A stretch of DNA of 64,000 nt from Methanobacteriota archaeon (GTDB lineage: Archaea; Thermoplasmatota; Poseidoniia; Poseidoniales; Thalassarchaeaceae). The position numbers were made by a program, and so were the translations under genes. The notes beneath the pieces were generated by a model. It worked only from the letters and a program-made list of their open reading frames with translations. It did not search any database and was not told where the DNA came from. Every line of letters starts with the position of its first letter. Position 1 is the stretch's first letter. Of the stretch, positions 1 to 64,000 are shown in pieces. The DNA is taken from assembly GCA_002727275.1 (NCBI GenBank), contig PBWO01000019.1:24183-88182 (forward strand), written 5' to 3'.

Positions 1-1617
1 TACAGTACCATCTTCCATTGAATCGTGGTCTATTGTAACTGCCCATGGTACACCTATCTCATCCACTCGGGCATATCTCCGACCTATTGATTTGGATGAG
101 TCCATCTCACCTTTGCGTCCAGGGACCGAATTAACTCGAGTAATTACATCGTGTGCAATTTTCAACATCCCGGGCTTGTCAAATAAAGGTAGTACAGCGA
201 CGTCGTAGGGAGCTACTCTGGAGTTTAATCTCATTACTGAGTATGGCTCGCCTTCCTTCTCCGTTTCCGTGAAGGCATGGTCTAGGATGTGCCATACAAT
301 CCTGTCAATTCCGAAAGCTGGTTCGATAACATGAGGTGTGAACCACTCTCCATGTACTGTTACTTCGTCAGTTCTTCGAGTGACCATCTCTTCTGTTATC
401 CGAACCGATGAACCATCTGTGAGTTCCAAATCGAATGGTATATTTTCAGGTAACTCAGTCAATTGTGAAAGAGATTCAACCACTGCTCCAGCTTGACCTT
501 TGAATGCCGGCCCAATAACTGCAGAGATTGGAGCTAGGAAATCTTTGACTTCGTTTTTAGGCTCATCGTATTGTCTCCAAGCCCGTAATAATTTGGAACC
601 ACTTGCTCGTTCGTGTGATTCAAGATCATGACAAGTTCGGTTGGCGATACCCACACATTCCACCCAGCCATGTTCTCCGTGCAACTCACAATCCCAGCAG
701 TCTTCAGCATAGTGAGCCATCTCTGAGCCAGAATGCTGGCGAAAACGGATCTTTGACGGTTCTACGCCTACATTAACTAGAAAATCCATAGTCCTAGCAA
801 GGAACCAAGCGACGGTTGGATGGCGAATAATGCCCTTCGACAAAGCATCTTCGTAAGTCATTTCACATTCACCAGCATGATGACCTTCCGGGTCTGGGAC
901 CATCATCACCGGAGTTGACCAGATGGACAATTCTGGGCACGGAGGAGATTCTGGATCGATGAAGTACTCTAATTCGGCCATATCGAATTCACGAAGTCTA
1001 ATCATACCCTGTCGAGGACTTATTTCGTTTCGATACCCCTTCCCTGTTTGAACTGCTCCGAAAGGTAGTTTTTGCTTGAAATGTCGGAAGAGTGCAGGAT
1101 ATAACATGAACATACCTTGAGCTGTCTCCGGCCTCATGTAGGCAGACCTGCCTCTACTCATGGCACCAATCCTAGTCGAGAACATCAGATTCATTGGCCT
1201 TACATCAGACCACTTTGCTTCAGAACAAGCGGGACATGATATTCCTTGTGAGAGTAATGATGAGACCTCATCAACTGACAGTGAATCTGGGTTTTGGTGA
1301 ACATTTTCAAGTAAATGGTCAGCCCTGAATGCAGACTCGCAACTATTGCAAGAAACCATTAGATCATTGAATTCACCAACGTGTCCACTAGCAACGAGAA
1401 CGGACTCTGGAGTCAGTGTAGGCGAGTCAACTTCGACTATGTCTCCCTGACTGGTCCAATGATCAATCCATGAGTCAACAACCTTTCTTTTGATTCTAGC
1501 ACCTACGGGTCCGTAGTCTACCAACCCAGACACGCCTCCATATATCTCGAAGGAAGGAAGCACAACCCCTCTCCTTCTGAGCAGAGAGGTCAGCCTGTCT
1601 ATTCTCCTCTCGCTCAT
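1..1617 (-). CDS. glyS: Glycyl-tRNA synthetase (partial, C-terminus off the left edge)
   Basis: Reverse-strand reading from ATG at 1617: MSERRIDRLTSLLRRRGVVLPSFEIYGGVSGLVDYGPVGARIKRKVVDSWIDHW..., class II GlyRS N-terminus; anticodon-binding-domain-like sequence at the left edge. Absent from the ORF track because it runs off the window. Confidence 0.93.
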   Translation of the reverse strand, partial: MSERRIDRLTSLLRRRGVVLPSFEIYGGVSGLVDYGPVGARIKRKVVDSWIDHWTSQGDIVEVDSPTLTPESVLVASGHVGEFNDLMVSCNSCESAFRADHLLENVHQNPDSLSVDEVSSLLSQGISCPACSEAKWSDVRPMNLMFSTRIGAMSRGRSAYMRPETAQGMFMLYPALFRHFKQKLPFGAVQTGKGYRNEISPRQGMIRLREFDMAELEYFIDPESPPCPELSIWSTPVMMVPDPEGHHAGECEMTYEDALSKGIIRHPTVAWFLARTMDFLVNVGVEPSKIRFRQHSGSEMAHYAEDCWDCELHGEHGWVECVGIANRTCHDLESHERASGSKLLRAWRQYDEPKNEVKDFLAPISAVIGPAFKGQAGAVVESLSQLTELPENIPFDLELTDGSSVRITEEMVTRRTDEVTVHGEWFTPHVIEPAFGIDRIVWHILDHAFTETEKEGEPYSVMRLNSRVAPYDVAVLPLFDKPGMLKIAHDVITRVNSVPGRKGEMDSSKSIGRRYARVDEIGVPWAVTIDHDSMEDGTV

Positions 1618-1801
1618 ACTCTTCGAGCCCGAGTGGAGACTTTCAAGCCATCCTTGACGAGTAGTCTTGGGAGGCGATTGTACAATGACAACTGAATTGC
1701 GAGTATTGTTTCAATCAATTGGGTTCTGACTCCTTCGGTGCATGATATTCAGAAGCATTCATTTATTCAATCGAGGCCCTGACAACCGTAGGTGAGAGAA
1801 A

Positions 1802-4800
1802 TTGCCAGAAATTCAGTACATACAGGATAGTATGGACACCGAGGAACTCCTCGAAAGCCTCTCTCCCCCTGTTAGGAACTGGTTCCAGGAAAAATTTCCC
1901 GATTTCACAGATCCTCAGAAAATTGCAATACCTAGAATTTTGAATGGAGAACATCTTCTACTTTGTTCTCCAACAGGTTCAGGTAAGACTCTGACGGCCT
2001 TCCTAACGATCATTGATGATTTAGTTAGAAAGTCATTAGACGGAACACTCAGTGACTCAGTTCAATGCATTTACATCTCTCCAATCAAAGCTCTTGCTAA
2101 TGATATCCAGAAGAATCTCATTGGCCCTCTCACTGAGATTAAGGAGAGATTTCTACCTAGTAGGGCGAAGGACATTAAGGTCGGACTGAGAACTGGAGAT
2201 ACTCCTCAAAAGGAAAGAGAGAGGATGCTAAAAAAACCCCCTCACATCCTGATTACCACTCCTGAATCACTGGGGTTGGCGCTGGCTTCTAAGCGATTCA
2301 GACCTCTATTGCAGGAGTTGCGCTGGATCATTATTGACGAGATGCATTCATTGGTCCCCACAAAGAGAGGGACACACCTATCTCTATCGATGGCTCTAAT
2401 GGACACAGTTGTCCCAACTAACGTTCAGAGAATAGGCATTAGTGCCACCATGGAACCCCTAGAGTCTGTTGCCGAATACCTAGTTGCTAGCGATTCTCAA
2501 GAAAGTGAATTAGGGACCCAGAGAGTCTCCATAGCGAAGATTTCTGGTTCACGAGAACTCGACATGGATATCATTCTGCCAACGGCCAGATTCTCTTCGA
2601 CACCGGTCAAAGAAGTACTCGACCACAATATAGACCGAATCAAGGAACTTGTTGAGGCACATACGACGACTCTTGTCTTCGTGAATACTAGGAACATGAC
2701 TGAGACGGTCGTGCAGAGGCTCAAGATTGCTGGTTTGGAAGGAGTTGAGGGGCATCACGGCTCTATGGACAAGGCAATCCGACTTGATGTCGAAAATCGA
2801 CTCAAAAACGGCCTCCTTAGGGCTGTAGTATCCTCTTCCAGTCTTGAGATGGGGATTGACATCGGTTCCGTGGATCTTGTCATACAGGTTGGGTCTCCGG
2901 GCTCAATATCCACAGCACTACAGAGGATAGGAAGAGCAGGTCATCATGTGGGGGGAGTTCCTAGGGCCCGGTTTCTGCCAACTTCGCCCCATGATTTGTT
3001 GGAATTAGTCTCACTGCAGAACGCCATCCTACAGGGATCAATGGACATGTTGAAGTTCCCTGAAAACTGTCTTGACGTACTCGCGCAGTTTACAATTGGT
3101 CTTTCCATAATCAGAGAGTGGGATATCGATGAGGGCTACGAACTTGTGACTTCATCGTGGCCCTATAGATCACTTCCTTACGACGATTACATTGAGGTTC
3201 TAGATTTGCTTGACGAAGAGCGTAGAATTTGGATTGATTGGGAGGAAAATCGGTTTGGGAAGCGTGGTTTCGCCCAGATGATTTACTACACCAACATTGG
3301 TACAATAGCACCAGACAATAATTACCTAGTATTCACATCAGATGGAACTCTAGTCGGACAGCTGTCATCATCATTTGTATCTAGTCTCAGGAACGGAGAT
3401 GTATTCCTTTTGGGAGGTTCAACTTACAGAGTCTCTAGCGTAATCGGAACTAGGGTGAACGTTTCTTCTGCAACCGGTTATAGGCCAACAATTCCGTCTT
3501 GGACGGGTGAGGCCAACAGCAGAACTTTCGAACTCAGTCAGGAGGTACTTTCGCTACTGGGACATGTTTCGATCAGACAGCGCTTGGAGGACGACTCTAG
3601 GAAGATACTGACCGAAGCAATCGGTTTGAATGCGCCCGTAGCAAGCGCTCTTTCCGAATTCTTTGAAGAGCAGGGTGCAATGACATTCCAAGTCCCTTCA
3701 CTTGACAGAATTCTGGTTGAGCAAATCGAAGGGCCACTCCCCACTTACATTGTAACCACGTGCAGAGGCCGTGCGTTCAATATGGCACTTGGCTATCTAT
3801 TCGCAGGGATTGCCGCAGAAGATAATGTACTCGTACATGAGATATCATTCGACGAGAATGGATTCATGATCAAACTTAGTCACGAAGTGGAGATTTCTCG
3901 AATTCCACAAGTTTTCCGAGCAGGAGATAGCATTGAGACACTGAAGAGGTATCTCCTAGACTCTCAGTTGTTTGCCAAGAGATTCCGAGAAGTTTCTTCG
4001 AGAAGCATGCTCAATCCTCGTAGAGTGGGTGGCGATGAGGTTAGCCCTAAACAATTCCAACAGAAGGCGGAACGCATCATGCAGAAGCATCGGAAGATGG
4101 AAGATTCCGTTATTGTGCGTGAAGTAGTAAGTGAAATTCTCCATAACGACTTGGATATGAGGCAATTGGAAGATTTCATGTCTAGAATGGACTCAGAGGA
4201 TGTACGTATTGTACATCGCAGAGTAAAGATGCCATCGCCTTTGGGTATGACCCTGTTCATGTCCTCGTTCGAGGACTTACTTTCTCTGAGAACTCGCGCC
4301 TATCTGATTAAGGATGTAGATCCAGAGATTCTACGTCGATTGCTAGGGGCCAGATCTCTTGCTACGGAGTTGGACGAAGGCAAACTAGCCGAGTACTATC
4401 AGTCCAAAGTCTCAGTACCTACCAATGCAAATGGTCTGCTGAGATTGATGGATATGGGTGGGGGGCTAGAGCCGGGATTAACAAATCCGTTATACAACGA
4501 TAAATTAAGCGGCATTGACCAAGAGGATATCCGTGCTTGGGTTTACGAGTTGGCGGAACGCGGACTAGTTACCAAAATCAGAAACACTGGGCACGAGCAA
4601 ATTGACGGTAAGTGGTTCTCTAGCCGTATGGCTGACGTTCACGGCACCCTAGGCTGTTTAGCTATTGCCGGTGCAGCAGATATGGATGATCTCCAAGATC
4701 TGTATACCGGCGGACTAAACTTCGAAAAGGGTGTAAATTTCACCGAAGGAACGCCCGATAAATGGAAGCAGACTAGCCTTTCTGATCCCCTCGACTGTCT

Positions 4801-7093
4801 GAGACTAAAACTCTTGGACATGCTAGGCTCAGAGGGCCCTCAGACTTCTGACACAATCTGCGCCCGCTTACCATTCCCTCAATCTCAGGTAGAATCCGTT
4901 CTACAAGAATTGGAGATGCGCAATCTCGTTTCTATAGGCTTCTTCAAGCAGACTGAAGAAGGAGAGTATATCCTCAGGATGGACGAGTATAGGATCACCG
5001 GAGGCAGTATTGATGTTGTTGACTACAGAACTCTACAGACACTCCTTCTAAACAAATCATTCACTACTCATGACGAGCCTGCTGATGCCATCCGCTCATC
5101 AATATTGATTCAGAGGAGAGATGAGTTATTCCATAGGGTTAGCAACTACCGATTCAGAGACTGGAAGGACATCAAGCACGATTCCGATGTGGTCAATGGA
5201 AGACTACTCCATAATAGGGTTGGATATACGCTAAAGAGCATGATACCCATACTTACCGGCCTCCGTAGCGAACCATGGCTGGGTGATTTAGAGCAAGAGC
5301 TACTTGACAAGATTCCCCCCGGGGGAGTCACTAGGGCCGAATTGCTTGCGGACTATCCGAAGGGCAAGGAGCATGCACATCTTCAACGGAGCCTCAAGCG
5401 TGCAATTGGCAACATAGAGAGGCAGTTGGTGGTCTACAAGCAGTATCAAGAAGTCCCTAACAGGAAACGGTCACTAGCGATTTTCCACAAGGTGCACGGA
5501 GTCATAGATCCTCTGCCTTTTGAAGATGCATTGGTCGAACTGATCAATAGAATCGGTCCAATTAGACTCCATACGCTGCGATTCTTCGTCAGCCGACCCG
5601 TGGAAGAATTAGCCGATACACTCCGATATCTAGAGGATTCCGACAGGATACAAAGAGTCGTCGCACTGCAGCCAGATCCGACAGATTACTATGCTTCTCA
5701 AGAGGATGCGGAGGCACTAATCTCGCCCCTTCCGGAGGACCGGAAAATGAGAATTCTATCTCAATCGGATCCATTCTGCAGCCGTTTCATCAATGAGATC
5801 CGGCTAATACTCAAGCAGGGCTGGTACCATCCAGTCTTCAAAGGCGTCGATCCTATTGGCAGAATCCTGATGTTCGTAGTAAATGACTATCTAGAAATCA
5901 AGGACATCAATATCCCCCATTCATACTTAGATGAGTTCAAGTACGCATTTTCTCAGTTACTGGAGAATTATAGGGATCGTTTAGTAGATGTTTCAGTCCT
6001 TCATGCATTCAACGGTGTACCTGTACACGACTGTGATGAAAATATCCAGGGCATACTTAGCGAACTTGGATTTTCATCTATGGGCGATGGAGAGCGTTAC
6101 ATTAGAGGAGGAGTTGTTGAACCTCGCTCCAGAAAGGAGGTCTACAGGATGCTCTTCAATCAGCACAGGATGCATCAAGATAGCAGGTTCGAGAACGAAA
6201 CCATGGCTCTTGAGCATTTGAGAGAGGTCAGAGACGACTTTGCTCTACGTGGTCGCTGCGAGATGTTCAGAGTCGATTTGCACTCCATGGCAGCAGCTCA
6301 TCAATTGCATCAGGGAACGAGTTTGAGAGGACATCAGGTCTGGGCCAAGTTTGCTCACTTTCAACGCTTACTAACCATCCGAAATGTGGTAGCTTCTGAG
6401 GAAGACGAAGATATCTTACAGTTCTTCAGCGAGCATAACGACCCTACGGTCTACATGGATAGGCATGCAATGAAGAGATCAGAATTCAGAAAATTGATTT
6501 CTCCGCTGGTAAGAAGCGGCCATCTAGTTCAGGACTACAGAGGCGGATTCAAGACCGTGACACCACTCCCAGAAGCCGACTTATGGGAGGTCAAAAGAGA
6601 CTATCTCAAAGAGTTGGTGAGTCAATATCCTGTAGTTTCACTAAAACAGGTCGAGAGGCTTGCAGGCTCTCCATTTTCTGCTGAAGAGATTAGCGATGTG
6701 ATGCATGAATTCGAAGAGGATGGTACACTGATTAAAGGATTCTTAGTGGATGATCTCCAAGACATCTGTTGGGGCAGACAAGAAATACTCGAAGTCTCTT
6801 CTTCGCTACGCAAGACCAGAGATCTGGTCGTCCCCCCATCCGATAACCTGATTCACTACTTTGGCGGTATTCTGAGGGAAAGATTTGCGTTTGGTTCGGC
6901 CTACATGGTTTTCCACAATGAAGAGCCCATTGCAGCTTTCAAGGCCAATACTAGGGATGGCACAATTGAAATCACTGATTTCGTCGGCGATTCAGACTTA
7001 GAGAAGGAAGCTCTCAGGGTAATGAAAGAATTCGCTTGGGAGCATGATACTAGGCTGACTGGTAAGTTATACGAGAAATTGCGTACTCGGTAG
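1802..7093 (+). CDS. lhr: Lhr-type large DEAD/DEAH helicase (start may be ATG at 1832)
   Basis: 1763 aa; Walker A SPTGSGKT, DEMH box, ISATMEP, QRIGRAGHH, very long C-terminal region typical of Lhr. Confidence 0.9.
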   Translation: MPEIQYIQDSMDTEELLESLSPPVRNWFQEKFPDFTDPQKIAIPRILNGEHLLLCSPTGSGKTLTAFLTIIDDLVRKSLDGTLSDSVQCIYISPIKALANDIQKNLIGPLTEIKERFLPSRAKDIKVGLRTGDTPQKERERMLKKPPHILITTPESLGLALASKRFRPLLQELRWIIIDEMHSLVPTKRGTHLSLSMALMDTVVPTNVQRIGISATMEPLESVAEYLVASDSQESELGTQRVSIAKISGSRELDMDIILPTARFSSTPVKEVLDHNIDRIKELVEAHTTTLVFVNTRNMTETVVQRLKIAGLEGVEGHHGSMDKAIRLDVENRLKNGLLRAVVSSSSLEMGIDIGSVDLVIQVGSPGSISTALQRIGRAGHHVGGVPRARFLPTSPHDLLELVSLQNAILQGSMDMLKFPENCLDVLAQFTIGLSIIREWDIDEGYELVTSSWPYRSLPYDDYIEVLDLLDEERRIWIDWEENRFGKRGFAQMIYYTNIGTIAPDNNYLVFTSDGTLVGQLSSSFVSSLRNGDVFLLGGSTYRVSSVIGTRVNVSSATGYRPTIPSWTGEANSRTFELSQEVLSLLGHVSIRQRLEDDSRKILTEAIGLNAPVASALSEFFEEQGAMTFQVPSLDRILVEQIEGPLPTYIVTTCRGRAFNMALGYLFAGIAAEDNVLVHEISFDENGFMIKLSHEVEISRIPQVFRAGDSIETLKRYLLDSQLFAKRFREVSSRSMLNPRRVGGDEVSPKQFQQKAERIMQKHRKMEDSVIVREVVSEILHNDLDMRQLEDFMSRMDSEDVRIVHRRVKMPSPLGMTLFMSSFEDLLSLRTRAYLIKDVDPEILRRLLGARSLATELDEGKLAEYYQSKVSVPTNANGLLRLMDMGGGLEPGLTNPLYNDKLSGIDQEDIRAWVYELAERGLVTKIRNTGHEQIDGKWFSSRMADVHGTLGCLAIAGAADMDDLQDLYTGGLNFEKGVNFTEGTPDKWKQTSLSDPLDCLRLKLLDMLGSEGPQTSDTICARLPFPQSQVESVLQELEMRNLVSIGFFKQTEEGEYILRMDEYRITGGSIDVVDYRTLQTLLLNKSFTTHDEPADAIRSSILIQRRDELFHRVSNYRFRDWKDIKHDSDVVNGRLLHNRVGYTLKSMIPILTGLRSEPWLGDLEQELLDKIPPGGVTRAELLADYPKGKEHAHLQRSLKRAIGNIERQLVVYKQYQEVPNRKRSLAIFHKVHGVIDPLPFEDALVELINRIGPIRLHTLRFFVSRPVEELADTLRYLEDSDRIQRVVALQPDPTDYYASQEDAEALISPLPEDRKMRILSQSDPFCSRFINEIRLILKQGWYHPVFKGVDPIGRILMFVVNDYLEIKDINIPHSYLDEFKYAFSQLLENYRDRLVDVSVLHAFNGVPVHDCDENIQGILSELGFSSMGDGERYIRGGVVEPRSRKEVYRMLFNQHRMHQDSRFENETMALEHLREVRDDFALRGRCEMFRVDLHSMAAAHQLHQGTSLRGHQVWAKFAHFQRLLTIRNVVASEEDEDILQFFSEHNDPTVYMDRHAMKRSEFRKLISPLVRSGHLVQDYRGGFKTVTPLPEADLWEVKRDYLKELVSQYPVVSLKQVERLAGSPFSAEEISDVMHEFEEDGTLIKGFLVDDLQDICWGRQEILEVSSSLRKTRDLVVPPSDNLIHYFGGILRERFAFGSAYMVFHNEEPIAAFKANTRDGTIEITDFVGDSDLEKEALRVMKEFAWEHDTRLTGKLYEKLRTR

Positions 7094-8062
7094 TCATCCA
7101 CTAGATTTGCTAGGCACCAATCCCTTTGGTAATAGTCGCATGATATGCCTATGCAACTCTGGCAACAGGTCAAACAGAGCCAGAGCCATCAGGAACATTG
7201 CGAACAGACTGGCTGCCTTGGCAGCATAACTGTGAGCGAAATCAAACATCTCGATACCCATGAATTTCCAATCGGGATATGAGTCTGTGAGCCATACTAT
7301 GCCTGCATTGCGAAATGTGTTCAGAACATGTATTGTCGGGACAGCGATCAGTAGCGCTCTCGCCTTACGATTCCAATCGACGCTTTGCAAGGCCACTATT
7401 GCCCCAACGAAGACTATCATTGATTGTAAACCAGAGCAAGCCAGAATGAAACTCACACTTACTAGAGTTCCATCGGAATGCTCCAGTGGAACGAAGAATC
7501 CATTATCACCGAGAGGCTCAGTCAGAATCCATCTATTACCATCCCATTCTGACAAAGGAATTTCCCCTCCTCCATGCAAATCTACCATCATTGGCCCCAT
7601 CTGGTAACTACCTAGCCCTGCGAATTCCAACATTACTTCGGTATTCCATGCAGTTGCGTATACTAATGCCATGTTCAGGTTGGGGACACTGTACGCAACA
7701 AAGTAAGGAATTACAGCCCAAACAACACAGCCACGGAACCAAACTAAAGACTCAGGAACATTGTCCCAATTCTTAATCTCCCAAACTCCCAAAGAAATTC
7801 CTAAAGGCAATGCAGCAGCAGTCATTAAGACCAGAACAGGATCTTGAATTTCGACATAGTAAGATGAGTGTAAATATAGGAACAAGCCAATTGCAATCCA
7901 TCCAAACGCAGAGAAGTACGGTGCATGATACAATTTTTGACGATGAAAGCCCACTGCCAGCGACAGTGCACCTAATCCGCAAATCAGCAGCTTGAGGGCC
8001 GAATCCGTAACTCCTAGAGACTCAGCCAGATGTTTGACCAACAACCCTATTGGCTCCTCCAT
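7094..8062 (-). CDS. Archaeosortase/exosortase-family membrane protein
   Basis: Multi-TM protein with exosortase-like catalytic motif ACSGLQSMIVF and downstream RNAGIVW; start refined to MEEPIGLLVKHL at 8062 to avoid overlap with the divergent SIS gene. Confidence 0.82.
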   Translation of the reverse strand: MEEPIGLLVKHLAESLGVTDSALKLLICGLGALSLAVGFHRQKLYHAPYFSAFGWIAIGLFLYLHSSYYVEIQDPVLVLMTAAALPLGISLGVWEIKNWDNVPESLVWFRGCVVWAVIPYFVAYSVPNLNMALVYATAWNTEVMLEFAGLGSYQMGPMMVDLHGGGEIPLSEWDGNRWILTEPLGDNGFFVPLEHSDGTLVSVSFILACSGLQSMIVFVGAIVALQSVDWNRKARALLIAVPTIHVLNTFRNAGIVWLTDSYPDWKFMGIEMFDFAHSYAAKAASLFAMFLMALALFDLLPELHRHIMRLLPKGLVPSKSSG

Positions 8063-8123
8063 GACCTGTTTCGAGTCATTAACCCGTAAATATGATGCCC
8101 TCCCCGGGGCACTTGTGGGCGAT

Positions 8124-8693
8124 ATGGGGTTTGACTTCGAAGAGTTCGCAGATTCATACATCTCGGAACTCAAAATGGCTCTCGATTCACTACCTCGAGG
8201 CCCCCTAGAACAATTCTGGCAGATGGTAAAACAAGCTCAGGAATCGAACTCATGCATCCATTTCATCGGTAATGGAGGAAGCGCGGCAACTCCATCACAT
8301 AGTGCAGGAGATTGGTCTAAAGAACTCTCAATCAAGACAATCTCCCACACGGATAACGTCGCATCAATGACTGCATGGGCTAATGACACGGATTACAGCA
8401 ATGTATTCGTTGGCCAACTCTCAACTTTCCTTTCCAAAGGAGACTTGGTGGTCGCATACAGCGGCTCAGGAACATCATCCAATGTCGTCAACGGACTTGA
8501 ATTCGCTAGCCAGAACGGCTGTGCAACTGTAGCCGTGACAGGTAACATCGATGGCTCGCAGGGAGGCAAAATCGCTGAAATTGCCGATGTGGCAATCGTC
8601 GCCCCTACTGGGTCGATGGAAAGAATCGAAGACATTCAGTTAGTCATCAACCACATCGTGAAGGAGGCCATCAAGGCTCACAAAGGGTTGTGA
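8124..8693 (+). CDS. SIS-domain phosphoheptose isomerase-like protein
   Basis: FIGNGGSAATPSHSAGDW and YSGSGTSSNVVNGLEFA match the GmhA/SIS fold; start refined to MGFDFEEFAD at 8124. Confidence 0.85.
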   Translation: MGFDFEEFADSYISELKMALDSLPRGPLEQFWQMVKQAQESNSCIHFIGNGGSAATPSHSAGDWSKELSIKTISHTDNVASMTAWANDTDYSNVFVGQLSTFLSKGDLVVAYSGSGTSSNVVNGLEFASQNGCATVAVTGNIDGSQGGKIAEIADVAIVAPTGSMERIEDIQLVINHIVKEAIKAHKGL

Positions 8694-8754
8694 TAGCCTG
8701 CTAGCCCCTTGTAGAGATGAGGTAGAACTCAAAGCGCCTCTTTTCCTGCCAAAC

Positions 8755-9327
8755 ATGCCTGAAGGGGTTTCATGGAACGGAAGCATAGCTTTTCTGGATC
8801 GAGACGGAGTCATCAATATCGGCTCTGAGAATTACATCAACAACCCCGATGAAGTCGAACTATTGCCTAATTCGCCTAAATCAATTGGAACCATCAGAAG
8901 AATGGGTTACCGTGTATGCGTAGTAACAAATCAATCGCCTATCGGCAGAGGTCTTTGGACCAGTAAGAATCTAGCGGAAATCCACGAGCGGCTGCAGCAG
9001 ATGGTATTGGAAGAGGACTCAGATGCACATTTCGATCTCGTCTTGCATAGTCCCTACGCACCATGGGAAGGGGCCTGGGCACGCAAACCATTCCCTGGAA
9101 TGCTGGAGGCAGGGAGACAATTAATCGACAAAGCGTCAATAGATCCTAATCTTCCCGATTTCGAATTGCTCTATGGTGATGATTGGCTAGATAGGCCCGA
9201 TGACTCAAACTCCTTCATGGTAGGCGACAGACAAGTGGACATAATCGCTGCAAGCAGATATGGAATTAAGAGCTATCAGTGCAAACCTGAGGAGGGAATC
9301 AGTGGTGTTTTGGAGGAGATACTCTGA
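8755..9327 (+). CDS. HAD-family D,D-heptose-1,7-bisphosphate phosphatase-like protein
   Basis: FLDRDGVIN, VVTNQS, ARKPFPGML, MVGDRQVD motifs of GmhB/HisB-N HAD phosphatases. Confidence 0.85.
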   Translation: MPEGVSWNGSIAFLDRDGVINIGSENYINNPDEVELLPNSPKSIGTIRRMGYRVCVVTNQSPIGRGLWTSKNLAEIHERLQQMVLEEDSDAHFDLVLHSPYAPWEGAWARKPFPGMLEAGRQLIDKASIDPNLPDFELLYGDDWLDRPDDSNSFMVGDRQVDIIAASRYGIKSYQCKPEEGISGVLEEIL

Positions 9328-10580
9328 TGTCGCGAGACACGGTTGTAATTGGCCTAGATGACACCGACCATCCTACCGCCGGTTGCACTACAGATTGCTT
9401 CGATGATCTGTTGAATCACTTGTCTAATGGCAAGCATGGATTCACAGTAGTCAGTAGAAGATTGGTTCGACTGTGGCCATTCGCACCGAGAAGGACTAGA
9501 GGCAACGGCGCACTGTCGGCTGTAATCGAATTAGATTCGGGTACCCAACAAATTCTGAGAGAGGAGTGTGGCAGGTGGTTCGATGAGTTGCTGGAAAAAT
9601 CCGAACCATTCGATTCCGAATCAACTCCTTCTTCTCCGGTTTTGATTATCTGCGATTCAGACCCTCCTCTAAACTGGTATACTGAGGCAGTAATGAGTTA
9701 CGTTGAGTTGAATTCACGAATACACGAGATTGAGGAATTGGGAATTACCATGTATTCCGGTGAGAGGAAGTGGGGAGCCATCGGAGCCAGTGCAGCTGTG
9801 GCATGGTCTCCTGTTAGAGACTCGACATGGGAATTGATCGCGTGGAGGGATGACGAAAATATCGGTACTGAGCGTGTGATCACATCGCAAGCTGTAAAAG
9901 AAATGGAAGAATTACATCCACGCACATTCGTGAATCGAGATCCAACGAAAGGAAAAGGCCTGATTGCACCTAGGACGCCCTGCCCCGTACTCTATGGAAT
10001 TCGTGGCGACTCCTCTGAATCGGTAGAGCAAGCACACTTCTGGCTACAGTTGCGAAGTGATGTGGAGAATTCGATGAGGTATGCCATCCATGTAACAAAT
10101 CAACTCTCCGATGATCATGTCAACGGCTCCTCTTCAGGGACTGTGTTGACTCATCCCGAACACACCAAGGGGGCCCATTCCAACGTCACTGTTTCTGTAC
10201 GTGGTATTGCGACTAAACTGGTGGCATTCAGTGAAGGCGGTCCCGTCAACAGGTTACTGAGAACTCTGCATCCTGGGGACAGGATTTCTTGGGTTGGACT
10301 TACAGCTCCAGATGACTCGATCCATTTGGAGAGACTTTCACTTCAAGACTCAGTACCAAGAATTACATCACGCCCCTTGTGCTGCGGCAAGACGATGCGC
10401 AGTTCCGGCTCAGGATTGCCCATCAGATGCCTAGAATGCGGAAACACGTCCCAGAGATTTTGGCTTAGTCAGAATCATGACCCAGATTCGTTTGGCTCTA
10501 TCGAAGATTGGGTAGAACCCACTCCCTCAAACAGACGCCATCTGGCTAGGCCACTGAAAATGGGAATTCCAAGAGATTGA
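9327..10580 (+). CDS. tiaS: tRNA(Ile2) 2-agmatinylcytidine synthetase
   Basis: VIGLDDTDHPTAGCTT N-terminus, OB-like middle, C-terminal zinc ribbon CCGKTMRSSGSGLPIRCLECG. Confidence 0.88.
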   Translation: MSRDTVVIGLDDTDHPTAGCTTDCFDDLLNHLSNGKHGFTVVSRRLVRLWPFAPRRTRGNGALSAVIELDSGTQQILREECGRWFDELLEKSEPFDSESTPSSPVLIICDSDPPLNWYTEAVMSYVELNSRIHEIEELGITMYSGERKWGAIGASAAVAWSPVRDSTWELIAWRDDENIGTERVITSQAVKEMEELHPRTFVNRDPTKGKGLIAPRTPCPVLYGIRGDSSESVEQAHFWLQLRSDVENSMRYAIHVTNQLSDDHVNGSSSGTVLTHPEHTKGAHSNVTVSVRGIATKLVAFSEGGPVNRLLRTLHPGDRISWVGLTAPDDSIHLERLSLQDSVPRITSRPLCCGKTMRSSGSGLPIRCLECGNTSQRFWLSQNHDPDSFGSIEDWVEPTPSNRRHLARPLKMGIPRD

Positions 10581-10584
10581 TCCA

Positions 10585-10800
10585 ATGAATTACACCGATT
10601 TGGTCACAATAGTACTTTCATTCACAGCACTTCTTCTCATCCGTCAGATTCTGTTAGCACCGCGGAGAACCAATGAGGGTTCGGAAGAGGATGAATACAC
10701 TGGCAGAGCCCTAGACCCAGAGTCTCTATCGAGAGTGGATGAGCAATCGATGCGTGATTTCAATAGATTGCTCGGGGATAGTTTCCCCGAAGAAGAATAG
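10585..10800 (+). CDS. Small hypothetical protein with N-terminal TM segment
   Basis: 71 aa ORF filling the gap after tiaS; hydrophobic N-terminus then acidic tail. Confidence 0.6.
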   Translation: MNYTDLVTIVLSFTALLLIRQILLAPRRTNEGSEEDEYTGRALDPESLSRVDEQSMRDFNRLLGDSFPEEE

Positions 10801-10832
10801 TTTCTATTTACTTCAATCGAGAATGCTATACA

Positions 10833-11063
10833 ATGAGACCACTTCGCAGTAGCATGGCCTCTAAGGAGAGAATTCCTAGAAGACCTCCGCCAGACTTTGA
10901 GGAATCTGAGGCAGGTCTGATGGGCGCGATATCCGAAGACGGTTTCCTCAATGTCGCATTGAACGACTCAAACCAATATGGCCCCCATTCGATGATTATG
11001 CTTCTCGGTATATTCGCTTCAATCACAGGAATCGTTTTGCTGCTGTTGATGGCTCTGACTTAA
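10833..11063 (+). CDS. Small hypothetical protein with C-terminal TM segment
   Basis: 76 aa ORF; C-terminal MIMLLGIFASITGIVLLLLMALT; converges on purB. Confidence 0.55.
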   Translation: MRPLRSSMASKERIPRRPPPDFEESEAGLMGAISEDGFLNVALNDSNQYGPHSMIMLLGIFASITGIVLLLLMALT

Positions 11064-12409
11064 CCAATCATAGAACTGGCTCTAGCAACAGCTTCGTCCA
11101 CGATTCTACCACTGTGGCCTATATGTCCATCAGGAATGAATAATTCTGCCAATTCAGTCTCATTGAATACTGAAGAAACAGTTTCATGATCTGAGCAAGC
11201 AGCATGCAAACCATTGCCATCTGAGATTGCCTGCATGGATGCTGAACGCAGAATCTCATGGGCATCTTCTCTGGAAACACCCTTGTCCACTAGGGCCAGC
11301 ATGACTTTTTCAGCCATGACCATGCCATTTTGAGATTCAATATTCTCGCGCATTCTCTCGGCATCTACAGACAGATTGCGCATGACTCGATCGGTTTTCA
11401 TCATGATATCATCGAGCAAAACCATGGAATGCGAGAGCGTGAACCGCTCTGCAGATGAGTTCGCTAGGTCTCTCTCATGCCACAGTAGGGCATTTTCATA
11501 TGACGGGACAATCATTGAGCGCACGATTCTAGCTAATCCACATGCGTTCTCTGCAGTTATCGGATTGCGCTTATGAGCCATAGTGGAAGATCCAACCTGC
11601 TTCTTGCTGTCGAACGCTTCTGCAACTTCAGCAATTTCACTCCTCTGTAGATTTCGAACCTCTTGCAATATCTTCTCGACGGTTGTGGCAACATTCGCCA
11701 TCCAGCCGACCCACTCGATGTAACGATCTCTTCCGACGACTTGAGTGGTCGCAACAGGAGTGCCAAGCCCCAGTTCTTGCATTATCAAACTCTGTAACTC
11801 AAAAGCATTCTCGCCTTGAGCCGCCCCTGTACCAACAGCCCCCATGAACTTGCCAGTAGTGGCACGGGCTTCTAGTTCTGACAACCTCTCATAATGGCGA
11901 GCGAACTCGTCTACCCAAACAGCGACTTTCAGGCCGAAAGTAATCGGCACTGCAGCCTGTCCGTGAGTGCGCCCCAGCATTACAGTGTCACGCTCTCTCT
12001 TCGCAATTTCACATAGTGTGGAAATCAATCGATTCAGGACCTCTCTTTGCAATATTATACTGTCTTTGATTTGCAGTGCAACTGCGGAATCGACTATATC
12101 GTTACTCGTCGCACCCAGATGTATGCACCATCCGGCTTCTCCGGCAACCTCTGTCATTGCTTTGGTCAGTGCCATGATATCGTGCTTTGTCTCAGCCTCA
12201 ATCTCATCTACCCTGTCTGCTGTGACTATGCCCGGATCGGAAATATCAGCAATTATATCGTAATCCTCAACACTAACTCTGCCAAGTTGGCAATGAGCCC
12301 AAACAAGGGCCCTTTCGACTTCCAATTGGCGGCTGTGCCGACCCTCTCTGGACCAGATGTGTTTTGCCTCGTCGCGTCCGTATCTGTAGTCAAGAGGCGA
12401 TATTGTCAC
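11060..12409 (-). CDS. purB: Adenylosuccinate lyase
   Basis: Fumarase/ASL signature GSSTMAHKRNPITAENACGLAR; LDYRYGRDE start; GTG start. Confidence 0.95.
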   Translation of the reverse strand: MTISPLDYRYGRDEAKHIWSREGRHSRQLEVERALVWAHCQLGRVSVEDYDIIADISDPGIVTADRVDEIEAETKHDIMALTKAMTEVAGEAGWCIHLGATSNDIVDSAVALQIKDSIILQREVLNRLISTLCEIAKRERDTVMLGRTHGQAAVPITFGLKVAVWVDEFARHYERLSELEARATTGKFMGAVGTGAAQGENAFELQSLIMQELGLGTPVATTQVVGRDRYIEWVGWMANVATTVEKILQEVRNLQRSEIAEVAEAFDSKKQVGSSTMAHKRNPITAENACGLARIVRSMIVPSYENALLWHERDLANSSAERFTLSHSMVLLDDIMMKTDRVMRNLSVDAERMRENIESQNGMVMAEKVMLALVDKGVSREDAHEILRSASMQAISDGNGLHAACSDHETVSSVFNETELAELFIPDGHIGHSGRIVDEAVARASSMIG

Positions 12410-12586
12410 GGCCTTCCCCGTGGTTTGCGGACCCTAGACCCCTGTTTGAGTCTAGCGCATGTTCGCTAGTCTGGCTTCTTGTATAATCAAAGTACCCCTG
12501 ACCCCTTTCCACAGGCTCTCAGTACTGCATTCTATGTTCCCATTCATGCATGGTGAAGAAAGCACTACAGTCTCAAACTCTCCTCC

Positions 12587-13207
12587 CTATCCGTCTATGT
12601 TGAATCTGTGTCTTTGCGACAGTGCATCTAGTCTTATCAGAGACTTTTCATCTAGTATTTCCCCCAACCACTCTTCTCCTAATCCATCAGCAGATACTGA
12701 TACGAACATCACTTCGAAACCGTGCTCTATTAGTGCATGCATATGAGAGACAGGGTCATGATGCCAAAGTGGGCTGTATGAGATGATCCCTAGGCGTTCA
12801 CACATCCTATCTATCCTAGTCTTCTGGTAGTCTGATCGTAAAGCACCTACTACCAATGCATCCACATCCAATTCACCTTCATGAAGAACTAGATCCTTTG
12901 GCCGAACCCAGCCATCAGGCCACATCTCTTCGAAGTTTGATGCCGAGTTAGCATTCCCAGATAGTGCGAATTCAAGATCTGAGATTTCGAACTCTTCCTC
13001 CCCATCACTCAATAACGGCAACCATGGAACTTCCATTGCTGCACTTTGCAGAGCGGCTATGGCGACACCTTGCGTCTGAAACATCATTGAATCATCTGAC
13101 TTGATGCCGACCGATACTATGCATTTGACATCCCATCCTCGCATCTTGGCCCACCAAGAACAGTATGAGGAATCCTTGCCTGCAGATGCCAATACGGCGA
13201 CTTTCAC
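12587..13207 (-). CDS. Diphthine-ammonia ligase-like ATP pyrophosphatase (Dph6 family)
   Basis: ASAGKDSSYCSWWA PP-loop; VVGALRSDYQKTRIDRMCERLGIISYSPLW motif of Dph6/MJ0570 family. Confidence 0.85.
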   Translation of the reverse strand: MKVAVLASAGKDSSYCSWWAKMRGWDVKCIVSVGIKSDDSMMFQTQGVAIAALQSAAMEVPWLPLLSDGEEEFEISDLEFALSGNANSASNFEEMWPDGWVRPKDLVLHEGELDVDALVVGALRSDYQKTRIDRMCERLGIISYSPLWHHDPVSHMHALIEHGFEVMFVSVSADGLGEEWLGEILDEKSLIRLDALSQRHRFNIDG

Positions 13208-13304
13208 GCTTCTCCGAGTCGGGACACATCAATGAATGACGCGATTAACTAGACTGGTTTCGACCAAGATTGATAAGAGTGCGTATAGGCAACGACATGA
13301 TATC

Positions 13305-14015
13305 ATGCAGCCAAGCGGACGAGGATATGACCATGGAGTTTCGACCTTTTCACCTGATGGTAGACTGTATCAGGTGGAGTATGCCCGCGAATCTGTCAAG
13401 CGTGGAACGACCACTGTCGGTCTGAAGTATAAGGATGGAGTGGTTCTGATTGTCGATAAGAGAATCTCTAGCAAACTGGTGATTGCAGACTCAATCGAGA
13501 AGATGTATCAGATAGATGATCACATTGGAATTACCACTTCTGGGCTGGTTGCAGACGCAAGACAGTTGGTCGATAGGGCTAGAGTTCAGTGTCAAATTAA
13601 CAAGATGACTTACGGCGACGCCATTGGAGTAACTTCACTCGTCAAGAAGATGTGCGACCATCTACAATCATTCACCCAGTATGGCGGAGCTAGGCCTTTC
13701 GGTACTGCATTGCTGATTGCTGGCCTTGACAATGATGGAATCCATCTTTTTGAGACAGACCCCTCGGGGGCTTACCAATCATATCAGGCTGGAGCAATCG
13801 GTAGAGGCAAATCTACCGTGATGGACTACTTTGAGGCCAAATGGAAGGACAATATGACGCAAAACGCTGCTATTAAATTGGGACTAGAGGCTCTCAGGGA
13901 GTCAATGGACGATGATTTGAATTCCGATACGGTAGAAATCGCTGTCGTAGACACCGACGGCTATCGAAAGATGGCCCATGAGGATGCTCTCAAACACCTT
14001 GAGAAGATTTCCTGA
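13305..14015 (+). CDS. psmA: Proteasome subunit alpha
   Basis: GYDHGVSTFSPDGRLYQVEYARE alpha-subunit signature; start refined to MQPSGRGYD at 13305. Confidence 0.96.
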   Translation: MQPSGRGYDHGVSTFSPDGRLYQVEYARESVKRGTTTVGLKYKDGVVLIVDKRISSKLVIADSIEKMYQIDDHIGITTSGLVADARQLVDRARVQCQINKMTYGDAIGVTSLVKKMCDHLQSFTQYGGARPFGTALLIAGLDNDGIHLFETDPSGAYQSYQAGAIGRGKSTVMDYFEAKWKDNMTQNAAIKLGLEALRESMDDDLNSDTVEIAVVDTDGYRKMAHEDALKHLEKIS

Positions 14016-14055
14016 GCATCCATGCCTCTAAGTCAGCCTTCGCTCTGGATGTACC

Positions 14056-14745
14056 ATGGTGAGCCTAGACGATGCTGTTACAGCCCGTCTTGAGAGGGGT
14101 GGCGCCAGATACGAGATTCTGGTTGACCCAGAACTTGTTCAAATCTGGAAGGATGATCCGGAATCAGTTGAATTGAGTGACCTACTCGCGGCAGAGGAGA
14201 TATGGTCTGACGCCAAGTCCGGTGACAGACCCACATCCGAGGCTCTTGAAGGGGCCTTTGGTACCACAGATCTGGCAGCATGTGTAGAACGAATTCTCAA
14301 TCAAGGTTCTATTCAGTTGACAACTGCGCAGAGGAAGCAGATGGTCGAAGAAAAGACGAAGCAAATTATCAATGAAATATCACTGACTGCCACCGATCCC
14401 AAGACCCGTCTCCCCCACCCTCAAACCAGAATTGAAAACGCCTTGGCTGAGGCCCGTTTCAAGGCCGATCCATTCCTTTCCGTAGACCGCCAAGTTCAGG
14501 ATGCTGTTAGTATCTTGAAGCCTATCATTCCACTCCAATTCATCACTGTGAAACTTGCATTCAAAATTCCAGGCAAGGATTACGGTGGAGTAATGCAATT
14601 ACTCCGAGACTCGATGCAGAGGGAACAATGGCTCGATGACGGGTCTTGGGCTTGCGTAGTAGAAGTGCCTGGAGGAATGAGAAACGAGATAATAAGCAGA
14701 GTCGCAAATCGTTCTTCGGGTGTAGAGGTAAAGGAACTCGACTGA
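14056..14745 (+). CDS. SBDS-family ribosome maturation factor
   Basis: RGGARYEILVDPELV ... LDDGSWACVVEVPGGMRNEI; located in exosome superoperon. Confidence 0.92.
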   Translation: MVSLDDAVTARLERGGARYEILVDPELVQIWKDDPESVELSDLLAAEEIWSDAKSGDRPTSEALEGAFGTTDLAACVERILNQGSIQLTTAQRKQMVEEKTKQIINEISLTATDPKTRLPHPQTRIENALAEARFKADPFLSVDRQVQDAVSILKPIIPLQFITVKLAFKIPGKDYGGVMQLLRDSMQREQWLDDGSWACVVEVPGGMRNEIISRVANRSSGVEVKELD

Positions 14746-14808
14746 ATTGCACCGTAGGTGCATACATCAACGGTTATGAAGGAGGGGCGGGTCGCGCGGC
14801 CCGATAAC

Positions 14809-15480
14809 ATGAGTGTTAGCGATACAGCGGACGGTCCGCGTAATGGTAGACGAGCATCCCCCCTCGTCACCCCCGGGGAGGATCTCGGGAAATCAGAGGG
14901 AAGAGAAGCCGGCCATGGCGTCCTAGTGATGGATGGCCGCTTAACAGCGACCAAGCACGGCAGAATTAACGAAAAAGGCAACGAGGTTTCTATTCAACCT
15001 CTAAGGACAGCATACATCCCAAGGCCAGGTGATCTTGTGATAGGCTATGTTGAAGGATGTACCAACAACATCTGGTTTGTCGACATAGGAGCTCCATTCA
15101 ATGCCATTCTTCCAATGAGTCTTGGTCCAGGAAACACCTCTTTCGGTGGGACCAGACAGGTCATAGACATCGGTGAGGCAATACTTTGCAGAATTCAAGA
15201 GGTCGAAGAGACCCATTCAAGCGTAGTTACGATTAAGGGACTCGGACTAAGAAAAATCAGATCAGGTACAATCGAGGACGTAGAGCCTCATCTACTAGGA
15301 CTTCTAATTGGTAAGAAAGGCAATTCTTTGAGGGATTTGAAGAATGAGTCTGATTGCAGGATAGTGGTCTGTGATAATGGTAGAATTTGGGTCGATGGAG
15401 AATTTGAGGGGGTAGTCTCTGTGAAGACTAAACTCAAAGAAATGACTCTTGAATCAAAGGCTGTTGGGGGTGTTGCTTGA
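14809..15480 (+). CDS. rrp4: Exosome complex RNA-binding protein Rrp4
   Basis: TPGEDLG...YIPRPGDLVIGYVEG S1 domain, KH-like LLIGKKGNSLRDLKNESDCRIVV; start inferred at MSVSDTADG. Confidence 0.92.
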   Translation: MSVSDTADGPRNGRRASPLVTPGEDLGKSEGREAGHGVLVMDGRLTATKHGRINEKGNEVSIQPLRTAYIPRPGDLVIGYVEGCTNNIWFVDIGAPFNAILPMSLGPGNTSFGGTRQVIDIGEAILCRIQEVEETHSSVVTIKGLGLRKIRSGTIEDVEPHLLGLLIGKKGNSLRDLKNESDCRIVVCDNGRIWVDGEFEGVVSVKTKLKEMTLESKAVGGVA

Positions 15481-16196
15481 TGGGAGGATACGGTGACATC
15501 CAGATGATCGATGAGAATGGAATCAGGATGGACGGTCGTAAGGCCGGAGATCTCAGGCCCATTGAGATTGAGACTGGAGTAATCCCGGTTGCAGATGGCT
15601 CAGCCAGAGTCATCTGGGGCAACAATCACGCGGTCGCAGCCATTTATGGTCCAATGGAAGCTCATCCGAGAAAGATACAGCGCCAAGATCGAGCGGTTCT
15701 AGATGTGCGATACAATATGGCACCATTCTCAACCAGTGACCGGATTCGTCCTGGTTTTAACCGACGTAGTCGAGAGATTAGCAAGGTAACTGCTGAGGCC
15801 CTTGAGAGTGTGGTACTAGTTGAGATGTATCCTCGCTCGAAGATCCGCGTTGAGATTGAAATTCTAGCAGCCGAGGCCGGAACTCGATGCGTTGGCATCA
15901 CTGCAGCATCGGTTGCTCTAGCTCATGCAGGAATCCCAATGACAGACATGGTCGTTTCTGTGGCTTCTGGTAAGATCAACGATGTAGTGGTTTGTGACCT
16001 AAACAAAGAGGAGGATAACTACGGTGAAGCCGACTTGCCTATGGGGATACTCCCCAACTCAGGAGAACTAGTCTTCTTGCAGATGGACGGCGATCTTTCC
16101 CAAGATGAATTCCAGAAGGCCTGGGACTACAACATGGACGCTGCTCAAGGTATTCATGAGATAATGGTCGACGCTCTCAAAGGGGGTGAATCCTGA
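15477..16196 (+). CDS. rrp41: Exosome complex exonuclease Rrp41
   Basis: RMDGRKAGDLRPIEIETGVIPVADGSARV RNase PH domain, 4-nt overlap with rrp4. Confidence 0.95.
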   Translation: MMGGYGDIQMIDENGIRMDGRKAGDLRPIEIETGVIPVADGSARVIWGNNHAVAAIYGPMEAHPRKIQRQDRAVLDVRYNMAPFSTSDRIRPGFNRRSREISKVTAEALESVVLVEMYPRSKIRVEIEILAAEAGTRCVGITAASVALAHAGIPMTDMVVSVASGKINDVVVCDLNKEEDNYGEADLPMGILPNSGELVFLQMDGDLSQDEFQKAWDYNMDAAQGIHEIMVDALKGGES

Positions 16197-16981
16197 TGGC
16201 TATTCCACTAGTACCACAATTGCTTCGCGCCCATCTAGCAGAACTAGCTGAGCAGAATCATAGGATGGATGGCCGAGGACAATGGGAATCTCGAGAAATC
16301 GAACTTCAGACAAACGTCTTGCCCAACGCTGAAGGTTCTGCGATGGTCACAATGGGGGATACCATCGTATACGCCGGAGTTAAATTCCAGATTATGACAC
16401 CTTATCCAGATAGGCCCAACCAAGGCGGATTGATGTGCAGCGCTGAAGTCAGGCCCGTAGCCGGCCGTAATTGGGAGGCAGGCCCCCCAAGTCCTGAATC
16501 AATTGAGCTGGGAAGAGTTGTGGATAGGGGAATTAGGGAGTCCGGATGTATAGATGTGGACGGCCTCTGCATCATCCCGGGTGAGAAGGCATGGCAAGTT
16601 ATTCTTGACTTGTTTGCCGTTTCTGATGATGGTAATTTATTCGACGCCTTTGCCCTAGCGGGTATTGCGGCTCTGAGGACTGCAATCGTTCCTGAAGTTA
16701 AGTTTGAAGTAAGTGATTCGGACAGGCCCCTACCTATTTCTAAGACTCCAATAATGTGCTCTTATCACAAGGTCGGAGGTCGATTTGTCTACGATGCCGA
16801 CGGTAAGGAAGAACTTGGAGGAGATGAGAGAATCCACATTACTTTGGGTGATGATGACAATGTCCATTCACTTCAGAAGGGTCTAAAGGGAATCTTCACG
16901 GCGAACGAATTCGCTGAAATCATGGAGCATGCTAAGTCCAGATGCGGTGAACTCAGAGATTTGGTGCACGGAGGAGAGTAG
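16196..16981 (+). CDS. rrp42: Exosome complex component Rrp42
   Basis: RMDGRGQWESREIELQTNVLPNAEGSAMVTMGDT RNase PH-like, adjacent to rrp41. Confidence 0.95.
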   Translation: MAIPLVPQLLRAHLAELAEQNHRMDGRGQWESREIELQTNVLPNAEGSAMVTMGDTIVYAGVKFQIMTPYPDRPNQGGLMCSAEVRPVAGRNWEAGPPSPESIELGRVVDRGIRESGCIDVDGLCIIPGEKAWQVILDLFAVSDDGNLFDAFALAGIAALRTAIVPEVKFEVSDSDRPLPISKTPIMCSYHKVGGRFVYDADGKEELGGDERIHITLGDDDNVHSLQKGLKGIFTANEFAEIMEHAKSRCGELRDLVHGGE

Positions 16982-17347
16982 ATGGCAGAGAGAACTCAGA
17001 AGTCCGGTGCCACTGCTCGATTCGGCTCTCGCTATGGAGTGAGTGTGAGGCGTAGGGCCGGTGCAGTGCTGAAGAAGAAGTCACGTCACTACACATGCCC
17101 ATCTTGCAATTACCAGAAGGTTCGTAGGAAGGCTGCTGGAATTTGGGAGTGTCGCAAGTGTGATCACACATTCACGGGAGGTGTATGGGAACCATTCACC
17201 AGAGCAACAGATTCCAATAACAGAATCATCCGCAGATCGATGGAAGGGGCAACTGCTACCGATATGGCAGTTATTGCTCAACAGGCAGCATTGGACTACG
17301 AGAGGAATCTGTCTGAGAGTGAGGCCGATGACTCAGAAGAAGAGTGA
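16982..17347 (+). CDS. rpl37ae: Large ribosomal subunit protein eL43 (L37Ae)
   Basis: FGSRYGVSVRRRAGAVLKKKSRHYTCPSCNYQKVRRKAAGIWECRKCDHTFTGG zinc ribbon. Confidence 0.95.
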   Translation: MAERTQKSGATARFGSRYGVSVRRRAGAVLKKKSRHYTCPSCNYQKVRRKAAGIWECRKCDHTFTGGVWEPFTRATDSNNRIIRRSMEGATATDMAVIAQQAALDYERNLSESEADDSEEE

Positions 17348-17567
17348 GTCAGCACGACTCAATCTACGCTTAAACCATACAAAAGCGGCAGCTCTAGCCG
17401 CCTCGTTAACTACAGAGGCGAGTTTCCAACTCACCGATAGCTCAACCTTGTTTGTAGGTGAGGTTGCCGACTCAATTGTTGACCTAAGAGCAAGGTGGAA
17501 TACACTGATGCGTGGGTTAATTGCATCGGAACATGTCCTAGGCCTTGGAGGAGAAGTCAATGAGTGA
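17328..17567 (+). CDS. pcc1: KEOPS subunit Pcc1-like
   Basis: MTQKKSESARLNLRLNHTKAAALAASLTTEASF...VADSIVDLRARWNTLMRGL; superoperon position between L37Ae and prefoldin; in-frame start at 17328 of ORF 17160-17567. Confidence 0.8.
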   Translation: MTQKKSESARLNLRLNHTKAAALAASLTTEASFQLTDSSTLFVGEVADSIVDLRARWNTLMRGLIASEHVLGLGGEVNE

Positions 17568-17883
17568 TTCCGAAGTTGCTGCTCAGGAGCTTCAAACGGT
17601 CGCTCAGGAGCTTCAGATGGTACGCTCCCAAATGCAGGCACTATCATCTCAAATATCTGAGATTTCAATCACATTGGAGTCTCTTGATTCTCAAGACCCT
17701 GACAGACCTGTTTACAGAGCGGTTGGAAATCTGTTACTGGAGGTCTCTGATAGGGATGCTCTGAGGTCCGAGTTGGATCAGTCTAGAATTGCTTTTCTAG
17801 AACATTCATCCATGTTGGAAGAGAGGGAAACCAATCTTGTTTCTCAATATGAAGAACTAGTAAAGTCCTTTGAGAGCCGGTGA
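17560..17883 (+). CDS. pfdB: Prefoldin beta subunit
   Basis: Coiled-coil ... PVYRAVGNLLLEVSDRDALRSEL..., classic beta-prefoldin core. Confidence 0.85.
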   Translation: MSDSEVAAQELQTVAQELQMVRSQMQALSSQISEISITLESLDSQDPDRPVYRAVGNLLLEVSDRDALRSELDQSRIAFLEHSSMLEERETNLVSQYEELVKSFESR

Positions 17884-18712
17884 GGACATGGGAGATTCGG
17901 AATCTTCGCCCCTTATGTCCGAGTTTCAAAATCTAATGATTCAGGTCAGGCAAGGGGGGACAGCAGAGTTCGCTGTGAAATCTAATGATATTCTTCTCCG
18001 CTCAAGAACTGGTGAAGGAAAAGATCCTGAAGTGGAGGCACTGATTAGGATGGAAAGGGTGTTATTTGGCATCGGCGACGAAGAAAAAATTGGTCCAGAG
18101 TTGAAGTGGTGTATGGATAGACTAAATGCGATTAGTCCCGGATCTATTAATCACGGCGTCTCAATTCTAAACATGGCTGCTTGGCATCGAAACAAGGGAG
18201 AGACGATGATGGCATTAGCAACGCATTCAGCCATATCGCCATCAAGTGGCCATCCCAAACAACTTCTTGGGCTATCTCGTCTTGAAGTGGGCAGGATGCT
18301 AGCATCTCTGGATGATTTGTCTTCAGCAATGAGGCATCTGTGGGCTGCAAGAGGATATCTGTCCGACTCAGAAATGATACCGGAGACACTAGCGGCATCA
18401 CTGGAATGGCTTGACATCGCTCTTGATGAAGTAAACGATGTCTCGCCTAGGATGCAACATAGAATCGAGAATTCCAAGCCTCGAAATGAGCCCGGAACAA
18501 CCTGGATTCCTGCCAATTCGCAAGATGTCAGGGAGGTTGTGGACATGCTACTACCAGTTCTTCTAGCTGATGTCAGCGGAACCGATAGAGCAGACTTAGG
18601 CCTTGTAATTGATGCAGCCGAAATGCTAAATGAGGAAGGGTGGATTGTCAGCCTTGAAGAGAGGATTGAGGATATTCAGGATCCTAGACTTCTAGAATTA
18701 CTCCAATCATGA
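17870..18712 (+). CDS. Hypothetical helical (TPR-like) protein
   Basis: 280 aa ORF overlapping pfdB; no recognised domain, helical repeat look. Confidence 0.7.
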   Translation: MRAGEDMGDSESSPLMSEFQNLMIQVRQGGTAEFAVKSNDILLRSRTGEGKDPEVEALIRMERVLFGIGDEEKIGPELKWCMDRLNAISPGSINHGVSILNMAAWHRNKGETMMALATHSAISPSSGHPKQLLGLSRLEVGRMLASLDDLSSAMRHLWAARGYLSDSEMIPETLAASLEWLDIALDEVNDVSPRMQHRIENSKPRNEPGTTWIPANSQDVREVVDMLLPVLLADVSGTDRADLGLVIDAAEMLNEEGWIVSLEERIEDIQDPRLLELLQS

Positions 18713-19071
18713 GATATGATTGACTGGATTTCTTCTGCCCCCCATCCAAGGTTATCTGGGACATCGATGCACCAGCCCACTTCATCGATGTTAGAATCTA
18801 CCGAGCCCCAAGACAAAGGCCCGGGCTCTTCCTCGACTTGTACCCAAACAACATGTCCGCCTACTACCAATGTGGAATCGACAGCTACGGCGGTTCCCAA
18901 TAGGCCAGTCTCCTCGAATAACTCCCGTAACGCAGCTTGCTCAATCTCTTCTTCCTTACCTATTGTACCTCCGGGCAACTCCCATCCTCTTTCAGAATGT
19001 AGGACCATCACCCAGCATATATCTGGTGAATTCTTTGATGTGGTCCAAGCCAAAACAAACTCTTCTTTCAT
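18676..19071 (-). CDS. NUDIX hydrolase
   Basis: Nudix box GGTIGKEEEIEQAALRELFEETG. Confidence 0.9.
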   Translation of the reverse strand: MKEEFVLAWTTSKNSPDICWVMVLHSERGWELPGGTIGKEEEIEQAALRELFEETGLLGTAVAVDSTLVVGGHVVWVQVEEEPGPLSWGSVDSNIDEVGWCIDVPDNLGWGAEEIQSIISHDWSNSRSLGS

Positions 19072-19946
19072 AACATACTCCGGATTTCTTCGACTTTTTC
19101 GATTGCCCCTTCAATTCCTTCTGCTGCCATCCTCCTTGCTAGGAAGAATGCTTCAGTCAACCTTTCTTCTCTCAATAAGACATCAACTTCATTCAAGGGA
19201 AGGACTCCTTCATCTTCTGCATGTGTTTCTTGAACAGAAGAAATGGGATGGCCTGCGAGAGACTGCATTCTACTCAAGAACTCGACTCTAGAGTCAATTG
19301 CAGGAGTATTCCAGGATGCCGAAGTATTGTCATCCATCTTGGATTCCATACGTTCGATGAATCGGTCTCTAGCGGGAATCTCTGGAAAGTGCAGTTGTGC
19401 TTGATCGTAGCACATCCATGCATTGTCAAACTCCCCTCTTCTCTCATGCATCCGGCCTAATTCTCCCCAAGTCTCGTGATTGTTCGGCCTATGGGCCAGA
19501 ACCAATTTTGATAGTTCCAAAAACTCATCCTCGTAACCCGAGTCTCTCAAACGCTCCAATCTTCGTGAAAATAGGACATTTGCTCGAATATCTCTCAAAT
19601 CAAGAATCCTCAATCTACTGCAAAATCCATCAACACCGCCATCAGAACCATTGGTAATTTCCCACCATGCATCTGGATCTAGAGGATCTGCTCCTAGACT
19701 AGCCTCAAGTATCTCAGAACCCATCTCACTCATGTCAACTCCTTCCAATTGGTTCAATGAATCCGGGTCTCTACCTAGTACAGAAAATAACTCGACAAGT
19801 ACGGCTCTAATTCCAGAATCATCACCTGCCAACAACTTAGTTTCAACCAGTACCCTCCAGTTATCGGGATGAGTAAAGTCGTGGAGAACAGCTTGCCTAG
19901 CACTTTGTTCCGCCCAACCAATGTAATCCGAATCATTTTGCGACAT
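19068..19946 (-). CDS. TPR-repeat protein
   Basis: HRPNNHETWGELGRMHERRGEFDNAWMCYDQAQLHFPEIPA TPR; start inferred at MSQNDSDYIGW. Confidence 0.75.
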   Translation of the reverse strand: MSQNDSDYIGWAEQSARQAVLHDFTHPDNWRVLVETKLLAGDDSGIRAVLVELFSVLGRDPDSLNQLEGVDMSEMGSEILEASLGADPLDPDAWWEITNGSDGGVDGFCSRLRILDLRDIRANVLFSRRLERLRDSGYEDEFLELSKLVLAHRPNNHETWGELGRMHERRGEFDNAWMCYDQAQLHFPEIPARDRFIERMESKMDDNTSASWNTPAIDSRVEFLSRMQSLAGHPISSVQETHAEDEGVLPLNEVDVLLREERLTEAFFLARRMAAEGIEGAIEKVEEIRSML

Positions 19947-20041
19947 ATTGAGAAATTTTTGGGCCTGACTACGGTGTCTATTACCTAGGCTTCGCCGCGG
20001 GTGTTGCAGGCTCGCGCCGATGTCAGTTGCCATCTAAAACC

Positions 20042-21313
20042 TCACAACACGCTCTCATAGGGGGAACGATCGACTCCAGGTGGCAAGGTAGCATCAATCC
20101 CTATCTTGCTAGTCAAACCATCAACTCCTCTCGATGGATCTAAACTAGATCCCTTTTGATCAGAGAGGATGACAGTATTTCTGTCAGGTTGCCAACGAGT
20201 CATCAATGCCCATTCAACACGCACAGGGTTGGAACAGTCTATGTCTGTGTCGACTATGGTGACTTGTTTCATCGAACGATGCCCATTCAAAGCCGCATGA
20301 ATCGCTTTGATACCATCTCCTTCATTTTGTGGCTCTATTGAAACAACTGCAGACAGCCAGCCGCTACCTCCGTCAGTCAGGTAGACATCAGTACAAGGTA
20401 CGACTTCGTTCACAGCAGATTTGATGGTCGGTGCTCTAGGCAGCCCCATGAGTGTCCTATGTTCTACTTCAGCTGGAATTAGTGCATGAAAGATGGCTGC
20501 ATCCCTGTGATGAACTGCATGATATTCAATTACAGGCTCTTGCCTGACATCATCTACAGTACCGGTAATGTCGACATAGGGCCCTTCATCATCGTCTCTG
20601 AGAGTGATCCTAGCCTCCATTGCATATTCAGAGTCCGCAGGCACTTGGACTCCGTTCGATAAAGTCACTAGCTCTAGTGGCTTACCATGTAGTCGCTGAT
20701 GGAGGGCTGCTGCAACAGTCAATTCATCCAAGTCGTGAGTGAAGGACATAGCAGCAGCCAGAAGTACAGTTGCATCGGGCCCATTGACTACCGCGATATC
20801 TATCTCGTCACCATTAGCTCGAGCATTATCTGTCATAGTCCTGAGATGCCTGGGTACAAATCGAGAAACACAGTTATTTGCATCGCGTAGGAATTGACGG
20901 TGAAATGACATGTTCCTCACGCCTCCATATTGAGCAATTATGACTGAGGCAGATTGGTATCGCCCTCTGTCTTCAGGGTAATGCCAAGGGATGGGAATAG
21001 AAGTAAGATCAACAGTTTTTTGTGTGTTCTCGAAAACTGGAGCATCTTCCTTCTCAATTACCACGGGCTCTTCAGGATTATCCATAGCCCAAGCCAGGAT
21101 GTCAATTAACTCTCCAGGGGTAATTTCGAATATCGAGCACAACCTGTCTCTGGCAAGAACATTCAGGGCGGAACGTAATTCCCCAGTTCCTTCGATTTGA
21201 TTGAACATTACAGCTTTGTGTCCTATGGATTTGGAATGCTCCAACATGTCATGGTTGACACTAATTTGCTCATCAACTTCTTCAACTCCCGCCAACAAGT
21301 CCCTGAATGCCAT
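20042..21313 (-). CDS. UbiD-family (prenyl-FMN) decarboxylase
   Basis: MAFRDLLAGVE..., SFHRQFLRD, PDATVLLAAA, CTDVYLTDGGSGWLSAVVSIEPQNEGDG, UbiD architecture. Confidence 0.88.
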   Translation of the reverse strand: MAFRDLLAGVEEVDEQISVNHDMLEHSKSIGHKAVMFNQIEGTGELRSALNVLARDRLCSIFEITPGELIDILAWAMDNPEEPVVIEKEDAPVFENTQKTVDLTSIPIPWHYPEDRGRYQSASVIIAQYGGVRNMSFHRQFLRDANNCVSRFVPRHLRTMTDNARANGDEIDIAVVNGPDATVLLAAAMSFTHDLDELTVAAALHQRLHGKPLELVTLSNGVQVPADSEYAMEARITLRDDDEGPYVDITGTVDDVRQEPVIEYHAVHHRDAAIFHALIPAEVEHRTLMGLPRAPTIKSAVNEVVPCTDVYLTDGGSGWLSAVVSIEPQNEGDGIKAIHAALNGHRSMKQVTIVDTDIDCSNPVRVEWALMTRWQPDRNTVILSDQKGSSLDPSRGVDGLTSKIGIDATLPPGVDRSPYESVL

Positions 21314-21472
21314 AATTAGGGCCCGACGAGTCTTCTGCTTCAATGTTGGCGAGGTTGGGCTCTGAATGAGCTCACCTACGGTGAGTCCGTCACGCTCTTA
21401 TATGGGGGGTAGGTCGGCGAGGCGTCATTCTGAGGTGTACACTTGGGTCGTGGATTATTCTCCGGATCAAAG

Positions 21473-21883
21473 ATGAAGAATGATCGTAAGAAATATCGCT
21501 GGAAGGAGCGCAAGTTCAGAGACCGTGAGATCAAGCGCCGCCAAGGTGGAGTACTCAAGCACGACCCACTCAAGGGCAGTACACAAGCAAAAGGCATCGT
21601 AATAGAAAAGGTAGGTTTCGAGGCTAAGCAACCTAATTCAGGAATCAGAAAGGCAGTCAAGATTAGCCTGATTAGGACCGGAAACAAACTCACAGCATTC
21701 GCACCTGGGGATGGTGCGATTTCCTTCATCGACGAGCACGATGAGGTCCTAGTAGAGGGAATAGGGGGTAGAATGGGTAGATCGTACGGTGACCTTCCCG
21801 GTGTTCGTTACAAAGTCATCAAGGTCAATGGAGTTTCTTTGGATGAGATGGTCCGGGGCCGCAAGGAGAAGCCAGTAAGGTGA
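21473..21883 (+). CDS. rpsL: Small ribosomal subunit protein uS12
   Basis: [48 protein letters not shown]; start at [10 protein letters not shown]. Confidence 0.96.
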
Positions 21884-21887
21884 TTCA

Positions 21888-22496
21888 ATGTCGGATGAAG
21901 CAAGCGTCGAGACAGAGAAGCCTATTGCAGGCATTGGCACCATGGTCTTCGGAAAATGGGATGCCGCTGAAGTTACCTGTTCAGACCCAGGCCTAGCACC
22001 ATACATCAATCTCACAACAATCGGAACTCCTCATTCAGGCGGGAGACATGCAAACGCTTGGTTCGGCAAATCGAAGCTGTCTGTAGTCGAGCGATTCATC
22101 AACAACATGATGCGAACCGGCAAGTTCTCCGGAAAAAAGCAGCACTGTGCGAGAGCCTTTGAGAACGCTCTTGATAGAATCGCTCAGAAGACTGGTGAGA
22201 ATCCTCTGCAGAAGTTCATCGATGCAATCATTGAAGCTGCCCCCTGTGAGGAGATTACTAGAATTAAGGTCGGAGCAGTCAGTCAGCCAAAGGCAGTCGA
22301 CTCATCTCCGAATCGTAGACTTGACATTGCTCTGAGAAATATTGCACTCGGCTCTACTTCTGCCACCGCAAAAAGTCGCAGAACTTTGACGGAAGGCATT
22401 CTGGCAGAGTTATCTAAGGCGGCTGAAGGGGACATTACATCCTTCTCCGTAGGCAAGCGAGAGGAGATCGAGAGAATAGCTGCATCTGCCCGATGA
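21888..22496 (+). CDS. rpsG: Small ribosomal subunit protein uS7
   Basis: NNMMRTGKFSGKKQHCARAFENALDRIAQKTGENPLQKFIDAIIEAAPCEE...RRLDIALRNIALG. Confidence 0.95.
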   Translation: MSDEASVETEKPIAGIGTMVFGKWDAAEVTCSDPGLAPYINLTTIGTPHSGGRHANAWFGKSKLSVVERFINNMMRTGKFSGKKQHCARAFENALDRIAQKTGENPLQKFIDAIIEAAPCEEITRIKVGAVSQPKAVDSSPNRRLDIALRNIALGSTSATAKSRRTLTEGILAELSKAAEGDITSFSVGKREEIERIAASAR

Positions 22497-22595
22497 TGGC
22501 AATTACTTACAACAAGACTACTGAGAGTCGTTTCAGTTGTCTCACAATCGGATTTATGAACCGTAGTCAGGTCGCCGCGACAACAGGTGTTAGCA

Positions 22596-24803
22596 ATGGG
22601 TAGGAAAGAGGACAACATCAATCGTGCAACAGAAGTAATGCACCAAAGGGATAGGATACGAAATCTAGCTATTGCTGCCCACATCGATCACGGTAAGACA
22701 ACACTATCAGACAACCTGATTGCGGGTGCTGGAATGATGTCGGAAGATCTAGCTGGAAAATCTAGGGTTCTCGATTTTGACGACCAAGAAAGCGCGCGTG
22801 GAATTACTATCAATGCAGCCAGTGCGTCTATGGTGCACAGTGTGGGCGGGGATGACTACCTGATCAATCTCATCGATACTCCCGGACACGTTGACTTCGG
22901 AGGAGATGTTACGAGGGCAATGCGCGCTGTTGATGGGTGCATCATTCTGACCTGTGCAGTCGAAGGGGCCATGCCTCAGACGGAGACTGTAGTTAGACAG
23001 GCGCTCAAGGAGAAGGTGAGACCAGTTTTGTTCATCAATAAGGTGGACAGGCTAATCAATGAGTTGCAAGTTACTCCAGAAGACATGATGAGTAGATTCG
23101 AAGAGCAAATTACCAGAGTCAATACTCTGATTCGGCAATTCGCTCCTGAAGAGCATCGTAAGGATTGGCAGGTCAGTGTCCAAGGAGGTACTGTAGCATT
23201 TGGTTCTGCATACCATAATTGGGGCATCACACTCCCCTACATGCAGAAGTCAGGAGTAAATTTCACTCAAATCTTTGAGTTCTGCCACAATGAACAACAG
23301 AAAGAACTCGCTAAGAAGGCCCCAGTGCACGAAGTACTTCTTGATATGGCGGTTGAAGAACTGCCATCACCTGTCGTGGCTCAGAAGTATAGGATCCCAA
23401 ATATATGGCAAGGTGACTTAGAGTCAGAAACTGGAACTGCCATGATTGAATGCGATGCAAAAGGCCCCCTATCTTTGATGATCACAAAAATTTGGATGGA
23501 TCCCCATGCAGGAGAGGTCGCAGTAGGTAGAATCTACTCCGGAACTATTTCTCACGGAGAAACTGTCTGGGCACTAGGTGCTGCCAAATCTGAAAGAGTT
23601 CAACAAGTCAGTATGATGGTTGGAGGAGATAGGATTCAGGTCCCAGAAGTCTCATCGGGAAATATTGTAGCATTGACTGGAGTTAGAAGTGCTGCTGCTG
23701 GTGTTACCATTACAAGGGAAGAGGATGCAACTCCATTCGAAGCAATCAGGCATTACTCAGAACCTGTTGTTACTGTAGCAGTCGAGCCAAAATCCATGAA
23801 GGATTTGCCGAAATTCATTGGAGCTCTAAATGGATTGGCAAAGGCAGATGCTTCACTTTCAGTCTCTACCAATCATGAGACTGGAGAGGCATTACTAGCA
23901 GGTATGGGAGAGTTGCATCTTGAGATTACAGTCTATAGATTGGAGGAAGAGCAGAATATCAAAGTCTCTGTCAGTGAACCCATCGTAGTCTATCGGGAAT
24001 CAATTTCCTCCGACAACAAAGGGCGTTCATTTGAGGGTAAGTCTCCAAACAGGCACAATAGATTTTACATTGAAACTGAACCGCTACCAGATGACGTAGT
24101 AAATGCACTTCGAGAAGGGGCCTTCGGTGATGGTTCAGTACGAAATAAAGATGCAAAGCAAGTCGGGGACCAATTCGCCGAATTTGGCATGGACAAGGAC
24201 ATGATGAGAAAAATCTACGCAATAAATGGTACAAACGTGTTAGTCAATGACACCAAGGGAATCCAGAATTTGCACGAGACCAGAGAACTAATTATTGAGG
24301 GATTCAACGATGTTTGCAACAAGGGTCCTGTTGCTGATGAGCCATTGATGGGCGTCCTCGTAAGATTAGTTGATGCAAAGCTCCACGAAGATGCAATTCA
24401 CCGTGGACCTGCGCAAACTATCCCAGCAGTAAGGAACGCAGTAAAGGGTGCTCTAATCAGATCCAAGTCTGTAATCTTCGAGCCAATTCAGAAGATTCGT
24501 ATCGATGCACCTAACGATGTAATCGGTGGCGTTACTAGAGAGGTCACTACACGGCGCGGAATCATTGAAGATATGCCGGTCGATGGAAGTACTGCTAGTG
24601 TAATTGGGACCATGCCTGTAGCAGAGACCTTCGGATTCTCAAACGATATCAGGGCTGCCAGTCAATGCAGAGCAGTTTGGAATACCGAGAATGCAGGATA
24701 TGTTCACTTACCTCCAAACCTGTTTGGTGATGTGACAGCAGAGATTCGTGAGAGGAAGGGACTCAAGCCCGAGATTCCAGGCGAAGCCCACTATATGGAC
24801 TGA
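22596..24803 (+). CDS. fusA: Translation elongation factor EF-2
   Basis: AHIDHGKTTLSDNL, DTPGHVDFGGDV, NKVDRL; diphthamide-site-like motif HEDAIHRGPAQ. Confidence 0.97.
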   Translation: MGRKEDNINRATEVMHQRDRIRNLAIAAHIDHGKTTLSDNLIAGAGMMSEDLAGKSRVLDFDDQESARGITINAASASMVHSVGGDDYLINLIDTPGHVDFGGDVTRAMRAVDGCIILTCAVEGAMPQTETVVRQALKEKVRPVLFINKVDRLINELQVTPEDMMSRFEEQITRVNTLIRQFAPEEHRKDWQVSVQGGTVAFGSAYHNWGITLPYMQKSGVNFTQIFEFCHNEQQKELAKKAPVHEVLLDMAVEELPSPVVAQKYRIPNIWQGDLESETGTAMIECDAKGPLSLMITKIWMDPHAGEVAVGRIYSGTISHGETVWALGAAKSERVQQVSMMVGGDRIQVPEVSSGNIVALTGVRSAAAGVTITREEDATPFEAIRHYSEPVVTVAVEPKSMKDLPKFIGALNGLAKADASLSVSTNHETGEALLAGMGELHLEITVYRLEEEQNIKVSVSEPIVVYRESISSDNKGRSFEGKSPNRHNRFYIETEPLPDDVVNALREGAFGDGSVRNKDAKQVGDQFAEFGMDKDMMRKIYAINGTNVLVNDTKGIQNLHETRELIIEGFNDVCNKGPVADEPLMGVLVRLVDAKLHEDAIHRGPAQTIPAVRNAVKGALIRSKSVIFEPIQKIRIDAPNDVIGGVTREVTTRRGIIEDMPVDGSTASVIGTMPVAETFGFSNDIRAASQCRAVWNTENAGYVHLPPNLFGDVTAEIRERKGLKPEIPGEAHYMD

Positions 24804-24805
24804 AA

Positions 24806-26500
24806 CTAGTTGATTCGTATCAATTGAAAATCAGTTAATTCCCTAAGTACCGAGACAGCTGGACTGTCAGGTAATTTATCTAGACACTCATGTGCTAGGG
24901 AATGATGATGCATAGCCCTGTCCTTGGCATATTGTATAGAGCCGCTATCATGTAATTCTTGTACCGCAGACAACAATTCGTCATCCGTACACTTTCCTGC
25001 GCCATACGCCATTCTGAAGGCCGGCATATCTTCATCGCATTGTAATGCATGTATGGCAATCAACGTTTTCTTACCCTGCACTATGTCGGATCCGGCTGGT
25101 TTCCCGAGAGTCGCTGTATCCCCAGTAATGTCAATCAGATCATCCATCAACTGGAAACAAAGACCGAGATTCAGACCCCATTTTTCCATATTATCAACGA
25201 TTTCAGGAGATGCCCCTGCGAGAATGGACCCAGTGCCTGCACATGTTTCGAACATTACACTGGTCTTGCCAGTAATCATAGCGATATATTCGTCTTCACT
25301 AACTTCGTCTCTAGATTCAAAGGAAATATCTTCTTGTTGACCATCTGCGACATTCCTGACCATCTCACCAATCGCTCTGACAAGAAATGCCAATTTATCA
25401 GAGTCTATATCTCTCGATTCGGCAAGAATCTCAAATGCTACGGCCAACATTGCATCGCCTGCATTGATCGCTGTGGAGTCATCATATGCGACGTGAACAG
25501 CTTCCAATCCTCTTCTGATGGGGTCTTGATCCATCAAATCATCATGAACTAAAGTAAAGTTGTGAATAATTTCTATTGAAGCTCCGAGAGTATAATGTCC
25601 CTCATGTGCCTCGCCCACAGCCTCGCCCACTAGTCTAGGAAGTGTGGCCCTCAATCGCTTTCCTCCACCCGAGAATAGATGCGTCATTGCACCGTGTAAA
25701 CGCTGTTGCTTCATTTTGCCAAGACTTTGCATGATTACTTCCTCGACGTGCTCTCTATGGAATGCTATAGCATCTAACAGGTTCTGCCCAGGAGCTACAG
25801 AATTGCCTCCCATGTCAACTTCTCCGAATTGTATTACACCCTCTCTAGCAGGTATTTTATGCATATCTGGATAGTACTCTTCGAAAAATTCACTCCACAA
25901 TAATCTGAACCATGGAGCAACAATTTGATCTTCCCAGAACCCATCCCCTCTCATCATCTCGGCAATCTCGGGACCAGCTACCCATTTAGTGGAAGAAATC
26001 TCATTAGGGTTAGGATCAACTTCAATTCCATCTGCAATGGCTACTAGGACATGGTCAACTTCGCGTTCAATCCAATCTGCATCCCATCTGCATTCGTATA
26101 GGAATGATCCAAGGTGCCTGAGTTCAATCTCAGACAATTGACCCTCAGAGATTCCAAGCTCTTGATGCAGTTTTCTCTTGGCCGCATTAACAACTCCAGT
26201 TACTACATCTCCATTTTCACCTGGAATATCCAAAGGATGGCTACAGCAAGTATTTGCCCATACAGAAGGGAAGGTGATCTTGTCATCAGAACGCTTCTGG
26301 ACCAGCAATCCACCTTCACTGTTGAATATTAGCACACTGAATGCGCGGTGCAGTAAACCCTCTCTAAAGTGGCAGTTAAGTTTGGTTTCTGAACCTATAC
26401 TATTGCCATCATAGTCGACTAATATACAGCGTTCTGACATCATCTCTGCTTGTGAGTCATCGTGACCCTGCAATGCAGAGATGTCTGAATCCGCTGCCAT
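24806..26500 (-). CDS. Fused type I isopentenyl-diphosphate isomerase (Nudix) + polyprenyl (GGPP-type) diphosphate synthase
   Basis: N-terminus: NCHFREGLLHRAFSVLIFNSEGGLLVQKRSDDKITFPSVWANTCCSHPL...EREVDHVLVA (IDI-1). C-terminus: GGGKRLRATLPRL, VHDDLMDQD, LMDDLIDITGD (polyprenyl synthase DDxxD motifs). Confidence 0.92.
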   Translation of the reverse strand: MAADSDISALQGHDDSQAEMMSERCILVDYDGNSIGSETKLNCHFREGLLHRAFSVLIFNSEGGLLVQKRSDDKITFPSVWANTCCSHPLDIPGENGDVVTGVVNAAKRKLHQELGISEGQLSEIELRHLGSFLYECRWDADWIEREVDHVLVAIADGIEVDPNPNEISSTKWVAGPEIAEMMRGDGFWEDQIVAPWFRLLWSEFFEEYYPDMHKIPAREGVIQFGEVDMGGNSVAPGQNLLDAIAFHREHVEEVIMQSLGKMKQQRLHGAMTHLFSGGGKRLRATLPRLVGEAVGEAHEGHYTLGASIEIIHNFTLVHDDLMDQDPIRRGLEAVHVAYDDSTAINAGDAMLAVAFEILAESRDIDSDKLAFLVRAIGEMVRNVADGQQEDISFESRDEVSEDEYIAMITGKTSVMFETCAGTGSILAGASPEIVDNMEKWGLNLGLCFQLMDDLIDITGDTATLGKPAGSDIVQGKKTLIAIHALQCDEDMPAFRMAYGAGKCTDDELLSAVQELHDSGSIQYAKDRAMHHHSLAHECLDKLPDSPAVSVLRELTDFQLIRIN

Positions 26501-26546
26501 GATGGTGCGACAATACGGTTGCATATAACCCAATACGGGAATTTGA

Positions 26547-27344
26547 CTAATCGTCTACAACTATTCTGGTACCGACGGTTTGACCATCAGAAAGAATCTC
26601 TAACATCCTTGAAGGGACTCTGCCGTCAATGAACCATACATGCTCTGCAAAGCCGGCGATTTCTGACGCACACTGAGCTTTCAATAAGATTCCACCAGTT
26701 ACATCGATACTGGAATCATGCTCACCGAAGAACTCCTGTGAATGTGACCAACGTTCAATCAATAACGAACCCTCGGCACCAGGGGGCCCACTGAGAAGTC
26801 CTTCCGCATCTCCAAGCAGGAATGCGCATAGCAGAACATCAGGCAATTCTTTAGCCAATCGAACCATTAGATGGTCGCCAGATAGTATTCCAAACATACT
26901 GTCTCCTTGAACATCTACAACATCACCGAAACTAACCGGAACATCCGATTCCGGACTGCGCTTGAAAATATTCACGTCTCCTGAGAATTCGGTCCCGACT
27001 CCAATAACCCATTCTCTCGGTGGTAGAGGTTCGCTTTGAATGCCAACTGCAGTTAATGATTCTATTAGTATCGAATTCAACTCATCCATATCTGAACGAA
27101 TAGTGTCTATGGCTGAATATTGCTGTTCAGATATTTCCGGATTCAAACCCTCACTGATGTGCCATTTCTTAGCTTCAATATGGCCATATGATCCAGCTCC
27201 ATGAATGACAATCACAGAGTGTCCCATTTCGATAATATGGGAAATGACCTTTGATACAGCATCAATACGATTCCTCAGTACAACCTTGTATTGTGTTTTG
27301 TCAGTAATCAGGCCACCACCAAGTTTGATGATAACCCGGGCCAT
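26547..27344 (-). CDS. Isopentenyl phosphate kinase
   Basis: RVIIKLGGGLITDK, VIHGAGSYGHIEAKKWHI (IPK signature), SIDVTGGILLK; start inferred at MARVIIKLGGG. Confidence 0.88.
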   Translation of the reverse strand: MARVIIKLGGGLITDKTQYKVVLRNRIDAVSKVISHIIEMGHSVIVIHGAGSYGHIEAKKWHISEGLNPEISEQQYSAIDTIRSDMDELNSILIESLTAVGIQSEPLPPREWVIGVGTEFSGDVNIFKRSPESDVPVSFGDVVDVQGDSMFGILSGDHLMVRLAKELPDVLLCAFLLGDAEGLLSGPPGAEGSLLIERWSHSQEFFGEHDSSIDVTGGILLKAQCASEIAGFAEHVWFIDGRVPSRMLEILSDGQTVGTRIVVDD

Positions 27345-27398
27345 GATTTGGCCACGGGGTATACGACTTAGCATATACCGTAGATTCATGACTGATGG

Positions 27399-27743
27399 AT
27401 GCATGAGGCTACTATGGGCGGAGTCTCAGATATTGAGCAGTTCCAAAGATGGTTACAGGCTCAATTGGCAATGTCGGAGAATATAGAAGACCCTTCTGAA
27501 CGAGAACGAGTGGAGATTCAGATAGAATCTGCTATTCAATTGACCATCCAATACCGCCAGATTATTGATGAACAGTCTGAATCGATTCCTTCACCATTCT
27601 CTGAAATGCCTTCTCCTGTCAGAGTAATTGATGACACAGGTCTAGAAAAGACCGAGGTTTCTGATTCATCACTTTGCGCTGGTTGCCAAGAACCAGTAAG
27701 TGGCGATCTCGACTTCTGCCCAGCTTGTGGTAAATATCGTTGA
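27399..27743 (+). CDS. Hypothetical protein with C-terminal zinc ribbon
   Basis: 114 aa; CAGCQEPVSGDLDFCPACGKY. Confidence 0.65.
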   Translation: MHEATMGGVSDIEQFQRWLQAQLAMSENIEDPSERERVEIQIESAIQLTIQYRQIIDEQSESIPSPFSEMPSPVRVIDDTGLEKTEVSDSSLCAGCQEPVSGDLDFCPACGKYR

Positions 27744-28433
27744 TTACTCTTCTTCGTCCCAATGTACTCTAGCCAACTCATATTCAGGATGGTCATTTGG
27801 AATCAGAGACAGATATTCAGCAGCAACATCATCGGCTAGGTAAACCGTAACGCCTGCATGCCAAATGGTATCACCCGAAGCCACCATACGAGCTGTATCT
27901 ACTTCTAGCAAAGATGGTAGTTTATGGTGAACATGCCCTGCTTCGGCAGCGGATCTAATATTTGCAGATAGATGAACATGCGCTCTACCGCTAGGCCTGA
28001 GTCCAACTTCAAGAAGATTCTCTGCCTCATCGGGAGCACAGGGGAAGAAGAGAGATTCCGGGATGTTATCAGTAGGTAGGTCGAGCTCAATTTCCACTGT
28101 GTGGCCATATGTTGCCCTAATCATATTTCCACGAACTTCGTATCTTCCCTTTGGGTCAGTTTCAGAGATAGCACGGAAGTGATGTGGTCGGAGCCAGTGA
28201 TATCTCCTCTTGTTTGAACCTTTGAACTGCCTAATGATATCCTTGAGGTCTATCCAACCGTTGATATCCATCTCTAGATCGAACTTTTCAGGTGCATGCC
28301 TCAAGACAAGAGCCAATCGCCTAGCTAGACTATCTCTCTCTCCAGTACGCATAATGAAACGTCCTTCGGAGTTGCATGCAGGACAAAGGTCATCATCTGC
28401 GTAGTAACCATGGTTTGTACATTCCCTAATCAT
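27744..28433 (-). CDS. kptA: RNA 2'-phosphotransferase (Tpt1/KptA family) with N-terminal zinc-binding segment
   Basis: LARRLALVLRHAPEKFDLEMDINGWIDLKDII ... GRAHVHLSAN; N-terminal CTNHGYYADDDLCPAC. Confidence 0.9.
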   Translation of the reverse strand: MIRECTNHGYYADDDLCPACNSEGRFIMRTGERDSLARRLALVLRHAPEKFDLEMDINGWIDLKDIIRQFKGSNKRRYHWLRPHHFRAISETDPKGRYEVRGNMIRATYGHTVEIELDLPTDNIPESLFFPCAPDEAENLLEVGLRPSGRAHVHLSANIRSAAEAGHVHHKLPSLLEVDTARMVASGDTIWHAGVTVYLADDVAAEYLSLIPNDHPEYELARVHWDEEE

Positions 28434-28540
28434 TGTATCAAACCGTCGAGTAGCAAGCCTCTCAAGAACCCCTCGGTCGGTAACATCTGGTTCACTTCGC
28501 CATAGTCAATGGTTATGTGAGGCAACTCACTGGTGATGTC

Positions 28541-29674
28541 ATGGGCGCAGTTATTGTTGATTGGGCTAGATCCCCTTTTCAACGAGCTCACAAGGGTGAA
28601 TTACGCTCTGTGAGGCCTGACGACTTAGCAAGTCAAGTCATTAGTGGCTTAATGGACAGGAATGATATCGATAATTCACTGTTTGATGATATAATACTTG
28701 GATGCGCATATCCAGAAGCGGAACAAGGATACAATCTAGGACGTTTGGTAACTGCTCTTTCCGGTTTTCCCAATACGGTTCCAGGTGTGACAATCAATCG
28801 CCTGTGCGGTTCTTCAATGCATGCCGTTCTATCAGCCGCATCCAGTATCGAGTCTGGATGGGGTGACTGTTTCATGTGTACAGGAGTTGAATCAATGTCC
28901 CGAGTTAAGCGCAGAGGTTTCAATTGGAGTCCAAACCCCACTTTGAACGTAGATTGGCCTCAGGCGTATGTAGAGATGGGGGTGACGGCTGAGAACGTTG
29001 CAGAGAAATGGGCTATAACAAGGGAAGAGCAAGAGAAATTCGCTCTTAGTTCTCATATGAAGTCAGTATCCGCTCTTGAACAGGGTAATTTTGTAGATGA
29101 ATTGATTGAAATCCATTCGAATTCTCAAATCATCAAATCCGATGGGTGTATACGCCCCGAGACAACTATGGAAACGATGTCAGGCCTAAGGCCTGTGTTT
29201 TCTGACTCCGGTACTGTTACTGCAGCAACATCATCTCCACTGACTGACGGAGCAGCAGCGTTGATTGTTTGTAGTGAGGATTTCGCTTCTTCTAATAATC
29301 TGAGTCCATTAGCCCGCATCGTTTCAGGTGTAGTGACTGGGTGTAAACCCGAGCTTATGGGAATTGGACCAGTTTCTGCCACTAGGAAGTTGGTTGATAA
29401 TATTGGTTGGGATTTGGATTCAGTAGATGTTGTAGAACTCAATGAAGCATTCTCTTCCCAGAGTCTTGCTGTAATCTCAGAACTTAATCTAGATCCAGGC
29501 AGAGTAAATATCGATGGTGGAGCGATTTCAGTAGGGCACCCCCTCGGGGCTTCGGGTGCTAGAATTACTGGGAAGGCAGCTTCTCTACTAAACAGAACAG
29601 ATGGTACTAGAGCCATAGCAACAATGTGTATAGGTGGAGGCATGGGTATGGCAATCGCTCTTGAGAAAATCTAG
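28541..29674 (+). CDS. Thiolase (acetyl-CoA acetyl/acyltransferase)
   Basis: RLCGSSMHAVLSAA, GGAISVGHPLGASGARITG, ATMCIGGGMG. Confidence 0.94.
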   Translation: MGAVIVDWARSPFQRAHKGELRSVRPDDLASQVISGLMDRNDIDNSLFDDIILGCAYPEAEQGYNLGRLVTALSGFPNTVPGVTINRLCGSSMHAVLSAASSIESGWGDCFMCTGVESMSRVKRRGFNWSPNPTLNVDWPQAYVEMGVTAENVAEKWAITREEQEKFALSSHMKSVSALEQGNFVDELIEIHSNSQIIKSDGCIRPETTMETMSGLRPVFSDSGTVTAATSSPLTDGAAALIVCSEDFASSNNLSPLARIVSGVVTGCKPELMGIGPVSATRKLVDNIGWDLDSVDVVELNEAFSSQSLAVISELNLDPGRVNIDGGAISVGHPLGASGARITGKAASLLNRTDGTRAIATMCIGGGMGMAIALEKI

Positions 29675-30216
29675 TCGGCTAATACCAGTTTACTTCCGCA
29701 GTTTGGACATAAATCCTCAGTAGTCAATTTGGATGGAATTACTGCCAGGATGCTCTCGCATCCAGGGCACGTTGATAGAATCTCAGAATTCTCTCCGGCA
29801 TCAATAGTAGTGGAATGAGAATTATACCATGTTGTATATGCATCATTTCTCATTGTAGTCACTCTCCTAAGGCTAGAAACTCCCAGTAAAGTCAGAGCAA
29901 TTGGGAGCAAGAAGCTGCCTTCTGCTGTACTGACATGCGAATACAATCCCAGTATTCCAATTAGTAGGAGAAGTGAACCGGTTAGTGAGAGGTTTGCTAT
30001 GCCCACATTTAGGCCCCCGGAAGATTTTCGATGTAGCATGACAATAGAGACTGCACTTAGGGGGATGATTAGAAGAACGGCGAATAGAGCGAACAGAGTA
30101 ACTGTACTACCAGCCCCATTAAATCCAGTCATCAATAACAACAGTACCAGAATGGTATCAATAATTGAAAATCGAATAATATGCGCATGCAATCTGCTCA
30201 TCGGATCTCCGCTCAT
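29671..30216 (-). CDS. Membrane protein with C-terminal zinc ribbon
   Basis: Several TM segments then CPGCESILAVIPSKLTTEDLCPNCGSKLVLAD. Confidence 0.7.
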   Translation of the reverse strand: MSGDPMSRLHAHIIRFSIIDTILVLLLLMTGFNGAGSTVTLFALFAVLLIIPLSAVSIVMLHRKSSGGLNVGIANLSLTGSLLLLIGILGLYSHVSTAEGSFLLPIALTLLGVSSLRRVTTMRNDAYTTWYNSHSTTIDAGENSEILSTCPGCESILAVIPSKLTTEDLCPNCGSKLVLAD

Positions 30217-30291
30217 GCACTCGGATTAGGGTCCAGCAGAAGAATTTTCATCTTGCGACGAACTCATGAATAGCGAGGTAGTCGCAATGCC

Positions 30292-31512
30292 GTGTCGTCC
30301 GACCTGGGAGTTGAAACTCATGGTGACTCGCTAGCTGGACGAAATGTCCTATTGGTAGTATCTGGAGGCATTGCAGCAGTTGAATCTGTGAAACTATCAA
30401 GGGAGATTCGGCGTCATGGTGCGAATCTTAGCATTATCATGACTAAGGATGCACACAAAGTCATCACACCTTTGGCCCTTTCATGGGCATCGTCTTCTCC
30501 CATTCTGACTGAATGGGACTCAGAGATGTCCCAATTGTCTCGATTTGACGGGGTTTTAGTTGCTCCAGCAACTCGAAACACCATCTCAAAGCATATTCAT
30601 GGTGTTATGGACTCTCCTGCTTTGATGGCTCTATCCGCAGCTAGAGGTAGCAGAACACCAATACTTTTCGTCCCATCTATGCATTCTGACTTATTCGATG
30701 ACCCTGTAACAACTGAATTACTCGACTCATTAATGGATGAGGGTTCTGATATCGTATTGAATGAATTTTCAGAGGGCCGTTTGAAGCAACCCAATCACAT
30801 TCAAATCGTAGCCAATCTAGGTCGTTGCATAAACAAACATCTTCCTAATAGGAAGAAGGTTGCAATCACTCTGGGTGCAAACCGTGCCCCAATTGACTCA
30901 GTTAGAGCCATTCAGAATGCATCATCTGGGGCAACCGGGTGGAGAATAGCCGAGCACTTGTATAGAATGGGCCATGATGTTGTATGCATTGCCGGAGTAA
31001 CTTCTTCATCCTCTAACTTCGTTTTACCTTCAGTAATTCGAGCAGGTACTCCTGCAGCCATGCTTACTGCTTGTTTGGATGTAGCATCAGGCATGGACAT
31101 TTGGATAGATGATAGTGAGAGCAAACCGGATGCTTGGATCCACGCTGCTGCTGTACTCGATTACTATACCGATCCTATCTCGGGTAAGAAGCCCAGCGGA
31201 GATTCAGATTGGAGACTTCAATTGGCCCCAGGCCCAAAGCATATCGATGAGATTTCTCACTTATCCAAAGATTGTGTACGAATAGGATTCAAACTAGAAG
31301 TAGACGTTTCTGTTGATGAACTTCTGAATAGAGCAGCCGCTCAGATAGATCGTCTAGGAACAGATGCTTGTGTTGCCAATCTGAAGGATGAGGTTCACGA
31401 TCCTAATACACCAAGGGGGCGAGTTGTTCTTCCTAACGGCGAAGTTCTCGAAATGCTAGATGATGTTGAATTGTGTCGCACCATTGAGTCGCTATTGCAC
31501 ATTCGCGACTAG
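30292..31512 (+). CDS. coaBC: Phosphopantothenoylcysteine decarboxylase / phosphopantothenate-cysteine ligase
   Basis: NVLLVVSGGIAAVESVKLSREIRRHGA, LVAPATRNTISKHIHG; C-terminal CoaB domain. Confidence 0.9.
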   Translation: MSSDLGVETHGDSLAGRNVLLVVSGGIAAVESVKLSREIRRHGANLSIIMTKDAHKVITPLALSWASSSPILTEWDSEMSQLSRFDGVLVAPATRNTISKHIHGVMDSPALMALSAARGSRTPILFVPSMHSDLFDDPVTTELLDSLMDEGSDIVLNEFSEGRLKQPNHIQIVANLGRCINKHLPNRKKVAITLGANRAPIDSVRAIQNASSGATGWRIAEHLYRMGHDVVCIAGVTSSSSNFVLPSVIRAGTPAAMLTACLDVASGMDIWIDDSESKPDAWIHAAAVLDYYTDPISGKKPSGDSDWRLQLAPGPKHIDEISHLSKDCVRIGFKLEVDVSVDELLNRAAAQIDRLGTDACVANLKDEVHDPNTPRGRVVLPNGEVLEMLDDVELCRTIESLLHIRD

Positions 31513-31526
31513 ACATTGGCATTACA

Positions 31527-33080
31527 TTGAAGCACACTCCACCTTCGCCACCATTCGTGAGCGGTCCTAAGAAGGCTAAGCGGGGTATACCCAACAAGTC
31601 TGATTTCAATGCGTGGTATCCAGCTATAGTTGAGATTGCTGACTTAGTTGACAAGAGGTACCCAATAAAGGGTATGGACGTCTGGAAGCCATATGGACTC
31701 AAGTCGATGAACCTGATTGATGGACTTGCACGAAGGGAAATGGCACGAACGGGTCATGAAGAGCACCGTTTCCCATTATTAGTTCCAGAGGATCTACTCG
31801 AAAAAGAGAACAGACTCGTTTCTAGACTGAAGGCGGCAAGGGCTGCGGGTGTAGACCCTAATGAGCTCAGGATTGACGAAGAAGAATCGGGGTTCAAGAA
31901 AGAAGTATACTGGGTAACTAAGGGCGGTGAGAACGAACTGGAAATACCCATGTTCCTGAGGCCAACATCTGAAACACCGATGTACACAATGTTCGCTTTA
32001 TGGGTACGAAGTCACGCTGATCTGCCATTGAAGACATTCCAGATTGTCAACACATTCCGATATGAGACTAAGCAGACACGCTCTTTCATACGGGTCAGGG
32101 AAATTCATTTCTTCGAGGCTCATACAGTGCACGCAAATAAGGAAGGAGCAGATGCCCAAATAGAAGAAGATGCAGATATGGTCCAATCCATAATGCATGA
32201 CCTATGCCTACCTAGCCTAGTTTCAAAGAGGCCAGTATGGGATACTTTTCCAGGGGCTTGGTACACTAAGGCCGCCGATGTCATTATGCCGAATGGCAGA
32301 ACATTACAAGTCGCTACATATCACCACTACAAGGATCAGTGGGCTGGTGCATTTGACTTGACATACGAAGACTCAGACGGCTCAACTAAACCATGCCATC
32401 AGACCACATTTGGAATGTCAGAGAGGCTCTTGGGTGCAGTTGTTGGAATGCACGGTGATGACAATGGACTAATCATGCCTCCTGCGGTTGCCCCAATTCA
32501 AATTGTAATTATGCCCATTGCTCAGCATGTAGATCCTAATGTCATGAAAGCTGTTCATGCTTTGAGTGATGAGTTGAATACTGCAGGATTCAGAGTACAT
32601 GTAGATGAACGTGACTTGAGGCCCGGTGCTAAGCACTTCGACTGGGAGATTAAAGGAGTCCCCCTAAGGGTCGAGATCGGACCAAGAGATTTGGCATCTA
32701 GCTCATGCTTAGTCTCGATTAGGACCGGAGGAAAGGAACAATTGCCATTGGATGGTTTCAATAATTCCGCACGGAAACTACTCGACTCCATGGCTTCCAC
32801 TTTACGCTCCAATGCGCAAACTATTGCTGACGGGTTGGTACATACATTCCCTGGATTCGTTAAAGGCGATGATGACACTCTAATTGTTAATGAGCCAATT
32901 GTGGACGGATTTGTATACGAGTTGGCATTTGATGGCTCTGACTCTGATGCAGAAATTCTTGAGAAGTCTACAGGACTAACTTTGTTGGGCGAGTCGGATA
33001 CTCCTTTCCCTGAGCCTACTCCCTGCGCTGTAACTGGTAAACTCACAACTCGTAGGCAACACATCGCTAGGATGTATTAA
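31527..33080 (+). CDS. proS: Prolyl-tRNA synthetase
   Basis: FLRPTSETPMYTMFALWVRSHADLPLKTFQIVNTFRYETKQTRSFIRVREIHFFEAHT class II ProRS. Confidence 0.96.
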   Translation: MKHTPPSPPFVSGPKKAKRGIPNKSDFNAWYPAIVEIADLVDKRYPIKGMDVWKPYGLKSMNLIDGLARREMARTGHEEHRFPLLVPEDLLEKENRLVSRLKAARAAGVDPNELRIDEEESGFKKEVYWVTKGGENELEIPMFLRPTSETPMYTMFALWVRSHADLPLKTFQIVNTFRYETKQTRSFIRVREIHFFEAHTVHANKEGADAQIEEDADMVQSIMHDLCLPSLVSKRPVWDTFPGAWYTKAADVIMPNGRTLQVATYHHYKDQWAGAFDLTYEDSDGSTKPCHQTTFGMSERLLGAVVGMHGDDNGLIMPPAVAPIQIVIMPIAQHVDPNVMKAVHALSDELNTAGFRVHVDERDLRPGAKHFDWEIKGVPLRVEIGPRDLASSSCLVSIRTGGKEQLPLDGFNNSARKLLDSMASTLRSNAQTIADGLVHTFPGFVKGDDDTLIVNEPIVDGFVYELAFDGSDSDAEILEKSTGLTLLGESDTPFPEPTPCAVTGKLTTRRQHIARMY

Positions 33081-33953
33081 TCATCCAGACTTTCGCCTAA
33101 ATCCTGTTAACGAAAATATTGCAAATAGCATCAATAGTGCCCCATCCAACAAATCACCAGAGCCAGAAGGAGCCCAAGAAGCTAATTCCTCATATTCTGC
33201 AATTTCACTCCAAATTAGACGAGGGTTTTCTTCGCAATTTGATGAATCTTCAATGGTAGACATAGTCTCAATTGTCAATTCATCTTCACAAGCATTAGAA
33301 CTGTCAATTACGGTCTGATTTTCATATAATGTAGAAATGTAACACCAAGGTGACTGCTGAATAGTCCTACTTTCGGAGTGAATGTAGGTGCTTTGAGAGG
33401 ACCAATTAAACCAATTTGAATCAACAATTGTATGAGAGCCATTCTCAGAAATAGTCCATTCTACAGAATATTGTGCAGTTTCCTCTAGATTAGTGGCAGT
33501 CCAAGTGACATGCAGAACATCTCCTTGAAGGTTTGATTGAGTGTTGAATTCTAGAGGCAGATCTGTCGGAGGATCTTCGCAAAGGTCAACGATCGAGCCG
33601 ATTCCGACTAGTAAATTGAAACTCACAATTGCTAGACCCAGGAGGCCTACAAAGAATGGAAACCTAGAGCTATTTTTCTGAGGCAATACTACGGTTTCAG
33701 AGTTTTCTGGCTCATCTGGTAACTCAACTTCGAGATTATTTCCATTTACGTAGTCAGGATTTTCAAAAGTTGCAGTAGGGACTACAGGGGCGGCTATACC
33801 CATCTCATCCAATGCTTCTCTGCCATAGATCCTCTCTGCGAGCGAATACAACTCAGGATCTTCTTCTACCTCGGAAGGTTCAACAGTTCCATCGAGCAAT
33901 CCTTTGACCTTATCCGCGTCATTCACGGTTGAGTGCCGATGCATATCATTCAT
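33081..33953 (-). CDS. Hypothetical two-TM protein with extracellular domain
   Basis: Internal TM (FPFFVGLLGLAIVSFNLLVGI), Cys-containing ectodomain, C-terminal SGSGDLLDGALLMLFAIFSLTGFRRKSG. Confidence 0.7.
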   Translation of the reverse strand: MNDMHRHSTVNDADKVKGLLDGTVEPSEVEEDPELYSLAERIYGREALDEMGIAAPVVPTATFENPDYVNGNNLEVELPDEPENSETVVLPQKNSSRFPFFVGLLGLAIVSFNLLVGIGSIVDLCEDPPTDLPLEFNTQSNLQGDVLHVTWTATNLEETAQYSVEWTISENGSHTIVDSNWFNWSSQSTYIHSESRTIQQSPWCYISTLYENQTVIDSSNACEDELTIETMSTIEDSSNCEENPRLIWSEIAEYEELASWAPSGSGDLLDGALLMLFAIFSLTGFRRKSG

Positions 33954-33983
33954 GAATCAAACGCTAAGAAAATATTCTAGAGG

Positions 33984-34931
33984 CTATTTCCTAGATATTG
34001 AGCGACGTGCGGCCTGCACGATATCATCAACAGTCAATCCCATAGTACGCATAAGGTCCGATGTAGAGCCACTTTGTCCGAATGTATCCCTGACTCCAAC
34101 CATTTCTAGCGGAGCAGATACATTAGTCGCGAGGTATTCTGACACTGCCCCACCCAACCCTCCAATAACAGAGTGATCTTCCGCGGTAACTAAACATCCA
34201 CAAGATTCAATCTGTTTCTGAATTAATTTAGAATCTAAAGGCTTCAAAGTATGCATATCTACGACTGAAGCACTAATTCCTTCAGCAGCAAGTATTTCGG
34301 CAGCATTCATTGCTTCAATTACCATTACTCCGCAAGAAATGATGCATACATCTTCTCCATTCTTAATCAGTGAACCCTTTCCTATCCTTAATTGGGCTAC
34401 AGATTCTTCATTGTATATCCGAGGAGTTTTGTTCCTAGCCGTTCTCATATATGTGGCTCCATCATGATCAACCAATTGTACGGTTAATTCTTCTGCAGAT
34501 AAATCGTCAGATGGAGTTATGACTGACATTCCCGGTATAGTTCTGTAGATGGCTAAGTCTTCAATTGATTGAGCACTGCTACCATCGGTACCGGTGTGAA
34601 TTCCTCCGTGGCTACCACAGATATGGACCGTGATTTCAGGCCTAGCTATCCCATTCCTAACTTGTTCAAATGCTCGCTCTGTAAAAATAGCAAAGGTACT
34701 GGCAAACGGGATCTTGCCAGATGATGCCATACCGGCAGCAACCAGCATCATGTTTTGTTCTGCAATTCCCATTGAGAATGTCCTATCGGGAAATTCTGTT
34801 CTAAAATGACATGATTTGGTGGATTTTCCTAAATCCGCTTCTAGTACTACGACTCTTGGATCTGATGCCAGTCGGAGTAGACCCTTTCCATATCCATCTC
34901 TGGATGCACCTCCCGATGACGGAGCACTCAT
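33984..34931 (-). CDS. Transketolase, C-terminal subunit
   Basis: DLGKSTKSCHFRTEFPDRTFSMGIAEQNMMLVAAGMASSGKIPFASTFAIF. Confidence 0.94.
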   Translation of the reverse strand: MSAPSSGGASRDGYGKGLLRLASDPRVVVLEADLGKSTKSCHFRTEFPDRTFSMGIAEQNMMLVAAGMASSGKIPFASTFAIFTERAFEQVRNGIARPEITVHICGSHGGIHTGTDGSSAQSIEDLAIYRTIPGMSVITPSDDLSAEELTVQLVDHDGATYMRTARNKTPRIYNEESVAQLRIGKGSLIKNGEDVCIISCGVMVIEAMNAAEILAAEGISASVVDMHTLKPLDSKLIQKQIESCGCLVTAEDHSVIGGLGGAVSEYLATNVSAPLEMVGVRDTFGQSGSTSDLMRTMGLTVDDIVQAARRSISRK

Positions 34932-35758
34932 TTTAACTCCTCCAGTGCTAATGCTAACTCCTGATCATTTGGTGCTTTACCATGAAATGAGGGATTATTT
35001 TCCATGAATGATACTACCTTTCCTTTGACAGTATTTGCTACAATAGCAGCGGGGCCGGAATTATGTGATTCGGCCCATTGTAAAGCATCAACAATTTCTT
35101 TCATTGAATGACCATCAATCTCTTTGACAGTCCAACCAAAGGAAGATAATTTAGCAGCCACATCTCCTACCTCCATCTGTAGGTGGACGAAATCATCATT
35201 CTGGATTCTATTCCTATCAATAATCACATTCAAATTACCAAGAGCATGGAAATCGGCAGCCATGAAGGCTTCCCAAACCTCTCCTTCTTGAATCTCCCCA
35301 TCACCAAGCATGACCCATATATTTCTCTCACTGTCATCCATTCTAGCGGCGAGGGCACAACCTAGGCCAAAAGACAGTCCCATTCCGAGACTACCGGCAG
35401 AGAAATCCACACCATCAGTCCATTTCATGTCGACATGACCCTGACAAACCGAGCCTAGTTCTCTAAATGACATCAAGTCACTTTCGTCAAGATATCCTAT
35501 CTCATGCAATATAGAATAAACAGCGGGACTAGCATGACCTTTACTCATGATGAATCGGTCTCGATCGAACCAATTCGAATCATTGAGATCAATTTTCATC
35601 CTAGTTCCATACAAAGCGGCGAGTAAATCTATTGCAGACAATGAACCGCCAGGGTGGCCCGAATTAGCAGCATGCGTCATTTTAACAATACTTACTCTAC
35701 ATCGCCGGGCCATATCATCCAATGCTTGCAAATCTAGCCCCATCCCCCCATTGCGCAT
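34928..35758 (-). CDS. Transketolase, N-terminal subunit
   Basis: HAANSGHPGGSLSAIDLLAALYG, MSKGHASPAVYSIL, MLGDGEIQEGEVWEA (TPP-binding). Confidence 0.94.
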   Translation of the reverse strand: MRNGGMGLDLQALDDMARRCRVSIVKMTHAANSGHPGGSLSAIDLLAALYGTRMKIDLNDSNWFDRDRFIMSKGHASPAVYSILHEIGYLDESDLMSFRELGSVCQGHVDMKWTDGVDFSAGSLGMGLSFGLGCALAARMDDSERNIWVMLGDGEIQEGEVWEAFMAADFHALGNLNVIIDRNRIQNDDFVHLQMEVGDVAAKLSSFGWTVKEIDGHSMKEIVDALQWAESHNSGPAAIVANTVKGKVVSFMENNPSFHGKAPNDQELALALEELK

Positions 35759-35782
35759 GATACCAAACAGGTAGTTTGGCTA

Positions 35783-37060
35783 TTGATGGTTTCCAGCATG
35801 AACATACATTCAAGAAGAGTCATAGTTGAATTAAAATTGCATGGCATGTACCAAGTAATGAGGGGGAGTAAACGGATGTCAGATGACGATTGGAGGCAAC
35901 GCCTATCTAGAATTGAAATACCAATTTCTGTTTCCTCTAATCAATTCGTAAAATCATGTCTTGACAAGTTAATCAAGACTGGTAGACTTTCCAAAAATGA
36001 CGGGATCAATTTGATGCTTGAACCATCTCTTGTTAGTGTCACTTCGTTAGCAAACATGGTCAAACTAGCTAGACATTCTGATAATGTATTCTACAATCGA
36101 AATCTGCATATCAATACTACAAATATCTGTACACTTGCATGTAGATTCTGTGCATTCCGTAAAGGACCTAAACACGATGATGCTTACGAGATGATGCCGA
36201 ATGAATACATTGAAAGAATCTCTCCTGTTGCTTCTGAAATTGATGAAGTCCATTCTGTAGGTGGTTTACATCCTGATTGGAAAGTCGAGCATTATGCTAA
36301 GATATACTCTACTATCAAGAATGAATTTCCTCATATACATATCAAGTCATTAACAGCGATAGAGATAATACACATTTCAAAAAGATCCGGGATTTCTATT
36401 GCCAAGACATTAGAGATTCTAAATGAATCAGGACTAGATTCCATACCGGGCGGAGGAGCAGAAATTCTAGTCGATTCTGTGAGAGATAGGATTTGTCGTG
36501 GTAAAGAGTCATCTAATGAGTATCTGGAGGTTCATGCAACAGCGCACAAACTTGGTATCCCTACAAATTGTACAATGCTCTTTGGTACTGTTGAATCCAC
36601 CGAAGAACGCATTCAGCATTTGATTCGTTTGCGTAATCAACAAGACACAACCAGTGGTTTCCAATGCTTTGTACCATACCCCTACTTACCAGATTTTTCT
36701 CGCCTTCCAGAAGCGCAATTAGCAACTTCGAGTGAAGTAGTAAGAATGATTGCAGTATCTCGTCTCATGTTGGACAATATTCCCCATATCAAGGCGTATA
36801 GGATGAATTTGGGCGATCATCTCTCTGCAATCTGTCTTAATGCTGGTGCCGATGATATCGACGGAACCGTAGGCCATGAGGAAATCATGCACGATGCTGG
36901 TAGCACGACTAGACTTGATACATCTGAGGCAGAGTTGGTCAGATTGATTATGTCATCGAACTCAACACCGATTAGACGAAACTCTACTTATGATCATTTC
37001 ATCGAGGTTGAATCCGATTTTAATGGACTAAGAATAAATCTTCCAGTAAATAGTTGGTGA
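35783..37060 (+). CDS. mqnE: Radical SAM aminofutalosine synthase (MqnE-like)
   Basis: INTTNICTLACRFCAFRKG (CxxxCxxC), VHSVGGLHPDWKVEHY, LDSIPGGGAEIL. Confidence 0.85.
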   Translation: MMVSSMNIHSRRVIVELKLHGMYQVMRGSKRMSDDDWRQRLSRIEIPISVSSNQFVKSCLDKLIKTGRLSKNDGINLMLEPSLVSVTSLANMVKLARHSDNVFYNRNLHINTTNICTLACRFCAFRKGPKHDDAYEMMPNEYIERISPVASEIDEVHSVGGLHPDWKVEHYAKIYSTIKNEFPHIHIKSLTAIEIIHISKRSGISIAKTLEILNESGLDSIPGGGAEILVDSVRDRICRGKESSNEYLEVHATAHKLGIPTNCTMLFGTVESTEERIQHLIRLRNQQDTTSGFQCFVPYPYLPDFSRLPEAQLATSSEVVRMIAVSRLMLDNIPHIKAYRMNLGDHLSAICLNAGADDIDGTVGHEEIMHDAGSTTRLDTSEAELVRLIMSSNSTPIRRNSTYDHFIEVESDFNGLRINLPVNSW

Positions 37061-37064
37061 AATT

Positions 37065-37862
37065 ATGAGTTGGACAGATGTTCTTGGACGGGTTTCTTTC
37101 AGTAACTGCGATCCAGTTTTCTATGGCATTTCTGAACGCTGGAAAGTTTTCTCTGCCCCACCTTCTTGGCTATGTGGTCACGTACTTAGGAGAGACTGTA
37201 TTGCAGCTCCAATTCCAACTGCAGATTATGCCAAAAACAAAGACGAACTAATGTTACTTCCGGATCTAGCAATAGTGAGTAGAGAGAGTACAGGTTCCGT
37301 ACTAATCTTTGGAAATAGACCATTAGAAAATATGCGCGATATCGCAGTTCCTACAGATTCTTCTTCATCAAGACAATTACTAGATTGGATTCTAAATGAA
37401 AAGGGCCTAGACCCCAGGAGGGTAGAGATGGCACCCGATTTAGGGCAGATGCTCGAAGAGTGTGATGGCGCCTTAATCATAGGTGATAGGGCCTTAATCG
37501 AGTCCAAATCAAATCCCAAACTAATCGTAATGGATTTGGGTGCAGAATGGACAAAAATTACAGGATTACCAATGGTTTTTGGCGTATTTGCCGCTAGAAA
37601 AGATACTGATATGATATCTTTGTCTGAGGCCCATTCAGACATGATTGAGCAACTAGACAAATTCTACAATGATCTATCATGGAGAGCCGAGGTGATTAAG
37701 CAAGCATCAGCATCTACTGGACTAACTGAGACCAGATTAGACAACTATTACTCAACAGAGGTTTGGAACCTATTAGATCCAGAAGCAGTAAAGGGTCTTG
37801 ATTTGTACCTTGATCTGGTTTGCGGTGTTAGTGAAGGAGCGATTTGGGCTAAATTTGACTAG
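37065..37862 (+). CDS. mqnA: Chorismate dehydratase (MqnA-like)
   Basis: LGRVSFSNCDPVFYGI N-terminus, periplasmic-binding-like fold, directly follows mqnE. Confidence 0.82.
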   Translation: MSWTDVLGRVSFSNCDPVFYGISERWKVFSAPPSWLCGHVLRRDCIAAPIPTADYAKNKDELMLLPDLAIVSRESTGSVLIFGNRPLENMRDIAVPTDSSSSRQLLDWILNEKGLDPRRVEMAPDLGQMLEECDGALIIGDRALIESKSNPKLIVMDLGAEWTKITGLPMVFGVFAARKDTDMISLSEAHSDMIEQLDKFYNDLSWRAEVIKQASASTGLTETRLDNYYSTEVWNLLDPEAVKGLDLYLDLVCGVSEGAIWAKFD

Positions 37863-38335
37863 TTATCATAATTCAGTCTCTTACTCTCAACCCATTCGAG
37901 CAAATCAATTGCTACCTCACAAGACTCAGAAATTACTGGCTCAGGATCATCTCTATACTGCATCAACGTGTCGATAGCAGTTCTATCACCTATTGCCCCT
38001 AAAGCTTCGGCAGCCTCATGTCTAACCATAAGGTCCTCATGATCGTCGCTCAAGCGCTCAATAAGACAAGGAACAGCATACGAGTCTTGCATCTGCCCCA
38101 TCACATACGCTATTTCGTGCTTTAGAAGAGCAGATTGAGATGAAAATGCTGCGGCCAATGCATCAAGAGCTTCAGGTCCCCCTTGATTCCTAAGTGCAAA
38201 TAATGCCCTCATTCTCAAGAACATTTTCTCATTTTCATTACAAATTGTACTTCTCAATTCTGCGATTTTTCCACTATCTGATGCTGGCGCTGGATCAACA
38301 GAACCAAATTCACTAACTTCGGGCTTATCTGACAT
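37859..38335 (-). CDS. HEAT-repeat protein resembling a half-length deoxyhypusine hydroxylase (DOHH)
   Basis: 158 aa: ...FALRNQGGPEALDALAAAFSSQSALLKHEIAYVMGQMQD...DLMVRHEAAEALGAIGD...DDPEPVISESCEVAIDLLEW. Two His-Glu motifs (H73-E74, H106-E107) 33 residues apart, as in each half of eukaryotic DOHH. Confidence 0.8.
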   Translation of the reverse strand: MSDKPEVSEFGSVDPAPASDSGKIAELRSTICNENEKMFLRMRALFALRNQGGPEALDALAAAFSSQSALLKHEIAYVMGQMQDSYAVPCLIERLSDDHEDLMVRHEAAEALGAIGDRTAIDTLMQYRDDPEPVISESCEVAIDLLEWVESKRLNYDN

Positions 38336-39178
38336 TCATTCACCTATGAATTCCATGCTCTGAATATCGAATCTTTCATCGACGAGGCCAATCTTCTGCC
38401 CTTCCGCCAGAAACCTCCTAACAGCTTCTCTACCATCTGGGCCATAATCAATTGTCCTAGGATTGACGTACATTCCTACGAATCTTCGATTGGTATCATC
38501 GTCAATGCCTCGACCCCATTGCTTAGCAAATTCAAGTGCTGAATCTGGATTCTCCAGTGCATATTCGATACTATGACGAATATCTTCAGCTATCGAACTG
38601 CACAATTCAGACCCCAGATCTTTACGTATGATATTGCCGCCAAGTGGCAAGGGCAGTCCATCAGTTCTATCTTGCCACCATTGTCCGAAGTCAAGGATGT
38701 GATACATTCCTTCGTCCCTCCAAGTTAGTTGGCCCTCGTGAATAATTACTCCGAAATCATAGTCACCACGCTGTAGTGATGGAATGATATCATCAAATGG
38801 TACAATTGCAGTCTGCACATCGCCCAACGCTAGTCGGAGCGCTAGATAAGCACTAGTCCCAAGACCCGGAATCGCAATGACTGATTCCTTCGCCTCGCCG
38901 ATGTTGGATTCACTATTAGAAATTAGAATTGGTCCATATCCCTCACCCATGGATGCGCCGCAATTAGTCAATGAATAATGATGTGAAATTTTTGGGAATG
39001 AATGAATGCTTACGGCAGATACTTCAAACTCTCCTTGAGCCGATTTTTGGTTTAGAGATTCGATGTCCAATAGTCGATGTTCATACACTCTATCTGCGGT
39101 GTCGATTAGGCCGTTTGTCATTGCATGGAACATGAAAGCATCATCAGGGTCCGGGGAGTGTCCTATGCGTATGAGCAT
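38336..39178 (-). CDS. mqnD: 1,4-dihydroxy-6-naphthoate synthase (MqnD-like)
   Basis: IRIGHSPDPDDAFMFHAMTNGLID, VSAVSIHSFPKISHHYSLTNCGASMGEGYGPILIS. Confidence 0.9.
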   Translation of the reverse strand: MLIRIGHSPDPDDAFMFHAMTNGLIDTADRVYEHRLLDIESLNQKSAQGEFEVSAVSIHSFPKISHHYSLTNCGASMGEGYGPILISNSESNIGEAKESVIAIPGLGTSAYLALRLALGDVQTAIVPFDDIIPSLQRGDYDFGVIIHEGQLTWRDEGMYHILDFGQWWQDRTDGLPLPLGGNIIRKDLGSELCSSIAEDIRHSIEYALENPDSALEFAKQWGRGIDDDTNRRFVGMYVNPRTIDYGPDGREAVRRFLAEGQKIGLVDERFDIQSMEFIGE

Positions 39179-39274
39179 GCTATATTACGGTCGTGCGATT
39201 GCTAGTACTAAACGACTACTAATTACATACTTCGTGAAAGTAAGAGTCAATAGCCATGCTTCTGTCGAAAGTAC

Positions 39275-39469
39275 ATGCCAGACCCTTCCAAGTTGTCGAC
39301 GGCTACAGGACAATTAGGTCCTGTTTGCTCCCATACTGGAAAGGCGATGACTTTTGCAGAAGCTATAGTATTGGATGACAAATACGTCTGTTGGGAGGCA
39401 TACATCGAACTCACAGGGGCTGAGCCTTCTACTGAAGGTAGAGAGATTGTCAATCTGAATTTGGATTAG
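39275..39469 (+). CDS. Small hypothetical protein
   Basis: 64 aa ORF in the otherwise empty gap immediately upstream of priS, same strand. Confidence 0.5.
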   Translation: MPDPSKLSTATGQLGPVCSHTGKAMTFAEAIVLDDKYVCWEAYIELTGAEPSTEGREIVNLNLD

Positions 39470-39479
39470 CCAAGTTCAT

Positions 39480-40715
39480 TTGCCTAGACTTCTGAATCAC
39501 ATCATGGCAGAGGGCTGGAGTCGTTTCGCTGTCAGGTTTTCAGACTATTACAACTCAATATCTACCGATTCCATTTGGATGCCTCCTAGGTTTAGATCTA
39601 GAGAATGGATGTTCATACCTTGGGGGAATCTGCCACCGGCTCGTCATGTTGGATTTGGTACTAAACCAGAATTACATAATTACCTGAAGATGAATTCGCC
39701 TCATTCATGTTTCCACAGTACTGCATACTATACAGACCCATTCCAAACAAAAATGGTCGATAAAGGCTGGAAGGGTGCTGACTTGATTTTTGATTTGGAT
39801 GGAGACCACCTTCCTGGAGTTTCCGATCGCGATTTCCCAAGTATGTTGGAATTAATTCAAGAACAAGCATGGACACTTTGGTCGGATTTCTTATCTCCTG
39901 AGTTTGGTTTCGAAGAGAAGTATTTGCAGGTTTCATTTTCTGGGCACCGAGGATTCCATATCCACATTCGTGATCCCAAATATTTGCATCTTGACTCAAA
40001 TGCACGCCGGCAACTAGTGAATCATATCCGCGGAGAAGGAGTTAATGTTCAGGCACTGATGAGTAATGACAGTGGAAGGTGGAAAGACCGTCTTTCTTCC
40101 GGGCAAAAAACTCTAATTGAAAAAATGAGAAACATTGCCTTGAAAAAAGATGAGAATGATATTATCCTAAATGAACTCGATGAAATCATGAAACAGAGAC
40201 TTCGTAGTCCAGATTGTAAGATCCAATCGTTTAGCAAGAAGAACATATTTTCACTTTCTGAGCAATGCTTGAATGATTCAAAGATTGAAAGATTAACTTC
40301 TGATTCATCAAAAACAGTTTTCGGTGAAAAAGGTACAGCCGCATTCTTTGAACTAGTGAAGGGCGACTCAGCAGTAGTTTTGGGTGAAGCTGGAGAGACT
40401 GATGAAAATGTCACAGTTGATGTTAAACGCGTTATTCGTTGGATAGGCAGTCTACATGGGAAATGTGGATTGAGAGTTACTGAACTACCCCTTAGTAGAC
40501 TTGACCCTGAAACTTCTGATAGGTTTGATGCACTCAATGAGGCGGTTGTATTCAGTTCTTCAAATTCATTTAATGTTGAAATTATTCAGGATGATGTCCG
40601 CGCAAGGATATTAGATTGTGAAATCGAAGGTTCTACTGGCGATGTGTTCAACGTACCAGAGAGTATGGGGGGATTCTTAATTCTGAAAGGCTGGGCTAAG
40701 GTAATGCCGAATTAA
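39480..40715 (+). CDS. priS: DNA primase small subunit (PriS)
   Basis: ADLIFDLDGDHL catalytic Asp motif, VSFSGHRGFHIHI; PriS architecture. Confidence 0.88.
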   Translation: MPRLLNHIMAEGWSRFAVRFSDYYNSISTDSIWMPPRFRSREWMFIPWGNLPPARHVGFGTKPELHNYLKMNSPHSCFHSTAYYTDPFQTKMVDKGWKGADLIFDLDGDHLPGVSDRDFPSMLELIQEQAWTLWSDFLSPEFGFEEKYLQVSFSGHRGFHIHIRDPKYLHLDSNARRQLVNHIRGEGVNVQALMSNDSGRWKDRLSSGQKTLIEKMRNIALKKDENDIILNELDEIMKQRLRSPDCKIQSFSKKNIFSLSEQCLNDSKIERLTSDSSKTVFGEKGTAAFFELVKGDSAVVLGEAGETDENVTVDVKRVIRWIGSLHGKCGLRVTELPLSRLDPETSDRFDALNEAVVFSSSNSFNVEIIQDDVRARILDCEIEGSTGDVFNVPESMGGFLILKGWAKVMPN

Positions 40716-40784
40716 CTGGGCTTGATACGACTCTCTTTCAGAGAACTTTCAATAATGGCGACTTGCTAACGCATACGTAGTCCT

Positions 40785-41513
40785 ATGAGCGATGCTGATG
40801 AAATCGATGAGTTACCGCTGCCACCACTGCCCCCTGGTATCTCTCTACCACCACCTCCACCTCCGCCACCATTGGAAGACCCGATAGAAGAAATTGAAGA
40901 TACTGAAATTGCTAGCAAACTTATCGAAGATAACGATGAAGATTCGAATAATAGTGACTTCAAATCTCAATGGGAGAGTCGCAAGGCTAATGATCCAGCT
41001 TTAGCTTCAGATTCACGCGATAGTATGTACGGGCATATCGATAGAATAGCTACTGGTGAGGTCGGTACCCTGCTAGATCGTTTTTCTGATAGATTCGGCT
41101 CAGAGCTCGACCGTGAGATCATTGTACTTAGGAAAAAGCAGCAGCAAGAAGTCAGGGCCGTCAAAGCAACTGTCGAGTTGATTAGTGCACCGGATACTCC
41201 CGAATCTGGAGAGGATGAAGGAGAAATTGATGACCACGGTTCTGATGATTTTGCCGAATTCTTCGATGTAGTCAATAGCCTGTTAGGAGATATGCCAGAT
41301 GATTTTGTTCAACGTTTCCTAGCATCTGAATCATTCAAGTTATTCGAAAGTGTTGGTGCTGATCCCGATTCCACTGATGAAACTACTCGCAAAGAGTTCT
41401 TTGCCATGATAAATGCTGAATTAGGGGATTTACCTCAGGATAAGATAAACGAGTTTGTCGAATCACCAGGGTTTGAGTTATTCACCAAGATGGGTGAGAT
41501 TTACGGTGGTTGA
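40785..41513 (+). CDS. Hypothetical acidic protein with N-terminal polyproline tract
   Basis: PLPPLPPGISLPPPPPPPPLEDP then acidic helical region. Confidence 0.7.
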   Translation: MSDADEIDELPLPPLPPGISLPPPPPPPPLEDPIEEIEDTEIASKLIEDNDEDSNNSDFKSQWESRKANDPALASDSRDSMYGHIDRIATGEVGTLLDRFSDRFGSELDREIIVLRKKQQQEVRAVKATVELISAPDTPESGEDEGEIDDHGSDDFAEFFDVVNSLLGDMPDDFVQRFLASESFKLFESVGADPDSTDETTRKEFFAMINAELGDLPQDKINEFVESPGFELFTKMGEIYGG

Positions 41514-42292
41514 GTATGGGATTACTAGAAAAAGCTGAGAAAATTCAGACAGATACGCCTGATGACGATCCTGCAAAGGCAGTTCCTGAACCCGTTGCTC
41601 AACCCGAACCCGTTGCCCCTGAACCAAAGAAGGAGAAGAAGTCACGTAGACGTGGTAGAAAGAAGAAGGCAAAGAAGGCAAAGAAGGAACGAGTTCCAAG
41701 AGTGATGCCTGATGGCTTTGAGCCAGCCGGTACTGTACGAGCATCGGGGAGATATCTAGTCGATACTACTGCTAATTGGGGGATAATGATACTCACAGCA
41801 GTAGTAATGAGTCAAGCTGACGCAGATCCTACATTCCCAATTATTGGCGCATTATTAATGGCATTAGGCAACATGTTCTACTTACCATCTAAGTTTTCAA
41901 AATCTACTGGCAATATTATCACCGGTACTCAATTTGTCAATACCAGAGGCGACAATCCAATGTTCCTCTACCATATAGCAAAGAGTGCCAACATCCCCAT
42001 AATTCTAGCTGGTCTATTTGGTGCGTTGTTGTTAATCTCTGAAGGTACAGATTGGACTACTGGGACTAAGGTATATGTGGGCATTTCATTGACATTGCTA
42101 TTAATTCCAATAATCGACCGATTCCTGCGAACACGTGGCGAGGAAAAATTGGGCTTCTGGGATAGGCTCTTTGGCGGGGTGTGGCTAGTAACAGCGGAAA
42201 AGACCCAATCCGATTCAGGATTTATTCAGAGATTACAATCTATAGGAGACTATGCTGAACAACGCGGAATGTTAGACGAGAAAGATAAGTAA
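41510..42292 (+). CDS. Hypothetical membrane protein with basic low-complexity N-terminus
   Basis: KKEKKSRRRGRKKKAKKAKKERVPRV followed by multiple TM segments; 4-nt overlap with upstream ORF. Confidence 0.72.
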   Translation: MSMGLLEKAEKIQTDTPDDDPAKAVPEPVAQPEPVAPEPKKEKKSRRRGRKKKAKKAKKERVPRVMPDGFEPAGTVRASGRYLVDTTANWGIMILTAVVMSQADADPTFPIIGALLMALGNMFYLPSKFSKSTGNIITGTQFVNTRGDNPMFLYHIAKSANIPIILAGLFGALLLISEGTDWTTGTKVYVGISLTLLLIPIIDRFLRTRGEEKLGFWDRLFGGVWLVTAEKTQSDSGFIQRLQSIGDYAEQRGMLDEKDK

Positions 42293-42294
42293 TT

Positions 42295-43350
42295 CTATTC
42301 AGACTCTTCATACCTTTGCTTAGCCAACTCTCGCATGTCTTCGTGATGTACTCCATCATCTATCCCTTCTTGATCAGACTCATCAACAATCTCTACACCT
42401 AGCAATGTCTCAATCACGTCTTCCATGGTGATTAGTCCGACAGTTCCACCAAAGTCGTCCTTGACCATCAACATCTGAATCTTATTCTCCAATAGGACAT
42501 CAAGTGCCTTATCTACAGAATCGTCCTGCTTACATGAGACGATATCTCTGGAAATTTGAGACATATTACTTGAATAATCATCAACAGCGGCTCTACGAAG
42601 AATCTCACTTCTAAGGGCCATCCCCTTGATGTCATCTATACTATCGCCAGTAACAGGCATCCTGCCGTATATCATAATGGGGATCCGATCTAGCACGTCT
42701 TTGACCGTCTCGTCTGCCTGTACAGTAGTAATCACTACTCTAGGAGTCATTACTTCGTTTACTGAAATCTCCTTCAAACGTAGTACGTTCTGAATTACCG
42801 CTTCTTCATCTTCCTCAATCTGATCAGATTCTTCTGCAATGTCGGCAAGAACTGAAAGCTCAGTCCGAGTAACTGTCTCAGTCTCGACTGCAGGTAGTAA
42901 CGATCGAGTAATTTCAATTGGCTTGACTATCACCCACAATAGGATCATCAAATAGTGCATTGCATAGTATGAAGGAATGGTTAATCTCCTCCAGTAAAGA
43001 GCGCCAATGGTCTTAGGTAATATTTCGCTAAGTAATAGAATTGCAATGGTCAGTATTGCCGCAGAACCCGCAATTACATACTCGCCTTCGAATGCTTTCT
43101 CAACTTCAGAACCAACACCCAAAGCTCCAACGGTATGTGCTATAGTGTTGAGAGTTAGTATTGCTGTTAATGGACGCTCGGGATCATCTTTCCAATTATA
43201 CCATACTGAACTAATTTTTTCATGTTTGTCAGATAATGATTTGATGTGCCCGTGTGATGTTGAAAGTAGTACGGCTTCTAGTATGCTGCATAGGAAAGAC
43301 GCTCCCAGCGCAATCAACGCATAGGCAACAATCAACGTATAGTCACTCAA
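42295..43350 (-). CDS. CNNM/CorC-type (hemolysin family) membrane transporter with CBS domains
   Basis: N-terminal DUF21-like TM domain, VNEVMTPRVVITTVQADETVKDVLDRIP, GGTVGLITMEDVIETLLGVEIVDE. Confidence 0.9.
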   Translation of the reverse strand: MSDYTLIVAYALIALGASFLCSILEAVLLSTSHGHIKSLSDKHEKISSVWYNWKDDPERPLTAILTLNTIAHTVGALGVGSEVEKAFEGEYVIAGSAAILTIAILLLSEILPKTIGALYWRRLTIPSYYAMHYLMILLWVIVKPIEITRSLLPAVETETVTRTELSVLADIAEESDQIEEDEEAVIQNVLRLKEISVNEVMTPRVVITTVQADETVKDVLDRIPIMIYGRMPVTGDSIDDIKGMALRSEILRRAAVDDYSSNMSQISRDIVSCKQDDSVDKALDVLLENKIQMLMVKDDFGGTVGLITMEDVIETLLGVEIVDESDQEGIDDGVHHEDMRELAKQRYEESE

Positions 43351-43436
43351 ATTCGGTGCCTCTCAGTTTTCCCATATGTGGAAGAATGGAATTTGTACAT
43401 CCCTAACCCTGCGGTGGGCGATTATGACATAAACAT

Positions 43437-45662
43437 GTGGCTTCCCCAATCCGTGTTATGGGTGCCAATTCTGACCGCGTTGCCATATTCATGGCATGGC
43501 CTTATGCAAATGGCCCTCTGCACCTTGGGCACGTAGCCGGAAACTGTCTACCGGCTGATATTCAGTACAAGTATGAGAGGGCCCGCGGTCGTAGAGTTTT
43601 GATGTGCAGCGGCTCAGATGAACATGGAACCCCAATCACCCTCACCGCTGAGCAAGAAGAAGTTCCGCCCCAGGAAATAGTAGATCGTTTTCACGAAATT
43701 AATACTAAATCTCTAGAGGATCTTGGCTGTTCATGGGTGAATAATGTGGATTCGCGGGGCATAGAATACGGGGGGGCACTATACAACAGAACAACCGACA
43801 AGTTGCACAAAGAAATTGTAAGAGAAGTTTTTCGGGATCTTCTTGAGGCAGGCTATTTAGAACAAACAACAATGCAACAATATTGTTCAGTCTCTAATGG
43901 TCAAGTCAGATTCCTGCCAGATAGATACGTCGAGGGAACATGCCCTATTTGTGATGCTGATGGTGCTAGAGGAGATCAGTGTGATTCATGCGGAGCTACT
44001 TACGAGGCAAATCAGTTGCTGAATCCAGTATCCAAACTTGATCCGGATGCAGCCGTTGAAATCCGAGATACCGATCATATGTTTTTCAGGTTAGATATGT
44101 TCCAAGAGCAACTTACTGAGAGATATGGGGTACAATCCAAGGTGTGGAAGCCCAATGTTCGTGCCATGACAAAAAATTGGCTAGATATGGGCTTGCGCCC
44201 TAGAGCGGTAACTAGGGATATTGACTGGGGCATCACTCTACCCCTAGAGGGTGATGATTGGGATTCCAAGCGAGTTTATGTTTGGTTCGAGGCCGTTCAA
44301 GGATACTATACATGTGCCCGTATATGGGCACAAAGATACGCAACTAATGCTGGACATCCCAGGGGACTTGATGCTTGGGAAGATTGGTGGAAGGTTGATT
44401 CAGATGGGCAGATTCCCAAACATATCTATTTCATGGGGAAAGACAACATCCCATTCCACACGATAATATGGCCTTCAATAATCATGGGTATGAATTCAGC
44501 TGCTTCTGGTAATCCCCCAAGTAGTGCACCTAAACCAGGTGAACTAGCACTTGAAACCAATGTTCCAGCTAACGAGTACCTGATGTTACAAGGAGGACAA
44601 TTCAGTAAGAGTAGGAAACATGGAGTTTGGCTCCCTTCGTTTCTTGAAAGGTATGATCCAGATACATTGCGATATTACTTGTCAATCAATATGCCAGAAG
44701 GGCACGATTCGGATTTCAGATGGGATGAGTATGTTGACCGCGTAAACAACGAGCTAATCGGTACATATGCTAATTTCGTGCACAGAGTGTTGACTCTAGC
44801 CCACAGACTTCCACATGACTCAGTGAATCCACTAGAACAATACTATGATCAATCCCTACATGGGGGCGAGATTTCACAAGTTAGAGAATACCTCCAATCA
44901 GCTACAGATTCTTTGGAAAAACACCGTTTCAAAGAAGCATTGCGTAGTATCATGTCTATTGCCCAATTAGGTAATTCAATACTACAAGAAGCCGCGCCAT
45001 GGAACCATCTCAAATCTCCTGAAAATCCTGATGCTAAGGAATCACTTTCTTCACTAGCGTATAGTTGGCTACTTTGTCGAGGTCTTGCAGTTACACTGCG
45101 TCCATTCATTCCATTCCAATCAGATAGGTTATGGGAGATGTTAGGATATTCTCAAGATATCGATACCGTTAATTGGCTTGATGCATTTAATTCGGACGAA
45201 TTTTCTTGGAATAATAAGAGCCCGAATCCACTCTTCGAGCGTCTGGAATTAGAATCAATTCTTGAACATGAGAAATCACTAGCAGATAGCAAGGACAATG
45301 AATCTTCACCTGATGAGGATGATACAGGAGATGGTCTAATCGACTTCGAGGATTTCGTAAAAGTTGAAATGAGGACTGGGAAGATTGTCTCAGTTGAGGA
45401 TCATCCCAATGCAGACAAATTGTTCGTAGTTCAGATTCAGGATGGACCGGATTCAACTAGAACGGTCTGTGCTGGATTGAAGGGACACTATACTGCATCT
45501 CAACTAGATGGCCTCGATGTTGTCTTCGTAGCTAATCTACGACCTCGTAAATTACGAGGAGTTTTGTCCGAGGGTATGTTACTAGCAGCTGATGACGAAG
45601 ACGGTAATGTTCGTGTGTTAACACCCGAATCTGATATGCCACCGGGCTCTCTAGTCAGATGA
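43437..45662 (+). CDS. metG: Methionyl-tRNA synthetase with C-terminal EMAP/Trbp domain
   Basis: AWPYANGPLHLGHVAG, GSDEHGTPI, FSKSRKHGVW; C-terminal VKVEMRTGKIVSVEDHPNADKLFVVQI. Confidence 0.96.
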   Translation: MASPIRVMGANSDRVAIFMAWPYANGPLHLGHVAGNCLPADIQYKYERARGRRVLMCSGSDEHGTPITLTAEQEEVPPQEIVDRFHEINTKSLEDLGCSWVNNVDSRGIEYGGALYNRTTDKLHKEIVREVFRDLLEAGYLEQTTMQQYCSVSNGQVRFLPDRYVEGTCPICDADGARGDQCDSCGATYEANQLLNPVSKLDPDAAVEIRDTDHMFFRLDMFQEQLTERYGVQSKVWKPNVRAMTKNWLDMGLRPRAVTRDIDWGITLPLEGDDWDSKRVYVWFEAVQGYYTCARIWAQRYATNAGHPRGLDAWEDWWKVDSDGQIPKHIYFMGKDNIPFHTIIWPSIIMGMNSAASGNPPSSAPKPGELALETNVPANEYLMLQGGQFSKSRKHGVWLPSFLERYDPDTLRYYLSINMPEGHDSDFRWDEYVDRVNNELIGTYANFVHRVLTLAHRLPHDSVNPLEQYYDQSLHGGEISQVREYLQSATDSLEKHRFKEALRSIMSIAQLGNSILQEAAPWNHLKSPENPDAKESLSSLAYSWLLCRGLAVTLRPFIPFQSDRLWEMLGYSQDIDTVNWLDAFNSDEFSWNNKSPNPLFERLELESILEHEKSLADSKDNESSPDEDDTGDGLIDFEDFVKVEMRTGKIVSVEDHPNADKLFVVQIQDGPDSTRTVCAGLKGHYTASQLDGLDVVFVANLRPRKLRGVLSEGMLLAADDEDGNVRVLTPESDMPPGSLVR

Positions 45663-46193
45663 TTTTGGTTCATCGAAGAATTCCCATTGAATTTTCACAA
45701 GTTCCTCGGTTGTTCTAGCACGACTATATGCCTCTAGAGGATGTTCATTCAATGACAGAAACTCATTACCATATGGTAACTCATTCAATATCGATTTAGC
45801 TTGACCAACTCTGCCCAATATTATCAGCGATGCTGCAATAGCTTCTGCAGTTGAAAGCCTACCGGGCTTACCCCATGATACTGGATTTGCAGCCAACAAT
45901 ACAGGAAGAGTGCGCGGAATCAAACTTGTTGACTTAGTAATCGAGTCGATTGATGGTCTAATCTGCTTCCACGAGCAGTCTAAGGCGACTACTGAGCCAC
46001 CCACATCGATTATTCTACTATCTTCGGGGCCTTGTATTGAGCCACTTGTAGGATCCAGTAGTATTCCTCTGGATGGTGCTCCGGATGTATCTTGATGCAG
46101 TGTGGCCAATCCTGCTGCAGAGATTGCCCTAGCAGTACACTTCTTAGGGTCATCTTGGTCGAGATGGATTATATGAATTGGAACAATTTCCAT
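45651..46193 (-). CDS. Tsr3-family rRNA aminocarboxypropyltransferase
   Basis: HLDQDDPKKCTARAISAAGLA, VVALDCSWKQIRP, RTLPVLLAANPVSWGKPGRLSTAEAIAA. Confidence 0.88.
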   Translation of the reverse strand: MEIVPIHIIHLDQDDPKKCTARAISAAGLATLHQDTSGAPSRGILLDPTSGSIQGPEDSRIIDVGGSVVALDCSWKQIRPSIDSITKSTSLIPRTLPVLLAANPVSWGKPGRLSTAEAIAASLIILGRVGQAKSILNELPYGNEFLSLNEHPLEAYSRARTTEELVKIQWEFFDEPKSSD

Positions 46194-46688
46194 TTAATCA
46201 CCCTGCTGTAGGAATTCATCTAACGCATCAGCAATAGTCATCCCTCTTGATGATGTGCGCGATACCATGGAATCCCTGCCAGCATCGGATTCTTCTCTTA
46301 GATTAACATCGAGTACTTTCTCTAGTTTGTTTATTAGATCATCAGTAGGCCTAGTTCCAGATTCCGCCTTCTGTATCGAATTTATTCTAACATTCATTCT
46401 GTTAGCCAATTCCTTCTGACTCCACCCCATATTCTCACGTGCATTCCTCAATCTAATATGGAAATCATTGGATAGTTCATGTTCATTATTCTCATGAATA
46501 GTACGTGTAGATGTCTTTCGTACTTTTACTGGATTTTGCTCAAAAGGCGACTTATGCAACTCAATACCCATCGAATCTGTGCATTTTGAGCATACATCCA
46601 GTGTAACGTTAGAAACTATTCCTCTATTGGTTGAAACACCCTCGGCACCACACAATTCGCATACAGCCATGGGCCTCACAGGGGTCAT
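46194..46688 (-). CDS. MBF1-like HTH transcription factor
   Basis: N-terminal CELCGAEG...CSKC zinc ribbon and HTH ARENMGWSQKELANRMNVRINSIQKAESGTRPT. Confidence 0.9.
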   Translation of the reverse strand: MTPVRPMAVCELCGAEGVSTNRGIVSNVTLDVCSKCTDSMGIELHKSPFEQNPVKVRKTSTRTIHENNEHELSNDFHIRLRNARENMGWSQKELANRMNVRINSIQKAESGTRPTDDLINKLEKVLDVNLREESDAGRDSMVSRTSSRGMTIADALDEFLQQGD

Positions 46689-46745
46689 TATCGGATTACT
46701 CTTAGGGAAGGAAGCATCAATAATGCAGTGGCCGTAATCACAATC

Positions 46746-47954
46746 ATGGCTGAGGCAGATGATAGCCCCCGCGGAGATGATTTGAGCCAGGATTCATTGA
46801 CTCAGTTACGTAGGGAATTTAAGGACCTGTCAAGTAATGCCCAGCAATTATTGACTGAGAAATTATATCTTGAGAATGAATGTTCTAGGCTAAAGAAAAG
46901 AGTAAATTCACTAGATGAAGAAATTCGCTCGCTTCGTAAACCACCATTCGTAGTCGGTCATGTTCAAGATAGGGTCGATGACAAGGCGGTTGTCAGGAGT
47001 TCTAATGGGACAGTATTCTTAGTTACTATAAACAGTAGAATTGACGCAGAAAATATCAAGCCGGGGGCTAGAGTAGCACTGAATCAGGATTCACTATCAA
47101 TAATCGAGGTTTTGAACGACTCTTGGGATCCAATAGTTACCAGTGCAGAAATTCTTGAAAGGCCCGACAGTAGTTTCGACGATCTAGGAGGTTTAAATGC
47201 GCAAATCAAAGAATTACGAGAGTCGATCGAGTTACCATTGAATCGTCCTGAATCTTTCATAGAATTTGGTATCACCCCACCTAAGGGAGTTTTACTCACA
47301 GGCCCTCCGGGTACAGGAAAGACGGTGTTAGCAAAGGCCATTGCTAACTCAACTGATGTCACATTTCTGGGGCTAGTGGGTTCTGAGTTGGCACAGAAGT
47401 ACATCGGTGAAGGAGGCCGTATAGTTAGAGAATTATTCGACTTGGCTAGGGAACGCAGTCCTGCAATAATTTTCATTGATGAAATTGATTCTATTGGCTC
47501 CAAGAGATTAGATGTTGCAACGTCCGGAGACCGTGAAGTTCAGAGAACATTGATGCAGTTACTAGCAGAGTTAGATGGATTTGATGCATTAGATGATGTC
47601 AAGATAATCGCTGCTACAAATCGTCCTGAATTACTAGATCCTGCACTCCTGAGGCCAGGTAGATTTGATAGAGTAATCAATATTGACTTGCCCAATGTTG
47701 AAGCCCGTGAGAGTATATTTGGAGTATATTGTAGAAATCTTCCTATGAAAGATAATATCGATACCAGAAAGCTTGCAATTACTTCAGAAGGTTTCAGTGG
47801 TGCTGAAATCAAGTCTGTTGTCACAGAAGCTGCAATGACAGCTATTTCGGAAGGCAGAGATTCATGCCAGGAAGACGATTTCTCTAGTGCTATGACTAAG
47901 GTTAGAGAAAAGCGAGAGTCAGGAGTTGAGTCCCCTGATGAGTTATATGGCTAA
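46746..47954 (+). CDS. pan: Proteasome-activating nucleotidase
   Basis: Coiled coil + OB + AAA: GPPGTGKTVLAKAIA, IIFIDEIDSIGSKR, C-terminal ELYG consistent with an HbYX tail. Confidence 0.94.
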   Translation: MAEADDSPRGDDLSQDSLTQLRREFKDLSSNAQQLLTEKLYLENECSRLKKRVNSLDEEIRSLRKPPFVVGHVQDRVDDKAVVRSSNGTVFLVTINSRIDAENIKPGARVALNQDSLSIIEVLNDSWDPIVTSAEILERPDSSFDDLGGLNAQIKELRESIELPLNRPESFIEFGITPPKGVLLTGPPGTGKTVLAKAIANSTDVTFLGLVGSELAQKYIGEGGRIVRELFDLARERSPAIIFIDEIDSIGSKRLDVATSGDREVQRTLMQLLAELDGFDALDDVKIIAATNRPELLDPALLRPGRFDRVINIDLPNVEARESIFGVYCRNLPMKDNIDTRKLAITSEGFSGAEIKSVVTEAAMTAISEGRDSCQEDDFSSAMTKVREKRESGVESPDELYG

Positions 47955-47992
47955 TCAGCAATGCTCATCAGCGAGCGCTACGACCCCCTGTC

Positions 47993-49024
47993 ATGACACA
48001 ACGCTTGGTAGAGTGTGTTCCTAACTTCAGTGAAGGCAGGGATAGTTCAGTCATCGATTCAATCGTCCAACCGATCATGGACAATCACGATGTTTCACTG
48101 CTTGACATCGACATGGGTGCAGACTTCAATCGAACAGTCGTCACCATGGTAGGAGAACCAGAAGCAGTATTGCAGACAGTCATTGAATGCACTCGAGTTG
48201 CATTGGATATGATCGACATGAGTCAACATTCAGGTGAGCATGCAAGAATGGGGGCAGTAGATGTCGTACCATTTATTCCAATTAGTGGGGTTACTATGGA
48301 TGAATGTGTTGAGCTTTCTCGCAGATTCGCTAAGGCCGTGTCTCGAGAACATTCTCTACCAGTATACCTCTATGCAAATTCAGCTACTACAGAACAGAGA
48401 GTACGATTACCCGATATCAGGAAGGGCGAATATGAGGGGCTATCTGAAAAGATTGTCAAAGATGAGTGGCTTCCCGATTATGGTCCCGCAGAGTTCAAAC
48501 CATCTATGGGGGCTACAGCAACAGGCGCAAGGAGTCTTCTAATTGCTTACAATGTAAATCTCAATACTCATGATAAATCCAAAGCTAACTCTATCGCATC
48601 AAAGATTAGAACTAGTGGTTCAATAATCAAGGATGCAGATGGTGTTACTATGCGTGGAGAAGATGGTAAACCACTCAGAGATCCTGGAATATTCAAGCAC
48701 TTACAGGCTGCAGGATGGATGTATGATGAAGATACAGCTCAGGTATCTATGAACTTGCTAGATTACTCAGTAACCGGACTGCATGATGTCACAGAAGCCA
48801 TACGTGTAGAGGCGGAAAAAATTGGGCTTTCTATTGTTGCTAGTGAATTAGTTGGACTAGTTCCACTAAATGCTATGCTAGATGCGGGGCGTCATTACAA
48901 TGGCAATATTGTTGCTGATGATGAATCACTAGTACGTATTGCAATAGATGGGCTAATGTTAGAAGTTTTATCTGAGTTTGAGCCATATAATAGCATCATA
49001 GAATGGGCAATACAGGAGAGATAG
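47993..49024 (+). CDS. ftcD: Glutamate formimidoyltransferase
   Basis: LVECVPNFSEGRDSSVIDSI, HSGEHARMGAVDVVPFIPI. Confidence 0.93.
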   Translation: MTQRLVECVPNFSEGRDSSVIDSIVQPIMDNHDVSLLDIDMGADFNRTVVTMVGEPEAVLQTVIECTRVALDMIDMSQHSGEHARMGAVDVVPFIPISGVTMDECVELSRRFAKAVSREHSLPVYLYANSATTEQRVRLPDIRKGEYEGLSEKIVKDEWLPDYGPAEFKPSMGATATGARSLLIAYNVNLNTHDKSKANSIASKIRTSGSIIKDADGVTMRGEDGKPLRDPGIFKHLQAAGWMYDEDTAQVSMNLLDYSVTGLHDVTEAIRVEAEKIGLSIVASELVGLVPLNAMLDAGRHYNGNIVADDESLVRIAIDGLMLEVLSEFEPYNSIIEWAIQER

Positions 49025-49025
49025 T

Positions 49026-49643
49026 ATGAATGATGGATACATATCGATTCTGAATTCAATTGCATCATCTAATCCCACACCAGGAGGAGGTTCGGTAGCT
49101 GCTTTGAGTCTAGCACACGCGCATTCACTTGCCACTATGGTATCTCATCTCACTCTGAAAAGTGACAAATGGTCTGAAGGACATGGTATTGCAAATATGA
49201 TAGTTCAGGATTCCGATGAACGTATTGATGAAGCAATTACACTCGCTGAAAAGGATGCATTAGCATTTGATGCAGTGATGGCTGCCTACCGGCTACCTAA
49301 GGATGAAGATGACTCCACTAAACGTTCTGATGCTATTAGAGAGGCAACAATTGTAGCTGCACTGGCCCCACTCGAAACCGCACAGGCCGCACACTCATTA
49401 TTGAAACAAATATTGGTTTTATGTCGTGGTTGCAATTCTAATGCCCTGACAGATCTTGCAGCTTCTGCCGAATTGGCAAGAACTTCTGCAATAATTGCTC
49501 AGATGAATGTGAGGATAAACACTCAGTACGTTAGTGGAAATGATGTAGATACCATAGAACATGACATTGACATTGTAATCACGGACTGTGAAAAGATAAT
49601 GTCCGAATTACGCGACACATGCACGGATAGATTAGGTTGGTGA
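49026..49643 (+). CDS. Formimidoyltetrahydrofolate cyclodeaminase
   Basis: SNPTPGGGSVAALSLAHAHSLATMVSHLT; directly after ftcD. Confidence 0.9.
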   Translation: MNDGYISILNSIASSNPTPGGGSVAALSLAHAHSLATMVSHLTLKSDKWSEGHGIANMIVQDSDERIDEAITLAEKDALAFDAVMAAYRLPKDEDDSTKRSDAIREATIVAALAPLETAQAAHSLLKQILVLCRGCNSNALTDLAASAELARTSAIIAQMNVRINTQYVSGNDVDTIEHDIDIVITDCEKIMSELRDTCTDRLGW

Positions 49644-49647
49644 GAAT

Positions 49648-51651
49648 TTGATTGATTATTCGGTTGGTATTCCATCAGAATTACCTCCTCCCCAACCCTT
49701 GGATAATTCTGTTCCACACGCCCCTAGTCGCCCTCAAGTATTGGATGATATTGACAAGAGATTAGCAATAGAGAATTCACTAAGGTATTTCCCTCCTGAA
49801 TGGCATCAAGAACTGGCAATTGAATTCTTGAATGAATTAGAACTGTTTGGTCATATCTACATGTATCGATTTAGGCCAACTTACAGCATGCATGCGAGAC
49901 ATATTTCGGAATATGCCGCAAACAGTAATTCCGCTGCTGCAATAATGCTCATGATTCAGAATAATTTGGATCCCAATGTCGCCCAATTTCCTCACGAATT
50001 GGTAACATACGGTACGAATGGCTCGGTTTTTCAGAATTGGGCGCAATATCTGCTTACAATGCAATATCTGTCTAAAATGAATGATAATCAAACACTCGTC
50101 ATGTATTCAGGTCATCCATTGGGAGTATTTCCTTCCTCGGCAGAATCACCAATGGCAGTGGTTACTAACGGAATGGTAATTCCCAATTATTCTAAACAAG
50201 AAGATTACGAGAGGATGAATGCACTGGGAGTATCCCAATATGGGCAGATGACAGCTGGCTCGTACATGTATATTGGACCCCAAGGTATCGTTCACGGAAC
50301 TACAATTACTATCCTTAATGCTGCTCGAAAGTACCTTAATCTGCAAGACCGAGATGATTTAGGCGGTGTATTGTATGTGACTTCAGGACTTGGTGGTATG
50401 TCCGGCGCACAAGCAAAAGCCACTGTAATTGCAGGCGCGGTTTGCATAATTGCTGAAATTGATCCAGTTGCTGCAAACAAGAGGCATTCTCAGGGATGGT
50501 TGACTGAACTTTACGATGATTTGGATGAGTTGACATTCCGCGCAAGAAGTGCAATCGAGAATAAAGAAGCGGTTTCCATTGGATATCTAGGTAATATTGT
50601 AGACCTATTAGAGCATCTTGTCGAGTCACAAGTTACTCCAGACTTAGCCAGTGACCAAACCAGTCTACATAATCCGTGGCTAGGTGGATACATGCCCGCT
50701 GGTATCGATTTCGAACACGGTAGAAAATTACTCACTGATGATCCAGTCAAATTCAAAAATATGGTTAAGAAAAGTTTGCGTAGACATGTGGAATGTATCA
50801 ACAAATTATGTGATAGAGGTACTATATTCTGGGATTATGGTAATGCATTTCTCCTCGAGTCCGGACGTGCTGGTGCCAATGTAATGAACGAAGATGGTTC
50901 ATTCAGATACCCTTCTTATGTTGAAGATATAATGGGCCCTATGTGCTTTGATTATGGATTCGGCCCTTTCCGATGGGTATGTACTTCAGGCAATAGCAAA
51001 GATCTCCATGTTACAGACCAAATTGCAATCGAAATATTACGTGAGCTTTCGGATAATTGTACTGCTGAAATACATACTCAATATGAAGATAATATTCGTT
51101 GGATTGTCGAAGCTGACAAACACGACCTAGTTGTTGGCAGTAAAGCTAGAATTCTTTATGCCGACGAAAAAGGACGTACTAGGATTGCAATGGAGTTCAA
51201 CCGTGCAATTGCGGATGGAAGAATCAGTGCCCCCATTGTCTTGGGCAGGGATCATCATGATGTCGGTGGAACAGATAGCCCATATCGTGAAACTGCAAAC
51301 ATTCACGATGGTTCAATGTTTACAGCCGATATGGCAGTACACAATTTTGTTGGGGATTCGTTTCGTGGGGCAACTTGGACCAGCCTTCATAATGGAGGAG
51401 GTGTGGGTTGGGGCGAGGTAATAAACGGTGGATTTGGATTATTTATCGATGGTAGTGATGAATCGTCAAGGAGAATTGAATCAATGATTTCTTGGGATGT
51501 AATCAATGGTTTAGCAAGGAGATCGTGGGCACGTAATTCAGGAGCAATGAGTACCGTTTCTCAAGCATCAGAATTGAATAATCAGTTAGACGTTACAATG
51601 CCAAATATTGTCGATAGTAATGTATTGGATAGTGTGTTTAAGTCTCGATGA
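49648..51651 (+). CDS. hutU: Urocanate hydratase
   Basis: YVTSGLGGMSGAQAKA, MGPMCFDYGFGPFRWVCTSG, ADMAVHNFVGDSFRGATWTSLHNGGGVGWGEV. Confidence 0.96.
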   Translation: MIDYSVGIPSELPPPQPLDNSVPHAPSRPQVLDDIDKRLAIENSLRYFPPEWHQELAIEFLNELELFGHIYMYRFRPTYSMHARHISEYAANSNSAAAIMLMIQNNLDPNVAQFPHELVTYGTNGSVFQNWAQYLLTMQYLSKMNDNQTLVMYSGHPLGVFPSSAESPMAVVTNGMVIPNYSKQEDYERMNALGVSQYGQMTAGSYMYIGPQGIVHGTTITILNAARKYLNLQDRDDLGGVLYVTSGLGGMSGAQAKATVIAGAVCIIAEIDPVAANKRHSQGWLTELYDDLDELTFRARSAIENKEAVSIGYLGNIVDLLEHLVESQVTPDLASDQTSLHNPWLGGYMPAGIDFEHGRKLLTDDPVKFKNMVKKSLRRHVECINKLCDRGTIFWDYGNAFLLESGRAGANVMNEDGSFRYPSYVEDIMGPMCFDYGFGPFRWVCTSGNSKDLHVTDQIAIEILRELSDNCTAEIHTQYEDNIRWIVEADKHDLVVGSKARILYADEKGRTRIAMEFNRAIADGRISAPIVLGRDHHDVGGTDSPYRETANIHDGSMFTADMAVHNFVGDSFRGATWTSLHNGGGVGWGEVINGGFGLFIDGSDESSRRIESMISWDVINGLARRSWARNSGAMSTVSQASELNNQLDVTMPNIVDSNVLDSVFKSR

Positions 51652-51657
51652 CTCTAT

Positions 51658-53205
51658 TTGAGTATCTCTTGTCGCTATTTCGTGCGCGACGTTGCGATTG
51701 ATGGTATTACACTGAATCTGGAAGATGCGGTCGCTTTGTCATTCGGAATGGCAAGGGCTAACCTTTCTGACAAGGCAATTCACTCAATGTTAGCTTCTCG
51801 CTCAGCCATTGAACATATCATTCAATCAGACAAGGTTGTCTATGGAATTAATACTGGATTCGGAGCAATGTCTTCAGTGCGAATTGATGGAAATGATCTA
51901 GAAGATTTGCAGGCCAACCTAATCAGAAGTCATGCCTGTGGAGTAGGCGAGTTAATGGAGCCTGAACATGTCCTTCTGATGATGATATTTAGAGCGAATT
52001 CTCTGGCTAAAGGAGTTTCAGGAATACGTCCCGAAATTGTAAAAATGCTACTTGAAATGGTCAACCAAGGAATTGCACCTGTGGTCCCTAGGATTGGCTC
52101 ACTTGGAGCATCGGGGGACTTAGCACCACTCTCACATATGTCCTTGGCATTATTGGTAGAAGGGGAATGTATGATCAGGTCCGATTCTGGATGGGAAAAA
52201 ATTCCTAGTACTGAGGCATTATCTAATGCGGGCCTAAATCCTGTTAAATTGCATGCTAAAGAAGGGCTTTCGTTAATCAACGGGACAAGTCAAATGTGTG
52301 CCTATCTCGCAATTACGTTGCTCAATATGGAAAAGCTCGTCATGGCTGCTGATGCTAGTGTAGCGTGCTCAGTAGAGGCAATAAGAGGCTCGCATGCTCC
52401 ATTTGATGCTAGGATTCACCTAAATAGGCCACAACGCGGACAATCAATATCATCTGCTAGAATAACACAATTTGTTATTGATTCGGATATCAACGAATCA
52501 CATGCTAATTGCGACCGTGTTCAAGATGCATATTGTTTCAGATGTGCGCCTCAAGTACATGGACCAGTAATCGATCTATTATCCGAGACGCGCCGGATGT
52601 TGGAGATTGAAATTAACAGTGCAACTGACAATCCATTAGTTTTCGTAGATGAAGAGGGAGTAGATATTGTCAGTGGAGGTAATTTCCATGGTCAGAACCT
52701 TGCACTTGCTAGCGACTCAATAGCCATTGCATGTCACGAATTAGCCAGTATCTCTGAAAGACGTATCAATCAAGTCCTAGATCCCAATTGGAGCGGACAG
52801 AAAGCGTTCCTAGCTAAGTCGGAAGGTCTTGAAAGTGGTTACATGATTATCCAATATGTAGCAGCAGCTTGCATAGCAGAACTGCATTTACTAGCAAATC
52901 CTACTACAACTTCGAATATTCCAGTTAGTATGGGTAAAGAAGACCACGTCTCAATGGGCGCAACCGGAACATACCGCTCACTAAAATCAACTCAGTTACT
53001 GTCTCAGGTACTAGCTAACGAACTAATATGTTCAGCCGAAGCAATCGAACGGATATCTGAGTTACCAGGTGTCGGAGTTTCAAAGATAATTGAATGGGTC
53101 AGAAATCATGTTTCGCCATTTGAAGGTGATAGGGTTATGTCTACAGAGTGTGAAAGCCTTTCCAATAATTTGTTGAATGGTGGCTTACAAGCCATTTTCG
53201 AGTGA
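51658..53205 (+). CDS. hutH: Histidine ammonia-lyase
   Basis: VYGINTGFGAMSSV, MIO-forming GSLGASGDLAPLSHMSL. Confidence 0.96.
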   Translation: MSISCRYFVRDVAIDGITLNLEDAVALSFGMARANLSDKAIHSMLASRSAIEHIIQSDKVVYGINTGFGAMSSVRIDGNDLEDLQANLIRSHACGVGELMEPEHVLLMMIFRANSLAKGVSGIRPEIVKMLLEMVNQGIAPVVPRIGSLGASGDLAPLSHMSLALLVEGECMIRSDSGWEKIPSTEALSNAGLNPVKLHAKEGLSLINGTSQMCAYLAITLLNMEKLVMAADASVACSVEAIRGSHAPFDARIHLNRPQRGQSISSARITQFVIDSDINESHANCDRVQDAYCFRCAPQVHGPVIDLLSETRRMLEIEINSATDNPLVFVDEEGVDIVSGGNFHGQNLALASDSIAIACHELASISERRINQVLDPNWSGQKAFLAKSEGLESGYMIIQYVAAACIAELHLLANPTTTSNIPVSMGKEDHVSMGATGTYRSLKSTQLLSQVLANELICSAEAIERISELPGVGVSKIIEWVRNHVSPFEGDRVMSTECESLSNNLLNGGLQAIFE

Positions 53206-53209
53206 TATT

Positions 53210-53929
53210 ATGCAAGAGAAACTGCATATGTCAAGACATCCTGGTACAGATCCACCTGAATTTGAAACAATAATTCACGGATTTGAGGGTAACAATGTGC
53301 TCTTGGAGTCGACATACTGCTATCCACGCGGAGGAGGACAACCGGGAGATACTGGAGTATTGGTTACTAAATCCACTCAAATGGACTTGCATGAGGTTTT
53401 ACCCGGACAAATGATACTACACCCAGTGGAAGATCCTGATGTATTTGGCATCGGCGATTCTGTGACTTGTAAAATCGATATAAGTCGTAGAAATGGACAT
53501 TCATTGATGCATACAGCTCAGCACATAGTATCTGCTCTTGCCGAAGATTTGTGGGGGGCAGAAACAGTCGGGAATCAACTATCTGTAGAAAGTTCCCGAG
53601 TCGATCTTTTGTTCGAAGATAAGGAAGTATTTGATCCGGACGAACTGGTAAACGCCACCAATGCAGTAATTTCCTCAAACTTGGATGTCAATATTCACGA
53701 ATGGGAAAGATCTAGGATTATTTCTCATGAACAGATGAGGCATACAAAATTCATGCACAGAATCCCTTCATCGATTACACACCTGAGAGTAGTAGAGATC
53801 GACGGGGTTGATTTGTGCCCCTGTGCAGGAACTCATGTGTCAAATACCTCAGTGATACCCCAAATCAAATTCCTAGGAAAGAAGAACAAGGGCAAGGGTA
53901 GGATTAGATTTTCTTATGTCTTTGAATAA
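53210..53929 (+). CDS. Alanyl-tRNA editing protein (AlaX family)
   Basis: YCYPRGGGQPGDTGVL, HTAQHIVSAL, VDLCPCAGTHVSNTSVI. Confidence 0.88.
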   Translation: MQEKLHMSRHPGTDPPEFETIIHGFEGNNVLLESTYCYPRGGGQPGDTGVLVTKSTQMDLHEVLPGQMILHPVEDPDVFGIGDSVTCKIDISRRNGHSLMHTAQHIVSALAEDLWGAETVGNQLSVESSRVDLLFEDKEVFDPDELVNATNAVISSNLDVNIHEWERSRIISHEQMRHTKFMHRIPSSITHLRVVEIDGVDLCPCAGTHVSNTSVIPQIKFLGKKNKGKGRIRFSYVFE

Positions 53930-53953
53930 CTGTAATTATTTATTCAATTCTAT

Positions 53954-54029
53954 TGGTGGGCTCGGCAGGAATTGAACCTGCGATCTTCGCCATGTCAAGG
54001 CGACGTCATAACCCCTAGACCACGAGCCC
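53954..54029 (-). tRNA. tRNA-Val (anticodon GAC), CCA end encoded
   Basis: Reverse strand GGGCTCG TG GTCTAGGGGTTATGAC G TCGCC TTGACAT GGCGA ... GCAGG TTCAATT CCTGC CGAGCCC A CCA; all four stems pair. Confidence 0.95.
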
Positions 54030-54068
54030 GCAACGTTAGGACGAGGCGGATACAAATGAAACATTCTG

Positions 54069-54218
54069 TCATGATACGATCTTTGAAATTGTGCAATCAC
54101 ACCCAGGATTAGAACAGATACCTCTCAATCTACTCCTTCCATTACTCATAGCTATGATTCTGGAGTCCCTAACTGACACATTTTCCTTGCATCTCATGCA
54201 GTATGCAGTATCGCCCAT
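54069..54218 (-). CDS. Small zinc-ribbon protein (DUF5679-like)
   Basis: Reverse-strand ORF below the track size limit: MGDTAYCMRCKENVSVRDSRIIAMSNGRSRLRGICSNPGCDCTISKIVS; CxxC...NGR.R..G.C...C pattern. Confidence 0.75.
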   Translation of the reverse strand: MGDTAYCMRCKENVSVRDSRIIAMSNGRSRLRGICSNPGCDCTISKIVS

Positions 54219-54340
54219 GAAAGTTTGATTGCGCGTATGCTATTGAACCCATTTGGTAGGGCATATTATGCTGAATTATCGAATTATTTGGAAAAGGCTA
54301 CACTGCAAGGCTATTGCATTGTATATTGCAATTTTTATTT

Positions 54341-54360
54341 CCGATAACTATTGTTATCGG
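54341..54360. repeat. Perfect inverted repeat CCGATAAC-TATT-GTTATCGG
   Basis: 8-bp arms, 4-nt spacer, in an AT-rich intergenic region; further CGATAA/TTATCG copies at 54276, 54373 and 54442. Confidence 0.85.
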
Positions 54361-54501
54361 CAAGATATGTTGCGATAATTGAGTGACGGATCACAAATAT
54401 TCTGGATAGTAGAAATTTAAGTGAATATATTTATTGAATTACGATAAAAATTGTTTATTATTGTTTAAAGTGCAATAATTGATTACAAACTAATTATAAG
54501 A

Positions 54502-55773
54502 TTATACAATAACACCGGAAATGATACTATGCGAGAATGGATTCTCTCCTGGCGTCTGACACCACCCATCTACGTCACTTGACCAAACAACATTCAGATT
54601 AGCCGAGTCGCCTACAGAGATTCTACCAGTGATTCCTTCATCAGAGAGTGTGGTGGCTGGATTGCATGTGCTAGCAATTAGTGCAGCTAATGGATCTAGC
54701 CCCATCCTAGTACAACAAATATTGGCAACCAATGGTAATGAAAGAATGCGACAGTTAGGATTGAAGTCTGTTGCCAGAGAGAAAGCCCAATTGTTTTCTA
54801 TGCATTCTGTAAATGGTAAATCTAAGGCGCTCCCCAATACGTATGGAGTACCAGGTAGGAAAGTCTGCATTGTGCCTGCATCTGAAGCCTTCTGTCTCGA
54901 ATCGGGATTAGACATAGCAACATGGTCGGCACTAACAGAACCTAGTTCTGCAGCAAGTGCCAAACCATCACTATCTACAAACTCATCAACATGTAATCTA
55001 GAATCGAGGCCATATTCCTTAGCATGATTGGCAATCAATTCAGTTTCTTCATTGGTATACCATCCATCTTCACAGAAAATATCACACCATTTCGCAATGC
55101 CTTGTTGAGCGACACTCGGTAGCTGAACAGTCAATAATTCGTCAATGTATTGAGCTCTATCTTTTTCTTTTGGGAAATCATGGGCACCCAACCAAGTAGG
55201 AAATATAGAAACTTTAGAATTTGTTGAAATCAGTGATGCAGCTTCCAATAACCTTAGTTCTGTCTTAGAATCTAGTCCATAACCGCTCTTTACTTCCATG
55301 GCAGAGGTTCCATACTTAGAAGCTTCATTGACTCTACTGAGTCCTGTAGAAACCATTTCTTCAAGAGACATTTTTCTAGTGCTAGAAACGGTGCGACGTA
55401 TCCCCCCTCCAATATCGGATATTTCTCTGTAAGTCATACCAGACTGGCGTTGTCTCAACTCTGAGGACCTATCTCCTCCCCAAATTAGATGAGTATGTGA
55501 ATCAATTAACCCGGGAATAATTGCACAACCCTTGGCATCGAGAATTGAATATTTGGATGATGAATGTTCGCCATCCCAATCAGGAGCAAATTCAGATTGA
55601 AGTGATTGAGAATCAGAGATCATCTTGATGATTCCGCCATTAATCAGAATACCCAAACCACTAGGAGAAACGTGAGAATCTCTATCGCTCATATCGTGAC
55701 CAGTAATAGGGGAGTTTTGTGTAGTTGAATCGAGATGGGCGATCTCCCCGGCATTCAATATCAGTAGGCCCAT
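54502..55773 (-). CDS. hutI: Imidazolonepropionase
   Basis: IPGLIDSHTHLIWGGDRSSELRQRQSGMTYREI, MEVKSGYGLD, LATDFNPN; start refined to MGLLILNAGEIAHLD. Confidence 0.93.
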   Translation of the reverse strand: MGLLILNAGEIAHLDSTTQNSPITGHDMSDRDSHVSPSGLGILINGGIIKMISDSQSLQSEFAPDWDGEHSSSKYSILDAKGCAIIPGLIDSHTHLIWGGDRSSELRQRQSGMTYREISDIGGGIRRTVSSTRKMSLEEMVSTGLSRVNEASKYGTSAMEVKSGYGLDSKTELRLLEAASLISTNSKVSIFPTWLGAHDFPKEKDRAQYIDELLTVQLPSVAQQGIAKWCDIFCEDGWYTNEETELIANHAKEYGLDSRLHVDEFVDSDGLALAAELGSVSADHVAMSNPDSRQKASDAGTMQTFLPGTPYVLGSALDLPFTECIENNWAFSLATDFNPNCRILSLPLVANICCTRMGLDPLAALIASTCNPATTLSDEGITGRISVGDSANLNVVWSSDVDGWCQTPGENPFSHSIISGVIV

Positions 55774-55830
55774 GACTCCCGAGGAACGGGATGATTGAAA
55801 GCAATGTCTGCTGCGTATGGGCTGATGGCG

Positions 55831-56832
55831 ATGATACTGGGCATTGAGAGCACTGCTCATACCCTATCATTCGGACTAGTTAGTCAAGATGGCGAGGCAT
55901 TACCATCCAGTTCTGACCTATACGCTCCTGATGAGGGTGGAATACATCCTCGTGAGGCTGCTGATCATCATTCCGAAATTGCAGGTCATTTATTGCAAAA
56001 TCTCATGGAGACAAATTCACTGAATTCCTCAGATATATCTGCAATTGCATTTAGTCAGGGTCCTGGACTAGGTCCATGCCTTAGAGTGGGGGCATCTATT
56101 GCCCGCGGATTATCACATTCTTGGGATGTGCCCTTAGTTGGAGTTAACCATTGCGTGGCGCACATCGAAATCGGTAGAAATCAGACAAAATGTGATGATC
56201 CGGTATTACTCTACGTGTCTGGTGGAAATACACAGATTATTGCGCGCAAGGGGGGAAGATATCGTGTACTTGGAGAAACTTTAGACATAGGAATTGGCAA
56301 TATGCTAGACAAGTTTGCACGCACTCATGGAATGGCTTTCCCTGGTGGGCCCAAGGTTGAATCTCTTGCAAGTAAATGGCTCTCGTCCGATTCTACTCGG
56401 ACTTTGGATAGAATCTCTTTGCCCTATGCCGTGCAAGGAATGGATCTATCCTTCTCTGGAATTATGACCGCTGCAAATCAGAAAGTTGCTGATGGGCATC
56501 CGCTAGAAGAAGTGTGCTGGGCGTTGCAAGAACACGTGTTCGCTGCCTGTATAGAAGTTGCAGAAAGGGCAATGGCACATGCAGGAAAGGATGAGTTGCT
56601 ATTGGGAGGGGGAGTAGCATGCAATGCTCGCATAAATGAAATGGCTCGTATAATGTGTGATGAAAGAGGTGCTACTGCATATTGCCCACCTAAGCCATTT
56701 TGTGTCGATAATGGGACAATGATTGCCGAGTTAGGTAGGAGAATGCTGAGTGTATCGGAGACTACTGAACTTAGTGAGAGTGCTATATCTCCGGGCCTAA
56801 GAACGGACCAAACCATAGTAAGATGGAATTGA
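55831..56832 (+). CDS. kae1: tRNA N6-threonylcarbamoyladenosine synthesis protein Kae1
   Basis: MILGIESTAHTLSFGLV, IAFSQGPGLGPCLRVGA, VNHCVAHIEIGR, YVSGGNTQII; no fused Bud32 kinase. Confidence 0.94.
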   Translation: MILGIESTAHTLSFGLVSQDGEALPSSSDLYAPDEGGIHPREAADHHSEIAGHLLQNLMETNSLNSSDISAIAFSQGPGLGPCLRVGASIARGLSHSWDVPLVGVNHCVAHIEIGRNQTKCDDPVLLYVSGGNTQIIARKGGRYRVLGETLDIGIGNMLDKFARTHGMAFPGGPKVESLASKWLSSDSTRTLDRISLPYAVQGMDLSFSGIMTAANQKVADGHPLEEVCWALQEHVFAACIEVAERAMAHAGKDELLLGGGVACNARINEMARIMCDERGATAYCPPKPFCVDNGTMIAELGRRMLSVSETTELSESAISPGLRTDQTIVRWN

Positions 56833-56871
56833 GACTCTCCGTGAGCCTTATGAGAAACGGATGATGCGTCC

Positions 56872-57678
56872 GTGTTGGAGACTGGTTATCTAGTGCAGAG
56901 GAGGAGACGATCAAAGGCGGTCCCGAGGGACATTTTTGGGAATCCGAATTCTCCAACGACTCCTTCTAAATCCACTACCAAAAGGCCTGCTCCCACATCA
57001 ACTAAGCCTCCGGCTAAACCTCCGGCTAAACCTCCGGCTAAACCTCCAGCTAAACCTCCAGCAGAGCTACCAATTGAGTCGGAGCCAGAGGTCGTGCCTG
57101 AGCCCACTGTAGAGGTTGTCGACGAGGAGGTTATCGAGGAGGAGCCTGAATCTGACGCTGAAACCGATGTTGTAGATCAACAGATTCTGAGAACCCCTAG
57201 AAAATCCATTGGACTGAGGCCTCAAAATGAGATAATTGAAGTTGAAACAGTGGATTCCGTTAGTGATCGCGCTAAGGAGATTATAGATGGATCTAAGGAG
57301 AGAGCTAAGACAGAAGTCAAAGTTCCCCTACCAAAAACCAGTACTAAGCCTAAAGTTGAGACCTCGGCAACACCTCCGCCAAAACCTCGTCCGAGACGTT
57401 CTAGAACGTCCTCATTCCAACCGGCAAATCGTGCAAAGAGGTTAGACCGTAGTAGACATATGGAATATAAATACGAAATGCGGAGCCTACTAGTAGACCT
57501 AGATATTGCTGAAGAGCATCGTTCAAACCTTCTAGGTACTATTTGGGCTCGCGGAGAGAGGCAGACGGCTTCTGAAGCCAAACAATTCATTTCGGAAAAA
57601 TGTGAGCAAGGAGTATTGACAAATGAACAAGAATCCACGCTGAAAAGCGTTGTTGATAGATATACAGTGAGGAGATAA
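56872..57678 (+). CDS. Hypothetical protein with PPAK low-complexity repeats and basic helical C-terminus
   Basis: 268 aa ORF; KPPAKPPAKPPAKPPAELP encoded by 12-bp tandem repeats; acidic middle; C-terminal conserved-looking helical region. Confidence 0.7.
   Translation: MLETGYLVQRRRRSKAVPRDIFGNPNSPTTPSKSTTKRPAPTSTKPPAKPPAKPPAKPPAKPPAELPIESEPEVVPEPTVEVVDEEVIEEEPESDAETDVVDQQILRTPRKSIGLRPQNEIIEVETVDSVSDRAKEIIDGSKERAKTEVKVPLPKTSTKPKVETSATPPPKPRPRRSRTSSFQPANRAKRLDRSRHMEYKYEMRSLLVDLDIAEEHRSNLLGTIWARGERQTASEAKQFISEKCEQGVLTNEQESTLKSVVDRYTVRR
57004..57063 (+). repeat. 12-bp tandem repeat (aaacctccggct)x5, within CDS
   Basis: aagcctccggct aaacctccggct aaacctccggct aaacctccagct aaacctccagca. Confidence 0.9.
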
Positions 57679-57679
57679 T

Positions 57680-58210
57680 ATGAGTGTAATAGAAAATGGA
57701 AAAGTGGCTTTTGTAACATATACCGGGACATTTCCCGATAGTGGCGATGTGTTTGACACAAATGTAGGTGGACAACCATTACCATTCTTAGTAGGCTATA
57801 GAAATATGATTGAAGGATTTGAACAAGAAATGATGGGTGCAGCTGCTGGTGAATCTAGATCATTTACACTTACTCCGGATAGAGCTTATGGACACCGTGA
57901 TGATTCAGCGTTCCAAGATATCCCGCGTGATCAGTTCCCGGCTGATATGGAGATAGAGCCAGGGATGGTTATGGCTGCATATAGCGATCAGGGGCCCGTA
58001 CAATTTGCAATTGATTCAATTGAGGGAGATACTGTGAGGGTTGATTTCAATCACCAAATGGCTGGTAAGACATTACATTTCGAAGTTGAGGTGAATTCAG
58101 TTAGAGATGCAAGCCCAGAAGAATTGTCACATGGGCATGTACATGGTCCCGGAGGCGTAGAACATCAGCAAAAGGCTGATGATTGTGGCGATAGTTGTGG
58201 ATGTTGCTAA
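57680..58210 (+). CDS. SlyD-like FKBP-type peptidyl-prolyl isomerase with metal-binding tail
   Basis: GTFPDSGDVFDTN, FLVGYRNMIEGFEQEMMGAAAGE; C-terminal HGHVHGPGGVEHQQKADDCGDSCGCC. Confidence 0.92.
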   Translation: MSVIENGKVAFVTYTGTFPDSGDVFDTNVGGQPLPFLVGYRNMIEGFEQEMMGAAAGESRSFTLTPDRAYGHRDDSAFQDIPRDQFPADMEIEPGMVMAAYSDQGPVQFAIDSIEGDTVRVDFNHQMAGKTLHFEVEVNSVRDASPEELSHGHVHGPGGVEHQQKADDCGDSCGCC

Positions 58211-58271
58211 TTTGATATGTTCGTACCATGAATAGCACATTATTCATGGTGCATTCCCTCCTCGCGATATC

Positions 58272-59864
58272 GTGGATAAGCCTCGTTCTACCACAATGAG
58301 TGGAATGGATAGGTCAGATGTAGCCACTTCTGATACTTCTAATGCAGCAGGGCATAATCCTACTGGCCACCCAAATCCGGGCCTGCCACCTTACACGCGA
58401 GGTATTCACAGTGATATGTATCGTAGTAAGTTATGGACGATGCGTCAATACGCTGGATTCTCTACGGCTATAGATACTAATGAGCGTTTCAGAACATTAC
58501 TTGAAAACGGTCAGACCGGGTTATCAGTAGCATTCGATTTGCCCACTCAACTAGGGCTTGATTCAGATCATCCTCATTCCCTTGGTGAAGTTGGAAGAGT
58601 GGGAGTTCCAATTGATACAATTGATGATATGAAATTACTATTCAAATCTATAGATATGTCAAATATTTCAACTTCAATGACGATTAATGCACCAGCGACA
58701 TCAATCTTAGCGATGTATGTAGCTGCAGCCGAAGAATCAGGTGTTGACAGGTCAGATCTAAAGGGTACTGTGCAGAACGATATTCTAAAGGAATATATTG
58801 CTAGAGGTCTGTACATCTATCCTCCAGAACAATCAATGAGATTGACTACTGATCTTATGCAATGGTGCATGAATAATGCACCTTCGTGGAATACAATATC
58901 AATCAGCGGTTATCACATGCGAGAGGCTGGATGTACTGCTGTGGAAGAGGTATCGTTGACTCTATCAAACGCTCTACAATACGTTTCAAGTGCTATTGAT
59001 TCTGGACTAGAGATTGATAGTTTCGCGCCCCGAATGTCTTTCTTTTTTAGTTCACATAATGACTTTCTCGAAGAGGTATCAAAATTCAGAGCTGCGAGAA
59101 TGCTGTGGCATGATTTGGTAAATGAGAGGTTTGATCCATCGAATCCTCGATCGACTCAACTCAGGTTTCACACACAAACAGCAGGAGTTACCCTTACCGC
59201 CCAACAGCCGTTAAACAATACAGTAAGAGTGGCATACCAGGCTCTATCTGCAGTATTTGGTGGTACTCAATCACTTCACACAAACAGTTTTGATGAAGCA
59301 ATCGGTTTACCTACTGAAGAGGCTGCCACAATTGCCCTAAGGACGCAACAAATTATCGCTGAAGAGACTGGAGTTCCATTCAGTGTTGACCCGTTAGCAG
59401 GTTCATATCTAGTCGAAGAGATGACTGCCAATATTGCTTCTGAAGCCAGGAAGAAAATTGAAGAAATTGATGCCAAAGGAGGTGCACTCAATTGCGTCAA
59501 AGCAGGTGTCCAGCAACAGATGATTCATGAGAGTGCATGGAATAATCTAAATTCCATAGAAAGCGGAGACACAGGAGTAGTAGGGGTCAATATCCATAAT
59601 GATGATGCGGAAGTTTACGATAGTGGATTGAAGATTGATTCTGAGAATACTGAGCGTTGTATTAAGAGATTACAGGCACACAAGGAGTGCAGGGACGAAT
59701 CTAAGGTAGAGTCCACTCTAGGCCGGCTAAGAGAATCATGTATTGAAGGAATCAATGTGATGGAGCCATTGATTGATGCAGCAAAGGCTGGTGCGACAAT
59801 CGGCGAAATGAATGCAGTTATGAGAGATGTCTTTGGAACATGGGTATCACCGAGTGGAGTATAA
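58272..59864 (+). CDS. Methylmalonyl-CoA mutase large (catalytic) subunit
   Basis: PPYTRGIHSDMYRSKLWTMRQYAGFSTAIDTNERFR, VAFDLPTQLGLDSDH, FGGTQSLHTNSFDEAIGLPTEEAATIALRTQQII. Confidence 0.95.
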   Translation: MDKPRSTTMSGMDRSDVATSDTSNAAGHNPTGHPNPGLPPYTRGIHSDMYRSKLWTMRQYAGFSTAIDTNERFRTLLENGQTGLSVAFDLPTQLGLDSDHPHSLGEVGRVGVPIDTIDDMKLLFKSIDMSNISTSMTINAPATSILAMYVAAAEESGVDRSDLKGTVQNDILKEYIARGLYIYPPEQSMRLTTDLMQWCMNNAPSWNTISISGYHMREAGCTAVEEVSLTLSNALQYVSSAIDSGLEIDSFAPRMSFFFSSHNDFLEEVSKFRAARMLWHDLVNERFDPSNPRSTQLRFHTQTAGVTLTAQQPLNNTVRVAYQALSAVFGGTQSLHTNSFDEAIGLPTEEAATIALRTQQIIAEETGVPFSVDPLAGSYLVEEMTANIASEARKKIEEIDAKGGALNCVKAGVQQQMIHESAWNNLNSIESGDTGVVGVNIHNDDAEVYDSGLKIDSENTERCIKRLQAHKECRDESKVESTLGRLRESCIEGINVMEPLIDAAKAGATIGEMNAVMRDVFGTWVSPSGV

Positions 59865-60271
59865 TGGATAGGCCGAGTATAGACCATGTCGGCATCGCTA
59901 CTCGTTCTGTCGAGGCTTCAACAGCATTCTGGGAGGCCCTAGGGCTAGAATCCAGTATTGATGAAGTAAATAATGAGCAAGGGGTACGGATTAGGATGCT
60001 AAGTGGTGTAGGTAATTCTCCTCGGGTCGAACTATTGGAACCTCTTGGTCCAGATACTCCTGTTGGTAGATTTATCTCTAAACGCGGAGAAGGTATGCAA
60101 CAGTTAGCATTCTCAGTCAACGACATTAATGATACAATATCTAGACTGATAGAAAACGGATTTAGGATGATTAACATAGAGCCCACAGAAGGTATAGATG
60201 GCTCACTAATAGCATTCGTACACCCCTCCTCAACTGGAGGTGTCCTCGTTGAACTCGTGCAACGAAATTGA
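59864..60271 (+). CDS. Methylmalonyl-CoA epimerase
   Basis: SIDHVGIATRSVEASTAFWEALGL glyoxalase fold; TAATG overlap with mutase. Confidence 0.92.
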   Translation: MDRPSIDHVGIATRSVEASTAFWEALGLESSIDEVNNEQGVRIRMLSGVGNSPRVELLEPLGPDTPVGRFISKRGEGMQQLAFSVNDINDTISRLIENGFRMINIEPTEGIDGSLIAFVHPSSTGGVLVELVQRN

Positions 60272-60305
60272 TAACAGTCAAAAGACAAACCAATTTCGGT
60301 AGATC

Positions 60306-60608
60306 ATGCAAACCTCAATGGGCCTAATCACGAGTAATGGTACCCCCACTTCAGAGCATGTTACCGAAGAGGTTGAGTTTCTCTCAGAAGCACTTGGAAA
60401 CCTAAGAGATGCTGGCCAAATTTCTAATGATGCGTACCTTGATGCCGGTGCCATTCAGGGTGGGCTTTCACTAGTAGCTAGCTTATTGGATCAAGGTGCG
60501 CCTACCGAAGAGATTGATGTACAACTTAGTCAACTATCAGAGAGGGCAACTCGGATTTGTTCAATTCACCCAGAAATAGATAGTCAAATCGAGAGTATGA
60601 GAGTTTAA
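60306..60608 (+). CDS. Hypothetical 100-aa helical protein
   Basis: ORF fills the gap between epimerase and RHH operon. Confidence 0.6.
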   Translation: MQTSMGLITSNGTPTSEHVTEEVEFLSEALGNLRDAGQISNDAYLDAGAIQGGLSLVASLLDQGAPTEEIDVQLSQLSERATRICSIHPEIDSQIESMRV

Positions 60609-60637
60609 TATTACTCCAGTATTACCTGAGTAATACT
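60609..60637. promoter_or_regulatory. Candidate operator: overlapping dyads and 11-bp-spaced ATTAC repeats
   Basis: TATTACTCCAGTATTACCTGAGTAATACT contains AGTATTAC-CTGA-GTAATACT (perfect 8-bp arms) and TATTACTC...GAGTAATA (perfect 8-bp arms), 27 nt before the RHH gene. Confidence 0.6.
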
Positions 60638-60663
60638 TATTCATACCTCGTCGTGCGCGATGT

Positions 60664-60846
60664 ATGCCCAAAGTAAGCTTGGACATACCAGCTCAGTTGC
60701 TTGATGATATCAAGACTCATGTTGGTGATGAGAAGAAATTTGTCTCAGTTGCAGATGCTGTCAGAACTGCCTGTAGAAAGTTGTTAGATCAGTTGGATGC
60801 GATTGATGACTTGCATGGAAGGATATCGAGGGATTCAGATGAGTGA
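60664..60846 (+). CDS. Ribbon-helix-helix-like small DNA-binding protein
   Basis: MPKVSLDIPAQLLDDIKTHVGDEKKFVSVADAVRTACRKLLDQLD; overlaps folE start. Confidence 0.75.
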   Translation: MPKVSLDIPAQLLDDIKTHVGDEKKFVSVADAVRTACRKLLDQLDAIDDLHGRISRDSDE

Positions 60847-61408
60847 GAATGAACTCAAGGCTATTGAGGCCGTGGAAACACTAATTCGATATATCGAAGA
60901 TATTGATGGTGACTTAAGAGAGGGGCTTGAGAGAACTCCAGAACGTGTAATTGAGTCGTTCAAGGAAATCTATAGCGGCTATGTTGATGATGCAGAAGAA
61001 ATACTGTCTGCAACATTCAACTCAGAAGGCTATGATGGAATAGTTCTACTGAGAGATGTAGAGTTTCATTCAGTATGTGAACATCACCTACAACCATTCT
61101 CCGGAAAGGCTCACATTGCTTACATACCAGTAGACAAGATTGTGGGAATTAGTAAACTCGCTAGGTTACTTGATATGCACTCGAAAAGGTTGCAGAATCA
61201 GGAGAGGTTGACAGAGTCAATTGTACAAGATCTTCAGAGAGTAATACAACCATTAGGTTGTGCGGCTATTCTAGAGGCACAACATGGATGTATGCGATGT
61301 AGAGGTGTTTCAAAACAAAATGCCGTTATGGTAACCAGTTCGATGCGTGGTGCATTCTTCGATAATCCCCATGCCAGAGCAGAGCTAATGCAGTTGATTA
61401 ATCAGTGA
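60839..61408 (+). CDS. folE: GTP cyclohydrolase I (FolE type)
   Basis: DGDLREGLERTPERV, VEFHSVCEHHLQPFSGKAHIAYIP, QHGCMRCRGV; start refined to MSENELKAIE. Confidence 0.94.
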   Translation: MSENELKAIEAVETLIRYIEDIDGDLREGLERTPERVIESFKEIYSGYVDDAEEILSATFNSEGYDGIVLLRDVEFHSVCEHHLQPFSGKAHIAYIPVDKIVGISKLARLLDMHSKRLQNQERLTESIVQDLQRVIQPLGCAAILEAQHGCMRCRGVSKQNAVMVTSSMRGAFFDNPHARAELMQLINQ

Positions 61409-61412
61409 TACC

Positions 61413-62042
61413 ATGGTCCTACTACCAACTGATTCGGGACTCGAACAGGTATATCCCATTGTAGAGATTTTTCACAGCGTACAAGGGGAAGGATACCACG
61501 CCGGAGAGGCTTCTATATTCATCAGATTTGGGCGCTGTAATCTACGATGTCCATGGTGCGATACCGAGTTTGATGAATGGGAAGACTTGACACTTGGCCA
61601 ATTAATTGACGCGGTTACTAGATTCGACTGTGATAGAGTGATATTGACAGGTGGTGAGCCGGCTCTGCAAGACTTACCACCGCTATGTAACTCTCTCAAG
61701 GCAATGGGTTACTACATCAGCATCGAGACAAATGGAACTGTTGCATTGCCTACAGGAATCATCGATTGGGTATGTGTAAGCCCTAAGGACCAAGAGTACC
61801 CAGATGTTGCAATTCGGCAGCGAGAAGGAGATGAGCTTAAGGTGGTATATCTGGGCCAAGACATGACGATTTATGATGAGCTCAAAGAAGGCTTCCAACA
61901 CCACTTCCTTCAACCATGTTATGATGAGAATATGAGTGTTGAATGGAATGGTCTCAACTTTCATCAGACCTACGAAGTGGTGAAAGCAAATCCATCCTGG
62001 AGGCTTTCTCTTCAGACTCATAAGTGGATGTGTGTAGAATGA
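61413..62042 (+). CDS. queE: 7-carboxy-7-deazaguanine synthase QueE
   Basis: VEIFHSVQGEGYHAGEASIFIRFGRCNLRCPWCDTEFDEWE, LTGGEPALQ radical SAM. Confidence 0.93.
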   Translation: MVLLPTDSGLEQVYPIVEIFHSVQGEGYHAGEASIFIRFGRCNLRCPWCDTEFDEWEDLTLGQLIDAVTRFDCDRVILTGGEPALQDLPPLCNSLKAMGYYISIETNGTVALPTGIIDWVCVSPKDQEYPDVAIRQREGDELKVVYLGQDMTIYDELKEGFQHHFLQPCYDENMSVEWNGLNFHQTYEVVKANPSWRLSLQTHKWMCVE

Positions 62043-62818
62043 GAGTCGTGATGGCATTGAGTGGAGGGATGGATTCGACCGCTCTGCTATTACGTATGCT
62101 AGCGCGTGGAGGTTCCGTGACCTGTATCTCATATAATTACGGTCAAAGGCATATCGTAGAGTTGGAGAGGGCTCAGAAGAATATCGAATATCTTGCTTCC
62201 AATGGCTATTCTGTTGACCATATTGTAGTCGATCTGTCTAGTGCTATGTCCTCATTCGCTTCAACTCTGACGGATTTCTCCACTAAAGTTCCTGAAGGTC
62301 ACTATGAGGAGGAGCAGATGAAGCAGACTGTTGTGCCCAACCGTAATGCGATTTTCACTTCAATACTCTATGGTCATGCATTATCCATCTCAACAATCAA
62401 GAATTGTGATGTCTCATTGACCCTAGGTGTACATTCAGGTGATCATACCATATATCCCGATTGTAGACCAGAATTTTACGATCAACTAATGCAAGCACTG
62501 GACACTGGTAACTGGGGTTCAGAGAGAATTTCAATTAACTTACCATATATCGATTCGGATAAGGAAGGAATCCTAAGAGATGCATTGGAATCATGCGATA
62601 TGTTAGGATTGGATTTTGATATTGTATTTGCAAATACCAATACATCATACAACCCAGATAGTGAAGGCAGAAGCTCAGGAAAGTCTGGTTCAGACGTAGA
62701 GAGAATACTCGCATTCCACGCAATAGGAAGAGTTGATCCGGTTGAGTATGTCGATAATTGGACGACAGTTCTTGAACGCGCCTTGAGAATAGAGAGAGAT
62801 TACGAGGCGATACAATGA
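62039..62818 (+). CDS. queC: QueC-family protein (7-cyano-7-deazaguanine synthase) lacking zinc-site cysteines
   Basis: MRVVMALSGGMDSTALLLRML PP-loop, VPNRNAIFTSILYGHA, GVHSGDHTIYPDCRPEF; C-terminal TSYNPDSEGRSSGKSGSDVER in place of the canonical CY..CG.C..C..R. Confidence 0.9.
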   Translation: MRVVMALSGGMDSTALLLRMLARGGSVTCISYNYGQRHIVELERAQKNIEYLASNGYSVDHIVVDLSSAMSSFASTLTDFSTKVPEGHYEEEQMKQTVVPNRNAIFTSILYGHALSISTIKNCDVSLTLGVHSGDHTIYPDCRPEFYDQLMQALDTGNWGSERISINLPYIDSDKEGILRDALESCDMLGLDFDIVFANTNTSYNPDSEGRSSGKSGSDVERILAFHAIGRVDPVEYVDNWTTVLERALRIERDYEAIQ

Positions 62819-63234
62819 GTGGATTACCTAGGACGGACGTGGAAAAGGATGCAGAATGGCGAAGCAGGCTTACACAGTTGCAATATCATGTAACTAGGCA
62901 AGCAGGCACTGAGAGGCCAAACACGGGTATATACAACCTCGAAAGCAGAAAGGGTGACTATCACTGCATATGCTGTGGACATCTACTATTCACGTCCCAG
63001 ATGAAGTATGCATCAGGGTGTGGATGGCCTGCTTTCCATACAGAACACCCAGATGCTGGTATTACTAGATTGGAGGACAGAGCATTTGGTATGGTCAGAG
63101 TAGAAGTCAGATGCGGTTCTTGTGATGCCCACCTGGGGCATGTATTCGATGATGGCCCAATGCAATACGGTGGAGAAAGATACTGCATCAACTCAGCTAG
63201 TATGGATTTCAAATTGGAGGAGAACAATGACTAG
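62815..63234 (+). CDS. msrB: Peptide-methionine (R)-S-oxide reductase
   Basis: HCICCGHLLFTSQMKYASGCGWPAFH, CGSCDAHLGHVFDDGP, RYCINSASMDF. Confidence 0.95.
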   Translation: MSGLPRTDVEKDAEWRSRLTQLQYHVTRQAGTERPNTGIYNLESRKGDYHCICCGHLLFTSQMKYASGCGWPAFHTEHPDAGITRLEDRAFGMVRVEVRCGSCDAHLGHVFDDGPMQYGGERYCINSASMDFKLEENND

Positions 63235-63682
63235 CAGAATTAGAAGGTGGGTTGAGACGGATACGGGTCACCGAGTACCCAATCACAAGAGTAAGTGTAG
63301 ACACATGCACGGACATCGATACCGATGGGAGGCAGAACTAGATGGCGATGTAGTAACTCAGAGAGGAGTATCGGACGAAGGTATGCTCATGGACTTCTCA
63401 GATATCTCAGATATTCTGAACAAACATATCCATGATATTGTAGATCATGCATTCATCGTCTATGAAGGCGATCATGAGGCCATTGGTGCCCTATCCATGA
63501 TGAATGACGAACATAGAACACTAGTCGTACCTTTCATCCCTACAGCAGAGAATCTAGCGAAGTGGGCATACGAGCAAGTTAGACCCCACATCGAATCATC
63601 ATACGGTAATAAGCTCAGGTTGCACGCATTCCACGTTAGGGAAACTCCCAAGTCATGGGCCACATGGTCTACCGAATCATAG
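63227..63682 (+). CDS. queD: 6-carboxytetrahydropterin synthase QueD-like
   Basis: GHRVPNHKSKCRHMHGHRYRWEAEL zinc motif, GMLMDFSDI, DHAFIV; start refined to MTSRIRRW. Confidence 0.88.
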   Translation: MTSRIRRWVETDTGHRVPNHKSKCRHMHGHRYRWEAELDGDVVTQRGVSDEGMLMDFSDISDILNKHIHDIVDHAFIVYEGDHEAIGALSMMNDEHRTLVVPFIPTAENLAKWAYEQVRPHIESSYGNKLRLHAFHVRETPKSWATWSTES

Positions 63683-63756
63683 TGGTGGGCACCTAACACT
63701 CTGAGGGGGCGACAGGTCACGATATATTCAAGCGAAATACCCCCCCATCCTGGGTC

Positions 63757-63852
63757 ATGTTTCCCGAAGAAAGGCGGGATCGGATCATTATTGCCATATG
63801 TATCGTAATCGGTGCAATGGCTTTCTTGGTAGCGTATATTCCCGGCTCATAA
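63757..63852 (+). CDS. 31-aa putative single-TM small protein
   Basis: MFPEERRDRIIIAICIVIGAMAFLVAYIPGS; TATA-like gatatattc about 35 nt upstream. Confidence 0.45.
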   Translation: MFPEERRDRIIIAICIVIGAMAFLVAYIPGS

Positions 63853-63883
63853 AGAGACCGTCTGTTAATCGATTGCATCTAAG

Positions 63884-64000
63884 TCAGAAATCCAAGTCGT
63901 AGTTTTGGAGGAGAGGAGTTGATTCTCCAGTCTTGTTGGCGAAGTAGATCCCGTACTTCTGGGCTAGAGGAGGTGATTCTCCAGTCTTGGCGAAGTAGTA
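63884..64000 (-). CDS. C-terminal end of a protein with tandem ~18-19 aa repeats (partial)
   Basis: Reverse-strand reading open from window edge: YYFAKTGESPPLAQKYGIYFANKTGESTPLLQNYDLDF-stop. Confidence 0.65.
   Translation of the reverse strand, partial: YYFAKTGESPPLAQKYGIYFANKTGESTPLLQNYDLDF

Follow-up and report, generated by a model that had tools for sequence, protein, structure and literature searches.

The window analysed here, a 64,000-nucleotide stretch of a Poseidoniales contig, encodes a homologue of deoxyhypusine hydroxylase (DOHH) that has the four HEAT repeats of one half of the eukaryotic enzyme, both of that half's His-Glu motifs, and a conserved glycine. The protein (P0001, hereafter half-DOHH) is conserved and single-domain across the Poseidoniales and some other Thermoplasmatota. 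We consider it probable that half-DOHH is an O2-dependent diiron hydroxylase of the DOHH type that completes hypusine on aIF5A, acting as a predicted symmetric homodimer. According to papers of 2012, 2016, 2018, and 2021, archaea have no known DOHH orthologue, though some of them contain hypusine, and in the open-access literature we found no report of DOHH in Poseidoniales, Marine Group II, or Thermoplasmatota. Half-DOHH may answer which protein performs the hypusine-completing step in some archaea, and it may hint at how the eukaryotic enzyme arose.

The plus strand is broken by stop codons over the interval of the half-DOHH gene, and the open reading frame is read on the minus strand (Table 1). 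The original prediction had the interval and the 158-residue peptide right, and its strand had to be corrected to minus. Both His-Glu motifs, H73-E74 and H106-E107, and their spacing of 33 residues were found in the translated frame as predicted. The closest relatives of the gene are in Euryarchaeota/Poseidoniales genomes (87% identity), and the organism belongs to Marine Group II.

Table 1. Coordinates of the half-DOHH gene, its motifs and its neighbours in the window, and of features in other loci where a locus is named.
Feature	Location	Strand	Remarks
Half-size DOHH-like protein P0001, 158 aa, four HEAT repeats	37859..38335	-	ATG at 38335, stop ending at 37859
His-Glu motif 1, His73-Glu74 codons (cac gaa)	38114..38119	-	equivalent to human H56-E57 and H207-E208
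His-Glu motif 2, His106-Glu107 codons (cat gag)	38015..38020	-	equivalent to human H89-E90 and H240-E241
S12-P17 segment (SVDPAP)	38285..38302	-	matches the inter-half linker that starts the human C half (YLSVDPAPP)
mqnD-like gene (PF02621, 212.9 bits)	38336..39178	-	immediately upstream; stop codon abuts the half-DOHH start codon
mqnA-like gene (PF02621, 151.7 bits)	37065..37862	+	convergent neighbour; 4-base overlap with the end of half-DOHH
MqnE/MqnC-like radical SAM gene	35783-37060		adjoins the split transketolase genes
Transketolase	33984-35758	-	split over two overlapping genes, one for the N- and one for the C-terminal part
517-aa protein, L175 (G011)	602-2155	-	half-DOHH N-terminus joined to an unrelated region
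ORF between mqnA and mqnD, L178	4536-6722
ORF between mqnA and mqnD, L179	1402-3642
ORF between mqnA and mqnD, L177	2941-5247
ORF between mqnA and mqnD, L180	1550-3841
Second DHS-family protein, L002 (G000 contig C45)	1462-2409

Among all PDB sequences the top match to half-DOHH was human DOHH (4d4z, E = 5.7e-71), with separate domain alignments to the N half (118.5 bits) and the C half (122.9 bits). The human sequence used for our comparisons has zero differences from PDB 4d4z over residues 1-289. Half-DOHH has 43.6% identity with the human N half and 43.7% with the C half, and the two halves share 38.3%; it is thus nearer to each half than the halves are to one another. An AlphaFold model built with 75 homologues (mean pLDDT 89.6; helices at 95-99 except at the chain ends) has an unstructured N-terminal stretch and eight helices arranged in four pairs, that is, four HEAT repeats. 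Foldseek searches with this model placed 4d4z first (0.7 Å over 131 columns, 44% identity, TM 0.81-0.82). The runners-up were designed alphaRep HEAT proteins, which fitted at 2.2 Å at best over comparable lengths, with two partial matches of 94 columns at 1.4 Å.

Half-DOHH could in principle be an ordinary HEAT-PBS or phycobilin-lyase-like protein whose likeness to DOHH is repeat similarity. Pfam labels it only as HEAT_2 and HEAT_PBS (63.8 and 55.4 bits, above the gathering score), which is a superfamily label and does not discriminate, and the NCBIfam phycobilin-lyase models match it weakly. Their scores are well under the cut-offs (NblB, 37.7 bits against 300; CpcE, 29.2 against 330), and the CpcE structure 5n3u falls far below DOHH both by sequence (E = 6.6e-6) and by fold (5.2 Å against 0.7 Å). 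As a negative control, other HEAT_2 proteins from the same genome and from G060 were compared with human DOHH, and none matched at E ≤ 10. The resemblance of half-DOHH to DOHH far exceeds what chance or a generic HEAT likeness would give, and the probability that we give to a generic HEAT-PBS protein is close to negligible. DOHH was the nearest relative by both PDB sequence search and Foldseek, as the original prediction had held in preferring it to phycobilin lyase. The human motifs quoted there were also accurate (H56/H89 and H207/H240 are both 33 residues apart), and so was the view that one half only is present: the protein has 158 residues and four HEAT repeats, and the half-size state is kept in more than 100 archaeal loci.

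Across 84 non-redundant archaeal homologues, 24 positions are invariant (D14, P15, P17, F39, F46, R49, S68, H73, E74, A76, V78, G80, Q81, L91, V104, R105, H106, E107, E110, A111, G113, L124, S138, and A142). One or other human half has each of these residues; 17 of the 24 are in both, and 23 are in the C half. The SVDPAP segment, with its invariant D14, P15, and P17, is unstructured and of low confidence in the AlphaFold model. G80 lies seven residues past H73, at the position equivalent to the substrate-binding glycine G214 of the human C half (PMC9117371). The human diiron ligands established by mutagenesis are H56, H89, E90, H207, H240, and E241 (PMC9117371; PMC3306375), a two-fold symmetric set divided evenly between the halves of a protein whose eight HEAT repeats are described as forming a symmetrical dyad, four on either side (PMC8153317). 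Because the ligand set is two-fold symmetric, one half of the site can be provided by one half of the protein. Each half-DOHH chain carries two His-Glu motifs, and there are four per site only if the protein dimerises.

In the mechanism that we propose, two half-DOHH chains would pair with two-fold symmetry as a homodimer. Each would contribute the H-H-E set H73, H106, and E107, corresponding to human H56/H89/E90 and H207/H240/E241, and a diiron-peroxo centre would form between the two protomers. Deoxyhypusine synthase (DHS) would make deoxyhypusine on the lysine of the SKPGKHG loop of aIF5A, and the modified lysine would enter the site, where half-DOHH would hydroxylate deoxyhypusine at C2 of the aminobutyl chain. 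Many HEAT-repeat proteins serve as scaffolds, and the DOHH activity is a prediction; half-DOHH might instead be a non-catalytic scaffold or metal-binding adaptor with a DOHH fold, for example for MqnD or in translation. We hold this to be very improbable, since invariance of H73, E74, G80, H106, and E107 over 84 diverse homologues is unexpected for a scaffold. We class half-DOHH as a half-size protein of the DOHH type, which most likely works as DOHH does.

The half-DOHH gene was present in 40 of 60 near relatives and at 80 loci of the GTDB collection, the latter found in a scan with patterns from P0001 that reaches close relatives only. A profile search of 347 Thermoplasmatota genomes yielded 76 carriers, comprising 70 of 89 Poseidoniales and 6 of 258 others, and two further non-Poseidoniales carriers were found near G101. 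This distribution by profile covers Thermoplasmatota only. Every homologue examined was half-size. Eight proteins from outside Poseidoniales are 154-196 residues long and have both His-Glu motifs and a DP(A/P)P segment (in L149, from an internal start). A fusion protein in L149 was considered and rejected, as the long GC-rich open frame holds an ordinary half-size start. Eukaryotic contamination was also rejected: scores of independent genomes of archaea, among them G037 with its single contig, have this gene at one and the same locus. The second copies present in G019, G241, and G247 probably stem from contamination or from redundancy in the assembly. Searches of viral contigs (with P0001, human DOHH, and the A1 profile as queries) and tblastn searches of phage and plasmid records detected no relatives.

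The presence of half-DOHH goes with aerobic respiration. The haem-copper oxidase gene COX1 was found in 71 of the 76 carriers, the other five being draft genomes of Poseidoniales. Among the non-Poseidoniales it was found in all six carriers against a background of 93/258 (p = 0.002, the related genomes not being independent). This is the pattern expected of an O2-dependent enzyme. That some species have lost half-DOHH accords with a hydroxylation that is dispensable, as it is in yeast (PMC9117371).

Both aIF5A and DHS, which the original prediction proposed to look for, are encoded in the genome. An aIF5A gene with the hypusination loop SKPGKHGSAK lies on the same contig as the window (C7:11760), and the DHS (L001) scores above the NCBIfam equivalog cut-off and has the KHH motif (GGGISKHH). 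DHS was also found in all nine other carriers checked. A second DHS-family protein (L002; Table 1) is without the KHH lysine motif, and models of homospermidine biosynthesis are its nearest matches. A second and similarly weak DHS-family match in G037 (C1:1771776) adjoins agmatinase (C1:1770348), a pair that recalls the speDA-speB-speY cluster of Marine Group II (PMC10407285). Six carriers (G000, G001, G003, G037, G060, and G101) were searched for Spermine_synth (PF01564) members and none was found; the aminobutyl group may therefore have another donor than spermidine. Carriers have agmatinase, and the donor may follow the agmatine route to deoxyhypusine proposed in Haloferax (PMC5178350). The question of the donor concerns the making of deoxyhypusine and not its hydroxylation.

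We found no hypusine measurement from Poseidoniales in the literature. Thermoplasmales contain mostly deoxyhypusine in one account, and T. acidophilum contains hypusine in another. Sulfolobus acidocaldarius is reported to contain hypusine, and as a member of our control list it gave no HEAT_2 match; a different hydroxylase must therefore act there, and half-DOHH cannot be the only archaeal solution. The idea that half-DOHH is a candidate for a missing archaeal step agrees with a literature in which archaea are said to have no DOHH, and it has to be narrowed to leave room for the other hydroxylase of S. acidocaldarius.

The half-DOHH gene lies beside neither aIF5A nor DHS, and in Poseidoniales it is tied to mqnD. 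It is found directly downstream of mqnD in nearly all loci of both families despite differing flanks, in the two arrangements priS< mqnD> half-DOHH> mqnA< and mqnA> mqnD> half-DOHH> priS>. For this reason a menaquinone-linked role is the main rival: the protein would be a DOHH-fold diiron oxygenase or metal protein in quinone metabolism, or would act on another substrate than aIF5A, with the mqnD-mqnA locus as its functional home. The absence of any gap between mqnD stop and half-DOHH start in the window fits such a role, as does co-occurrence among the 60 near relatives, where all 40 carriers have MqnD and none of nine MqnD-less genomes carries half-DOHH (p = 1e-5, a value inflated by physical linkage and shared ancestry). 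However, 11 of the 51 MqnD-bearing near relatives are without half-DOHH, and no homologue adjoins mqn-type genes in the loci read outside Poseidoniales. The rival is weakened further by three carriers in which no PF02621 gene was detected (G101, G359, and G360, with completeness of 92, 79, and 74%). We also know of no step in the futalosine pathway that needs an O2-dependent hydroxylase. Taken with these observations, this rival appears distinctly unlikely.

The interval between mqnA and mqnD varies among genomes. In G012 half-DOHH is cleanly absent from it, and in G011 only the first residues (EFGSVDPAPPS) remain. The 517-aa protein L175 of G011 consists of the half-DOHH N-terminus and an unrelated region with DUF531 (PF04407) at its end; the rest of half-DOHH appears to have been replaced or deleted. 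Several genomes without half-DOHH have ORFs of 728-768 codons, possibly for secreted proteins, between mqnA and mqnD (Table 1). Some species of the genus to which the window belongs, G005 (97% complete) among them, are without PF02621 menaquinone genes and half-DOHH and have kept COX1, which suggests that these species lost the futalosine locus.

Half-DOHH shows a mixed likeness to the two human halves: its core motifs are as in the N half, and SVDPAP and ESCEVA are as in the C half. This mixture, together with the equal distance to both halves, fits an undivided ancestor. The least certain of our conclusions is that the protein would resemble the ancestral half, and that a duplication and fusion could have given rise to the two-domain DOHH of eukaryotes. 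We tentatively put forward the full account, in which homodimeric half-DOHH hydroxylates deoxyhypusine in aerobic Thermoplasmatota as a living pre-duplication form, and eukaryotic DOHH would stem from an archaeal gene of this kind that was duplicated in tandem and fused.

The same activity could have the opposite history, in which archaea took up a eukaryotic DOHH, lost its N half, and kept the C half with the SVDPAP linker. Such a transfer is compatible with the mechanism proposed above and does not exclude it. It would account for the SVDPAP segment, which in human DOHH is confined to the C half, and it accords with the 23 of the 24 invariant archaeal positions that this half shares. In our unrooted tree the eukaryotic halves took weakly supported places, the C halves weakly among Poseidoniales; the eukaryotes in this tree were only the human halves and yeast halves of provisional sequence, and long branches were present. 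However, the core motifs SALLKHE.AY..GQMQD and VRHEA.EALGAIGD fit the N half at least as well, and identity to both halves is equal. The archaeal homologues are spread over several families, with a divergence (38-44% identity to distant members) greater than that between the human and yeast C halves (50%, with the provisional yeast sequence), and archaeal monophyly was not rejected in an AU test (p = 0.416). We regard transfer from eukaryotes as unlikely.

With half-DOHH from abundant surface-ocean archaea, the question of archaeal hypusine becomes testable in one co-expression experiment. If our reading is true, an unusual peroxo-diiron hydroxylase would gain a minimal, symmetric model in this protein, which would also be a candidate for the ancestral form of an enzyme essential to animals.

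Half-DOHH shares with human DOHH (4d4z/4d50; Lia1 in yeast) the HEAT fold, the 33-residue spacing of the His-Glu motifs, the glycine seven residues past the first histidine, SVDPAP, and the C-terminal ESCEVA motif. Unlike the eukaryotic enzyme, which has eight HEAT repeats and four His-Glu motifs per chain, the archaeal protein has four and two; as it does not have the architecture of two halves and eight repeats, we keep it apart from canonical DOHH. With CpcE and NblB it has PBS-type HEAT repeats in common, but it lies far under the cut-offs of those families and, for CpcE, fits poorly in fold. By function, half-DOHH as proposed is comparable to the EF-P hydroxylase YfcM, a bacterial analogue that hydroxylates the modified lysine in the IF5A orthologue of bacteria (PMC6105217).
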